From Alistipes sp. (GTDB lineage: Bacteria > Bacteroidota > Bacteroidia > Bacteroidales > Rikenellaceae): a stretch of 46,006 nt of DNA. The position numbers and the translations under genes are program-made. The stretch covers positions 1-46,006 of the forward strand of contig JAGBXX010000022.1 of the NCBI GenBank assembly GCA_017629035.1, read 5' to 3'. The notes beneath the pieces are model-generated. The model saw nothing but the letters and a program-made list of their open reading frames with translations. It searched no databases and was not told where the DNA came from. Numbering within the stretch: the first letter of the stretch is position 1; every line of letters begins with the position of its first letter. Shown in pieces: positions 1 to 46,006 of the stretch.

Positions 1-209
1 ACACCCTCGCCCAAAGCGTTAGGAGCCAAAACATACTGGTTGAGAAGGTAGTTCAAAGGCACTGTCATAACCTGAACGAAGGTAACAGCGGCACCCAAAC
101 CCAAAGCGGTCTTTACGCTCTTCGACACGGCAATGTACGAACACATACCGAAGAAGTATGCGAAGACCATATTTTCGATAAATACCGAATTAATAAACAA
201 ATTCAACAT
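1..209 (-). CDS. nqrE: Na+-translocating NADH:quinone reductase subunit E (5' part only)
   Basis: This is the N-terminal 69 residues of NqrE; the gene continues past the left edge of the window. NqrE is an integral inner-membrane subunit that, with NqrD, holds an Fe-S centre and forms part of the Na+ path of Na+-NQR. The reading frame begins MLNLFINSVFIENMVFAYFF and continues with a CSYIAVSKSVKTALGLG stretch that is very typical of NqrE. The ATG lies 11 nt downstream of the nqrD stop, so it is the fifth gene of the nqrABCDE(F) operon. NqrF, the NADH-oxidising flavoprotein, is expected further left but is not visible. The identification rests on sequence pattern and operon position. Confidence 0.93.
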   Translation of the reverse strand, partial: MLNLFINSVFIENMVFAYFFGMCSYIAVSKSVKTALGLGAAVTFVQVMTVPLNYLLNQYVLAPNALGEG

Positions 210-220
210 ACGCTACCCTC

Positions 221-823
221 CTATTTTTCCTGTAAATCCTTGTTAATAGAGCGATGAACCCAGATGATAACACCCACGATGATAAGTGCCATCGGAGGGA
301 AGAGCATCAATGAGTTGTTTACATAGCCAAAGCGTGCGATAACATCGAAGCCAAAGAGAGTACCCGAGCCGAAGAGCTCACGGAAGAAGGCTACCAACAC
401 AAGGATGAAGGCATAGCCCAAACCGTTAGCAACACCATCGACAAATGAGTCCCATGGCTTGTTACCCAAAGCGAAGGCCTCAACACGACCCATCACGATA
501 CAGTTGGTAATGATCAAACCAACGTATACTGAGAGCTGCTTCGACACGTCGTACATGAAGGCACGCAAGAACTGGTCTACAACGATAACCAATGTTGCGA
601 TAACAACCAACTGAACGATGATACGAATACGTGAAGGGACACCATTACGCATAAGTGACATTACGAGGTTCGAGAACGCTGTAACGAATGTCACAGAGAG
701 ACCCATAACAAATGCAGGCTCAAGCTTAACTGTTACGGCAAGAGCCGAGCAGATACCCAAGATCTGAACGATAACTGGGTTATTAGCTGCCAAAGGATTA
801 GTAAAATTCTTGCTTAGTTTCAT
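221..823 (-). CDS. nqrD: Na+-translocating NADH:quinone reductase subunit D
   Basis: NqrD is a multi-spanning inner-membrane subunit paired with NqrE in the sodium-pumping NADH:quinone oxidoreductase. The 200-residue protein has about six hydrophobic segments and family signatures such as [18 protein letters not shown] near the N-terminus and [12 protein letters not shown] in the middle, the latter carrying a cysteine expected to bind the shared Fe-S cluster. Length is normal for the family (about 205-210). It sits 3 nt after nqrC and 11 nt before nqrE, so the genes are tightly cotranscribed. Nothing unusual is seen. Confidence 0.95.
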
Positions 824-826
824 AGC

Positions 827-1618
827 TTACTCCTCCTCAACTTTAGTAGGTTCAACATTTACGTCCTCAGCAACTGGCTCCTGGGCCTGCTCCTCAGAAG
901 TAGTATCCTCTGCAACAGCTGCTGTGAGAGTATCGAGGAATGACTTGTACTTGCCAATAGAGTTTGCAAGCATGGCGTTAACACCGTCACAAGTCTTAGT
1001 ACCACCTGTGATAGCGTCTACCTGGTGATCGTTCTGAGCACCACCCTTCTGCATGCGTACAGCGAACTCGCCCTCAGCATTGTAGAGCACCTTGCCCTCG
1101 AACTTCTTCTGCCAGATCTCAGTAGCGATCTCAGCACCAAGACCTGGAGTCTCACCTGCGTGATCCATCACGATACCAGAGATCTGAACCTTCTGGTCAA
1201 CAACATTGAGTGATACATAACCCCAGATATCGCCCCAAAGGCCCTTGCCGGCCATAGGTGCAACATACTTAGTTACGCCATCCTTCTCATACTTGAAGAT
1301 AGGGAACTCGTTCTCAGACGCTGTAAGACCCTTGAGGTCTGCTAGATCTGCGAACATAGCATCTACAGCAGCCTTATCCTCCTTGTTTACCTCAACAAAA
1401 GCACCGTCGACAATACGACCCATAGTAACTACGTCGTCGAAGTTCTCCTCGGCGCTACCGAAAGCCTTCATAATAGAAACCTTCTTCTCGTTGAGCACGT
1501 TAGCTGCCTGCTTATCCTTGAGCGATGTTGCCAAGAAAGCAAGCAAAGCACCAACGATTACCACCATCACAACTGTGTAGATGATGATATATGCGTTTGA
1601 ATTCTTATTGATTGCCAT
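827..1618 (-). CDS. nqrC: Na+-translocating NADH:quinone reductase subunit C
   Basis: NqrC is a membrane-anchored subunit carrying a covalently bound FMN, inserted by the ApbE flavin transferase. A single N-terminal membrane helix (residues about 9-30) is followed by a soluble FMN-binding domain. The flavinylation motif is visible as TGGTKT at about residues 204-209, with Thr207 the likely attachment site by comparison with the SGAT motif of other NqrC and RnfG proteins. The 263-residue chain ends in an acidic, low-complexity tail of about 30 residues (SEEQAQEPVAEDVNVEP) that I do not associate with the family core. It lies between nqrB (8 nt) and nqrD (3 nt). Confidence 0.94.
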   Translation of the reverse strand: MAINKNSNAYIIIYTVVMVVIVGALLAFLATSLKDKQAANVLNEKKVSIMKAFGSAEENFDDVVTMGRIVDGAFVEVNKEDKAAVDAMFADLADLKGLTASENEFPIFKYEKDGVTKYVAPMAGKGLWGDIWGYVSLNVVDQKVQISGIVMDHAGETPGLGAEIATEIWQKKFEGKVLYNAEGEFAVRMQKGGAQNDHQVDAITGGTKTCDGVNAMLANSIGKYKSFLDTLTAAVAEDTTSEEQAQEPVAEDVNVEPTKVEEE

Positions 1619-1626
1619 AGCTCCGA

Positions 1627-2730
1627 TTATTTTACATTCTTAATAAGCTTCTTACGACGTGCAACATTGCGCTCTACGACGAAGTAGTCGATGAGTGGAG
1701 CAAGTGCATTCATGAAGAGGATCGAGAGCATCATACCCTCTGGGTAAGCTGGGTTAACCACACGGATCAAGATTGCCAAAGCACCTACCATGAAACCGTA
1801 GATCCACTTACCGCAGTTTGTCTGAGCCGATGTAACAGGGTCTGTTGCCATAAACACAGCACCAAAGGCAAAACCACCAACCAACAAGTGGTAGTATGCA
1901 GGGTACTCGGTCATGCCTACAGCGTCGAAGAGGTAAGCGAAGGCCAAACCACCTACGAATACTGAGAGCATGATGCGCCATGAAGCAACACCTGTGAAGA
2001 GCAAGATAACTGCACCAAGCAAGATTGCTGCAGTAGATGTCTCACCGAGTGAACCAGGGATCAAACCGATGAAGGCATCCATAACGCTCCACTGCATCTC
2101 GCCTGTTGAGCCGAGCTGCTCGAGAGCCGTAGCACCAGTCTTAGCGTCAGCATACCATACAGCCTCACCAGACATCTGTGGAGTGTAAGCAAAGAATGCA
2201 AAGGCACGAGCCAACAACGCTGGGTTGAAGACGTTCATACCAGTACCACCGAATACCTCCTTACCGATGACTACAGCGAAAGCTGTTGAGAGAGCAACGA
2301 TCCACAAAGGTACAGTAACAGGCATTACCAATGGAATGAGAAGACCTGTCACGAGGAAACCCTCGTTGATCTCGTGCTTACGCTTCTGAGCAAATGCAAA
2401 CTCGATTGCAAGACCAGTAACGTAAGATACGATGATTGTAGGCAACGCCTTGAGGAAACCGAACCAGAATGCAGGGAAAATCTCTGTGATACCAGCCTGG
2501 TAACCAACGTTGTACATACCAACCAACATAGCAGGGATAAGTGCCAATACTACAACGATCATCACACGCTTGATATCGTTACAGTCACGCACGTGGCTAC
2601 CACGCTGAGTTGTTGTGTTAGGAACAAAAAGGAATGTCTCAAAGCCCTCGAAAGTTGAGTGCAAGAAACCGAGCTTACCGCCCTCTGAGAAGGTAGGCTT
2701 AATCTTATCTACAATATTACGCAATCCCAT
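1627..2730 (-). CDS. nqrB: Na+-translocating NADH:quinone reductase subunit B
   Basis: NqrB is the large membrane subunit that binds covalent FMN and riboflavin, forms the main Na+ channel and contributes to the quinone site. The 367-residue protein is rich in membrane segments and has the characteristic N-terminal TTQRGSHVRDCNDIKRVM stretch. The flavinylation-type motif GETSTAAILLGA lies just past the middle; a Thr there is the expected FMN carrier. Length is somewhat below the usual 400 or so, which I read as normal variation in Bacteroidales. It follows nqrA after 3 nt. Confidence 0.95.
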   Translation of the reverse strand: MGLRNIVDKIKPTFSEGGKLGFLHSTFEGFETFLFVPNTTTQRGSHVRDCNDIKRVMIVVVLALIPAMLVGMYNVGYQAGITEIFPAFWFGFLKALPTIIVSYVTGLAIEFAFAQKRKHEINEGFLVTGLLIPLVMPVTVPLWIVALSTAFAVVIGKEVFGGTGMNVFNPALLARAFAFFAYTPQMSGEAVWYADAKTGATALEQLGSTGEMQWSVMDAFIGLIPGSLGETSTAAILLGAVILLFTGVASWRIMLSVFVGGLAFAYLFDAVGMTEYPAYYHLLVGGFAFGAVFMATDPVTSAQTNCGKWIYGFMVGALAILIRVVNPAYPEGMMLSILFMNALAPLIDYFVVERNVARRKKLIKNVK

Positions 2731-2733
2731 AGC

Positions 2734-4071
2734 TTAGCTCTCCTTAATCATTAGGTTAATACCGTCGCGAAGAATCTGCTGCATCTCGATCTTTGATGGA
2801 TCAACAAACTCGCAGAGTGCCAAATCCTCAGGAAGAACCTCGTACAAACCAAGATTCTCCATCTTGTCGAGATCCTTAACAAGGCACGCCTTCAACAAAT
2901 AAGCTACATATACATCCATTGGCAAGTAGTTCTCATAAAGACCTGTTACCACGAATGGACGCTCACCACCATTGAGGTTAGTATCGAGCTTGTACTCCTT
3001 CTTAGGGCAGAGCCATGAGAAGTATGCACGTGATACTGAGAAGCGGTGGAAACGTGGCATTGCCCAACCGAGCAACTCGTAAACGTTACCCTCAGGGAGC
3101 AATGTGATCATGTTAGCGTCAGCAGCGATATAGCCATCAGCAGCTGTTGTGCGGCCAGTGAGTGCGTTACCAGAGATAACACGTACGTTCTCCTTAACCT
3201 TGCCGATGATTGACTCTACTGCAGCACCAGCGATGATGCGCTTGTAGCATGGCTTCTCAGCCTCGCTACCAGCAACAACGATAGTCTTAGACATATCGAA
3301 CTTGCCTGTGCGTACCATGCGGCCGATGATTGCAACATCCTGGATATTTACAGTCCACACGATATCGCCCTTAGCAATACGGTCGATGTGGTGGATCTGA
3401 ACACCCACGTTACCTACAGGGTGCTTACCAGAGAATGTGTGGTACTCCACGCCCTTAATCTCAGACATGAAACCCTCAGCGCCCTTGCGAGCTGAGAGGT
3501 GCACCTTGCCCTCAGTAAGGCGGCTAAGGAGTGCCATACCTGCCTCGATGTTCTCACGCTCAGAGGCCAAGGCGAAGTTGTAGTCTGGGGCCAAAGGAGC
3601 TGAGTCGAAGGCTGAAACAAAGATTGCCTTAGGCTGTGCGTCGGGGTTAGCGATAACACCATAAGGACGCTCAACGATACGAGTCCAAAGACCCGACTCG
3701 AGCAACATCTCAACAATCTCCGAACGCTCTGCCTTGGCTGGGTCAACCACCTTAATAGCCTTAGCCACCTGCTCCTGGTCTGGCTCTACGGCAACGTTGA
3801 GGAGCTTACGCTTCTCGCCACGGTTGATGGCCGAAACCACACCGCTAACAGGAGAAGTGAACAAGATGCGTGGGTTGTTCTTATCGAAGAACAAAGCGGC
3901 ACCTGCCTCTACCTTGTCGCCAACCTTAACCAACAGCTTTGGAGTAACGTTCTCATAATCCAGTGGGCTCACTGCATAAGACTTCGCCATAGGAGCGTTC
4001 TCCACGCGAAGCTCTGCCTTACCTGCCAGATTGATGTCGAGACCTTTACGTAAATTAATGTTTTTCGACAT
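2734..4071 (-). CDS. nqrA: Na+-translocating NADH:quinone reductase subunit A
   Basis: NqrA is the peripheral cytoplasmic subunit of Na+-NQR that contacts the quinone site. The 445-residue length matches the family. It opens with LRKGLDINLAGKAE and has the barrel-sandwich segment LLVKVGDKVEAGAALFFDK, similar to RnfC and lipoyl-like domains. The middle segment VHHIDR-type region and GDIVWTVNIQDVAIIGR are typical. It is the first gene of the operon and is preceded by a promoter-like sequence about 100 nt upstream, giving a leader of roughly 95 nt. The start is ATG at 4071; no Shine-Dalgarno is seen, as is usual in Bacteroidetes. Confidence 0.96.
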   Translation of the reverse strand: MSKNINLRKGLDINLAGKAELRVENAPMAKSYAVSPLDYENVTPKLLVKVGDKVEAGAALFFDKNNPRILFTSPVSGVVSAINRGEKRKLLNVAVEPDQEQVAKAIKVVDPAKAERSEIVEMLLESGLWTRIVERPYGVIANPDAQPKAIFVSAFDSAPLAPDYNFALASERENIEAGMALLSRLTEGKVHLSARKGAEGFMSEIKGVEYHTFSGKHPVGNVGVQIHHIDRIAKGDIVWTVNIQDVAIIGRMVRTGKFDMSKTIVVAGSEAEKPCYKRIIAGAAVESIIGKVKENVRVISGNALTGRTTAADGYIAADANMITLLPEGNVYELLGWAMPRFHRFSVSRAYFSWLCPKKEYKLDTNLNGGERPFVVTGLYENYLPMDVYVAYLLKACLVKDLDKMENLGLYEVLPEDLALCEFVDPSKIEMQQILRDGINLMIKES

Positions 4072-4168
4072 AAAAACTGTTTGTTAGATTAATGATTTTA
4101 ACTATTTTGTTTATGTTTGTGTCTATCGACTGCAAATTAACACCTCTGTTAGTAATTAAAATGCGCAC

Positions 4169-4198
4169 GAAGGTACGGATTTTTTTTCATCCAAACAA
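4169..4198 (-). promoter_or_regulatory. Probable promoter of the nqr operon
   Basis: On the minus strand a TTG (4198-4196) is followed after exactly 19 nt by TACCTTCG (4176-4169). This fits the Bacteroidetes vegetative promoter (TTTG, 19 nt, TAnnTTTG) with one mismatch in the -7 box. Transcription would start near 4165, giving nqrA a leader of about 95 nt that contains only a weak hairpin (TAACA/TGTTA). Confidence 0.55.
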
Positions 4199-4358
4199 CC
4201 ATTTTAGCGGATATTTGTAATAATTCTCTACATATTGTCCCAAACATCCAAAACTATCACGCCTGCAAACCTCGGACTACCTCCGAAGGATAAAACAAGA
4301 AGCATAAACAAAATAACCAAAAGTTTTTGACGGATTATGGTTTTTCGATAAAATTTCC
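4199..4358. other. Intergenic stretch between divergent nqr and tatD-like operons
   Basis: Together with the nqr leader this makes about 300 nt without a gene. It is A/T-rich with a small imperfect hairpin around CTCGGACTACCTCCGAAG. I see no riboswitch, small gene or operator that I can name. Confidence 0.4.
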
Positions 4359-4366
4359 TATATTTG
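4359..4366 (+). promoter_or_regulatory. -7 box in front of the TatD-like gene
   Basis: TATATTTG matches the Bacteroidetes -7 element TAnnTTTG. The matching -33 position (19 nt upstream) reads TATG, one mismatch from TTTG. Transcription would start at about 4370, and the ATG is at 4374, so the message would be leaderless or nearly so. Confidence 0.5.
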
Positions 4367-4373
4367 TAGCTTG

Positions 4374-4964
4374 ATGGCCCTAGAGAGAGACATACTGGTG
4401 GATATACACACCCACCACCCACGCCCCGAGGTGCTCTCGCCACGCATGGCGGGCATACATCCGTGGGATGCTACCGAGGAGTTTGAGCTGCCCGATTTTG
4501 CCTCGTGCGACATCATCGGCGAGACAGGTTTGGACTTCGTCTACCAGGTAGACAAGGGGATTCAGGAGCGACTCTTCAGAGCCCATCTCGAGGCAGCTAA
4601 GAGGCTACACAAACCCGTAGTGCTACACGTGGTAAAAGCCTTTGAACCAACGATTAAGATACTCGAAGAGTACCACCTCAAAGGCGTTGTGTTTCACGGT
4701 TTTGTTGGCTCCGAACAGCAGGCTACAGAGGCTTTACGCAGAGGATACTACCTCTCCTTTGGCGAGCGTTCGTTGCGTTCTCAAAAGACACAGAGCGCAA
4801 TAGCCCTAACACCCATCGAGAGGCTCTTTGCCGAGACCGACGACAACCCCGAGCTCGACATTGCAACGATTATCGACGCAATAGCAGAGCTCAAGCACCT
4901 TGCAGCAGAGGAGCTAAAAAAGGAATTAGAGAAAAACTATAAACGACTCATAATAGAGAGATGA
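4374..4964 (+). CDS. TatD-family metal-dependent hydrolase
   Basis: This is a short member (196 residues) of the TatD metallo-dependent hydrolase family, TIM-barrel phosphohydrolases or nucleases active on DNA or small phosphorylated substrates; the exact substrate cannot be told. Visible motifs are the N-terminal metal site DIHTHHP, GETGLDF, the HVVKAF strand, FHGFVGS and the C-terminal AETDDNPE with the metal-binding Asp. Usual TatD proteins are about 250-265 residues, but Bacteroidetes have shorter ones. I chose the ATG at 4374; an in-frame TTG lies one codon earlier. It overlaps tcdA by 4 nt (ATGA), so translation is probably coupled. Confidence 0.85.
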   Translation: MALERDILVDIHTHHPRPEVLSPRMAGIHPWDATEEFELPDFASCDIIGETGLDFVYQVDKGIQERLFRAHLEAAKRLHKPVVLHVVKAFEPTIKILEEYHLKGVVFHGFVGSEQQATEALRRGYYLSFGERSLRSQKTQSAIALTPIERLFAETDDNPELDIATIIDAIAELKHLAAEELKKELEKNYKRLIIER

Positions 4965-5704
4965 ATAACTGGTTAGAGCGCACCGAGCTACTACTCGGAG
5001 AGGAGAAACTGGCGATGCTACGTGGTGCCAACGTCCTTGTTGTGGGCGTGGGTGGCGTGGGCGCCTATGCTGCCGAGATGATTGTTCGCTCGGGCGTAGG
5101 TCGCATGACCATTGCCGATGCCGACAAGGTGTCGCCAAGCAATATCAACCGCCAGCTTGTAGCCCTGCACTCCACCGTAGGACTTGAGAAGTGCGACATT
5201 CTGCGTGATAGATTGCTAGATATAAACCCCGAACTAAAGCTAAATATAGTCAACCGATTTATCAAGGACGACGAGACCGACGCACTACTCGATAGCGACA
5301 AATTTGACTATGTGGTAGATGCCATAGATACCCTCTCGCCCAAGCTCGCTCTAATCAAGGGAGCACTCGACCGTGGCATACCTCTAGTGAGCTCCATGGG
5401 GGCAGGCGCCAAGACCGACCCAACACTCATGGAGATTAAGGATATCGCCAAAACACACCACTGCCCACTGGCGCACATGCTGCGCAAACGCCTACATAAA
5501 ATAGGCATACGTCGAGGCTTCAAGGCTGTATTCTCGCCCGAGCCTGTGCGCGAGGGTGCGATGATTCTCTGCGAGGAGCAGAACAAGAAGTCGAACGTCG
5601 GCACAATATCCTACATCCCAGCCCTCTTCGGCATAGGATGCGCCTCGGTGGTCATACGTGGCCTCGTGGGCGAGTTGGAGGGCGACAATAGTGAAGAAAA
5701 GTAA
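4961..5704 (+). CDS. tcdA: tRNA threonylcarbamoyladenosine dehydratase (TcdA/CsdL family)
   Basis: TcdA uses ATP to cyclise t6A37 to ct6A in ANN-decoding tRNAs. The 247-residue protein is an E1-like ThiF-fold ATPase. The nucleotide-binding GVGGVGAYAAEMIVRSG lies at about residues 29-45, followed by the adenylation motif DADKVSPSNINRQ (about 53-65). Downstream it has VVDAIDTLSPK and the family-typical KTDPT and SSMGAGAK stretches, which separate TcdA from MoeB and ThiF. It lacks the CxxC zinc pairs of MoeB and ThiF, in line with TcdA. It is the second gene of a three-gene plus-strand operon. Confidence 0.9.
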   Translation: MNNWLERTELLLGEEKLAMLRGANVLVVGVGGVGAYAAEMIVRSGVGRMTIADADKVSPSNINRQLVALHSTVGLEKCDILRDRLLDINPELKLNIVNRFIKDDETDALLDSDKFDYVVDAIDTLSPKLALIKGALDRGIPLVSSMGAGAKTDPTLMEIKDIAKTHHCPLAHMLRKRLHKIGIRRGFKAVFSPEPVREGAMILCEEQNKKSNVGTISYIPALFGIGCASVVIRGLVGELEGDNSEEK

Positions 5705-5724
5705 GAAACTAAAAAATAACCAAT

Positions 5725-6663
5725 ATGAAGAAAATAGTCTTTTTAGATGAGTACAGCATTGCTGGCCGTGACCTCACAAAGATTAGCTCACAGGGCGAGT
5801 ATATCGCATATAACAACACCACAAAAGAGCAGGTAGTAGAGCGCCTTAAGGGTGCCGATGTCGCCATTACCAACAAGGTGATGATCGACGGCGACACTAT
5901 GCGTCAACTCCCTGACCTTAAGCTTATTTGCGTGGCTGCAACAGGCATGAACAACGTAGATCTCGAGGCGGCAAAGGAGCTCGGTATCGAGGTTAAGAAT
6001 GCCGTTGGCTACTCGACAATCTCAGTTGCTGAGACAACACTTGCATCGGCACTTGCACTGGCTCGCAACATCGTATATTTCGACGAATATTTCCACGACG
6101 GCCGCTACTCTAAGGCAGACCGCGCCTTCTGCTACGACCGCCTAACATTCCAGATTAGCGGTAAGAAATGGGGTATCATCGGCCTTGGCAACATCGGCCG
6201 TGAGGTTGCTCGCCTGGCTTCGGCCTTTGGCTGCGAGGTGCGCTACTTCTCAACCTCGGGTGCTAAGCGTGAGGAGGCATACCCTGCAGTAGAGCTCGAC
6301 GAGCTGCTCAAGTGGAGCGACATCGTGTCGGTACACTCGCCACTCAACGAGCGTACACGAGGTCTTGTGGGTCGTCGTGAGCTCCAGCTTATGAAGCCTA
6401 CATCGTTGATTATCAACGTGGCACGTGGTGGTATCATCGACGAGGCAGCCCTTGCCGAGGCTCTCGACAATGGCTGGGTGGCAGCAGCAGCACTCGACGT
6501 ATTCTCAGTAGAGCCACTACGTGAGTCGCCACTCTACAACATCAAGGATCGCTACCGTCTTTTGGCCTCGCCACACAACGCATGGTCTGCTGCCGAGGCT
6601 ATCGACCGACTCATAGAGTGCGTTGCCGAGAACATACGTACTTGGCTCGAGAAGCAGGAGTAG
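5725..6663 (+). CDS. D-2-hydroxyacid dehydrogenase (NAD-dependent)
   Basis: An oxidoreductase interconverting a D-2-hydroxyacid and a 2-ketoacid with NAD(H). The 312-residue length is typical. The Rossmann glycine motif GIIGLGNIGRE is near residues 151-161. Catalytic residues are seen as the Arg in NVARGGIID, the Glu in the SVEPLRESPL segment, and the His in SPHNAW. Candidates include glycerate, hydroxypyruvate or phosphoglycerate dehydrogenase; there is no ACT domain, so it is not a long-form SerA. It follows tcdA after 20 nt and ends 19 nt before a strong terminator. Confidence 0.9.
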   Translation: MKKIVFLDEYSIAGRDLTKISSQGEYIAYNNTTKEQVVERLKGADVAITNKVMIDGDTMRQLPDLKLICVAATGMNNVDLEAAKELGIEVKNAVGYSTISVAETTLASALALARNIVYFDEYFHDGRYSKADRAFCYDRLTFQISGKKWGIIGLGNIGREVARLASAFGCEVRYFSTSGAKREEAYPAVELDELLKWSDIVSVHSPLNERTRGLVGRRELQLMKPTSLIINVARGGIIDEAALAEALDNGWVAAAALDVFSVEPLRESPLYNIKDRYRLLASPHNAWSAAEAIDRLIECVAENIRTWLEKQE

Positions 6664-6681
6664 TAGCCCAACAACAAAAGA

Positions 6682-6725
6682 TTAGGGGTTGTCCACACAT
6701 CGATGGACAACCCCTAACTTTTTTT
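6682..6725 (+). terminator. Intrinsic terminator, plausibly bidirectional
   Basis: A perfect 14-bp stem (6682-6695 with 6704-6717) with an 8-nt loop is followed by seven T (6719-6725). It closes the plus-strand operon. In the other direction a weaker T-rich run follows, so it may also serve the minus gene ending at 6738. Confidence 0.92.
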
Positions 6726-6737
6726 CACTTCCTCACG

Positions 6738-8162
6738 TTACTGCTTGCTCTCCTTTCTTAGAGCACGTGCATCACGACGTGCTGCCTTAGCCTCGGCCGA
6801 GGCAAGGCGAATATGCTGAGGGCGTGAGAAGTTGAAGCCAAGGCCTACATAGAGGCTGCGTGACAACGGACGCTCGAAGATAACAGTACCCTTTGAGGTG
6901 CTAACGCTATTGAAGTCGACAAAATCTGCGCCAACAAAGAGATTTACCGCACGTGCGTGGATATTGAGAGCCACGCCAAAGATACCATAGTCATCGCCCA
7001 TGAAGAAGGTCTTGCTCACAGTTGCCGAGATCCAGTTTGTTGGGCGGATATTAAGCGATGCGGTGAGCTCGCTCGACTGTATAGCACTATCATAGAATAC
7101 GTTATGAGAGAGCAGACCTATTGACATATAGTCATACAAGAAGTTATACTCAAGGCCGATGTTGAACGAGCCATGGAGCATCTTCTTGAGATTCTCGCCA
7201 CCTGAGCCGAGGGCACCATAGTGCTGGAGCTTGGTGTTGGCGATATTGCCAATACCATTTATCGAGCTATCCGACAAGTCTAACTTGGTGTTGATATTGT
7301 AGCTCTTGCTACCCGCCCCATTCCATGTGATAAAGCCGAGGTCGACAACCGAAGCCGAGATCTTGAGGCGATCTCTAAACAGACGAACCTCGGTACCAAG
7401 GTCAGCGGCAAAACCGGCATTGAGCGGAGCTCTAAAGAGACTTCCTATCTGAGCGTCGTAGACCTCCTCGCCGTCGTATGCACGTCCAAGCTCAGGATCT
7501 ATATCACGCATAAACATACCTGTGAGCTGATAGTCACCATTTAGATGATATGTATCGTTAATACGAGAACCTGTTCTCATATCGCCAGCGATGTTCATCA
7601 CACCAAAGAGCGCCTTGACACGTACACCTATATTTACATTCTTGTGTACGTAGAACGATGTACCGAGGTATGCCTCCAAAAATCCCGAGGCATCGAGGTG
7701 GCCATTAACCGCATTGCCAGCACCCTTCATCGAGCTGATAAGCGAGTTGGAGAACGAGGCAGCACCCTGCACACGGCTATTAAGACCTATGTTCCAGTAG
7801 GTGCGCTTAGAGTAGAAACCGAGGCCCAACACATTGACATTGGCACTTAGGTTAAGGTGTGACTCATCGGCAAAACGGCTCAATGCATCGCTCTGAGAGA
7901 TGCTGTTATCAAAAATAGATACATACTCATTGCCCACTCTCTGGTATAGATTCTCGACCGAAAGGAAGTCGCTCGTGATACTTGCACCAATGCCACTCAT
8001 GCCCGGAAGTGCTATATAACCACGTGTAGGCGTGAGCGCTGGGTTAAGCTCTGTGCGGAAGTACGAGCCACGCATGAAGTATGAGGTACGAAGCTGCGCC
8101 TCGGCAGCGACACTCGTCAGCAATACTGCCACAAGGAGTATCAACTTATGAAAGGTTCTCAT
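6738..8162 (-). CDS. DUF5723-type outer-membrane protein
   Basis: A 474-residue secreted protein with a clear signal peptide (residues 1-22, cleaved after AEAQ). The mature part begins TSYFMRGSYFRTELNPALTP, the hallmark I associate with the DUF5723 family of Bacteroidetes outer-membrane proteins. The body alternates polar and hydrophobic residues with many Gly, Asn, Tyr and Phe, as in a beta-barrel, and the end (KAARRDARALRKESKQ) is a basic tail. Function is unknown. It stands alone between two terminators. Family assignment is from memory of the pattern; surface or outer-membrane placement is more certain than the DUF number. Confidence 0.75.
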   Translation of the reverse strand: MRTFHKLILLVAVLLTSVAAEAQLRTSYFMRGSYFRTELNPALTPTRGYIALPGMSGIGASITSDFLSVENLYQRVGNEYVSIFDNSISQSDALSRFADESHLNLSANVNVLGLGFYSKRTYWNIGLNSRVQGAASFSNSLISSMKGAGNAVNGHLDASGFLEAYLGTSFYVHKNVNIGVRVKALFGVMNIAGDMRTGSRINDTYHLNGDYQLTGMFMRDIDPELGRAYDGEEVYDAQIGSLFRAPLNAGFAADLGTEVRLFRDRLKISASVVDLGFITWNGAGSKSYNINTKLDLSDSSINGIGNIANTKLQHYGALGSGGENLKKMLHGSFNIGLEYNFLYDYMSIGLLSHNVFYDSAIQSSELTASLNIRPTNWISATVSKTFFMGDDYGIFGVALNIHARAVNLFVGADFVDFNSVSTSKGTVIFERPLSRSLYVGLGFNFSRPQHIRLASAEAKAARRDARALRKESKQ

Positions 8163-8229
8163 AGACTATATATAAAAGGGTTATAGCACAAAGATATATA
8201 AATTAGCTCAAACAAACAAGCACGACAGC

Positions 8230-8266
8230 AAAAAAAAAGAGTGCCAACCCCATTGGGCCAGCACTC
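8230..8266 (-). terminator. Terminator after glnS
   Basis: On the minus strand a 12-bp stem (8266-8255 with 8250-8239, three G-U pairs) with a 4-nt loop is followed by a run of nine T (8238-8230). Confidence 0.9.
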
Positions 8267-8331
8267 CTCTCTACTCATTTCAAGCACCTATCTCGGGCTA
8301 ACACGACGGTATTGCCCAAGTGTTGGTCGCC

Positions 8332-10059
8332 CTATTTATTAATCTTAGCCCAAGTATCCTTGAGGGTTACTGTTCTATTGAAGATAAGGTGCTCAGGTGT
8401 TGACTCCTTATCTACGTTGAAGTAGCCGATACGCTGGAACTGGAGGTAGTCGTAAGGCTTAGCCTCGGCCAAGTACTTCTCCACGTAGCACTCAGTGAGC
8501 ACCTTGAGCGAATCCTCGTTGATCATCTGCTTCATAGCCTCGAGAGCCTCGCAGCCCTGCTCCTTGCGTATAGCAGCCATCTCGTCACGAGGGTTCTCCA
8601 CCTTCCAAAGACGGTCGTAGAGGCGCACCTCGGCCTTGATGCAGTGTGCTGCGCTCACCCAGTGGAGAGTACCCTTAACCTTACGGTTAGAGCCTGGCAT
8701 ACCTGTCTTAGTATCTGGGTCGTACTCAGCAAATACGGTGGTAATGTTGCCATTCTCATCCTTCTGGCAGCCAGTACACTTAACAATATATGCATTCTTA
8801 AGACGCACCTCCTGACCTGGGGTCATGCGGAAGTACTTCTTAGGAGCATCCTCCATGAAGTCCTCACGCTCCATCCAGAGCTCACGGCTGAACTCGATGG
8901 TGTGTGTGCCTGACTCAGGATCCTCAGGGTTGTTGATAGCCTCGAACGACTCCACCTGGCCCTCAGGATAGTTTGTGATAACGAGCTTAACAGGGTCGAT
9001 AACAGCGCTAACACGTGTAGCACGCTTATTCAGGTCATCACGCACGGCAGACTCAAGAAGCGCCATGTCATTGAGCGCATCGTAGGTTGTATAGCCAATC
9101 TTATCAACAAAGTTGCGGATAGACTCAGGCGAGTAGCCACGACGGCGGAAACCGCACAACGTAGGCATACGAGGATCATCCCAGCCGTTAACCAAGCCCT
9201 CCTTTACGAGGATCAACAAGTTACGCTTGCTCATAAGCGTATAGTTGAGGTTGAGCTTGTTGAACTCATACTGACGTGGACGCTCATCCGTTGGATCAAC
9301 ACCCTCCTTAACCCAATCTACAAAGAGGTCGTAGAGTGGACGGTGAGGCACAAACTCGAGGGTACACAACGAGTGAGTCACGCCCTCGAAGTAGTCGCTC
9401 TGACCATGTGCAAAGTCGTACATAGGGTATACCTTCCACTTATCGCCTGTGCGGTGGTGAGGGTGGTTCACAACACGGTAGATGATAGGATCACGGAAGT
9501 GCATATTCGAGCTTGCCATATCGATCTTAGCACGAAGCACCATGCGGCCCTCCTCAATCTCGCCATTGGTCATCTTCATAAAGAGGTCGAGGTTCTCCTC
9601 GATTGGGCGGTTGCGGTATGGGCTCTCGGTACCTGCCTGCGTAGGGGTACCCTTCTGCGCTGCAATCTGCTCAGATGTCTGCTCGTCGACATAGGCCTTG
9701 CCCTGCTTGATAAGGCGAACGGCAAAGTCCCACAACTGCTGGAAGTAGTCCGAAGCGTAGTACTCAGCACCCCAGTCGAAACCGAGCCACTTGATATCCT
9801 CCTTGATAGCCTCTACATACTCCACATCCTCCTTCGTTGGGTTTGTGTCGTCGAAGCGGAGGTTACATACGCCACCATAACGCTTTGCCACGCCAAAGTC
9901 CATGCATATAGCCTTAGCATGACCGATATGGAGGTAGCCGTTAGGCTCGGGTGGGAATCGTGTCTGCACACGTGTTTTGCCATTGGCAATACCCTCCTCG
10001 ATAATCTCTTCGACGAAGTTCAAAGACTTCTCCTTTACTTCAGTTACTTCAGTTGTCAT
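8332..10059 (-). CDS. glnS: Glutaminyl-tRNA synthetase
   Basis: GlnRS charges tRNA-Gln with glutamine in the cytoplasm. The 575-residue class I enzyme has the HIGH motif as HIGH at residues 44-47 (within PPEPNGYLHIGHAKA), the KMSKS-equivalent as LMSKRN, and the GlnRS-typical TPTQAGTESPYRNRP insertion. The C-terminal half is the two-barrel anticodon-binding domain. Its presence suggests direct Gln-tRNA charging rather than only the transamidation route. It is monocistronic or at the end of a transcript starting with the gene at 11211, from which it is separated by 27 nt. Confidence 0.97.
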   Translation of the reverse strand: MTTEVTEVKEKSLNFVEEIIEEGIANGKTRVQTRFPPEPNGYLHIGHAKAICMDFGVAKRYGGVCNLRFDDTNPTKEDVEYVEAIKEDIKWLGFDWGAEYYASDYFQQLWDFAVRLIKQGKAYVDEQTSEQIAAQKGTPTQAGTESPYRNRPIEENLDLFMKMTNGEIEEGRMVLRAKIDMASSNMHFRDPIIYRVVNHPHHRTGDKWKVYPMYDFAHGQSDYFEGVTHSLCTLEFVPHRPLYDLFVDWVKEGVDPTDERPRQYEFNKLNLNYTLMSKRNLLILVKEGLVNGWDDPRMPTLCGFRRRGYSPESIRNFVDKIGYTTYDALNDMALLESAVRDDLNKRATRVSAVIDPVKLVITNYPEGQVESFEAINNPEDPESGTHTIEFSRELWMEREDFMEDAPKKYFRMTPGQEVRLKNAYIVKCTGCQKDENGNITTVFAEYDPDTKTGMPGSNRKVKGTLHWVSAAHCIKAEVRLYDRLWKVENPRDEMAAIRKEQGCEALEAMKQMINEDSLKVLTECYVEKYLAEAKPYDYLQFQRIGYFNVDKESTPEHLIFNRTVTLKDTWAKINK

Positions 10060-10086
10060 AATGTTATGTATGTTGTTAATTACTTA

Positions 10087-11211
10087 TTAATCAATTGTTT
10101 TATTACGCTTAAGGCTAACACTGTGGTTAAGGTTAACGCTCACCTGCAACCACTGTCGAGTACCCCAGCCCGTGCCATCATACTCCATTGTGATGCCCGC
10201 CGTGACACCCACCGTATCTTTGAAAAACCATCTATCGTACGATAGTGCAATAGCATCATAAAAGCCCTTCTCGCTGCGATAGAGCGGCATGCCGTGATAT
10301 AGATCCGAGCCGTAGCGGTTGTAGTATGTTAACAGCGAGCCCTTACCCACATAGAGGCGGTTAGAGAGCTCCAAACCTGCCCACCCAAACGCAATATATA
10401 GCTCGCCACCAAGGGGGTGCTCCCACACATTTTCATTTAGGCGGTCACGCTGCAACGACTGCACATAGCTCAGGCGTGCATCGATAGTTAGCGGCCATAT
10501 ACCCATCCAGGCAACTCCTCTATTCTCATACCCAACAAATGGCGTAAGCATTATGTTATCTACAACGCCATCCGCAGTCTCGGGGTTGTAGTCCTTTGCA
10601 TAGTGACCCATATAGAAGTCGTAGCCATACGAGAGAAAGCCAGAGATGTCGAAAGAGTGCTTACCTGACGACATTATCGCAAACGATTCACGCACATCAT
10701 AGCTACGCATACCCGTATAGTCCATTGCAAACTCCACGTACGATGGCGACTCGGCATCCACATAGCGAGCCAGCACGCCACTTATGCTATTGTTATAGTA
10801 GCAGTATGCGGGGTCAAAGAAGAGTGGCGAATGTAATCCACGCATAGCCGTGCGAGGGAAGATACCTGCATATAGCCTCACTTTCTCAGCCTTGTATGCG
10901 TAGTAGAGTTGCAACTTCGCCTTTGAGAGGAATTTGTTGTGACCAAAGTCCTGATAGAGGTCTGCACCCAACATCAGAGTATTATGCTCCTGCCACTCAA
11001 GGCCCACCTCGGGCGTAAGACGTGCACCAAAGAGCGTTCCCGACTCCACACCTTTCATCGAGGCATACTCCGTGTTGTCGAAGAGTGTGGCAAACTCCAC
11101 GCCGAGCTTCAGATCCTGGGCAAATAGTGCGTACCCCCCCCCATAATGAAGGGCGATGAGCAACATCAGGTATCTAAAAACTCTTGGCATATACAAATCG
11201 TCAGAAAACAT
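10087..11211 (-). CDS. Predicted outer-membrane beta-barrel protein, function unknown
   Basis: A 374-residue protein I do not recognise as a named family. It has a signal peptide (from MPRVFRYLMLLIALHYGGGY to ALFAQ) and a mature region full of short amphipathic strands ending in aromatic residues (YAYKAEKVRLYAGIF, YIAFGWAGLEL, ALSYDRWFF), as in a porin-like barrel of about 14-16 strands. Two starts are possible: the ATG at 11211 or the in-frame ATG seven codons later. A -7 box at 11224-11217 would start transcription within a few bases of 11211, so the first would be leaderless. It may be cotranscribed with glnS. Confidence 0.65.
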   Translation of the reverse strand: MFSDDLYMPRVFRYLMLLIALHYGGGYALFAQDLKLGVEFATLFDNTEYASMKGVESGTLFGARLTPEVGLEWQEHNTLMLGADLYQDFGHNKFLSKAKLQLYYAYKAEKVRLYAGIFPRTAMRGLHSPLFFDPAYCYYNNSISGVLARYVDAESPSYVEFAMDYTGMRSYDVRESFAIMSSGKHSFDISGFLSYGYDFYMGHYAKDYNPETADGVVDNIMLTPFVGYENRGVAWMGIWPLTIDARLSYVQSLQRDRLNENVWEHPLGGELYIAFGWAGLELSNRLYVGKGSLLTYYNRYGSDLYHGMPLYRSEKGFYDAIALSYDRWFFKDTVGVTAGITMEYDGTGWGTRQWLQVSVNLNHSVSLKRNKTID

Positions 11212-11216
11212 TTGCG

Positions 11217-11224
11217 CAAATTTA
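11217..11224 (-). promoter_or_regulatory. -7 box for the beta-barrel gene
   Basis: TAAATTTG on the minus strand, ending 6 nt before the ATG at 11211. No good -33 element is visible at 19 nt, so the call is tentative. Confidence 0.4.
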
Positions 11225-11246
11225 CCAAAAATATTTTATATTTTAT

Positions 11247-11254
11247 TACTTTTG
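11247..11254 (+). promoter_or_regulatory. -7 box for the TrmH-like gene
   Basis: TACTTTTG fits TAnnTTTG and lies 31 nt before the ATG at 11285. It is divergent from the -7 box at 11217-11224. The -33 element is not clear. Confidence 0.4.
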
Positions 11255-11284
11255 TGGCGGGATAATTAAAAAAACTTAATATAT

Positions 11285-11812
11285 ATGCGTAAATTACTCA
11301 ACGAAGAACTTGGTCGCCCAACGATCGAGGAGTATGCAACGGTCCAGAAACTCCCCGTTGTAGTCGTCCTTGACAATGTGCGTTCTGCGCAGAACGTAGG
11401 CTCGTTCTTCCGCACTGCCGACGCCTTTGGCATCGAGCGCATCGAGCTCTGCGGCATCAGTTGCACACCGCCCAACCGCGAGATTCACAAGACGGCGCTG
11501 GGTGCTGAGCTAAGTGTTGCATGGTCGTATCACCCCACCACGCTCGAGTGCGTCGAGAAGCTCAGAGTGGAGGGATACAAGATTATCGCCGTGGAGCAGA
11601 TCGAGGGCTCAACAATGCTCAACGATTTTCGTGCCGAGAGCGGCGTGAAGTATGCTCTTGTCTTTGGCAACGAGGTCGAGGGTGTGGACCAGGCCATTGC
11701 CGATGTTGTCGACTCGGCTATCGAGATTCCACAGGTGGGTATCAAACACTCGCTCAACGTATCGGTATCGGCCGGCGTTCTTATGTGGGAGATGTTCAGA
11801 CAGTTACGATAG
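11285..11812 (+). CDS. TrmH/SpoU-family RNA 2'-O-methyltransferase
   Basis: A SAM-dependent RNA ribose methyltransferase with the trefoil-knot SPOUT fold. The 175-residue chain carries the three family motifs: LDNVRSAQNVGSFFRTADAF (motif 1, with Asn and Arg), LVFGNEVEGVDQ (motif 2) and IPQVGIKHSLNVSVSAGVL (motif 3). There is no extra N-terminal RNA-binding domain, so it is closest to minimal TrmH or TrmL-like proteins; the target nucleotide cannot be read from sequence. It is followed 86 nt later by tRNA-Ser(GCT), which has its own promoter. Confidence 0.88.
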   Translation: MRKLLNEELGRPTIEEYATVQKLPVVVVLDNVRSAQNVGSFFRTADAFGIERIELCGISCTPPNREIHKTALGAELSVAWSYHPTTLECVEKLRVEGYKIIAVEQIEGSTMLNDFRAESGVKYALVFGNEVEGVDQAIADVVDSAIEIPQVGIKHSLNVSVSAGVLMWEMFRQLR

Positions 11813-11838
11813 GTGAATGTAAAAAAAGTTGGTAAAAT

Positions 11839-11869
11839 TTTGCAGAAACCAAAATAAGTCGTATATTTG
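11839..11869 (+). promoter_or_regulatory. Promoter of tRNA-Ser
   Basis: TTTG (11839-11842), exactly 19 nt, then TATATTTG (11862-11869): a perfect match to the Bacteroidetes promoter. Transcription would begin near 11873, about 25 nt before the mature tRNA end. Confidence 0.75.
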
Positions 11870-11898
11870 CACCGCTTTTGTGTTCAAAAGTGGTTTAA

Positions 11899-11985
11899 GG
11901 AGGGTTGGGTGAGTGGCTTAAACCAGCAGTTTGCTAAACTGCCGATATCGTAAGGTATCCGCTGGTTCGAATCCAGTGCCCTCCG
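11899..11985 (+). tRNA. tRNA-Ser (anticodon GCT)
   Basis: An 87-nt tRNA with a 7-bp acceptor (GGAGGGT with GCCCTCC, one G-U pair) and discriminator G as in serine tRNAs. The anticodon stem is GCAGT/ACTGC with loop TTGCTAA, so the anticodon is GCT, reading AGC and AGU. A long variable arm (about positions 11944-11961) confirms a class II tRNA, and the T-arm carries TTCGAAT. CCA is not encoded. The 3' part is repeated twice downstream. Confidence 0.96.
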
Positions 11986-11987
11986 CA
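11966..11987 (+). repeat. tRNA-Ser tail direct repeat, copy 1 (inside the tRNA)
   Basis: This 22-nt segment runs from the T-loop to two bases past the discriminator base. It recurs exactly at 12211-12232 and in a shortened form at 12400-12415. A tRNA T-loop-to-3'-end core is the usual attachment site of tyrosine-recombinase mobile elements. Confidence 0.9.
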
Positions 11988-11993
11988 AATATT

Positions 11994-12100
11994 AAGCAGA
12001 GCAGACGACTAATGGTCGTCTGTTTTTGTTTTATGGTGGTCTTAAAATGCAAGCATTAAACCGCCATGAAAACAAAAATGCCGGAGGCAATGCTCTGCTT
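11994..12100. repeat. Foldable module A: three-way-junction inverted repeats after tRNA-Ser
   Basis: The outer stem pairs 11994-12001 with 12093-12100 (8 bp, perfect). Immediately inside is a hairpin, 12002-12009 with 12015-12022 (8 bp, perfect). Directly after it the T-rich arm 12023-12040 pairs with 12060-12078 over 18 bp with one G-U and one bulged G. The hairpin plus T-run doubles as an intrinsic terminator for tRNA-Ser. Function beyond termination is unknown. Confidence 0.7.
12002..12032 (+). terminator. Terminator of tRNA-Ser
   Basis: An 8-bp perfect hairpin (CAGACGAC / GTCGTCTG, 5-nt loop) followed by TTTTTGTTTT, 16 nt after the tRNA end. Confidence 0.85.
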
Positions 12101-12136
12101 GTGCATCGAGACTGATTACTCACTTAAGTGCTGGTT

Positions 12137-12197
12137 GAGCCGATAATATATGGTTTATAGCGCAGGTTAGACCTGCACTTTTTTTGTGTATCGGCTC
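12137..12197. repeat. Foldable module B: nested inverted repeat with terminator-like core
   Basis: The outer arms GAGCCGATA (12137-12145) and TATCGGCTC (12189-12197) are perfect complements. Inside is the hairpin GCAGGT-TAG-ACCTGC (12162-12176) followed by seven T (12179-12185). It lies just upstream of the second tRNA-tail copy. No gene is seen here. Confidence 0.65.
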
Positions 12198-12210
12198 TAT
12201 TGCTTTGCAA

Positions 12211-12232
12211 TTCGAATCCAGTGCCCTCCGCA
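12211..12232 (+). repeat. tRNA-Ser tail direct repeat, copy 2
   Basis: An exact 22-nt copy of 11966-11987, 245 nt further on. The bases upstream (TCTATTGCTTTGCAA) do not resemble the rest of a tRNA, so it is a tail fragment and not a second tRNA gene. Confidence 0.92.
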
Positions 12233-12237
12233 TCAAA

Positions 12238-12355
12238 AGTAATGTAATGCAAGACTCACACATGCGAGTCTTTTTTTTGTTATTAGCTTATGCTTGTTTA
12301 CATGCAATATGCTAATAACAAGAAAAATAGACACATAGTGGCGCATTACATTACT
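12238..12355. repeat. Foldable module C: three-way-junction inverted repeats, same design as module A
   Basis: Outer arms 12238-12250 and 12343-12355 are perfect 13-bp complements. Directly inside is the hairpin AAGACTC/GAGTCTT (12251-12257 with 12266-12272). Then a T-run leads into TTGTTATTAGC (12277-12287), which pairs with GCTAATAACAA (12311-12321), the pairing extending across T-run and A-run. Layout, order and distance from the preceding tRNA tail (about 5-6 nt) match module A although the bases differ. Confidence 0.7.
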
Positions 12356-12373
12356 CTTGCTAATTATGGTTAA

Positions 12374-12415
12374 ACTGGATGGGCGAGCATAGCGAAGCCA
12401 ATCCAGTGCCCGCAA
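12374..12415 (+). repeat. Inverted repeat plus decayed third tRNA-Ser tail copy
   Basis: AATCCAGTGCCC (12400-12411) followed by GCAA equals the tRNA tail with three bases (TCC) deleted. ACTGGAT (12374-12380) upstream is the complement of ATCCAGT (12401-12407), making a hairpin. It reads as an older, degraded copy of the tail repeat. Confidence 0.6.
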
Positions 12416-12428
12416 TAAGTATACCCAC

Positions 12429-12461
12429 AAAAAAAGTAGCCACTCGCTTGAGTGGCTACTT
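12429..12461 (-). terminator. Terminator of ygiQ
   Basis: A perfect 12-bp stem (12461-12450 with 12445-12434) and a 4-nt loop, followed on the minus strand by a run of T (12435-12429). It sits 11 nt after the ygiQ stop codon. Confidence 0.92.
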
Positions 12462-12471
12462 CTGTTTTATG

Positions 12472-14301
12472 CTATCGTCTGCGCTTAGGCGCTGGGCGTG
12501 ACGAGCCTTGTGGTGCAGGGCGACCAGCGGGGCGCTGAGGTGCTCGGCCCTCACTACGGCCTGGGCGACGACCCTCAGTTTTTGGTTTTGCCTCGGGGAG
12601 TTTACCACCAAAGAAATAACTCTTCTGCTGACGCTTTTCATCCTGAGAGCGAGCAACATATATCTTCTCGCCCGTATATGGATTCTCGCCCATATAGAAC
12701 ATCGTCGACGATAGTGTCATAGGCGTAGGCGTGAGATCCTGCACCTGCTCGAGACTAAAGTTGAGGTTGCCCAGCACCTTACGTGCCAGCGAGGCCATAT
12801 CACGCTCCTCACAGCCAGGGTGCGACGATATAAAATATGGTATAAGCTGATAGTTCAGACCCTCACGACGGCACACCTGCTTGAAGCGTGAGTTCATCTT
12901 CTCAAAGAGCGTAAACGAGGGTTTGCGCATAAGGTTGAGCACATGATCCTCGGTATGCTCGGGGGCCACCTTAAGACGTCCCGAGGTGTGGTGCTTGACA
13001 ACGGTCTCGAAGTAGTTCGACTCGTCGAAGAGGTCGTAGCGAATACCACTACCCACAAAGGCACGCTTAATACCCTTCACGCCACGCACTTTGGCATATA
13101 GATCGAGCAGCGGCTTGTGGTCGTTGTTCATATTTGGGCAGAGCTTGGGGTGGAGGCACGATGGGCGCTTACACCTCTTGCAGAGCTCCTCATTTTTGCC
13201 CGACATACGGTACATATTAGCCGACGGAGCACCGATATCCGAGAGGTAACCCTTGAAGTCGGGCATCTTTGTAACACGCTCAACCTCAGCGATGATAGAG
13301 CGCTCGGAGCGTGACGAGATAAACTTACCCTGGTGTGCCGAGATGGTGCAGAACGAGCAGCCACCAAAGCATCCACGGTGGATATTTATCGAGTGCTTAA
13401 TCATCTCCCATGCAGGGATGTCGCCCTTACCCTTGTAGCGAGGGTGTGGCGCACGCTCATAGGGCAGGTCGAACGAGTGGTCGAGCTCCTCGGTCGTGAG
13501 GCGCTCATAGGGCGGCGTGATCACGACATATCTATCTCCCACAGGCTCAACAAGCGTAGTCTCGCACTGCATCATATTGCTCAGGATCTCGATATCGCAG
13601 AAGTTCTTGCCAAATTTGTGCTTATCCTCGACACACTCCTCATAGGAGTTGAGCACTATTGTCTTGCCGTTATATAGCTTCTCGACATACTCTCTATCGG
13701 CCATAAAGCCCACCTGGCGCAAGCCACGCAACAGCTTCATATTAAAGCCATTACGTAGAGCCTTGGCCACATCACGGATAACCTTATCGCCCATGCCATA
13801 CACGAGCAGGTCGGCTCCCGACGTAGCGAGGATAGACTCTCGGAGCTTGTTGCTCCAGTAGTCGTAGTGTGTCAAGCGGCGCAGCGATGCCTCGATACCT
13901 CCCACAACAACAGGGGTATGCGGATATAGCTGCTTGAGAATCTTGGTATATGTATCTACCGTGCGGTCGGGGCGGAAGCCAGCCTTGCCCCCCGGCGTAT
14001 AGGCGTCATTAGAGCGCAGACGCAGGTTGGCAGTGTAGTGGTTGACCATGGAGTCCATGGCACCTGCCGACACGGCAAAGAACAAGCGTGGCTTACCCAG
14101 CTTCTTGAAGTCACGCAGGTCGTCACGCCAGTTGGGCTGCGGCACTATGGCCACACGATAGCCCTCGGCCTCGAGTATGCGACCGATCACCGCAGGGCCA
14201 AAGGCTGGGTGGTCGATATAGGCATCGCCCGAGAAGATAATCACGTCGAGCTCATCCCAACCACGGGCCTCGACCTCTTTGCTTGTTGTTGGCAGAAACA
14301 T
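12472..14301 (-). CDS. ygiQ: YgiQ-family radical SAM protein
   Basis: A 609-residue radical SAM protein of the YgiQ (UPF0313) family, whose reaction is not established. It has an N-terminal domain typical of the family (DVIIFSGDAYIDHPAFGPAVIGR), then the radical SAM CxxxCxxC motif HRGCFGGCSFC at about residues 308-318. A second Cys-rich region (CKRCKRPSCLHPKLCPNM), probably for an auxiliary cluster, follows. The C-terminal 35 residues form a Pro/Arg/Gly-rich basic tail ending PAPKRRR, suggestive of nucleic-acid or ribosome binding but not diagnostic. It ends at a strong terminator and is 37 nt downstream of rluD, so it may be the last gene of that transcript. Confidence 0.92.
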   Translation of the reverse strand: MFLPTTSKEVEARGWDELDVIIFSGDAYIDHPAFGPAVIGRILEAEGYRVAIVPQPNWRDDLRDFKKLGKPRLFFAVSAGAMDSMVNHYTANLRLRSNDAYTPGGKAGFRPDRTVDTYTKILKQLYPHTPVVVGGIEASLRRLTHYDYWSNKLRESILATSGADLLVYGMGDKVIRDVAKALRNGFNMKLLRGLRQVGFMADREYVEKLYNGKTIVLNSYEECVEDKHKFGKNFCDIEILSNMMQCETTLVEPVGDRYVVITPPYERLTTEELDHSFDLPYERAPHPRYKGKGDIPAWEMIKHSINIHRGCFGGCSFCTISAHQGKFISSRSERSIIAEVERVTKMPDFKGYLSDIGAPSANMYRMSGKNEELCKRCKRPSCLHPKLCPNMNNDHKPLLDLYAKVRGVKGIKRAFVGSGIRYDLFDESNYFETVVKHHTSGRLKVAPEHTEDHVLNLMRKPSFTLFEKMNSRFKQVCRREGLNYQLIPYFISSHPGCEERDMASLARKVLGNLNFSLEQVQDLTPTPMTLSSTMFYMGENPYTGEKIYVARSQDEKRQQKSYFFGGKLPEAKPKTEGRRPGRSEGRAPQRPAGRPAPQGSSRPAPKRRR

Positions 14302-14338
14302 ATATTACTATTACCTATTTATTATTCACGGAGCAGAA

Positions 14339-15439
14339 CTAAATCTCCTCGAGATCCAAGCCCACGGAGTCGGTATATGTCTCCCACTTCTGGAGCACTG
14401 CCTTGAAATCATCGGGGAGCTCCGACTCAAACTGCACGTACTTGCCCGTTGTTGGGTGATCAAAGCCCAGGGCACGAGCGTGGAGCGACTGGCGAGGGAT
14501 AAGCTTGAAGCAGTTCTCGATAAACTGCTTATATTTCATAAAGGTAGTGCCCTTCAAGATACGGTTGCCACCATAGCGCTCGTCGTTGAACAAGGGGTGA
14601 CCCTGCCACGACATGTGAACACGAATCTGGTGTGTGCGGCCAGTCTCAAGGCGGCACTCAACAAGGGTGACATAGCCATAGCGGCGCAACACCTTGAAGT
14701 GGGTTACAGCATGCTTACCATCCGAGCCATCGGCAAATACATACATCTGCAGACGCTCCTTAGGGCTGCGGCCAATATTACCTATGATAGTACCCTCGTC
14801 CTCGGCGATATTACCCCACACAAGGGCCACGTAGCGGCGATAGATCGTATGGTCGAAGAACTGCTTGGCGAGCTTGGCATGCGCCTTCTCATTCTTGGCC
14901 ACAACCAACAATCCCGATGTATCCTTATCGATACGGTGCACAAGGCCCGCACGAGCATTACCCTCGGAGAACATAGGCAGATCCTTCAGGTGCCACGACA
15001 GGGCATGCACCAGCGTGCCGCTATGGTTGCCCACGCCAGGGTGCACAACCATGCCCGCCTCCTTGTTTATCACGATGATATCGTCATCCTCGTAGACAAT
15101 ATTAAGCGGAATATTCTCTGGCACAATCTCCTCCTTACGGCGGGGATATGGCATCACAATCGAGATCTGGTCGAGGGGCTTAATCTTGTAGCTCGACTTC
15201 TGGGGCTTGCCATTGACAAGGATATTCTGACCATCGGCAGCCGCCTGGATACGATTGCGCGAGGTGTTCTCGAGACGTATTGTGAGATACTTATCAAGGC
15301 GCATCATCGACTGACCCTTGTCGACCGTGACGGCAAAATGCTCGTACATCTCGTCGCCATCAGAGACCGACTCGCCAGGTATGACATCCAAATCGTCGTT
15401 GAGTAGCTCGTCGGCTACCATATCAATATTCTCTGTCAC
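14339..15439 (-). CDS. rluD: RluA/RluD-family pseudouridine synthase
   Basis: This enzyme isomerises uridine to pseudouridine in large-subunit rRNA, probably the RluD sites of helix 69. The 366-residue chain has an acidic N-terminal stretch (about 30 residues), then an S4 RNA-binding domain (MRLDKYLTIRLENTSRNRIQ), then the catalytic domain with motif II RIDKDTSGLLVVAKN containing the catalytic Asp, and LVECRLETGRTHQIRVH further on. RluD versus another RluA-family specificity cannot be settled from sequence alone. It lies 28 nt after the mqnE::PASTA gene; a PASTA-protein/rluD neighbourhood is common in Bacteroidetes. Confidence 0.88.
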   Translation of the reverse strand: MTENIDMVADELLNDDLDVIPGESVSDGDEMYEHFAVTVDKGQSMMRLDKYLTIRLENTSRNRIQAAADGQNILVNGKPQKSSYKIKPLDQISIVMPYPRRKEEIVPENIPLNIVYEDDDIIVINKEAGMVVHPGVGNHSGTLVHALSWHLKDLPMFSEGNARAGLVHRIDKDTSGLLVVAKNEKAHAKLAKQFFDHTIYRRYVALVWGNIAEDEGTIIGNIGRSPKERLQMYVFADGSDGKHAVTHFKVLRRYGYVTLVECRLETGRTHQIRVHMSWQGHPLFNDERYGGNRILKGTTFMKYKQFIENCFKLIPRQSLHARALGFDHPTTGKYVQFESELPDDFKAVLQKWETYTDSVGLDLEEI

Positions 15440-15467
15440 AGATATTAGCTCTTAAAAAGTTTTCGCA

Positions 15468-17843
15468 CTACTCCTCAGCTACGCCACCTGTTGTGGTCTG
15501 GATCTTAATCTCCTCCTCAGCACCACCATTGGCCATAGCCTCACGCACAGCCTCAGCATCGTCGCCATAGATCTCCTTAAAGGCGTCGACACCAGACTCT
15601 GAGCTATCGTTTGCTGCGGCCTCAGCCTGCTCGGCAGCAAGACGCTCCTCCTCGAGGCGCTTAGCCTCCTCCTCGGCCTCCTGCTCCATGAGCTTGCGCT
15701 GCTGCTCATAGTACTTAGAGTTGCGGTCGGTAATCTTAGAGAGTGAGTCGATGAGCTTCTCGTCGCATGTGAGATACAACGACACCTTAGTACCACGTGT
15801 CACACCCTTCTTCGAAGGCTGTGTCTGCATATATACACGTGCCAAGCGACGGCTCTTAAGATCCTTAACAGTCTCGTCGTAGACAATCTTATTTACATTG
15901 AGGCCACTTGTCCAGAGGGCATTCTTAGCCTGTGGCAGACGCATACCCATGAGCTGTGGCACCGATGTAATCTGCTTGCCTGCACGATAGCCCACGTTGA
16001 GTATCACGCCAGTTCCCTGTGCGAGCTTGATGTTTGTTGTTCGTGTCATGAGCTTGCCATTTACACGCTGCTCGATAACCTGGCCATCGTATGAGTGTGG
16101 CACATATACAAGCTTCTCGATATTGAAGCCATCACGCTCAAGCTGGTTGATTGCCTGGCGCAACGACTGGTTGGCCACATACGGCATCTTGACCATACGG
16201 CGGCTAAAGGCATTCACCGTGAGGTAGATCTTACGATCGGGCTTAACAGTAACCTCACGCACGGTCGAAGGTGCTGGCATCTGGTCTACAACAACGCCAC
16301 CGTCGATATCCGACTCATATACCGAGTCACGGATGACAACCTGCAGATCCAACTCATCGGCGAGTCTATAAGCATCGTCCATCGACATCTCGATAAAGTT
16401 AGGCACCACGATAGCTCTGCCGTGGCGAGTACCCCACCTAAGACCAAAGTAGACACCAAAGATTACCATAAGGCCAAAGGCACCGATAAGGAGCACGGTC
16501 CAGAGCAACATATTGCGCTCGTACATCTCCTTAAAACCACCCTTCTGGCCTGTTGATGACTTCTGAGCCTGGTCTGAAGCAGGCTTGCTCTTCTTGTCAC
16601 TTAACTTGTTCATTTCCATGTTACTATTTATCGTTTCTTCTTTAATTTCCTTCTCCGTTGGGGTTTCGCTCTCAGCCACAGCCACCACAATGGGCTCCGC
16701 CTCGTGGCTCAAGACCTCGCTTACTGATGCATCCTCGGTATACTCCACCGTAGTAGCACTCAGCTCGCTACGATGCAACTCGTTGTAGTGCGTATCTCGC
16801 TCCACGGCAACAAAGCCCGCATCGTGCACCAACGCCTCGAGCTCCTCGACACTCATCGTGGGTCGCTGGTCGGCACCCGCCATTGAGTAGATCTTGGTAG
16901 AGTCGTCGATAGTGCCGTCGATATCGTCGGCACCAAAGGCAAGAGCCATCTCCGTAACACTCTTACCATAGGCCACCCAGTAGGCCTTGATATGAGGAAT
17001 ATTGTCGAGGAAGATGCGGCTCATGGCCATCATACGCATATCCTCCTCCACAGAGCACTCGCCACACTCGGACATACGGTTGTTGCGGCTGCGATACTTC
17101 AGCGGGATAAAGGCATTGAAGCCTGGAGCCTCGTCCTGCAACTCACGCAGGCGGTTGAGGTGATCCACCCTCTGCTCGATGGTCTCTACATGGCCATAGA
17201 GCATTGTGCAGTTGGTATCAAGCCCGAGCTTGTGCGCCGTACGGTGTACGGCAAGCCACTCCTCGGATGAGCACTTATCGGGGCAGAGCTTGGCACGCAG
17301 CTCCTCGTCAAAGAGCTCGGCACCACCACCAGGGATGCTCTCCATGCCAGCCTCCATCAGAAGCTTAAGACCCTCCTCGAGCGTAAATCCAGCACGATGA
17401 ATCATATATGATATCTCGACAGCCGTGTAGGCCTTGACAGCCACCTCGGGCAACGCACGCTTAACACGACGTATCATCTCGCAGTACGACTCGAGCGTAT
17501 GGTCGGGGTGCACGCCACCTACGATATGCACCTCGGTAATACCCGTGCCCGACATCTTACGTGCACGCTCCTCGATCTCGTCAAGGGTCATGTTCCACGA
17601 GTCGGGGTCGCCCTGACGACGGCGGAACGAGCAGAACTCGCAGTTGAAGATACAGATGTTCGAGGGCTCGATATGTATGTTGCGGTTATAGTAGACCAAC
17701 TCGCCACTGGCAGCTCGCTTGCGGCTCACGGCCAGCTCGCCAAGCAACCAGAGCGGTGCCTCGCGCCACAACACAATAGCATCCTCGACCTTGAGGCGCT
17801 CACCACGACGTAAATAGTCGACAATATGTGAAATACTCTGCAT
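15468..17843 (-). CDS. mqnE: MqnE (aminofutalosine synthase) fused in frame to a PASTA-domain membrane protein
   Basis: A 791-residue two-part protein. Residues 1 to about 370 are the radical SAM enzyme MqnE, which joins chorismate-derived enolpyruvyl-benzoate and SAM into aminofutalosine for menaquinone synthesis; the cluster-binding cysteines are C64, C68 and C71 (CIFNCEFC). After a linker rich in Glu, Ser, Thr and Val come a membrane helix (LLWTVLLIGAFGLMVIFGVYFG), three PASTA repeats (VVPNFIEM, KMPYVANQ and SVPQLMGM starts) and an acidic coiled-coil-like tail. PASTA modules bind cell-wall or muropeptide ligands. I chose the ATG at 17843, 1 nt after the lptG stop; the frame is open 17 codons earlier. 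An internal ATG at 16619 (residue 409) matches the expected start of a stand-alone PASTA protein, so two products are possible. The join is either a true fusion or a lost stop codon. Confidence 0.8.
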   Translation of the reverse strand: MQSISHIVDYLRRGERLKVEDAIVLWREAPLWLLGELAVSRKRAASGELVYYNRNIHIEPSNICIFNCEFCSFRRRQGDPDSWNMTLDEIEERARKMSGTGITEVHIVGGVHPDHTLESYCEMIRRVKRALPEVAVKAYTAVEISYMIHRAGFTLEEGLKLLMEAGMESIPGGGAELFDEELRAKLCPDKCSSEEWLAVHRTAHKLGLDTNCTMLYGHVETIEQRVDHLNRLRELQDEAPGFNAFIPLKYRSRNNRMSECGECSVEEDMRMMAMSRIFLDNIPHIKAYWVAYGKSVTEMALAFGADDIDGTIDDSTKIYSMAGADQRPTMSVEELEALVHDAGFVAVERDTHYNELHRSELSATTVEYTEDASVSEVLSHEAEPIVVAVAESETPTEKEIKEETINSNMEMNKLSDKKSKPASDQAQKSSTGQKGGFKEMYERNMLLWTVLLIGAFGLMVIFGVYFGLRWGTRHGRAIVVPNFIEMSMDDAYRLADELDLQVVIRDSVYESDIDGGVVVDQMPAPSTVREVTVKPDRKIYLTVNAFSRRMVKMPYVANQSLRQAINQLERDGFNIEKLVYVPHSYDGQVIEQRVNGKLMTRTTNIKLAQGTGVILNVGYRAGKQITSVPQLMGMRLPQAKNALWTSGLNVNKIVYDETVKDLKSRRLARVYMQTQPSKKGVTRGTKVSLYLTCDEKLIDSLSKITDRNSKYYEQQRKLMEQEAEEEAKRLEEERLAAEQAEAAANDSSESGVDAFKEIYGDDAEAVREAMANGGAEEEIKIQTTTGGVAEE

Positions 17844-17844
17844 A

Positions 17845-18960
17845 CTACTTTGGTGCTTTAATGTAGACATAAGCGCCGATAAAGGCGAAGACAATATTTG
17901 GAAGCCATACTCCGAGCCATGGTATCATAGAGCCACTGATGGCAATCTGCTCAAAGACACGACCCAGCATGATATAACTGAAACATAGGGCTATACCAAG
18001 ACCGATGTGCATACCCATACCACCACGCATCTTGCGTGAGGAGAGCGACACGCCAATAAGCGTGAGGATAAACGTTGCAATAGGGTACGAGAAGCGGGCA
18101 TGACGCTCCACCTCGATGATATATACATCGTCCGAACTCTTCTCTCGCTGCTGCGTGATATAGTCGTTAAGCTCGCTGATAGTCATGGTCTTAACCAACG
18201 ATTTTGTCTCGCCGAGCTCTCGGGCATCGAGGTTAATGAGCGTATCGAGGTTGCGGTGTAGCTCAAAGTCGTAGGCACCACTTTCGGAGAGAGAGTAGGT
18301 GGCATAGCGAGGTGCTGTCCAGCGCCCCGACTCCTCGTCGAACGTCGCACTTGCCGCCTCGAGCTTTGCCGTGAGCTTCGAGTCATCGTACTGCTCCAGG
18401 GCAAAGAACGACACCACCTCGGCACGTGGGCTATAGCCACGCACATAGGCAAACGTGCCTGGGGCAATCTGGCGATAGGCATTATCGTCGTAGAGCACAC
18501 GCTGGCTACTCTTGATATACTGGCTCTCAAACTGTATGATATCACGCTGCGCCTGGGGTATCACCCAGAGGCTGAGGCTCATATTCACCACGGTGATGAT
18601 AAAAGCACCGAGGAAGTAGGGCCACATAAGTCGTCTGAAGCTCACACCACCCGACAGGATAGCCACAATCTCGGTCTGCATCGCAAGCTTCGAGGTGAAG
18701 AAGATCACGGCAATAAACGTGAACAGCGACGAGAACTGATTGATGAAGTATGGAATGAAGTTGAGGTAGTAGTCGTTGATAATCGCCTCACGGGGTGCCT
18801 TGAGCTCCGTGAAGTCATCGACCTTCTCAACATAGTCAAAGACCACCACAATGATGATGATCATCAACAAGCCGAAGACATAGGTCCTCAGGAATTTACC
18901 GAGGATATATCTATCGAGGGTTCCATAACCCGGTATGGATGGTATCAGTTTAAATCTCAT
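17845..18960 (-). CDS. lptG: LptF/LptG-family permease (lipopolysaccharide export)
   Basis: LptG with LptF and the LptB ATPase extracts lipopolysaccharide from the inner membrane and passes it to LptC and LptA. The 371-residue chain begins TLDRYILGKFLRTYVFGLLM, a typical start of YjgP/YjgQ proteins. It has six membrane segments in two groups (residues about 25-125 and 275-368) around a periplasmic beta-jellyroll. SYPIATFILTLIGVSLSSRKMRGGMG is the conserved cytoplasmic-loop region. Bacteroidetes often have the two permeases at separate loci; LptG is my preferred label but LptF cannot be excluded. It lies 51 nt after tgt and 1 nt before mqnE. Confidence 0.85.
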   Translation of the reverse strand: MRFKLIPSIPGYGTLDRYILGKFLRTYVFGLLMIIIIVVVFDYVEKVDDFTELKAPREAIINDYYLNFIPYFINQFSSLFTFIAVIFFTSKLAMQTEIVAILSGGVSFRRLMWPYFLGAFIITVVNMSLSLWVIPQAQRDIIQFESQYIKSSQRVLYDDNAYRQIAPGTFAYVRGYSPRAEVVSFFALEQYDDSKLTAKLEAASATFDEESGRWTAPRYATYSLSESGAYDFELHRNLDTLINLDARELGETKSLVKTMTISELNDYITQQREKSSDDVYIIEVERHARFSYPIATFILTLIGVSLSSRKMRGGMGMHIGLGIALCFSYIMLGRVFEQIAISGSMIPWLGVWLPNIVFAFIGAYVYIKAPK

Positions 18961-19011
18961 AATTCAACTTTTTGGCCTTCTGCGGCCACTAAACATCTAA
19001 GCCACTGGGGA

Positions 19012-20142
19012 CTACAATCTGCGGGCAAGCTTTACGACCATCTCCTCCTTCCAGGGTTTGAAGTCGCCTGCGATGATATGCTTGCGAGCCTCACCCACCA
19101 ACCAGAGGTAGAATGCCGTGTTGTGCAGCGAGGCGATCTGCGCCGCCAACATCTCCTTGCATACGACAAGGTGGTGCAGATAGGCCTTGGTGTACTGGTG
19201 GTCGGCAAACGTAACTCCGTTAGGGTCGATTGGCGAGAAGTCATCCTCCCACTTCTTGTTACGGATATTTATCACACCCTCCGAGGTGAAGAGCTGACCA
19301 TTGCGGCCATTGCGTGTAGGCATCACACAGTCGAACATATCGACACCACGGTCGATAGCCTCGAGGATATTTATCGGCGTACCCACACCCATCAAGTATC
19401 GTGGCTTATCGGTCGGAAGCACCGCATTACACACCTCAATCATAGAGTACATCACGTCGGTAGGCTCACCCACAGCCAAGCCACCAATAGCATAGCCATC
19501 GGCATTATACTGCAACACATTGCGTGCAGCTCTCTCACGCAGGTCTGCATAGCCTGCACCCTGCACGATTGGGAAGAGTGCCTGGTAGTGGCCCCACTTG
19601 GGCTGTGTCTGGTGGTAGCGGTTGAAGCAGCGATCCAGCCAACGCTCGGTGAGTGCCAGCGACTTCGAGGCGTAGTCGTACGAGGCATCGCCTGGAGGGC
19701 ACTCATCAAATGCCATCATGATATCGGCGCCGATAGTACGCTCCGTGTCGATAACATTCTCAGGCGTGAAGAGGTGGCGTGAGCCGTCGATATGCGACTG
19801 GAAGTGGCATCCCTCCTCCTTGAGCTTACGACACGCAGCCAACGAAAACACCTGAAAACCACCACTATCCGTGAGCATAGGCTTGTTCCACGACGAGAAG
19901 CGATGCACACCACCCGCCTTCTCAATAATATCCATTCCTGGACGGAGATAGAGGTGATAGGTGTTGGCAAGAATAATCTGCGCTTTGGCCTCGTGTTCGA
20001 TATCACGATGAAATATTCCCTTCATCGCTGCGGCAGTGCCCACAGGCATGAAGATTGGGGTCTGGATAGGGCCATGGTCGGTCTGCAGAAGACCAGCACG
20101 AGCCTTAGTACCAGGTGCGGTATGTTGTAAAGTAAATTCCAT
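19012..20142 (-). CDS. tgt: Queuine/preQ1 tRNA-guanine transglycosylase
   Basis: Tgt swaps guanine-34 of GUN-anticodon tRNAs for preQ1. The 376-residue form starts at MEFTLQHTAPGTKAR (ATG 20142); a longer open frame reaches 20253 but would run through the promoter. Motifs present: DSGGFQVFSL with the proton-relay Asp, GGLAVGEP, and the second catalytic Asp in MFDCVMPTRNGRNGQLFT. The usual zinc site CxCxxC before TKAYLHHL is absent: the segment reads DPNGVTFADHQYTKAYLHH. The His ligand in SLHNTAFYLW is kept. I recall similar Cys loss in other Bacteroidetes but cannot verify it. First gene of the lptG, mqnE::PASTA, rluD cluster. Confidence 0.93.
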   Translation of the reverse strand: MEFTLQHTAPGTKARAGLLQTDHGPIQTPIFMPVGTAAAMKGIFHRDIEHEAKAQIILANTYHLYLRPGMDIIEKAGGVHRFSSWNKPMLTDSGGFQVFSLAACRKLKEEGCHFQSHIDGSRHLFTPENVIDTERTIGADIMMAFDECPPGDASYDYASKSLALTERWLDRCFNRYHQTQPKWGHYQALFPIVQGAGYADLRERAARNVLQYNADGYAIGGLAVGEPTDVMYSMIEVCNAVLPTDKPRYLMGVGTPINILEAIDRGVDMFDCVMPTRNGRNGQLFTSEGVINIRNKKWEDDFSPIDPNGVTFADHQYTKAYLHHLVVCKEMLAAQIASLHNTAFYLWLVGEARKHIIAGDFKPWKEEMVVKLARRL

Positions 20143-20160
20143 ACATGTATATATAACGCA

Positions 20161-20191
20161 CAAAGGTAGTAAAAATTTAGCAATGTGCAAA
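20161..20191 (-). promoter_or_regulatory. Promoter of tgt
   Basis: On the minus strand TTTG (20191-20188), 19 nt, TACCTTTG (20168-20161). Predicted transcription start near 20157, leaving a 15-nt leader before the ATG at 20142, which supports that start codon. Confidence 0.75.
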
Positions 20192-20270
20192 CCAAAAATT
20201 TCACTCTCGCATCTTTTTTCGTCAAGGCGGAAAAATATTCGAAAAAGAGCCAAATGTTTGGCGTTGATAT

Positions 20271-20301
20271 TTTGACTTTTGCCATTTTTTGCCTACATTT
20301 G
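20271..20301 (+). promoter_or_regulatory. Promoter of the GT2-like gene
   Basis: TTTG (20271-20274), 19 nt, TACATTTG (20294-20301). Transcription would start near 20305, ruling out the longer frame from 20279 and supporting the ATG at 20330. Confidence 0.75.
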
Positions 20302-20329
20302 CACGTTATATCATCATACGAATATTGTT

Positions 20330-21487
20330 ATGAACTTTTTTAACCAGATAATCGAACACTACACTTGGGCAGGAATAGCTCTACTGGCGATAATTCTCAT
20401 ACTCTTCGTCACCCAGCTATACTACTACGCCATAGTCTATCGACGCATTCATCGCTTCCGCCTTGTGCACCGCAACAAGAAGTATTGCGAGGAGCCATTT
20501 GTGTCGGTAATTGTTGCCGTGCGTGGCGAGGATGAGCGCTTCCTTGGCGAGCAGCTGCCTACGCTCCTTGCCCAGACCTACAACGTCTACGAGGTTGTGG
20601 TAGTATACATTGGCCGTGATGTGGACTACTATGCTGAGCTTCAGCGCATTCGCGACCAGCGCTCGAACATGAAGCTCACAAAGCTTAGTGGCAACGGACG
20701 TATCTACATCACCACAAAGCAGGCATACAACGTGGGTATCAAGTCGGCGCAGTACGACAACCTGCTCTTCACCACCCCAGGCACCATTCCTGCAACTGTG
20801 GAGTGGGTGACCTACATGGCTCACGCCTTCGAGCGTGGCATCATCGTGGCAGGAGCTTCGGCACCCCACTTCGAGCAGAAGAGCCTCAAGACATTCCTCA
20901 TGCGCATGGCCGAGTTCCACTACAGCCGCAACCACATGGCTATGTCCGTGAGCGACCGCATCTACGTGGCTCCACGCAGCAACTTCGGCTTCACACGCAA
21001 GCTCTACGAGGCGACACGTGGCTTCAACCACCTGAATATGGATATCGGCGAGAACGACCTCTACATACAGTCCGTAACACGACCTCAGCGCAGCGCAGTG
21101 ATGCTCTCGCCAAAGTCGTTGGTATACGAGGAACGTCCCTCGACATGGCGCGAGTGGCTCGACGTGGTACGCTACAACCGCTCTACGGCAGACTACTACC
21201 CCACATTCATCAAGACCTTCGGCATGTGGGAGGCAGGTAGCAGAACGCTATTCTTCCTTGCCACAATCACCGCCCTTGTGGTGCTTCCGCTCGAGCTCAA
21301 GATCTTTGCCCTTGCCATGGCACTCTTGCGCTACCTCATCGTAGCGCTCTCCACACGCCTCACTGCCGCAAAGTTTGGCGAGCAGGGCATAATGCTCAAC
21401 TACTGGATCTACGACTTGCTTGGCCCAGCCATCGACTATATCATCTCGCTCAAAAAGAGCAACAACAGCCCTAAAGCATGGATATAG
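20330..21487 (+). CDS. Membrane GT2-fold protein with degenerate active-site motifs
   Basis: A 385-residue protein of the family 2 glycosyltransferase fold: an N-terminal membrane helix (about 12-34), a GT2 nucleotide-binding start (FVSVIVAVRGEDERFLGEQLPTL from residue 57) and two or three C-terminal hydrophobic segments. The two acidic motifs normally binding the sugar nucleotide and metal are not seen: the DDxS position reads VVVYIGRDVD and the DxD position reads LLFTTPGT (about 146-152). A GENDLYIQS segment resembles the downstream ED base region. It may be an inactive or highly diverged transferase. It overlaps the sigma-factor gene by 10 nt. Confidence 0.75.
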   Translation: MNFFNQIIEHYTWAGIALLAIILILFVTQLYYYAIVYRRIHRFRLVHRNKKYCEEPFVSVIVAVRGEDERFLGEQLPTLLAQTYNVYEVVVVYIGRDVDYYAELQRIRDQRSNMKLTKLSGNGRIYITTKQAYNVGIKSAQYDNLLFTTPGTIPATVEWVTYMAHAFERGIIVAGASAPHFEQKSLKTFLMRMAEFHYSRNHMAMSVSDRIYVAPRSNFGFTRKLYEATRGFNHLNMDIGENDLYIQSVTRPQRSAVMLSPKSLVYEERPSTWREWLDVVRYNRSTADYYPTFIKTFGMWEAGSRTLFFLATITALVVLPLELKIFALAMALLRYLIVALSTRLTAAKFGEQGIMLNYWIYDLLGPAIDYIISLKKSNNSPKAWI

Positions 21488-22035
21488 AGGAGTATATCGT
21501 AGCCAGCGACTCGCAGCTTGTGCGTCTTTCGGCCGAGGGCGACCACCGTGCCTTCGAGTATCTGTTCATGCGCTACAACGAGGCCATAAAGCACCTCTTT
21601 GAGCAGCGCCTGGGCAGCAGCGACACGGCCGACGACCTGCTACAGGAGACATTCATCAAGGTATATCTCCACCTCTCGGACTACTCCGAGAACTACACCT
21701 TCGGACAGTGGGTATATACCATTGCACGCAACACCCTTGTTGACCACGTGCGCCGCCGTGCCGACGATGTCTCGATCGACAGCAAGTTTATAGCCCCGAT
21801 GGCCACGACACCCTCGCCCGAGGAGTCGGTCATCATCAATCAGCGCACGGCACACTTCGAGGCTTCGCTTGGTGAGCTCTCGGAGGATTATCGCCGAATT
21901 ATCGAGATGCGATTCTTGGACGAGTACTCCTACGAGGAGATTGCCGAGAAGCTCGGACGACCACTAAATACGATCAAGACACAGATACGCCGTGCCAAGG
22001 CTGCGGTATGCAAGATGATCTTGGCCAAGGAGTAA
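21478..22035 (+). CDS. ECF-type RNA polymerase sigma factor
   Basis: A 185-residue sigma-70-family factor of the ECF group, directing RNA polymerase to alternative promoters. Region 2 is seen as AFEYLFMRYNEAIKHLF and TADDLLQETFIKVYLHL (about residues 22-65). Region 4 is the helix-turn-helix SYEEIAEKLGRPLNTIKTQIRRAKAAV near the C-terminus. There is no adjacent anti-sigma gene: the next gene is rsmG after 10 nt. The start overlaps the end of the preceding GT2-like gene by 10 nt, so expression is probably linked. The regulated genes cannot be told from this window. Confidence 0.88.
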   Translation: MDIEEYIVASDSQLVRLSAEGDHRAFEYLFMRYNEAIKHLFEQRLGSSDTADDLLQETFIKVYLHLSDYSENYTFGQWVYTIARNTLVDHVRRRADDVSIDSKFIAPMATTPSPEESVIINQRTAHFEASLGELSEDYRRIIEMRFLDEYSYEEIAEKLGRPLNTIKTQIRRAKAAVCKMILAKE

Positions 22036-22045
22036 TATTTAAGTA

Positions 22046-22681
22046 ATGACTATGAACAGCGACCTTATAAAGCGATATTTTCCCGATATTGACGCTAAGC
22101 AGCAGCAGCAATTCGAAGCTCTCGGCGCACTCTACGAGGAGTGGAACGCCCGCATAAATGTCGTATCTCGCAAGGATATGGAGCACCTCTACACCCGCCA
22201 TATTCTGCACTCACTGGCCATTGCCAAGGTGTGCAAGTTTGAGAGTGGTGCTAAGGTCGTGGATATCGGCTGTGGCGGAGGTTTCCCCTCTGTGCCTCTG
22301 GCTATTATGTTCCCCGAGGTGGAGTTTATTGGTGTGGACTCTATCGCCAAGAAGATACGTGTTGTCGAGGGTGTGGCAGCAGGTGCCCAGATCAAGAACC
22401 TCAGGGCTGTAAACTGCCGTGCTGAGCAGCTCGGCGAGAAGGCAGACTATGTTGTTTCGCGTGCTGTGACCGAAATGGCAAGATTTATGCCATGGGCATG
22501 GCAGCTACTTCGCAAGGGTCAGGCCGGAACATTGCCTAACGGTATTTTATACCTCAAGGGTGGAGATCTTGCCGAGGAGCTCGCCGCAACACGTCGCCGC
22601 TGGGACATCTACGACATACGCACGATGTTCGACGACGAGTTCTTCGAGACCAAGAGGGTTGTTTACACCAAAAAGGATTAA
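22046..22681 (+). CDS. rsmG: 16S rRNA (guanine-527-N7)-methyltransferase
   Basis: RsmG (GidB) methylates G527 of 16S rRNA using SAM. The 211-residue chain has the RsmG N-terminal segment YEEWNARINVVSRKDMEHLYTRHILHSL and the SAM-binding motif VVDIGCGGGFPSVPLA (about 68-83), followed by FIGVDSIAKKI and VVSRAVTEM. Length is typical. A second ATG two codons in is also possible. It lies 10 nt after the sigma factor and 2 nt before the DUF4954 gene. Confidence 0.95.
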   Translation: MTMNSDLIKRYFPDIDAKQQQQFEALGALYEEWNARINVVSRKDMEHLYTRHILHSLAIAKVCKFESGAKVVDIGCGGGFPSVPLAIMFPEVEFIGVDSIAKKIRVVEGVAAGAQIKNLRAVNCRAEQLGEKADYVVSRAVTEMARFMPWAWQLLRKGQAGTLPNGILYLKGGDLAEELAATRRRWDIYDIRTMFDDEFFETKRVVYTKKD

Positions 22682-22683
22682 GA

Positions 22684-24405
22684 ATGAGCAATTTGCGACA
22701 TATAACTCCAGAGGAGCGCTCAGCGCTCGAGTTGCGTGGATGCTGCGTGGAGAGTTGGGACAAGGTGATGGTTGCGCCCGACTTTCGTGCGGAGCAGCTG
22801 CGCAACGTGCGCCTCGAGGGCGAGGTGACAATCGGCGAGCAGAGTTATATTTCGCACTCAACAATATGCAACTACCACATCGGCGACCACTGTCACATCG
22901 ACTCTGTGCTGCGCATGGAGTGTCGCCACGACTCCACATTTGGTAATGGCGTGATGGTGTCGGCCGTGAACGAGAATGGTGGTCGTAGCATACCTATTTA
23001 CAAGGGGCTCACAGCGCAGATTGCCTACATCATGACCATGATGCGCAACCGCACAGAGGCCATAGTAGAGCTCCAGCGCAAGGTTAATGTCGAGGCCGAG
23101 AGGCTTCGTAGCAACATGGGCCGTGTGGAGCGTGGCGTGCGCATCCTCGGCGTTAAGTTTATCCGTGAGGTGAACATCGGTGAGGGCACGACAATCGAGG
23201 GAGCATCGCACCTCGAGAATGGCACCATACTTCGCAACGCCACAATAGGCGTAGATGTGCGTGCCAAGAACTTTATCGTGGACAACGATGCCACGGTAGA
23301 GAGTGGTGCTTGTATTGAGCGCTGCTTTGTTGGCGAGAAGTCGCACCTGGCAAATGGCTTCACGGCTGCCGACTCACTATTTTTTGCCAACTGTCACTGC
23401 GAGAATGGCGAGGCAGCATCGATATTTGCAGGACCATTCACAGTGTCGCACCACAAGTCGTCGCTGCTGATTGCCGGAATATTCTCGTTCTTCAACGCTG
23501 GTAGCGGCACCAACCAGTCGAACCACCTCTTCAAGAGTGGCGCTGTGCATCAGGCCGTACACCTGCGAGGCTCTAAGTTTGGTAGCAATGCCTATGTCAT
23601 GTCGCCAGCCATCGAGGGCCCATATACCGTGATCCTGGGTCGCCACACACGACACCATGACACGCAGGATATGCCATACTCCTACCTTATCGAGGAGGAT
23701 GGAGCCTCGTCACTGGTCCCCGCCATAGCTCTGCGCAGCTACGGCACGGTGCGTGACACAGAGAAGTGGATGACACGTGATAAGCGAGTGATAAAGCGTG
23801 ATAACATACACTTCGAGGAGTACAACCCCTACCTCACAGGCAAGATGCTCCGTGGAGTAGATATTCTCACACGCCTGAGCGACGAGGAGCCCGAGGCCAA
23901 GTTCTACAACTACAACCGCACGGTGATCAAGGCTGCGATGTTGCAGCGAGGTATCAAGCTATATAACAGCGCCATAGCGGCCTCGATAGGCATGATGCTC
24001 TCACGTGGCGACCTTAGTCGTGCCACGGCAGAGAGTTGTGGCGAGTGGGTAGATATTGCGGGCCAGTATCTCCCCGAGGCCATTGTCGAGAATATACTCG
24101 AGCACTCGAAGAGTAGCACTACAACGCTCGACGATATAAAGATGATGTTCGACAAGGCGATGGCCGAATATGACGATATGGCTGCGGCCTATGCCTGCAA
24201 CCTGCTGGGCAACCTACTGGGACGCACGCCGACATCCGAGGATATAGCTTCGGCAATCGAGGCATCAAGGAACATACACAAACGCATGCGTGATATCACC
24301 GAGGCAGACCGCCTACGTGACATAGGCACAGACATGATGATTGGCTACGGATACGACTTCCGAGATCTCGAGGAGCAGGAGGCCGACTTCCGCAACACAC
24401 GATAA
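22684..24405 (+). CDS. DUF4954-type left-handed beta-helix protein
   Basis: A 573-residue protein I assign to the DUF4954 family of Bacteroidetes. Residues about 30-330 carry hexapeptide-like repeats ([LIV]-G-x-x-x) seen in GEVTIGEQSYIS, NIGEGTTIEGASHLENGTILRNATIG and NDATVESGACIERCFVG, the left-handed beta-helix fold used by acyl- and nucleotidyl-sugar transferases. The C-terminal 170 residues are helical and without a recognisable motif. The reaction is unknown; a sugar-nucleotide or acyl transferase role is only suggested by the fold. It follows rsmG after 2 nt and precedes trxB by 72 nt. Confidence 0.8.
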   Translation: MSNLRHITPEERSALELRGCCVESWDKVMVAPDFRAEQLRNVRLEGEVTIGEQSYISHSTICNYHIGDHCHIDSVLRMECRHDSTFGNGVMVSAVNENGGRSIPIYKGLTAQIAYIMTMMRNRTEAIVELQRKVNVEAERLRSNMGRVERGVRILGVKFIREVNIGEGTTIEGASHLENGTILRNATIGVDVRAKNFIVDNDATVESGACIERCFVGEKSHLANGFTAADSLFFANCHCENGEAASIFAGPFTVSHHKSSLLIAGIFSFFNAGSGTNQSNHLFKSGAVHQAVHLRGSKFGSNAYVMSPAIEGPYTVILGRHTRHHDTQDMPYSYLIEEDGASSLVPAIALRSYGTVRDTEKWMTRDKRVIKRDNIHFEEYNPYLTGKMLRGVDILTRLSDEEPEAKFYNYNRTVIKAAMLQRGIKLYNSAIAASIGMMLSRGDLSRATAESCGEWVDIAGQYLPEAIVENILEHSKSSTTTLDDIKMMFDKAMAEYDDMAAAYACNLLGNLLGRTPTSEDIASAIEASRNIHKRMRDITEADRLRDIGTDMMIGYGYDFRDLEEQEADFRNTR

Positions 24406-24477
24406 TAGACAGGTAGACAAGCTATTAACCAACAGACAACACTATTAACAAACTATACAACTAAAACAAGCAAAACT

Positions 24478-25401
24478 ATGGAGAAAGTAAAAGTTTTGAT
24501 CATTGGTAGCGGCCCTGCAGGTTTCACCGCTGCAATCTACACTTCACGTGCTAACCTCTCACCAGTACTCTACGAGGGTATCGAGCCAGGTGGTCAGCTC
24601 ACAACAACAACTGAGATTGAGAACTTCCCAGGTTACCCAGAGGGTATCACAGGTACTCTCATGATGGAGGATCTCAAGAAGCAGGCATTGCGCTTTGGTG
24701 CTGATGTACGTCGCGGTATCATCACCGACATCGACCTCTCACAGCGTCCATTCAAGGCTACTGTTGACCACGAGCACCAGATCGAGGCTGATGCAGTAAT
24801 CGTATGTACAGGTGCTTCGGCTAAGTACCTCGGCTTGGAGTCAGAGTCTAAGTATCGTGGTATGGGTGTTAGCGCATGTGCTACTTGCGACGGTTTCTTC
24901 TACCGCAAGAAGGATGTTGCAGTAGTAGGTGGTGGCGACACTGCTTGCGAGGAGGCTACCTACCTTGCATCTATCTGCCGCAAGGTATACCTCATCGTGC
25001 GTAAGGACTACTTGCGTGCTTCAAAGGCTATGCAGGAGCGTGTGTTCAACACACCAAACATCGAGGTATTGTTCGAGCACAACACTAAGGAGGTTCTCGG
25101 CGACGAGGAGGGCGTAACAGGCGTACGTGTTGTTAGCAATGCTGGCGTGGAGCGTGACTTGGATATCATGGGCTTCTTCCTTGCTATCGGCCACCATCCT
25201 AACGTTGAGGTTCTCAAGGGCCAGCTCGAGCTCGATGAGCAGGGCTACATCAAGGTTCAGCCAGGTACATCTAAGACATCTGTTGAGGGTGTATTCGCTG
25301 CGGGCGATGTTAAGGATCCTCACTACCGTCAGGCTATCACTGCTGCCGGCTCAGGCTGTATCGCAGCGTTGGACTGCGAGCGCTGGTTGCTTGCGCAGTA
25401 A
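24478..25401 (+). CDS. trxB: Thioredoxin-disulfide reductase
   Basis: TrxB transfers electrons from NADPH through FAD and a redox disulfide to thioredoxin in the cytoplasm. The 307-residue protein has the FAD-binding GSGPAGFTAAIYTSRA (residues 10-25), the redox-active CATC at residues 134-137, the NADPH-binding VVGGGDTACEEATYLA, and the closing FAD motif VFAAGDVKDPHYRQAITAAG. Codon use is biased toward a small set as in well-expressed genes. No promoter is obvious in the 72 nt upstream; the gene may be read from further upstream. rnz follows after 3 nt. Confidence 0.97.
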   Translation: MEKVKVLIIGSGPAGFTAAIYTSRANLSPVLYEGIEPGGQLTTTTEIENFPGYPEGITGTLMMEDLKKQALRFGADVRRGIITDIDLSQRPFKATVDHEHQIEADAVIVCTGASAKYLGLESESKYRGMGVSACATCDGFFYRKKDVAVVGGGDTACEEATYLASICRKVYLIVRKDYLRASKAMQERVFNTPNIEVLFEHNTKEVLGDEEGVTGVRVVSNAGVERDLDIMGFFLAIGHHPNVEVLKGQLELDEQGYIKVQPGTSKTSVEGVFAAGDVKDPHYRQAITAAGSGCIAALDCERWLLAQ

Positions 25402-25404
25402 TAC

Positions 25405-26328
25405 ATGGGGTTTAGCGTAACCATACTTGGCAATTCATCGGCTAAACCTACACCTAAGGCTCACCCATCGGCACAGGTAGTAAACCTCAACGAGCAATAC
25501 TACCTTGTGGATGCTGGTGAGGGGGTGCAACAGCAGCTCATAAGGCGTGGCATAAATCCGCTACGCCTTAGGGCTGTTTTCATTTCGCACCTACATGGCG
25601 ACCACTGCTTCGGACTCTTTCCGCTTATCGCCACGCTCGGACTCATGGGCAAGCATACGCCTCTGGACGTATACGCACCTGCGCCCATGGGCGATATATT
25701 AGAGTATCACCGCCGCTACTTCTGGGAGGATCTACCCTACGAGGTCAAGTGGCACGAGATACGCACCACCGAGCACGGCATAATCATGGAGAATAGCACT
25801 CTCGAGGTGTGGTCCATACCACTAAGACACCGAGTACCCACCGCAGGCTTCCACTTTAAGGAGAAGCAGCCAGGGCTCAATGTCGAGAAATTCAAGATAG
25901 AGAGATATGGACTCTCTATAGCTCAGATTGTTGCGGCAAAGCGTGGCGAGGATATAGAGCTCGCCGACGGCACGCTCATACCCAACAGCGAGATAACATA
26001 CACACCCTACAAAGCACGCTCCTATGCCTACCTATCTGACACGGCCTACTCGGCCAAGGCGGCGTCGCTCGTAGAGGGTGTCGACCTGATGTATCACGAG
26101 ACGACCTACGCCATGAGCGATAGCCAGTGGGCCAAGGGTCGTGGTCACTCAACAACTCACGAGGCGGCAAAGGCTGCGCTCAAGGCCGGTGCGGGAAGGC
26201 TCATCATAGGCCACTTCTCGTCACGCTACAAGGAGCCAGAGCTACTCGAGAGGGAGTGTCGTGAGATTTTTCCAAACACAGACCTTGCCCTCGAGGGGCA
26301 GACATTTACTATTGAGGAGCAACGATGA
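25405..26328 (+). CDS. rnz: Ribonuclease Z
   Basis: RNase Z cuts tRNA precursors 3' of the discriminator base. This suits a genome whose tRNA-Ser does not encode CCA. The 307-residue metallo-beta-lactamase-fold enzyme has HLHGDHC with zinc ligands H62, H64, D66 and H67, the YLSDTAY segment with a bridging Asp, MYHETTYA and the C-terminal GHFSSRYKE His motif. The start is ATG, 3 nt after trxB. It overlaps the next gene by 4 nt (ATGA). Confidence 0.94.
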   Translation: MGFSVTILGNSSAKPTPKAHPSAQVVNLNEQYYLVDAGEGVQQQLIRRGINPLRLRAVFISHLHGDHCFGLFPLIATLGLMGKHTPLDVYAPAPMGDILEYHRRYFWEDLPYEVKWHEIRTTEHGIIMENSTLEVWSIPLRHRVPTAGFHFKEKQPGLNVEKFKIERYGLSIAQIVAAKRGEDIELADGTLIPNSEITYTPYKARSYAYLSDTAYSAKAASLVEGVDLMYHETTYAMSDSQWAKGRGHSTTHEAAKAALKAGAGRLIIGHFSSRYKEPELLERECREIFPNTDLALEGQTFTIEEQR

Positions 26329-27068
26329 CAAAAGCTGAGATTCAATTTGTGCGATCGCTTGCCGACAAGCGCACACGTGATAGCGAGCAACTATTTGTTG
26401 CCGAGGGCATTAAGCTCATCGACGAGATTCGTGAGTCGAAGGCCAAGATACGCCAGATATACACTACACGCCAGGATCTCAAGGGGGCAAATGTAACCCT
26501 TGTGGAGCGTCGTGACATGGAGCGTATCTCACAGCTAAAGACCCCAAGCGACTGCCTTGCCGTCGTCGAGCAGCCACGCCACACACTACCCACTAAGGCT
26601 CTTCAATCGTCGCTCACACTCGCCCTTGACGGCGTGCAGAACCCTGGAAACCTTGGCACAATAGTCCGCCTTGCCGACTGGTTTGGCGTGGAGGATATAC
26701 TCTGCTCAAAGGAGTGTGCCGACATCTATAACCCCAAGGTTGTGCAGGCCACAATGGGAGCACTGCTGCGAGTAAGGGTACACTACGTGGATAACCTTGC
26801 CCAGATACTATCCTCGGCCGCAAACAATGGCACGCCAATCTACGGCACGCTACTCGACGGCAATAACATATACTCCGAAAAACTTAGCAACCGAGGCATC
26901 ATCGTGATGGGCAACGAGGGTCAGGGTGTCACCGAGGAGTGTCGCAAGACGCTTACTCACAAGCTATTCATCCCGCCCTACCCTGCTGACCGACCTACAT
27001 CCGAGTCACTCAACGTAGCCATGGCAACGGGCATCATACTTGCCGAGTTCCGCCGTGGCGCTATGTAG
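26325..27068 (+). CDS. SpoU/TrmH-family RNA methyltransferase with substrate-binding domain
   Basis: A second RNA ribose 2'-O-methyltransferase, 247 residues. It has an N-terminal SpoU substrate-binding domain (about residues 1-85, starting KAEIQFVRSLADKRTRDSEQ), then the knotted catalytic domain with LDGVQNPGNLGTIVRLADWF, IVMGNEGQGVTEE and SLNVAMATGIILAEFRR. The layout resembles RlmB or TsnR-like enzymes acting on 23S rRNA, but the site is not deducible. It overlaps rnz by 4 nt, so the two are probably translated together. Confidence 0.9.
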   Translation: MTKAEIQFVRSLADKRTRDSEQLFVAEGIKLIDEIRESKAKIRQIYTTRQDLKGANVTLVERRDMERISQLKTPSDCLAVVEQPRHTLPTKALQSSLTLALDGVQNPGNLGTIVRLADWFGVEDILCSKECADIYNPKVVQATMGALLRVRVHYVDNLAQILSSAANNGTPIYGTLLDGNNIYSEKLSNRGIIVMGNEGQGVTEECRKTLTHKLFIPPYPADRPTSESLNVAMATGIILAEFRRGAM

Positions 27069-27191
27069 CATTCACAAGGCGTATTACATCATATTGCAAG
27101 AAGATATTCGAGGCTCTGCAGAGAGGTTTTAGCCACTCTGTAGGGCCCCGACTACTATTATCGGCAAGGTTTTGGTTAATATTTTTTTGCT
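27069..27191. other. Spacer between the SpoU gene and pdxA
   Basis: This stretch of the 183-nt gap contains an imperfect hairpin (CAGAG...CTCTG around 27118-27145) without a T-run. I see no gene or recognisable riboswitch. Confidence 0.35.
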
Positions 27192-27218
27192 TTTGCTGCG
27201 TAATTCAACATTTTTTGT

Positions 27219-27226
27219 TATATTTG
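27219..27226 (+). promoter_or_regulatory. -7 box for pdxA
   Basis: TATATTTG fits TAnnTTTG and lies 26 nt before the ATG. The nearest TTTG (27192-27195) is 23 nt upstream, longer than the 19 nt seen elsewhere in this window. Confidence 0.45.
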
Positions 27227-27251
27227 TAAGTTCAAACATTGGAATGACACT

Positions 27252-28343
27252 ATGAGCAATAAGCTAAAGATAGGTATTACACAAGGCGACACCAACGGCA
27301 TTGGCTGGGAGTTAATTCTCAAGGTCTTGGCCGATGGTCGCATCACCGAGCTGATGACTCCCGTGATCTACGGCACATCGTCGGCTGCCGCCTTCTACCA
27401 GAAGCGACTAAAGGATATCGAGCCTGTACGCCTCAACACCATTCAGAGCGCTAAGTCGGCAACTGCCGGCAAGGCAAACATCGTGGAGTGTGGCGCCAGC
27501 GACATAAGCATCACCCCAGGTAAGCCATCAAAGGCTGGTGGCGAGGCTGCTGCTGCTGCACTGCGCACAGCTATCCAGGAGCTCAAGCGTGGCGATATCG
27601 ACGCTCTCGTGACAGCACCTATCGACAAGGAGATGATTCAGAGCGAGGAGTTTAACTTCACGGGCCACACCGAGTTTCTTGCCAAGGAGCTCGACGGCAC
27701 ACCGCTCATGATTATGACCTCGGAGCTTATGCGTGTAGGTCTTGCAACTATCCATATCCCAGTATCGGAGGTTGCCGACCACCTCTCAAAGGAGCTTATC
27801 GTGGAGCGCATCGAGCAGATCAATGCCTCTATGCGTCAGGACTTTGGCGTGGTACGCCCTAAGATTGCAGTTCTTGCTCTCAACCCTCACGCAGGCGATG
27901 GTGGCCTTCTGGGCACTCAGGAACAGGAGATCATCAAGCCCGCAATCGTCGAGGCATATACCAATGGCACCCTCGCCTTTGGTCCATTTGCTGCTGACGG
28001 CTTCTTTGCTTCGGGACAGTTCAAGAACTACGACGCCATTCTTGCCATGTACCACGATCAGGGCTTGGCACCATTCAAGACGCTTACGCCAGATGGTGTT
28101 AACTTCACGGCGACACTCTCCAAGGTACGCACATCGCCCGACCATGGCGTAGCCTACGACATCGCTGGCGAGGGTAAGGCCGACGAGCAGAGCATGCGCA
28201 ACGCTATCTACGAGGCACTCGACATCGTACGCCGCCGCAGAGAGTGGGAGGAGTGGAACAAAAACCCTCTCGAGCACTTTGAGCGTGAGAAGGGTCGCGA
28301 CATCTCGATTAAGGATCTAGCAGAGCAGGAGAATAACGACTAA
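27252..28343 (+). CDS. pdxA: 4-hydroxythreonine-4-phosphate dehydrogenase
   Basis: PdxA oxidises 4-phosphohydroxy-L-threonine in the DXP-dependent route to pyridoxal phosphate (vitamin B6). The 363-residue protein has GITQGDTNGIGWELILKVL at the N-terminus, NFTGHTEFLA with a metal-binding His, and the HDQGLAPFKTLTPDGVNFT and TSPDHGVAYDIAGEGKA regions carrying further metal ligands. The last 30 residues (HFEREKGRDISIKDLAEQE) extend a little beyond the core. Two very small membrane-protein genes follow on the same strand (11 nt gap), suggesting one transcript. Confidence 0.95.
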   Translation: MSNKLKIGITQGDTNGIGWELILKVLADGRITELMTPVIYGTSSAAAFYQKRLKDIEPVRLNTIQSAKSATAGKANIVECGASDISITPGKPSKAGGEAAAAALRTAIQELKRGDIDALVTAPIDKEMIQSEEFNFTGHTEFLAKELDGTPLMIMTSELMRVGLATIHIPVSEVADHLSKELIVERIEQINASMRQDFGVVRPKIAVLALNPHAGDGGLLGTQEQEIIKPAIVEAYTNGTLAFGPFAADGFFASGQFKNYDAILAMYHDQGLAPFKTLTPDGVNFTATLSKVRTSPDHGVAYDIAGEGKADEQSMRNAIYEALDIVRRRREWEEWNKNPLEHFEREKGRDISIKDLAEQENND

Positions 28344-28354
28344 GAGCAATAACT

Positions 28355-28561
28355 ATGACAGCAAACGTGAATAAGTGGATAGGTGTCATCCTATCGGCAG
28401 TGGTCCTTGGCATGGCCGTGGTCTACCTCATCAACACATGGATGCCTGAGTGCACAAAGCAGTGGATCGTATGGGTCATTGTTGCGCTTATTGCTGTACG
28501 TTCCGTGATGCGCATTGCACAGCTTGCTAAGCAGGCGGGTAAGAGAGAGGAGAACGAGTAA
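28355..28561 (+). CDS. Small two-helix membrane protein (WMPE motif), unknown
   Basis: A 68-residue protein that I do not recognise. It has two hydrophobic stretches, about residues 8-27 (IGVILSAVVLGMAVVYLIN) and 34-51 (QWIVWVIVALIAVRSV), separated by a short loop TWMPECTKQ. The C-terminus is basic and polar (KQAGKREENE). It starts 11 nt after pdxA. The next small gene shares the WMPE motif in the same position between two hydrophobic segments, so they look like tandem paralogues. Confidence 0.7.
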   Translation: MTANVNKWIGVILSAVVLGMAVVYLINTWMPECTKQWIVWVIVALIAVRSVMRIAQLAKQAGKREENE

Positions 28562-28575
28562 AAACTAAGGACGCT

Positions 28576-28746
28576 ATGAGCAAGATGAAGAATTGGAGAG
28601 CTATGCTGCCTATCGCACTGATGGGTGTAGCAATAACCAACTGCTACAATGGCTGGATGCCTGAGAGCGAACTCGGCTGGTCGATGTGGGCAGGTAACTT
28701 GATCCTCGGCATAGTCGCCTTTGTCATGCTCTTCAAGCAGAAATAG
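28576..28746 (+). CDS. Very small membrane protein (WMPE motif), paralogue of its neighbour
   Basis: A 56-residue open frame (ATG 28576, TAG 28744-28746). The sequence begins MSKMKNWRAMLPIALMGVAI, has the loop NGWMPESELGW, and a second hydrophobic segment AGNLILGIVAFVMLFKQK. It lies 14 nt after the previous small gene and shares its two-helix plan and WMPE motif. Support comes from that resemblance, spacing and membrane-type composition; no function can be proposed. Confidence 0.6.
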   Translation: MSKMKNWRAMLPIALMGVAITNCYNGWMPESELGWSMWAGNLILGIVAFVMLFKQK

Positions 28747-28839
28747 AGTAAACAAGGAGTGCAGCTGAGTAGTAATCCGTCTCGTTATTGTGGAGCTACG
28801 AAGGCACTCAAAACATAAACAATTAAAACTTTTAGAATC
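28747..28839. other. Spacer upstream of thrS
   Basis: 93 nt without a gene. No clear TAnnTTTG box or T-box leader is seen, so how thrS is started or regulated is not apparent; a read-through from pdxA is possible. Confidence 0.35.
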
Positions 28840-30780
28840 ATGGTTAAAGTAACCTTTCCCGATGGCTCGGTAAGAGAGTTTGCCAAAGGGACAACTGCCT
28901 TTCAGGTGGCAGAGAGCATCAGCCCTCGTTTAGCTGCTGACTCACTCGCAGCTGAGGTAAATGGCGCAACAGTAGATATGATGCGCCCAATCGATTGTGA
29001 CTGCACAATCAAATTTTTCAAGTGGGACGACGCCGAGGGTAAGCACGCCTTCTGGCACACCTCATCACACCTCCTGGCCGAGGCTCTCGAGGCTCTCTAC
29101 CCAGGCATTAAGTTTGGTATCGGTCCTGCTATCGACAACGGTTTCTACTACGATGTGGACTCGCCCGTAGCTATTACGGAGGCAGATCTCGCAACAATCG
29201 AGCAGAAGATGGTGGAGCTCTCTCGCAACAAGGAGCAGCTCGTACGTACCGAGGTATCTAAGGCTGACGCACTCAAGACCTTCACCGAGAAGGGCGATCA
29301 GTACAAGGTGGAGCTTATCACCGACTTGGAGGATGGTACTATCTCATTCTACACCAATGGTTCGTTTACTGACCTCTGCCGTGGTCCTCATATTCCAAAT
29401 ACAGGCTACATCAAGGCTATCAAGCTCACCTCAGTAGCAGGTGCTTACTGGCGTGGTAACGAGAAGAACAAGATGCTCACTCGTATCTATGGCGTATCGT
29501 TCCCTAAGAAGTCAATGCTCGACGAGCACCTCGCACTCTTGGAGGAGGCTAAGAAGCGTGACCACCGTAAGCTCGGTAAGGAGCTCGAGCTCTTCACCTT
29601 CTCACAGCGTGTAGGCCAGGGTCTTCCATTGTGGTTGCCTAAGGGTGCTGAGTTGCGTGACCGCCTTGAGCGTTTCTTGCGCCAGATTCAGAAGAAGGGT
29701 GGCTACCAGCAGGTTATCACTCCTCACATCGGCAACATTGAGCTCTACAAGACATCTGGTCACTTTGCTAAGTATGGTAAGGACTCGTTCCAGCCTATCA
29801 ATACACCTATCGAGGGTGAGCAGTACTTGCTTAAGCCTATGAACTGCCCTCACCACTGCGAGATCTACCGCTCTAAACCACGCTCGTACAAGGATCTTCC
29901 AGTACGTTTGGCTGAGTTCGGTACAGTATACCGCTACGAGCAGTCGGGTGAGCTCCACGGTTTGACACGTGTACGCTCATTTACTCAGGACGATGCTCAC
30001 TTGTTCGTGCGCCCAGATCAGCTCCTCGAGGAGTTCGAGAAGGTTATCGACATCGTGCTCTACATCTTCCGCACATTGAAGTTCGACAAGTTTACCGCAC
30101 AGGTATCACTCCGTGATCCTAACAACACCGAGAAGTATATCGGTTCGGACGAGAACTGGGAGAAGGCAGAGAGCGCTATCATCGAGGCAGCTAAGAACAA
30201 GGGCCTTGACACTATCGTTGAGTATGGCGAGGCAGCGTTCTACGGTCCTAAGCTCGACTTCATGGTTAAGGATGCTATCGGCCGCAGCTGGCAGCTCGGT
30301 ACTATCCAGGTGGACTACAACCTCCCAGAGCGTTTCGACCTTACTTACAAGGGCTCTGACGACAAGCTCCACCGTCCTATCATGATTCACCGTGCGCCAT
30401 TCGGCTCAATGGAGCGTTTCGTGGCAGTATTGCTCGAGCACACTGGTGGTAAGTTCCCATTGTGGCTCACACCAGACCAGGTTGTCGTACTCCCAATCTC
30501 TGAGAAGTACAACGACTATGCTCAGGAGGTAGCACGTCAGCTCAACATTGCCGACGTACGTACTCAGGTGGATGATCGTAACGAGAAGATCGGTCGTAAG
30601 ATCCGTGACAACGAGCTCAAGCGTATCCCTTATCTCTTGATCGTAGGCGAGAAGGAGGCCGAGGAGAACAAGGTATCGGTACGTGCTCAGGGCGAGGGCG
30701 ACAAGGGTCAGATGACCATCGACGAGTTCATCAAGTTCATGACTGAGCTTGTGGCCAGCGAGATCGAAGCTAACAAATAA
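28840..30780 (+). CDS. thrS: Threonyl-tRNA synthetase
   Basis: ThrRS charges tRNA-Thr and edits mischarged serine. The 646-residue class II enzyme has an N-terminal TGS domain (1-60), the editing domain with HTSSH at residues 73-77, and a catalytic core with [10 protein letters not shown] (zinc-binding Cys and His) and FTQDDAHLF. The C-terminal anticodon-binding domain follows ([17 protein letters not shown] onward). Codon use is that of a highly expressed gene. infC follows after 34 nt. Confidence 0.97.
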
Positions 30781-30814
30781 CAAATATTTTAAGTCTAACT
30801 AAACTGTTTCAAAC

Positions 30815-31432
30815 TTGGCAGGACAAATTCCATTCCGCCCACGCCCACAGGCGCAGGGGAATAACCAGAACAACAATCCTCAGCAGCAGCGCGACCAGCG
30901 TGGTCGTCGCCCTCAGCAGGAGAACCCCAACCGAATCAATGACGAAATTACGGCACCTGTAGTGCGTGTCGTAGGTGAGAACGTGGAGCCCAACCTTGTT
31001 CTTCCAATCAAGGAGGCTATCAAGCTCGCTGACGAGATGGAGCTCGACCTCATCGAGATTTCGCCTAAGGCAGATCCTCCTGTATGTCGCATTGCCGACT
31101 ACCAGAAGTTCCTCTATCAGCAGAAGAAGAAGGCTAAGGAGATCAAGGCAAAGCAGGTGAAGGTTGTAGTCAAGGAGATCCGCTTTGGTCCACAGACCGA
31201 CGACCACGACTATAACTTCAAGCTCAAGCACGCCGAGAACTTCTTGAAGGAGGGTGCTAAGGTTAAGGCTTACGTATTCTTCCGTGGCCGTTCTATCGTC
31301 TTCAAGGAGCAGGGTGAGATTTTGCTTTTGCGTTTTGCTAACGACCTCGAGGAGTTGGCACGTGTAGAGCTCATGCCTAAGCTCGATGGCAAGAAGATGA
31401 ACATGATTCTGGCCCCAAAGTCAAAGAAGTAA
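30815..31432 (+). CDS. infC: Translation initiation factor IF-3
   Basis: IF-3 prevents subunit joining and checks the start codon in the 30S complex. The protein (205 residues from the TTG) has a Gln/Asn-rich N-terminal extension of about 37 residues, then the IF3-N domain ([20 protein letters not shown]) and IF3-C domain ([27 protein letters not shown], ending [14 protein letters not shown]). No ATG or GTG occurs in frame between the upstream stop (30800-30802) and the IF3 domain. The start must be unusual: TTG at 30815 or ATT at 30827. A rare start fits the known self-regulation of infC. rpmI and rplT, which often follow, are absent here. Confidence 0.94.
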
Positions 31433-31448
31433 TCCTAAGGCTTAATGT

Positions 31449-31489
31449 ACAAAATGAGGCTGACTCAAACTGGGTCAGCCTCATTTTGT
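31449..31489 (+). terminator. Terminator of thrS-infC
   Basis: A perfect 16-bp stem (31449-31464 with 31474-31489) with a 9-nt loop; the ends of the arms supply A- and T-rich tracts. It lies 17 nt after the infC stop and may act in both directions. Confidence 0.88.
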
Positions 31490-31553
31490 TGATGATATGA
31501 AAAGAGAGTACTATCAGGTAATGCAGGGGGTATTCTCATGATAGTAAAATTTA

Positions 31554-33548
31554 CTACTTCCAGCCAAAATCGAACTCAACAGGAACACCCCTGTGAGTTA
31601 CTCTCTTTAAGTCCATACAAGCCGGGAATGCAGTCACGCATAGCTCACCTTGAAACTCAACACTAATAAGTCCTTGAGCATTATAGAATAAATCGCCATT
31701 TATCACGGTTACACTTGCCGGAACAACGAGATTCACGACTGGAACACTGTGGAGCGCATAATATGCTATCAACCTCGTTCCTGGCCTAATTTTGTGTATT
31801 TGACGTTTTTCATTTGTGCCTCCGACCAAACAGTTGTCGGCATATCTCAATCCACCTACTACAGGTAACGCAGTACAATCATAAAAGGCATCTTCACCTA
31901 TTTCCATCACACTATCAGGGATTTTGATACTTGCCAATGCAGTGCAACCAGAAAATGCACCAGACCCGATTCTATTCACACCACTAGAAATAACATAACT
32001 ATCCACTCCTGCTCCTGCAAACCCTATCAACACACCATTAACTATCAAACAACGATTATCCGACGAGGCAAATTTACCATAAAATGCGCTCAAATTAGTA
32101 CAATTCGAGAATGCTCTTTCATTAATCTCAGTAACTCTATTCGGAATTGTGATGCTTGTTAGGCTGCTGCAACCCTCGAATGTACCCCCTCCTATCTTTT
32201 TTACTCTATTTGGAATTGTGATGCTTGTTAGGCTGCTGCAACCCGCGAATGCACCCTCTCCAATCTCTTTTACACTATTTGGAATGGCAATGCTTGTTAA
32301 TGCAGTGCAATTTTGGAATCCTTTCCATCCAATCTCAGTAACGCTGTTCGGAATTGTGATACTTGTTAGGCTGCTGCAACCCGCGAATGCCCAATCCTCA
32401 ATGCTTGTTACGTTATTTGGAATAGCGATGCTTGTTAATGCAGTGCAATCTTGGAAAGCGAAAGATTTAATTTTTGTAGGAGGTGCATAGAATAGTAGCA
32501 CACCTTTGCCGTCGCAGAATTTGTGCGAATCTGCTTCCATTGTTTTGCACAACGCATTGCCGTCGTTGGTGCTGTAGAAAATCGCCCTATCTGAAATATC
32601 AACTGGCTCTCCCAATTCGTTAGCAAACGACCAGTCATCCGATATAAGTGCATATATATTGGTATCGATATAATACACACCTTTACAAACCTCATTGCCT
32701 GAGGTATCTACCAAGCTATACTCATTACCTCTCCTGAGCAACAGTCTATCCTGTGTCCAAGCCTTGATGTTATCATAGTCTGCAGCCAAAATTTCCTTGC
32801 CATCAGCATTTGCAAAGCCATATTTACCGCCAAGTTTAAAGAGAAATCCACCATTCGACAAAGGGCTGATGTCAGCATACTGCACATTCAAAATCTCTCT
32901 ACCCTCGGCATTTGCAAAGCCATACTTACCACCAAGCTCCAAGAGATATCCACCCTGCGACAAGGGTTTAATGTCATCATACTGCACATTCAAAATCTCT
33001 CTACCCTCGGCATTTGCTAAGCCATACTTACCATCAAGTTCCAAGAGATATACACCATTCGACAAACGATCTATATTACTATACTTTACTGGCAGGATAT
33101 TCTTGCCAGTAAAATCGGCTAAACCTTGGAAATTACCAAGGTGTAGTTTATAGAACGACTCCTTCCAAACAGATATATCAGTATATTCCACTGGGATAAT
33201 CTCGTTGAGCGTTGCTAAATCCACAACACCACACTCATATCTCTGCCAAACACGAAAATGGCGATTATTTAGAGCTTTAAGATCAACATTCGAATATGGC
33301 ATTTGCGCAACTTCATCTCCCTCGATATTGATAACATACCACACATTCTTTCTGCAAACAAGAGCATGGCCATCGACAAAGGAGCTTGCAGCCTCGAACT
33401 TGGGTTTAATCACAAAGCCCTCTTTGCCTTTCTTATTCTCGCCCCAATACCCCCACAACTCCTTTTTAGAATGCTTTTGAGGTGTGAGTGTCTGCGCCGA
33501 AAGATAGAACGGCAACAACAAACACAGCAATAGGAAAAATCTCTTCAT
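31554..33548 (-). CDS. WG-repeat and BspA-like leucine-rich-repeat surface protein
   Basis: A 664-residue exported protein with a signal peptide (MKRFFLLLCLLLPFYLSAQ). Residues about 30-280 hold WG (KWG-type) repeats, for example GGYLLELGGKYGFANAEGRE, in units of 34 residues. From about residue 350 come BspA-type (LRR_5) leucine-rich repeats of 23 residues, each near FAGCSSLTSITIPNSVTEIG. Such proteins are usually cell-surface adhesion or recognition proteins. Several repeat units are nearly identical in DNA sequence. Base use is visibly richer in A/T than in neighbouring genes, suggesting transfer or a relaxed, rapidly changing gene. I chose the ATG at 33548; the codon before it is GTG. Confidence 0.85.
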   Translation of the reverse strand: MKRFFLLLCLLLPFYLSAQTLTPQKHSKKELWGYWGENKKGKEGFVIKPKFEAASSFVDGHALVCRKNVWYVINIEGDEVAQMPYSNVDLKALNNRHFRVWQRYECGVVDLATLNEIIPVEYTDISVWKESFYKLHLGNFQGLADFTGKNILPVKYSNIDRLSNGVYLLELDGKYGLANAEGREILNVQYDDIKPLSQGGYLLELGGKYGFANAEGREILNVQYADISPLSNGGFLFKLGGKYGFANADGKEILAADYDNIKAWTQDRLLLRRGNEYSLVDTSGNEVCKGVYYIDTNIYALISDDWSFANELGEPVDISDRAIFYSTNDGNALCKTMEADSHKFCDGKGVLLFYAPPTKIKSFAFQDCTALTSIAIPNNVTSIEDWAFAGCSSLTSITIPNSVTEIGWKGFQNCTALTSIAIPNSVKEIGEGAFAGCSSLTSITIPNRVKKIGGGTFEGCSSLTSITIPNRVTEINERAFSNCTNLSAFYGKFASSDNRCLIVNGVLIGFAGAGVDSYVISSGVNRIGSGAFSGCTALASIKIPDSVMEIGEDAFYDCTALPVVGGLRYADNCLVGGTNEKRQIHKIRPGTRLIAYYALHSVPVVNLVVPASVTVINGDLFYNAQGLISVEFQGELCVTAFPACMDLKRVTHRGVPVEFDFGWK
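32152..32490 (-). repeat. Five tandem 69-bp repeats coding for leucine-rich repeats
   Basis: The phrase ATGCTTGTTA (plus strand, with small changes) recurs at 32152, 32221, 32290, 32359 and 32428, exactly 69 bp (23 codons) apart. Two alternating repeat subtypes are seen (GGCTGCTGCAACC and ATGCAGTGCAA), indicating expansion by duplication of a two-unit block. Confidence 0.9.
32806..33110 (-). repeat. Three tandem 102-bp repeats coding for WG units
   Basis: GCATTTGC with flanking sequence recurs at about 32806, 32908 and 33010, 102 bp (34 codons) apart, with long stretches of near-identity such as CATTCAAAATCTCTCTACCC. This points to recent duplication. Confidence 0.85.
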
Positions 33549-33681
33549 CACACTACAATTTTACAAAATGAATAACCCATATTGGAAGCCAATAGACTTT
33601 CATCAATAAATATGTCTGCCGAGAGCTCACTCCCAACTCTACAAAATTAAGTATTTTTTTTCTATTTAGCGAATTATTTAG

Positions 33682-33689
33682 TACCTTTG
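33682..33689 (+). promoter_or_regulatory. Possible upstream promoter (-7 box)
   Basis: TACCTTTG with TTTC placed 19 nt upstream. It lies about 94 nt ahead of the LuxE-like ATG, in the same direction as the nearer promoter, so the gene may have tandem promoters. Confidence 0.4.
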
Positions 33690-33748
33690 GTGTCATAATA
33701 ACACCTCTATTATAAGAATCAACACTTGCGAAATAACAGATAAAAATA

Positions 33749-33778
33749 TTGAGAGGTCAATACTTTTTCCTATCTTTG
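33749..33778 (+). promoter_or_regulatory. Promoter of the LuxE-like gene; predicted leaderless start
   Basis: TTG (33749-33751), 19 nt, TATCTTTG (33771-33778). The expected start of transcription (about 33782) falls next to the ATG at 33783. Eighteen bases, ACTTTTTCCTATCTTTGC, are shared with the MATE promoter at 41388-41405. Confidence 0.7.
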
Positions 33779-33782
33779 CTAC

Positions 33783-34757
33783 ATGCTTACTATAGACCAA
33801 ATACTTTCGATAAAATCTTATGCAGAGTTTGAGGCTGCGGCGTTGGAGCTATTCCGCTTTCAGGCTGATCGGTGCAAACCCTACAAGGAGTATATCTCGC
33901 TCTTAGGTATCGAGCCCCACGATGTTAAGCGCATCGAGGATATACCCTTCCTCCCTATCGAGCTATTCAAGAGTCACGACATATACTGCGCCGACACTGA
34001 GCCAGAGATTGTCTTCACCTCGAGCAACACGGGAGGCACCACACCCTCACGCCACATGATGGCCTCAAAGGAGGTCTATCGTCGTGCCTTTACCCAGGCT
34101 TTCGAGGAGTTCTATGGCAAGATTGAGGAGTGGAGCATCTATGGACTTCTGCCCAACTACCTCGAGCGTGAGGGGTCATCGCTGGTATATATGACCGACG
34201 AGCTGATACGTCGTGCTGGCAGCGGAGGCTTCTATCTCAACGACTACGAGCGTCTTATCGAAGATATGGAGCATGACCCCAAGCCCAAGATTTTGCTTGG
34301 CGTGAGCTATGCTCTCTGGGATGTCGCCGAGCAGTATGCCCCCAAGCTCAAGGATACAATAATCATGGAGACTGGAGGCATGAAGGGTAGGCGCAAGGAG
34401 CTATCAAAGAGCGAGCTGCACGATATTCTCTGCCGAGGCTTCGGCGTTAAGAGTATACACTCCGAGTATGGCATGGCCGAGCTAACATCGCAGGCATACT
34501 CCAAGGGCGGCGGCATATTCGAGACACCACGCTGGATGCACATACTTGTGCGTGACGTGAACGACCCTCTGGACCACACTCCTCAAGGCATGCGTGGCGG
34601 TATCGATGTTATCGACCTTGCCAACCTCACGTCGTGCGCCTTTATCCGCACACAGGATATTGGCCGCAAGCTCGACGAGCGTCGTTTTGTGCTCGAGGGA
34701 CGCATAGCAGGCAGCGATATACGTGGCTGCAACCTACTGGTACATAATCTTTTATAA
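33783..34757 (+). CDS. LuxE/PaaK-like acyl-activating protein
   Basis: A 324-residue protein of the LuxE acyl-protein synthetase type, related to PaaK-like adenylate-forming enzymes. The adenylation-like motif is TSSNTGGTTPSRHMM (about residues 80-94), in place of the common TSSGTTG-x-PS. Further similarity is seen in the SEYGMAELTSQAYSKGGG segment, typical for this fold. LuxE-type proteins activate fatty acids as acyl-AMP and hold them on a cysteine; the substrate here is unknown. It ends 1 nt before the LicD::GT2 gene, so the two form a pair, perhaps for decorating a surface glycan. Confidence 0.8.
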   Translation: MLTIDQILSIKSYAEFEAAALELFRFQADRCKPYKEYISLLGIEPHDVKRIEDIPFLPIELFKSHDIYCADTEPEIVFTSSNTGGTTPSRHMMASKEVYRRAFTQAFEEFYGKIEEWSIYGLLPNYLEREGSSLVYMTDELIRRAGSGGFYLNDYERLIEDMEHDPKPKILLGVSYALWDVAEQYAPKLKDTIIMETGGMKGRRKELSKSELHDILCRGFGVKSIHSEYGMAELTSQAYSKGGGIFETPRWMHILVRDVNDPLDHTPQGMRGGIDVIDLANLTSCAFIRTQDIGRKLDERRFVLEGRIAGSDIRGCNLLVHNLL

Positions 34758-34758
34758 T

Positions 34759-36546
34759 ATGAAATACAACAGCGACATACTCCGTCAACTACACGCCGAG
34801 CTGCACGATATTCTCGGCGAGGTATGTCGTGTATGCGACCAGGCCTCGATACCCTACTTCATTCAGGGAGGCACGGCCATTGGCGCACACTTCTTCGACG
34901 ACATTGTCCCCTGGGACGACGACGTAGATCTGGGCATGACACGTGACAACTACGAGCGTTTTCTCTGTGAGGCGCCAGCACTGCTTGGCCCAGAGTACAC
35001 CCTGCAGGAGTTTAGCACCGAGCCCAACACCCCCTTCTACTTTGCCAAGGTGCGAAAGCGCAACACCAAGTTTGTGGAGAGCGAGTGGGTAGGTCTGGAT
35101 ATTGCTCAGGGTATATATATCGACATCTTCCCCTACGACCTCATCCCCGACTCGCCAACCCTCGAGCGACGTCAGCGAGCTAAGGTGGGCTTCTGGATAA
35201 ACTGCTTCATGGCCAAGAGCGTATGGCTGTGGCGGTGGTTCAAGCGCCCAAACAATGGCGTGGTACTCCCCAAGAGCATGATATCGTGCCTGGCAATACT
35301 ATGCGTGACAAAGCTCATGAGCAAGGAGCGAATATATCGTCGTATGCAGCGAGAGCTCACACGCTACAACATGACCGAGGCCTCACGCTACAACATCGTG
35401 CGCATGCCTCGAGATATGATTGCTCGTAGAGCTATCCACGCCCCCGAGCTACGACGCTTCGGCGAGCGTATGGTGTGGGCGCCAAGCGACCTGGAGAGCT
35501 ACCTGCGCAACCACTATGGCGACATACAGAAGTGGCTACCCGAGGAGAAGCAGCTAAACCACGCACCCGAGATATTACAGTTCAGCTCAAGGCTACAATC
35601 CGAGGAGTCGGAGCAGATATCCGTGGTGATACCTCTATATAATAAAGCAACGGAGATTGAGCGAGCACTACTCTCGGTTGTTGAGCAGAGCCTTGCGCCA
35701 CGAGAGATTATCGTTGTCGACGATGGCTCGACCGATGGCTCACACCTCATCGTGGAGCGCATCATGCGTGAGCATCCCGAGGCAAACATACGCCTGGAGC
35801 GTCAGGAGAACCGTGGTGTTAGCGCAGCACGCAACCGAGGCATAAGCCTTGCCACGAGCAAGTATATAGCCCTGCTCGATGGCGACGACTGCTACCTCTC
35901 AGGATATATCGCCGAGGTGTGCCGACTCATGGCCTACTACCCTACGGCCGACGTCTACTCCACGGGCTTCGATATCGTGAACAACGACTCACGCTACAAG
36001 GCCAATACCCCTGAGCAAGAGGGTATTATAAATCCTGCAAAGGAGGCTCTCGAGGGGCGCTACCCTGTGATCCCATCAACGGCCACGATACGTCGTGAGG
36101 CGCTACTTAGCATAGGTGGCTTCCCCGAGGGTATGCGCATAGGCGAGGATCAGTGGGTGTGGGTACGACTCATGCAGCAGGGTGCAACATTCTGCTTCTC
36201 GCCAATGACTCTTGTGCGCTACTCACGCACGGCGACAAACCGCTCAGCCTCGATATATCGCAGCGAGCAGAGCGAGCACTCCATAGCCGAGCTCTACAAC
36301 TCAACAAATGGGACTCTCGTCAACGAGTATATCGCACGTATAGGCATTGGCAAGGCGATAACACAATCAATCAAGGGTGGCACCGAGGATGCTGCAAGGG
36401 CTATCGCCACATTTGGATATACGGAGCGCAACCGCCGTCAGCTACGACGTCTGCGCCTAATAAACGCCCTACCAACATGGCTGCGAGGAGCAGTCGACGG
36501 CGTGTATAGTGGCATAGCATGGATAGTAAAAAAGCGAGGCTTATAA
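34759..36546 (+). CDS. LicD nucleotidyl/phosphotransferase fused to a family 2 glycosyltransferase
   Basis: A 595-residue two-domain protein. The N-terminal part (1 to about 270) is LicD-like, with IQGGTAIGAHFFDDIVPWDDDVDLGM; the acidic residues around D53-D57 match the LicD nucleotidyltransferase-fold motif. LicD proteins transfer phosphocholine or similar groups to glycans. From residue 287 a GT2 domain starts (ISVVIPLYNKATEIERALLS), with VDDGSTDGS near 320-328 and the metal-binding DGDD at 374-377, so both catalytic motifs are intact. I chose the ATG at 34759, 1 nt after the LuxE-like stop; the open frame extends 12 codons upstream. A one-chain glycosylation-plus-decoration enzyme is inferred. 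Confidence 0.87.
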   Translation: MKYNSDILRQLHAELHDILGEVCRVCDQASIPYFIQGGTAIGAHFFDDIVPWDDDVDLGMTRDNYERFLCEAPALLGPEYTLQEFSTEPNTPFYFAKVRKRNTKFVESEWVGLDIAQGIYIDIFPYDLIPDSPTLERRQRAKVGFWINCFMAKSVWLWRWFKRPNNGVVLPKSMISCLAILCVTKLMSKERIYRRMQRELTRYNMTEASRYNIVRMPRDMIARRAIHAPELRRFGERMVWAPSDLESYLRNHYGDIQKWLPEEKQLNHAPEILQFSSRLQSEESEQISVVIPLYNKATEIERALLSVVEQSLAPREIIVVDDGSTDGSHLIVERIMREHPEANIRLERQENRGVSAARNRGISLATSKYIALLDGDDCYLSGYIAEVCRLMAYYPTADVYSTGFDIVNNDSRYKANTPEQEGIINPAKEALEGRYPVIPSTATIRREALLSIGGFPEGMRIGEDQWVWVRLMQQGATFCFSPMTLVRYSRTATNRSASIYRSEQSEHSIAELYNSTNGTLVNEYIARIGIGKAITQSIKGGTEDAARAIATFGYTERNRRQLRRLRLINALPTWLRGAVDGVYSGIAWIVKKRGL

Positions 36547-36556
36547 CCTCGCTTTT
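36530..36556. terminator. Terminator overlapping the end of the LicD::GT2 gene
   Basis: A 10-bp perfect stem (36530-36539 with 36547-36556) with a 7-nt loop that contains the stop codon. The upstream arm is coding sequence (KKRG). A-run and T-run flanks suit both directions, serving the convergent ung gene too. Confidence 0.75.
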
Positions 36557-36559
36557 ACT

Positions 36560-37225
36560 TTACCACACAACGGGTGTTTTACCCACCGACTCGAGATATT
36601 TGTTAGCCTCGGAGAAGTGTTTACAACCAAAAAAGCCTCGATAGGCCGACAGAGGCGATGGATGTACTGCCTTGAGTATCAAGTTATTTGCGGGGTTGGC
36701 AATAGCACCCTTCTTCTGCGCATAGCTACCCCATAGCATATATACCACCTCGCTCTTACGCTCGGCAATGGCACGCACCACAGCATCAGTGAACTTCTCC
36801 CAGCCACGACCTGCGTGCGAGGCTGCCTGGTGGGCTCTCACCGTGAGCACAGCATTTAGCAGCAAGACACCCTGCTCGGCCCAGCGATCGAGCTCGCCAC
36901 TCTCGGGCATAGGCGTGCCGATGTCGCTCTGCACCTCCTTAAATATATTCTGCAACGAGGGAGGAAACTGCACCCCTCGAGCAACAGAGAAGCATAGTCC
37001 ATTAGCCTGACCTGGGCCATGGTATGGATCCTGGCCGATGATCACGACCTTGAGCTTGTCGAAGGGACACTTGTCGAAGGCACGAAATATGTTGGCTCCG
37101 GCGGGATAGACCACGCCCGAGGCATACTCATGCTTAACGAACTCTACCAGCTCATCGAAATAGGGTTTTGTGAACTCCTCCTGGAGCACCTCTTTCCAAT
37201 CCTCTGCTATGCGTACATCTGCCAT
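36560..37225 (-). CDS. ung: Uracil-DNA glycosylase (family 1)
   Basis: Ung removes uracil from DNA as the first step of base-excision repair. The 221-residue length is typical. The water-activating motif GQDPYHGPGQANGLCFSV contains the catalytic Asp at residue 66, and HPSPLSA with the catalytic His lies near residue 187. Other family features (FPPSLQNIFKE, LLLNAVLTV) are intact. The gene converges with LicD::GT2 at a shared terminator and diverges from the alkaline phosphatase gene 86 nt away. Confidence 0.97.
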   Translation of the reverse strand: MADVRIAEDWKEVLQEEFTKPYFDELVEFVKHEYASGVVYPAGANIFRAFDKCPFDKLKVVIIGQDPYHGPGQANGLCFSVARGVQFPPSLQNIFKEVQSDIGTPMPESGELDRWAEQGVLLLNAVLTVRAHQAASHAGRGWEKFTDAVVRAIAERKSEVVYMLWGSYAQKKGAIANPANNLILKAVHPSPLSAYRGFFGCKHFSEANKYLESVGKTPVVW

Positions 37226-37253
37226 ACTGTTGTGGGGTGTTAGATAGATTTAT

Positions 37254-37284
37254 TTTGCGAAGTTAACAAAATTTTCTAAATTTG
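37254..37284 (+). promoter_or_regulatory. Promoter of the alkaline phosphatase gene, interleaved with a possible ung promoter
   Basis: TTTG (37254-37257), 19 nt, TAAATTTG (37277-37284), 26 nt before the ATG. On the opposite strand TAACTTCG (37265-37258) is a near-match -7 box for ung lying between these elements. Confidence 0.7.
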
Positions 37285-37310
37285 CGAAAACATCTATAAC
37301 ATATAGAGCT

Positions 37311-38387
37311 ATGCTACGATATCTATCTTGCCTTGTGGCAACCCTTGGCCTCGGAGTATCAACGCTCCTGGCTGGGCAACCCGTGAAGAACATCATCTTC
37401 CTCATTGGCGACGGCATGAGCATCGCCTCGGTGTCGATGATGCAGCTTGTGAACAACTACGAGCCTACGATATTCGACAAGGCCGAGAATGTAGCCCTGC
37501 AGAAGAGCTACTCGGCAGACAACCGTGTCACCGACTCTGCAGCCTCGGGAACAGCACTGGCAACAGGACACAAAACAAACAACACATATCTTGGCGTACT
37601 ACCCGACGGTACACCAGTAGAGTCGCTCACAGAGCTTGCCAAGAGCAAGGGTAAGGCTACGGGAGTGGTGGTGACAACCCACCTTCAGCACGCCACACCT
37701 GCGGCATTCTATGCACATATACCGAGCCGTCACGACTACGCAACAATATCTGAACAGCTGGTTAATAGCAACCTCGACCTTGCTATTGGCGGCGGCATGG
37801 AGTTCTTCAAGGAGCGCTACGGCAACAAACGTAAGGCAGTACAGGCTATTGGCGAGGCAGGCTGGAGCCTTGCACGCTCATGGGAGAGTGTCGAGGAGTT
37901 CACGGCCGAAGATAGAGCCCTGGGACTTATTGCCGACACGGAGGTGGGGGCAGAGAGTGGCGACTACCTGCGCAATGCTACTACAAAGGCCATTGAGATA
38001 CTCGAGAGTCGTGGTGGCGACGAGGGCTTTGTGCTCATGGTCGAGGGCTCACTTATTGACGGCATGGGCCATGCCAACGATGCAGTTGCCCAGCAGGCTG
38101 AGATGCTAAGCTTTATGGGTGCTATCGAGGCTGCTGTGGAGTATGCTGGCACACACCCTGGCACGCTTGTAGTCGTTACGGCTGACCACGGCACAGGAGG
38201 CCTTGCACTTGTGAGTGCTAATGCCGACTTTACCCTCGCAGAGCAGGGCGTTGAGTTCCGCTGGTGCACCAATGGCCACTCGGCCGAGATGCTGCCTATA
38301 TACCTCTACGGCACGGGCAGTGAGCTTATAAACGGCATAATGGAGAACTCCGAGTTGGGTGTTAAACTCAAGAGTCTTATAGAGTAA
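37311..38387 (+). CDS. Alkaline phosphatase (PhoA superfamily)
   Basis: A secreted phosphomonoesterase of 358 residues. The signal peptide is MLRYLSCLVATLGLGVSTLLAG. Metal and catalytic motifs are intact: IGDGM with a metal-binding Asp, TDSAASGTALATG with the nucleophile Ser76, VEGSLIDGMGHAND (Glu, Asp and His ligands), TADHGTGG and NGHSAEMLPIY. It is shorter than E. coli PhoA (about 450) but normal for compact Bacteroidetes enzymes. It releases phosphate from organic phosphates in the periplasm. No Pho-box is evident. Confidence 0.92.
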   Translation: MLRYLSCLVATLGLGVSTLLAGQPVKNIIFLIGDGMSIASVSMMQLVNNYEPTIFDKAENVALQKSYSADNRVTDSAASGTALATGHKTNNTYLGVLPDGTPVESLTELAKSKGKATGVVVTTHLQHATPAAFYAHIPSRHDYATISEQLVNSNLDLAIGGGMEFFKERYGNKRKAVQAIGEAGWSLARSWESVEEFTAEDRALGLIADTEVGAESGDYLRNATTKAIEILESRGGDEGFVLMVEGSLIDGMGHANDAVAQQAEMLSFMGAIEAAVEYAGTHPGTLVVVTADHGTGGLALVSANADFTLAEQGVEFRWCTNGHSAEMLPIYLYGTGSELINGIMENSELGVKLKSLIE

Positions 38388-38399
38388 ACGGCAAAAGAG

Positions 38400-38427
38400 A
38401 GGGCGCTAAGATCGATCTTAGCGCCCT
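38400..38427. terminator. Bidirectional terminator between alkaline phosphatase and TonB receptor genes
   Basis: A 12-bp perfect stem (38400-38411 with 38416-38427) around loop TCGA, lying between two converging genes. The T-runs on both sides are short. Confidence 0.8.
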
Positions 38428-38432
38428 TATCA

Positions 38433-40757
38433 TTACATGCTCAGCTTGACACCGAAGAAGTAGGTTCGAGGGAGTGATGGGCCATAGATATATGCCGAGT
38501 CACGACCTGCACCAGTGTCGATATCTCTCTGGTATGCATCGAAGATATTCTTCACACCGACATTAAGCTCAAGGCTGAGGAGCTTGCTAAGAGCAAACGT
38601 GTAGCCGAGCTTGCAGCCAAAGTCCCAGAAAGACTCTGTGCGCACCTCAGAGTCGGGGTGCTCGATGCCCATGATATCGGTATAGGCATTGTGCTGCACG
38701 AGCATAGGGCCTGTATATGTACCAAATACCGAAGCCTTGAACTGCTTTGTAATCATCACGTTCGAGTTGATATATCCGTAGTGGTCTGGCGAGCGGAACA
38801 TATTGCGCTGTGCCACAACCTGATCGCTCCACTGCTCAGGCTCGACATACTTGCTCTTCTGGAATGTGTAGCCCAGCTGCACGTCGAAGATATTTGGAAT
38901 ACCGAGCTTAGCCTCGGCAGTGATACCTCCCACACGAGCACCCGAGCCATTGCGACGCTCCTTGATAATCTCGCCAGCCTCGCCAACACCAATCTTCTCG
39001 AGCGTAAATACATCGTTAAGCATGGTATAAAAACCCTCGACAAGGAGATTTGTCTGCACACGACCAAAGTTGTGGTAATAGTCGGCCGAGAGACTCAGCG
39101 AGTGCGAGAACTCAGGGCGCAACTCCTCCGAGAGCTTGATGATAGATACCGTATGGTTGAGTGCGTCGATATGCAGATCCTCGTTGTAGGCCTGAGGCGC
39201 ACGGTAGCCGCTCGAGTAGCTAAGGCGCAAGCCGAGTGACTCGATAGGGCTATAACGCACGTTGGCACGTGGCGAGAAGATAGGCTTATCGATCATATTG
39301 TGCTTGTCGAGGCGGAAGCCCACAAGGAAGTTGAGCTTGTCGCTCTTCCACTCGTTCTGGGCAAAGAGACCTATTGTCGAGGTCTGCTGGTCGAGTGTGC
39401 GGTTTGTAGCGATGTAGTAGTCGTTGAGCGAGTTGAAGTTATACTCCAAACCCGCCGTGAGCTCAGCAGGGAGTCCCGCCTTATAGTTATAGGTATACTG
39501 ACCACCGGCAACAAACATCATATCCTTGGTAGTACCGTAGGCATCAGGGTTCATGTCGGCACCGAAGTAGCTCGAGCGATCAATGCCCTGAGCCGAGGTG
39601 TAGAAGCTCGCACGGTGACGCATATTTGGGAAGTAGTCCCAGCGCAAGCCACCGCCGTCGATGGTGTGGTCCACCTGCTCGCAGATGTTTGCCATGTGAG
39701 GTGCGCTATCGAGGTTGTCGCCACCACGGCGGAAGTCGTGAATATGGTGATACTCAGCCGTTAGACGTGAGTGTGCCGAGGTCTTGTAGTAGGCACGGAA
39801 GCCAATGGTCTCAGAGCGGAGCTTGGTGATATCGGTAAAGCCATCGTCGTTGCGGTCGTAGCCACCACGATTCTTAACCTGACCAAAGACATAGGCGCCA
39901 AACTTATAGTCGTCCGACACGAAGGCACCACCAAGCGAGGTGTTGATATCGGGTGTTCCATCCTCGAGGAAGTTGGTGGTATTCGAGAGTGAGAGAGTGT
40001 TGCGCACAGGGTCCTTGGTGATGATATTCACCACGCCACCGATAGCATTTGAGCCAAAGAGTGCCGAGCCACCACCGCGAATAACCTCTACACGCTCAAC
40101 CATAGCAACAGGCATAAGATCAAGGCCATAGACGCCAGCAAGAGAGGAGAAGATAGCACGGCTGTCGAGCAATATCTGCGAGTACTGACCCTCGAGACCA
40201 TTGATACGCAGCTGTGGAGCGCCACAGTTACCGCACGTATTCTCCACACGCAAGCCCGACTGGAAGTTCATAGCCTCCGAGAGGTTTGCCGAGGCAGTAC
40301 CCTCAAATAGCTTTGTCGAGGCTATGTTTACCACTGTCGAGGTCTGACGGCGGTTTGTCTCGTTGCGTGTTGCCGATACAACGATCTCCTCGACGAGTGT
40401 TGCCATCTCAATAAGCGTGAAGTTATACTCCACGGTCTTCTTGCTTACTGCCTTGAATGGCATCTCGACAGTACCGTAACCAAGAGCCGTAACCACAATG
40501 GTATACTCACCCTCGGGGATGTTATTGATTTTGTAGTGTCCCGAAGCATCCGAGGCGCAACCTATGGTCGTGCCCTTGAGTGCTACTGTAGCATAGGGGA
40601 TATGGAGCGAGGTACCTGCGTCGATGATGTGACCCACGAGGTTAGCATCCGAGCCCTTGCGCTGGTCGGGAATCTCTGTTGTGTTGTTGTCGGGGGTAGT
40701 AGCCGAGGCTACAAATGGGAATATAATAAGTAGTAGTAATGCAATATATTTTTTCAT
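38433..40757 (-). CDS. TonB-dependent outer-membrane receptor (metal uptake suspected)
   Basis: A 774-residue outer-membrane receptor that imports a ligand using energy from TonB. It has a signal peptide (MKKYIALLLLIIFPFVASA), a carboxypeptidase-regulatory-like domain (about residues 37-115, GHIIDAGTSLHIPYATVALKG), a plug domain with EEIVVSATRNE and VEVIRGGGSALFGSNAIGGVVNI, and a 22-strand-type barrel ending YFFGVKLSM. The plug has a CGNCGAPQLRINGLEG motif with two closely spaced cysteines. It is 176 nt downstream of a His-rich exported protein, which suggests a transition metal (zinc or similar) as ligand. There is no SusD gene, so it is not a typical glycan-uptake pair. Confidence 0.9.
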   Translation of the reverse strand: MKKYIALLLLIIFPFVASATTPDNNTTEIPDQRKGSDANLVGHIIDAGTSLHIPYATVALKGTTIGCASDASGHYKINNIPEGEYTIVVTALGYGTVEMPFKAVSKKTVEYNFTLIEMATLVEEIVVSATRNETNRRQTSTVVNIASTKLFEGTASANLSEAMNFQSGLRVENTCGNCGAPQLRINGLEGQYSQILLDSRAIFSSLAGVYGLDLMPVAMVERVEVIRGGGSALFGSNAIGGVVNIITKDPVRNTLSLSNTTNFLEDGTPDINTSLGGAFVSDDYKFGAYVFGQVKNRGGYDRNDDGFTDITKLRSETIGFRAYYKTSAHSRLTAEYHHIHDFRRGGDNLDSAPHMANICEQVDHTIDGGGLRWDYFPNMRHRASFYTSAQGIDRSSYFGADMNPDAYGTTKDMMFVAGGQYTYNYKAGLPAELTAGLEYNFNSLNDYYIATNRTLDQQTSTIGLFAQNEWKSDKLNFLVGFRLDKHNMIDKPIFSPRANVRYSPIESLGLRLSYSSGYRAPQAYNEDLHIDALNHTVSIIKLSEELRPEFSHSLSLSADYYHNFGRVQTNLLVEGFYTMLNDVFTLEKIGVGEAGEIIKERRNGSGARVGGITAEAKLGIPNIFDVQLGYTFQKSKYVEPEQWSDQVVAQRNMFRSPDHYGYINSNVMITKQFKASVFGTYTGPMLVQHNAYTDIMGIEHPDSEVRTESFWDFGCKLGYTFALSKLLSLELNVGVKNIFDAYQRDIDTGAGRDSAYIYGPSLPRTYFFGVKLSM

Positions 40758-40933
40758 CTCTGTGTCCGTAAAAATTGGTGTTGGTCATAGCGGCAGAGGT
40801 CATACTATGACAACACAAGTGACTGATACTCCGAAGAGTACACCTAAAAAGTAATTGATAAGATTTGCACCCTGCAAAGCCCATAAAGGCTCAAGGTACG
40901 CTAAAGTGTGATAAGATTGTGTGTGTTGGAATA

Positions 40934-41272
40934 TTAGGCCACAGGGGGTGCACGTAGAGCACTAAAACGGGTGTCGCACAAGTCCATGCTGAGCACCTCA
41001 TGAGTCATCTGCTCTGCCTCGATATACTCATCCACGAGGTCGATGCGCATAGTCTGCGCAACAGACATCTCGGTGATTGCCTGACGAGCTACCAGCAGCA
41101 GCGAAGAGGCGCTATGGTCGTGTGCCTCAGGGTTACCACGAAAGGGGTGCGAGTGGGCAACAACACGCTCGTCGATATGGTGGTGGTGAACGAAAAGCGT
41201 AGTAGCACCGATATTAAACAATACCAGCGCAAGGAGTACTATACTAAATATTTTCTGCTTAATCGTCTGCAC
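40934..41272 (-). CDS. Small histidine-rich exported protein, probable metal binding
   Basis: A 112-residue protein with an N-terminal membrane or signal segment (IFSIVLLALVLFNIGATTLF), followed by a His-rich stretch with VHHHHIDERVVAHSHPF and EAHDHSAS. These clustered histidines fit binding of zinc, copper, nickel or cobalt. The remainder has no motif that I know. It is transcribed towards the TonB receptor gene on the same strand, so the two are likely partners in metal sensing or uptake. Family name not recognised. Confidence 0.75.
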   Translation of the reverse strand: MQTIKQKIFSIVLLALVLFNIGATTLFVHHHHIDERVVAHSHPFRGNPEAHDHSASSLLLVARQAITEMSVAQTMRIDLVDEYIEAEQMTHEVLSMDLCDTRFSALRAPPVA

Positions 41273-41292
41273 AAAAAACCACTTTTCGGCCG

Positions 41293-41323
41293 CAAAGATA
41301 GCAATAAAAGTTATATTACGAAA
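41293..41323 (-). promoter_or_regulatory. Promoter of the His-rich gene
   Basis: On the minus strand TTTC (41323-41320), 19 nt, TATCTTTG (41300-41293). Transcription would start near 41289, 17 nt before the ATG. No metal-regulator palindrome was recognised. Confidence 0.55.
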
Positions 41324-41374
41324 CTTCGAGCTACAAAATCACCAATTATAGCTACTTAACATAGCTGTGTGGTG

Positions 41375-41404
41375 TTGACAGCTAACAACTTTTTCCTATC
41401 TTTG
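41375..41404 (+). promoter_or_regulatory. Promoter of the MATE gene
   Basis: TTG (41375-41377), 19 nt, TATCTTTG (41397-41404). The predicted leader is only about 8 nt and lacks a Shine-Dalgarno sequence. Confidence 0.7.
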
Positions 41405-41415
41405 CACCCCGAATT

Positions 41416-42789
41416 ATGCAACTATCCGAATATAGACCATACTACAAACGACTGCTCTCGCTTGCCACGCCCGTTGTCATTGCACAGGCCGGACAGCTGA
41501 CCACACAGTTTGCCGACACTGCCATGGTGGGTAACTATGGTGGCCAGGATCCCGTACCCCTTGCTGCCGTGTCGCTCGGAGGCTCACTCTTTCTGCTTAT
41601 CTACCTCGCAGCACTCGGCCTTGCGCTGGCCATAACCCCAATGGTAGGTGAGCACTATGCTCGCAACGACCGTCGTGAGGTGGGCCGTCTGTTTCAGCAT
41701 AGCATACTCTACACCGTAGGCATAGGCATTGTGGCGACAATCGTGGCGCTGCTGCTAAGACCCTTTATCGGCGTGCTCGGAGGGTGGATGTCGAGTCCTG
41801 GGCAGAGTGTCGAGGCGGTGGCCCAGATGGCACTACCCTACTACGACATGCTGGTAATAAGCATCATGCCTCTGATGATATTCCTCGCAGTGAAGCAGTT
41901 TCTCGAGGGTATCGGCAACACCAAGATTGCCATGTGGATAACCCTGGCGGGAAACGTAGCAAACATAGTGCTTAACTACATATTCATCTTTGGCAAGTGT
42001 GGCGCTGAGGCCATGGGTGCCGAGGGTGCTGGTCTTGCTACACTACTCTCGCGCATAGGTCAGATGGTGGCCATTGTCCTGGTATTCTTCACCTGGCGAC
42101 GACTACGCATATACCGTGCATTTTTCGGTCGTAGGTCGGTAAAGTTGAGCTACATACGATCGCTGCTCGGCATAGGCCTCCCTATATCCTTCCAGATGAT
42201 ACTCGAGTCGGCGGCATTCATTCTCACCTCGATCCTTGCACTCTCCTTTGGCGAGGTGGCTGCGGGCTCCATGCAGGTGGCCTTCAGTATTGCCAACATA
42301 GCCTGGATGATCACTGTGGCCATAGGCTCGGCCTCGACAATTCTCGTGTCGCACATCTGGGGCAGTGGCAACCTCAGAGAGCTACGTCCGACGGTCATGG
42401 CAACCTACCACCTTGGTCTACTCTGGGCAACAATCATGGCGCTGATATTCATCGTGTTGCGCAACCCTATATCGGCGATTTTCACAGACAATGTCGAGGT
42501 CATAGCCCTCACCTCGGAGCTCATGCTTCTGATTGCCATATACCAGTTCTCGGATAGCGTTCAGGGACTCTCCATAAGCATGCTTCGTGGTCTGCAGGAT
42601 GTCAAGATCATCATGCCGATAGTTCTCTGCAGCTACCTGCTTCTGAACATCCCCATTGGAGTGATTTTGGCCTTCCATTTCGACATGGGATGCCACGGCC
42701 TTGTCATCGGCCTAATAGTCGGCCTCAGCTCAGCAGCTCTGCTCACAGCCCTACGTATACGTAGAGATATGCTAAAGGCGAAGATTTAA
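41416..42789 (+). CDS. MATE-family multidrug/toxin efflux transporter
   Basis: A 457-residue inner-membrane antiporter with twelve membrane segments in two related halves, expelling cationic compounds with Na+ or H+. Family features are the N-terminal LATPVVIAQAGQLTTQFADTAMVG, typical NorM/DinF-like, and LGIGLPISFQMILESAAFIL opening the second half. The substrate cannot be predicted. It starts from its own promoter, divergent from the His-rich gene. No terminator is obvious before the next gene. Confidence 0.94.
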   Translation: MQLSEYRPYYKRLLSLATPVVIAQAGQLTTQFADTAMVGNYGGQDPVPLAAVSLGGSLFLLIYLAALGLALAITPMVGEHYARNDRREVGRLFQHSILYTVGIGIVATIVALLLRPFIGVLGGWMSSPGQSVEAVAQMALPYYDMLVISIMPLMIFLAVKQFLEGIGNTKIAMWITLAGNVANIVLNYIFIFGKCGAEAMGAEGAGLATLLSRIGQMVAIVLVFFTWRRLRIYRAFFGRRSVKLSYIRSLLGIGLPISFQMILESAAFILTSILALSFGEVAAGSMQVAFSIANIAWMITVAIGSASTILVSHIWGSGNLRELRPTVMATYHLGLLWATIMALIFIVLRNPISAIFTDNVEVIALTSELMLLIAIYQFSDSVQGLSISMLRGLQDVKIIMPIVLCSYLLLNIPIGVILAFHFDMGCHGLVIGLIVGLSSAALLTALRIRRDMLKAKI

Positions 42790-42861
42790 GCCCCGTTCAC
42801 TCCAAAAAATCGCCCATTCGGCAGATTAATTACGCCATTTATTAAAAAACTTTAAAAAAAG

Positions 42862-42892
42862 TTTCCCTTATTAAATATTTGTATTACCTTTG
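42862..42892 (+). promoter_or_regulatory. Promoter of the glycogen synthase::phosphorylase gene
   Basis: TTTC (42862-42865), 19 nt, TACCTTTG (42885-42892). The leader would be about 97 nt and holds an 8-bp hairpin (42913-42920 with 42930-42937). Confidence 0.6.
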
Positions 42893-42912
42893 CACATTGA
42901 CAATTAACACAC

Positions 42913-42937
42913 CGCAACCAAAATTACAATGGTTGTG
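42913..42937 (+). other. Hairpin in the leader of the glycogen gene
   Basis: CGCAACCA pairs with TGGTTGTG (one G-U) around a 9-nt loop, about 17 nt after the predicted transcription start. It has no T-run and is not a recognised riboswitch; a role in mRNA stability or translation is conceivable. Confidence 0.4.
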
Positions 42938-42992
42938 GCGATATTCTTATTTTCAGTAGGAATAGAGTAATTTTTGTAATAAAAACTATAAT

Positions 42993-45900
42993 ATGAGTAA
43001 TGTAAATCTTACACCCAACTACCTCTTTGAGGTTAGCTGGGAGGTGTGCAACAAGGTGGGCGGTATCCATACCGTTATCGCCTCGAAGGCACCCACTGTA
43101 ATGCGACAGCTGGGAGATAAGTATATCACCATCGGCCCAGACTTCTCGCAGGACGCTGCAAACCCAGAATTTAAGGAGGACAACACCCTCATGGCTGCAT
43201 GGCGCGAGTCGCTCTATGCTCAGGGCGTACGTGTTCGCATTGGCCGTTGGGCTATCAAGGGCGAGCCTATCGCTATCCTCATCGACTTCAAGTCGTTCTT
43301 CTCACAGAAGGACGATATCCTCAAGAAGCTCTGGGAGTCATACCACGTAGACTCTCTCTCTGGTCAGTGGGACTATATCGAGCCAGTGCTCTTTGGTCAC
43401 GCTGCAGGTGTGGTTATCGCATCGTTTGCTGAGCACATGTCAGCAGCTACCGACAAGATCGTTGCCCACTTCCACGAGTGGATGGCAGCAGCTGGTGCTC
43501 TCTACTTGCACGACAATGCTCCATACGTAGCAACAGTATTCTCTACACACGCTACAGTTATGGGTCGCTGCATCGCTGGCAACCGTCTTCCTCTCTACAA
43601 CGACTTGCACAAGTTCAACGCTGATGAGCTCGCACGCCAGTTCAACGTAATGGCTAAGCACTCTCTCGAGAAGTCAGCAGCAACACACTCTGACGCCTTC
43701 CTCACCGTAAGTGAGATTACAGCTAACGAGTGCCGCTACTTGCTCGGTCGCGAGGTTACACGCATCACTCCTAACGGCTTTGAGAACGACTTCGTACCTG
43801 AGGCTAAGGAGCTCGAGACATTGCGTGCAGAGGCTCGTGAGCGCATCATCAAGGTTACTGAGGCCTCATGGGACTACGAGTTCAAGAGCGAGCCTCTTAT
43901 CGTGGCTACAAGTGGCCGCTACGAGTACCGCAACAAGGGTATCGACGTATTCCTCGAGTCGCTCAAGCAGCTCGCTACATCAAACCTCGAGCGTGACATC
44001 ATCGCTCTTATCGCTGTGCCTGCAGGTCAGGTAGGTGCTCGCCAGGATCTCGTGGCTCGCCTCGAGAATGGCTCGGCTATCGACCCATCACAGCGCCGCT
44101 ACCTCACACACAACCTCGAGAACTACGCTTGGGATCAGGTGTGTCAGTCTATCGACGGCAGCATTCTCTCTACAACAGCATCACGTGTTAAGGTGCTCTT
44201 CGTGCCTACATACCTCAATGGCGAGGACGGTGTATTCAACATGCCATACTACAACCTCTTGTCAGGTATGGATCTCACAGTGTTCGCATCGTACTACGAG
44301 CCATGGGGCTATACTCCACTCGAGTCAGTAGCCTTCGGCGTGCCTACAGTCACAACAACTCTTGCTGGTTTCGGCCTCTGGATTGCTAAGCACTCATCAC
44401 ACGAGGGTGTAGACATCGTACGTCGTGACGACTACAACGAGCGTGAGGTGGTACTCCAGATCACCGACGTCATCAAGCGCTACCTCGGCATGGATGAGAA
44501 GCAGATGGCCGAGGCTCGTGAGACTGCTCAGGAGATGTCATCAACAGCACTCTGGAAGAAGCTCTTCAAGGAGTACATGGCAGCATACGAGGAGGCTATG
44601 GAGAACTCTATCTCTCGCACTAACCGTGTAGTTATCGACGGTGGCGACCGCACATCGCAGATCAACTTCGTACGCCAGCAGCTCATATCTAATCGCCCAT
44701 CATGGCACCGACTCATGGTTGAGAAGGGTATTCCTGAGCGCTTGAAGCCACTCGAGGAGCTCTCACGCAACCTCTGGTGGTGCTGGACAGCTTCGGCACG
44801 TGACTTGTTCGAGTCAGTAGACCCAGAGCTTTGGGTAAAGGTTGACCGCAACCCTATCGCACTTCTTGACAAGCTCTCTACAGCACGCTGCGAGGAGCTC
44901 TGCGCAGATAAGGACTTCCTCAAGCGCATGGATGCTGTATACAAGGAGTTCACTGAGTATATGGCCGAGAAGCCATCGCCTGAGCACGCTAAGGTAGCAT
45001 ACTTCTCAATGGAGTACGGCTTGCACTCATCGCTCAAGATCTACTCTGGTGGTCTTGGTATCTTGGCTGGTGACTACCTCAAGGAGGCTTCAGATCGCAA
45101 TGTACCTATGGTTGCTGTGGGCTTGCTCTACCGCTACGGTTACTTCACACAGCGTCTTTCGGCTCAGGGTGCTCAGGAGGCTACATACGAGGCTCAGAAC
45201 TTCTTCAAGCTCCCTATCTCGCCTGTACGTGACGAGTTTGGTAACTGGGTGACTACTCAGGTGGCATACCCAGGTCGTACACTCTACGCACGTGTTTGGA
45301 AGTGCCAGGTAGGTCGTACAGACCTCTTCTTGCTCGACGCTGACTACGAGGCTAACCTCGAGGAGGATCGTCAGGTGACATACTACCTCTACGGTGGTGA
45401 CTGGGAGAACCGCTTGAAGCAGGAGATTTTGCTCGGCGTGGGTGGTATCCGTGCCCTCGTGAAGATGGGCATTAAGCAGGAGGTTTACCACTGCAACGAG
45501 GGTCACGCTGCATTCATCGGCGTGGAGCGTATCCGCAACCTCATTGCTAAGAAGCACTTGTCATTCTCTGAGGCTATGGAGGTTGTTCGCTCATCATCGC
45601 TCTTTACAACACATACCCCAGTGCCAGCAGGTCACGATGCATTCCCTGAGTCTATGATTCGTCAGTATATGTCGCACTATCCAGATGTGCTCGGTATCAC
45701 TTGGGATCAGTTCATCAACCTCGGTAAGACAAATCCTAACGACCCTAACGAGAAGTTCTCGATGTCAGTATTGGCATGTAACCTCTCACAGGAGGTAAAC
45801 GGTGTATCATGGTTGCACGGCGAGGTATCGAAGGATATCCTTGGCAACATGTGGCCAGGCTACTTCAAGAACGAGCTCCACATTGGCTACGTGACTAACG

Positions 45901-46006
45901 GTGTACACTTCCCAACATGGGTTGCATCAAACCTCCGTCGCCTCTATGCTAAGTACTTTGGCAAGGCATTCGAGGGTCACACATACGATATCCCTGAGTG
46001 GCAGAA
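42993..46006 (+). CDS. Glycogen synthase (GT3-like) fused to alpha-glucan phosphorylase (GT35), 3' end cut by the window
   Basis: At least 1004 residues in one open frame that continues past the right edge. Residues 1 to about 550 resemble eukaryote-type glycogen synthase (GT3): FEVSWEVCNKVGGIHTVI at the N-terminus and YEPWGYTPLES with the glutamate pair near residue 435. From about residue 575 comes a DUF3417-type segment (LKPLEELSRNLWWCWTASARD), then the phosphorylase domain with AYFSMEYGLHSSLKIYSGGLG and CNEGHAAF. The lysine binding pyridoxal phosphate would lie beyond the window. A single chain would both build and break down glycogen. Codon bias suggests high expression. Confidence 0.88.
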   Translation, partial: MSNVNLTPNYLFEVSWEVCNKVGGIHTVIASKAPTVMRQLGDKYITIGPDFSQDAANPEFKEDNTLMAAWRESLYAQGVRVRIGRWAIKGEPIAILIDFKSFFSQKDDILKKLWESYHVDSLSGQWDYIEPVLFGHAAGVVIASFAEHMSAATDKIVAHFHEWMAAAGALYLHDNAPYVATVFSTHATVMGRCIAGNRLPLYNDLHKFNADELARQFNVMAKHSLEKSAATHSDAFLTVSEITANECRYLLGREVTRITPNGFENDFVPEAKELETLRAEARERIIKVTEASWDYEFKSEPLIVATSGRYEYRNKGIDVFLESLKQLATSNLERDIIALIAVPAGQVGARQDLVARLENGSAIDPSQRRYLTHNLENYAWDQVCQSIDGSILSTTASRVKVLFVPTYLNGEDGVFNMPYYNLLSGMDLTVFASYYEPWGYTPLESVAFGVPTVTTTLAGFGLWIAKHSSHEGVDIVRRDDYNEREVVLQITDVIKRYLGMDEKQMAEARETAQEMSSTALWKKLFKEYMAAYEEAMENSISRTNRVVIDGGDRTSQINFVRQQLISNRPSWHRLMVEKGIPERLKPLEELSRNLWWCWTASARDLFESVDPELWVKVDRNPIALLDKLSTARCEELCADKDFLKRMDAVYKEFTEYMAEKPSPEHAKVAYFSMEYGLHSSLKIYSGGLGILAGDYLKEASDRNVPMVAVGLLYRYGYFTQRLSAQGAQEATYEAQNFFKLPISPVRDEFGNWVTTQVAYPGRTLYARVWKCQVGRTDLFLLDADYEANLEEDRQVTYYLYGGDWENRLKQEILLGVGGIRALVKMGIKQEVYHCNEGHAAFIGVERIRNLIAKKHLSFSEAMEVVRSSSLFTTHTPVPAGHDAFPESMIRQYMSHYPDVLGITWDQFINLGKTNPNDPNEKFSMSVLACNLSQEVNGVSWLHGEVSKDILGNMWPGYFKNELHIGYVTNGVHFPTWVASNLRRLYAKYFGKAFEGHTYDIPEWQ

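Follow-up and report, generated by a model that had tools for sequence, protein, structure and literature searches.

Short gene-free palindromic units behind tRNA genes of ruminant-gut bacteria: a candidate family of mobile DNA elements

The tRNA-Ser(GCT) gene of an Alistipes sp. contig is followed by an array of two units which, with a probability that we put at roughly 60%, are short palindromic DNA elements, non-coding, mobile and specific to the genus, that insert into tRNA T-arms. The window is the whole stretch of 46,006 nucleotides that was analysed. The units sit directly after C74 and leave the tRNA whole; a second copy of T54-C74, exact or decayed, then follows. They bring their own terminator hairpin, long palindromes and a conserved end composed of a T-stem-matched strand and a structured insert, and in at least one case closely similar units lie behind different tRNAs, each with the local T-stem and tail letters. 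Short, foldable, gene-free DNA is in this way found behind many different tRNA genes in ruminant-gut bacteria, where the tRNA stays intact, and the units lend themselves to studying how folded DNA is recognised where no dedicated recombinase is obvious.

tRNA genes are classic landing sites of mobile DNA, and direct repeats running from the T-loop to the 3' end are a known mark of tRNA-targeting integrative elements (phages, ICEs, tycheposons), in which the tRNA 3' end forms the direct repeat and the tRNA is kept intact. To our knowledge, the known elements keep to one or a few tRNAs, since a matching tail must be carried. The present units are likewise flanked by a direct repeat of the tRNA 3' end; they differ from integrative elements in being about 160-320 bp long, in having no integrase gene inside and in belonging to a single family found behind 24 tRNA kinds. 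That so many kinds are followed by the right tail, with the gene intact, points to copying of the target at insertion and not to a carried att site.

The tRNA-Ser(GCT) locus and the anatomy of its units

ARAGORN and Rfam identify one tRNA gene in the 46-kb window, that for tRNA-Ser(GCT) (Table 1). The 22-mer TTCGAATCCAGTGCCCTCCGCA, which runs from the T-loop to one base beyond C74, occurs in exact copies at 11966-11987 and 12211-12232. A third copy aligns at 12396-12417 with 68% ungapped identity; its usable part, 12400-12413, reads AATCCAGTGCCCGC and equals CCCTCCGC minus TCC. With up to three mismatches allowed, the 21-mer T54-C74 matched two sites in the window and none in 100 dinucleotide shuffles, a control that rules out chance repeats as the source of the tails (0/100). 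The original prediction of a tRNA-Ser(GCT) gene with two more copies of its tail, one with a 3-nt deletion, was confirmed by ARAGORN, Rfam, the exact repeat and the shuffles. The unit spacings that it gave, 245 and 185 bp, are correct, and the units are gene-free, the ORF search yielding no frame of at least 80 amino acids between 11836 and 12471. It had recorded the tails alone; the units also bear terminator-like hairpins and long palindromes. Four terminator-like hairpins fall within 11800-12520, against 0.7 expected. A SpoU-type RNA methylase is encoded upstream of the locus (11285-11812), and downstream a radical SAM protein (Radical_SAM_N, DUF3362; 12472-14301) converges on it.

Table 1. 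Features of the tRNA-Ser(GCT) locus in window coordinates.
Feature	Position	Strand	Evidence
tRNA-Ser(GCT), ends with encoded C74; insertion target	11899..11986	+	ARAGORN 11899-11986, Rfam 11899-11985
Tail T54-C74, copy 1, within the intact tRNA-Ser	11966..11986	+	Repeat search and shuffle test
Unit A, 224 bp: terminator hairpin, nested palindrome, motif A	11987..12210	+	Borders from other loci; model R1 match 12111-12219
Unit A outer palindrome, AAGCAGAGCA..TGCTCTGCTT, around terminator hairpin 12002-12022 and a second long hairpin	11994..12100	.	DNA fold z ~ -7.5 on either strand
Motif A	12130..12225	+	Covariance model, pair counts, DNA fold
Tail T54-C74 of tRNA-Ser, copy 2, exact	12211..12231	+	Repeat search and shuffle test
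Unit B: terminator hairpin 12251-12272, palindrome 12234-12250/12343-12359, short motif B from 12375	12232..12399	+	
Motif B end: CTGG-A-TGGGCG hairpin AGCC-AAT-CCAG and decayed tail 12400-12413 (3-nt deletion)	12375..12413	+	
Terminator-like hairpin past the last tail, probably the native tRNA-Ser terminator	12434..12461	+	Hairpin scan

Motif A is made up of a T-stem-like strand, a helix P1 enclosing a hairpin P2, and a hairpin P3. In the window these elements are the strand GCTGG (12130-12134), P1 (12137-12145/12189-12197), P2 (12162-12176) and P3 (12200-12210), and the CCAG of the tail closes the structure. The second unit terminates in the short motif B, which consists of GGCGTTAAGC, a hairpin and AGCCAATC and represents a second type of T-loop insert with the same logic. 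Each tail follows a T-stem-matched strand that carries one of two conserved inserts, motif A or motif B. Units behind Gln, Val and Asp tRNAs share one plan: the tRNA tail, a terminator hairpin with long palindromes, motif A and a copy of the tail of the same tRNA. The left unit ends show no sequence conservation between tRNAs, and terminal inverted repeats were not seen in units read by eye; internal palindromes are present.

Several variants were observed. In the Leu(tag) units of loci L142 and L179, the tRNA T-arm recurs in inverted orientation (AAAGGGACTCGAAC or a near form) directly upstream of motif A, and the Thr unit of locus L146 keeps a decayed form of this inverted copy. Behind a tRNA-Asp (L104, G137:C110), motif-A cores are directly repeated about 90-100 nt apart, so that the insert itself is in tandem.

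Distribution of the family and its position behind tRNA genes

A search of the window's genome (G000) with the locus returned seven matches. Two are the locus and its own palindrome; the remaining five are placed behind the tRNA genes Gln(CTG), Val(TAC), Asp(GTC), with two units in tandem, and Pro(TGG), where the match is short. A covariance model of motif A (R1) matched 78 of 121 sampled genomes of the genus, with at most 14 matches per genome and five in G000. Under strict filters, with nine candidates scored per genome, it matched none of 392 other genomes of the order (393 including G000; 207 genera). Motif B was found in 45 of the 121 genus genomes and in 0 of the 392 others, and a reversed-pattern control gave 0. 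The exact motif-A pattern occurred in 109 stretches of an 84,980-species collection. Of these 109, the 80 that were listed belong to 'Alistipes sp.' MAGs, which come from the cecum, colon or rectum of yak, buffalo, cattle, sheep, goat and deer, and to 'Rikenellaceae' MAGs whose record titles name no sample. The same pattern had 0 matches in IMG/VR. The family was not found described in the open-licence literature, a weak absence because open-licence papers only were covered.

The 80 listed stretches hold 87 copies of the exact pattern, 78 of them less than 800 nt behind a tRNA on the same strand. Seven more lie within 400 nt of the start of a stretch with no tRNA in the sequence, and the last two, 831 and 1763 nt behind a tRNA, are both inside the tail-copy arrays of that tRNA. 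A same-strand tRNA was likewise found upstream of 49 of 58 motif-A matches in 40 regions from seven high-copy genomes, where the first motif mostly lay 118-197 nt past the tRNA. Overall, motif-A units lie mostly 120-250 nt behind a tRNA on the same strand and typically end in the tail of that tRNA. The 156 distinct motif-A matches comprised 20 that were unparsed and 136 that were parsed (P2 in 109, the short class of P3 in 87); 103 had a usable, in-range upstream tRNA, and at least 24 tRNA kinds are represented among these 103. For motif B, a tRNA was present at most 900 nt upstream of 40 of 49 distinct copies, 20 of the 40 having an exact copy of C61-C74. Many tRNA genes of the genus encode C74 without C75-A76, and some, for example Asp, encode CCA; the tail copies retain the encoded C74.

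Some MAG contigs end in or near tandem units (for example L087, L070, L086, L090 and L094), so arrays may exceed the assembled length. A motif-A match lay at most about 450 nt from a contig end in 14 of 40 fetched regions, and unit arrays may break MAG assemblies at tRNAs.

Tail copies, transfer between tRNAs and folding

The 21-nt tail had no mismatch in 58 of 103 units and one in 17. In the 66 non-tandem units, defined by a sequence after C74 unlike the unit start, the unbroken tail match was exactly 21 nt in 17, 22-31 nt and thus beyond C74 in 13, and shorter than 21 nt in 36. Per-position identity to the tRNA, computed for 62 non-tandem units of the 103, was 0.68-1.0 over T54-C74 and 0.34 at the next base, slightly exceeding background for about six bases beyond C74; for the 37 units with at most one mismatch, 20 of the 21 positions reached 0.97 or more and the base that follows had 0.43. 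Upstream, identity to tRNA positions 53, 52, 51, 50 and 49 was 0.98, 1.0, 0.97, 0.82 and 0.5, and background thereafter. This profile indicates that the copied block is T54-C74, together with a T-stem-like 5' strand across the insert. In tails with a decayed acceptor part, the T-loop and the first T-stem bases tend to survive; the T-stem match fails at the tRNA-Cys locus L163 (GGG versus CCG).

Transfer between tRNAs is seen at locus L146, where a 226-bp unit (5521-5746) is flanked by exact Thr(cgt) tails (5500-5520 and 5747-5767) and followed, as judged by eye, by another GC-rich hairpin. Its interior and motif are identical to the Leu(tag) unit of L049 at 195 of 223 positions (87%) and to that of L142 at 184 of 221. 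A Leu(tag)-type unit between two Thr tails implies that the tail came from the target, like a 21-bp target-site duplication, since a tail carried by the element would be Leu-like. A unit tree that leaves out the T-stem strand and the tail, and has modest support (23 of 100 inner branches starred, 45 open), calls for at least 41 changes of tRNA kind among the 24 kinds; the range in 100 shuffles is 75-85. The units cluster by tRNA on this tree, so that much of the pattern reflects inheritance at the same tRNA, with repeated moves in addition.

The presence, kind and number of units differ between species in a comparison of species representatives, which are incomplete MAGs; identical units at identical places in all relatives, the outcome named as contrary to the original prediction, were not what was found. 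Thirteen of 17 tRNA-Cys loci were read by eye. Nine are unit-free over about 560 nt (G000, G017, G021, G003, G004, G025, G002 and two in G035), and units are present at L163, G024 (decayed), G011 and G030. With L163 as the query, the G000 Cys locus was matched by 7-115 (tRNA and tail) and 398-449 (tail 2 and 31 nt of flank, 89%), and the two matching segments share the 21-bp tail in G000, which is the pattern expected of an insertion that duplicates the tail. This supposed empty-site match rests on a 52-nt piece, 21 nt of which are tail, and the case is not clean because a second, truncated unit lies beyond in the L163 array.

G000 and G017 share 86% identity across 164 nt of the distal unit B and 69% in the interior of the proximal unit A; at 77.6%, the neighbouring gene is less conserved than unit B, a hint of a host role. 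Among 57 multi-tail loci, the proximal tail was closer in 37, equal in 12 and worse in 8, counts that include chance far matches. Such proximal-distal contrasts would fit either entry of units adjoining the tRNA or better upkeep there. Tandem duplications of whole units were found at L002, L005 and L268.

We propose that strand transfer is staggered, occurring before T54 on one strand and after C74 on the other, and that the gaps would then be filled in to leave the 21-bp target duplication. The element may be recognised as folded DNA, its T-stem-like strand aiding target recognition, and new units would usually enter adjoining the tRNA. The mover would be encoded elsewhere and would be something other than a resident phage-type integrase, Y1 transposase, reverse transcriptase or Cas1. 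A fuller version, which we advance tentatively, is a non-coding folded-DNA mobile element that enters nearly any tRNA gene by way of the shared T-arm, makes a fixed T54-C74 duplication, spares the tRNA through its own terminator, forms arrays that grow outwards, uses its T-stem-matched strand as a nucleic-acid guide and is moved by a housekeeping recombinase or other host enzyme.

The units might alternatively be integron-like cassettes, the folded end serving as a recombination site whose core is the T-stem, whose spacer is the T-loop and whose second stem is P1, and which a trans-acting tyrosine recombinase, perhaps XerC/XerD, joins to the tRNA T-arm. The folded DNA site of conserved shape, the arrays extending from a fixed anchor with the proximal tail closer in most multi-tail loci, and the ORF-bearing segments between some tails all agree with such an origin. 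We nevertheless consider it unlikely: a crossover in the T-loop would put the donor tail beside the new tRNA, whereas L146 has Thr tails on both sides, and the two PF00589 proteins of G000, which match XerD and XerC models best, reach only 143 and 131 bits where the TIGR02249 integron-integrase cut-off is 265, in a search confined to G000. In comparison with attC sites, DNA-type covariation and the fold are present, and the anatomy differs by the extra hairpin P3 and by conserved loop sequences.

Folded as single-stranded DNA, three pieces of the locus gave z = -3.5 to -7.5 across both strands, and in motif A of the window the T-stem-like helix closes P1 and P3 on both strands. With the motif-A alignment fitted to the model, 98.2% of cells pair, changes on both sides affect 198 cells against 58 in shuffles, and the covariation score is 0.378 against 0.105; two of the five covariation measures do not stand out from the shuffles (double-change pairs 6 versus 6.0, further types 17 versus 15.2). 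Mismatch counts were 8 G.T and 4 A.C in P1 (1224 cells), 0 and 4 in P2 (436 cells), and 1 and 2 in the short class of P3 (348 cells), giving 9 and 10 for P1-P3, and 110 and 140 in the interior palindromes. For 79 distinct tRNAs at these loci, the acceptor and T stems had 57 G.T and 3 A.C (Fisher p 1e-5 and 2e-14 for these contrasts, which are rough since cells share ancestry). The T-stem-like helix of motif A, with 71 G.T and 17 A.C in 650 cells, gives no DNA signal, and we ascribe the abundance of G.T there to letters derived from the tRNA. Outside the T-stem the helices covary in Watson-Crick fashion without the G.U excess of RNA, so that their fold is probably a DNA fold.

These counts bear on the idea that the units are a structured RNA, that is, a tRNA-linked regulatory or processing element spread by homologous recombination and kept for a host function. 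Its case consists of the shared strand of unit and tRNA in every case with an identified tRNA, the terminator hairpins, the strong conservation of motif A, an RNA fold of 11966-12232 with z = -5.3, and the pairs of motif B (4 G.T, 0 A.C). The lack of a G.U excess in P1-P3 and the interiors, set against the tRNA stems of the same loci, led us to reject RNA-level structure as the main reading, and the patchy presence of the units also speaks against it, leaving this explanation with a low probability, marginally below that of integron-like cassettes. At the locus the tRNA alone reaches its Rfam gathering score, all other matches falling below theirs, and a known RNA family was rejected on this ground.

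Search for the mover and relation to known systems

With PF00589 at a cut-off of E 1e-8, G000 (85% complete) yielded two matches, both best described by XerD and XerC models and both scoring under the equivalog cut-offs; G063 and G074 likewise have only two each, as do nine genomes with 4-11 motif-A matches. In 20 unit-rich genomes (at least five motif-A matches) and 20 motif-A-free genomes, all incomplete MAGs, a Y1 transposase was found in 0 and 1, RVT_1 in 7 and 6, and Cas1 in 8 and 3, respectively, Cas1 thus not being found in 12 unit-rich genomes. Apart from the XerC/XerD-like pair, none of the families searched (PF00589, Y1 transposase, RVT_1 and Cas1) was common to unit-rich genomes, a negative limited by MAG incompleteness. 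A motif scan of the fetched loci for RT-, recombinase- and DDE-like patterns revealed no integrase inside arrays; six of its ten recombinase-pattern matches look XerC-like by eye. A resident phage-type integrase, Y1 transposase, reverse transcriptase and Cas1 were rejected as necessary movers. An apparent association of many units with few integrases (Spearman -0.24, p 0.009) was dropped because it disappeared once genome size and completeness were controlled for (partial r -0.11, p 0.23). Neither an autonomous copy nor a transposase or an excision product was found, which counts against the mobile-element reading.

The original prediction had proposed tandem mini-elements that use the segment from the T-loop to the 3' end, which the analysis supports. 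Of the origins that it listed, non-autonomous satellites fit best. A resident phage-type integrase as a necessary mover is not supported, G000 having two XerD/XerC-like PF00589 proteins only and nine genomes with 4-11 motif-A matches likewise just two matches at E up to 1e-8. Scars of excised larger elements agree poorly with units that have a conserved anatomy of their own and lie behind 24 kinds of tRNA. More broadly, ordinary integrative elements that target tRNA genes with a tyrosine integrase could have left the units as scars or satellites, which would fit the direct repeats from T-loop to 3' end and the longer ORF-bearing segments between some tails; this is improbable given one family with matching tails behind 24 tRNA kinds, just two PF00589 matches in each of G000, G063 and G074, and 0 matches in IMG/VR. 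A degenerated tRNA array is not supported, in that no second tRNA was called and the unit beside the T-stem strand has background identity to the tRNA in a scripted comparison covering positions 40-48. Replication slippage or template switching at the T-arm hairpin, making tails and palindromes without any mobile element, would suit the near-perfect palindromes and the tandem whole-unit duplications and is very improbable, since a conserved motif behind unrelated tRNAs and a Leu-like unit behind Thr need element transfer.

The mobile-element reading places the units closest to the small palindromic repeats, above all YPAL/RU-2. In being short, non-coding, palindromic and dispersed, they resemble small palindromic repeats and bacterial MITEs. 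They share with YPAL/RU-2, RPE, ERIC and NEMIS/Correia the presence of inverted repeats, a short length and the lack of proteins; in YPAL the inverted repeats are internal (PMC2229807). YPAL of Yersinia is there described as having target duplications of 3-26 bp at targets that span or adjoin dyad symmetry (PMC2229807). Distinct from YPAL/RU-2 are the tRNA T-arm target, the duplication that is mostly T54-C74 (21 bp), the arrays and the end matching the local T-stem.

In folding logic the closest counterpart is the integron attC, a folded DNA site recognised by its shape (PMC2727003). Integron cassettes, as outlined there, resemble the units in standing in tandem from a fixed anchor, each ending in a folded DNA site (PMC2727003). 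The units differ in that no integron integrase was seen in G000, many tRNAs serve as the anchor, the tail is duplicated from the target and most units are gene-free. Casposons are closest in targeting tRNA 3' ends with duplication, which amounts to 14 bp in M. mazei (PMC6977970). In the units, by comparison, genes and terminal inverted repeats were not seen, the duplication is 21 bp, and Cas1 occurs in 8 of 20 unit-rich genomes.

Some arrays contain ORFs between tail copies, possibly captured or separately inserted segments. They lie at L179:4897-5340 (+) and 4056-4301 (-), L011 (reverse complement) 2213-2500 and L130:2977-3600 (-), and their products are a GIY-YIG domain protein, an 81-aa membrane-like ORF, a DUF4491 protein and a CAT acetyltransferase family protein.
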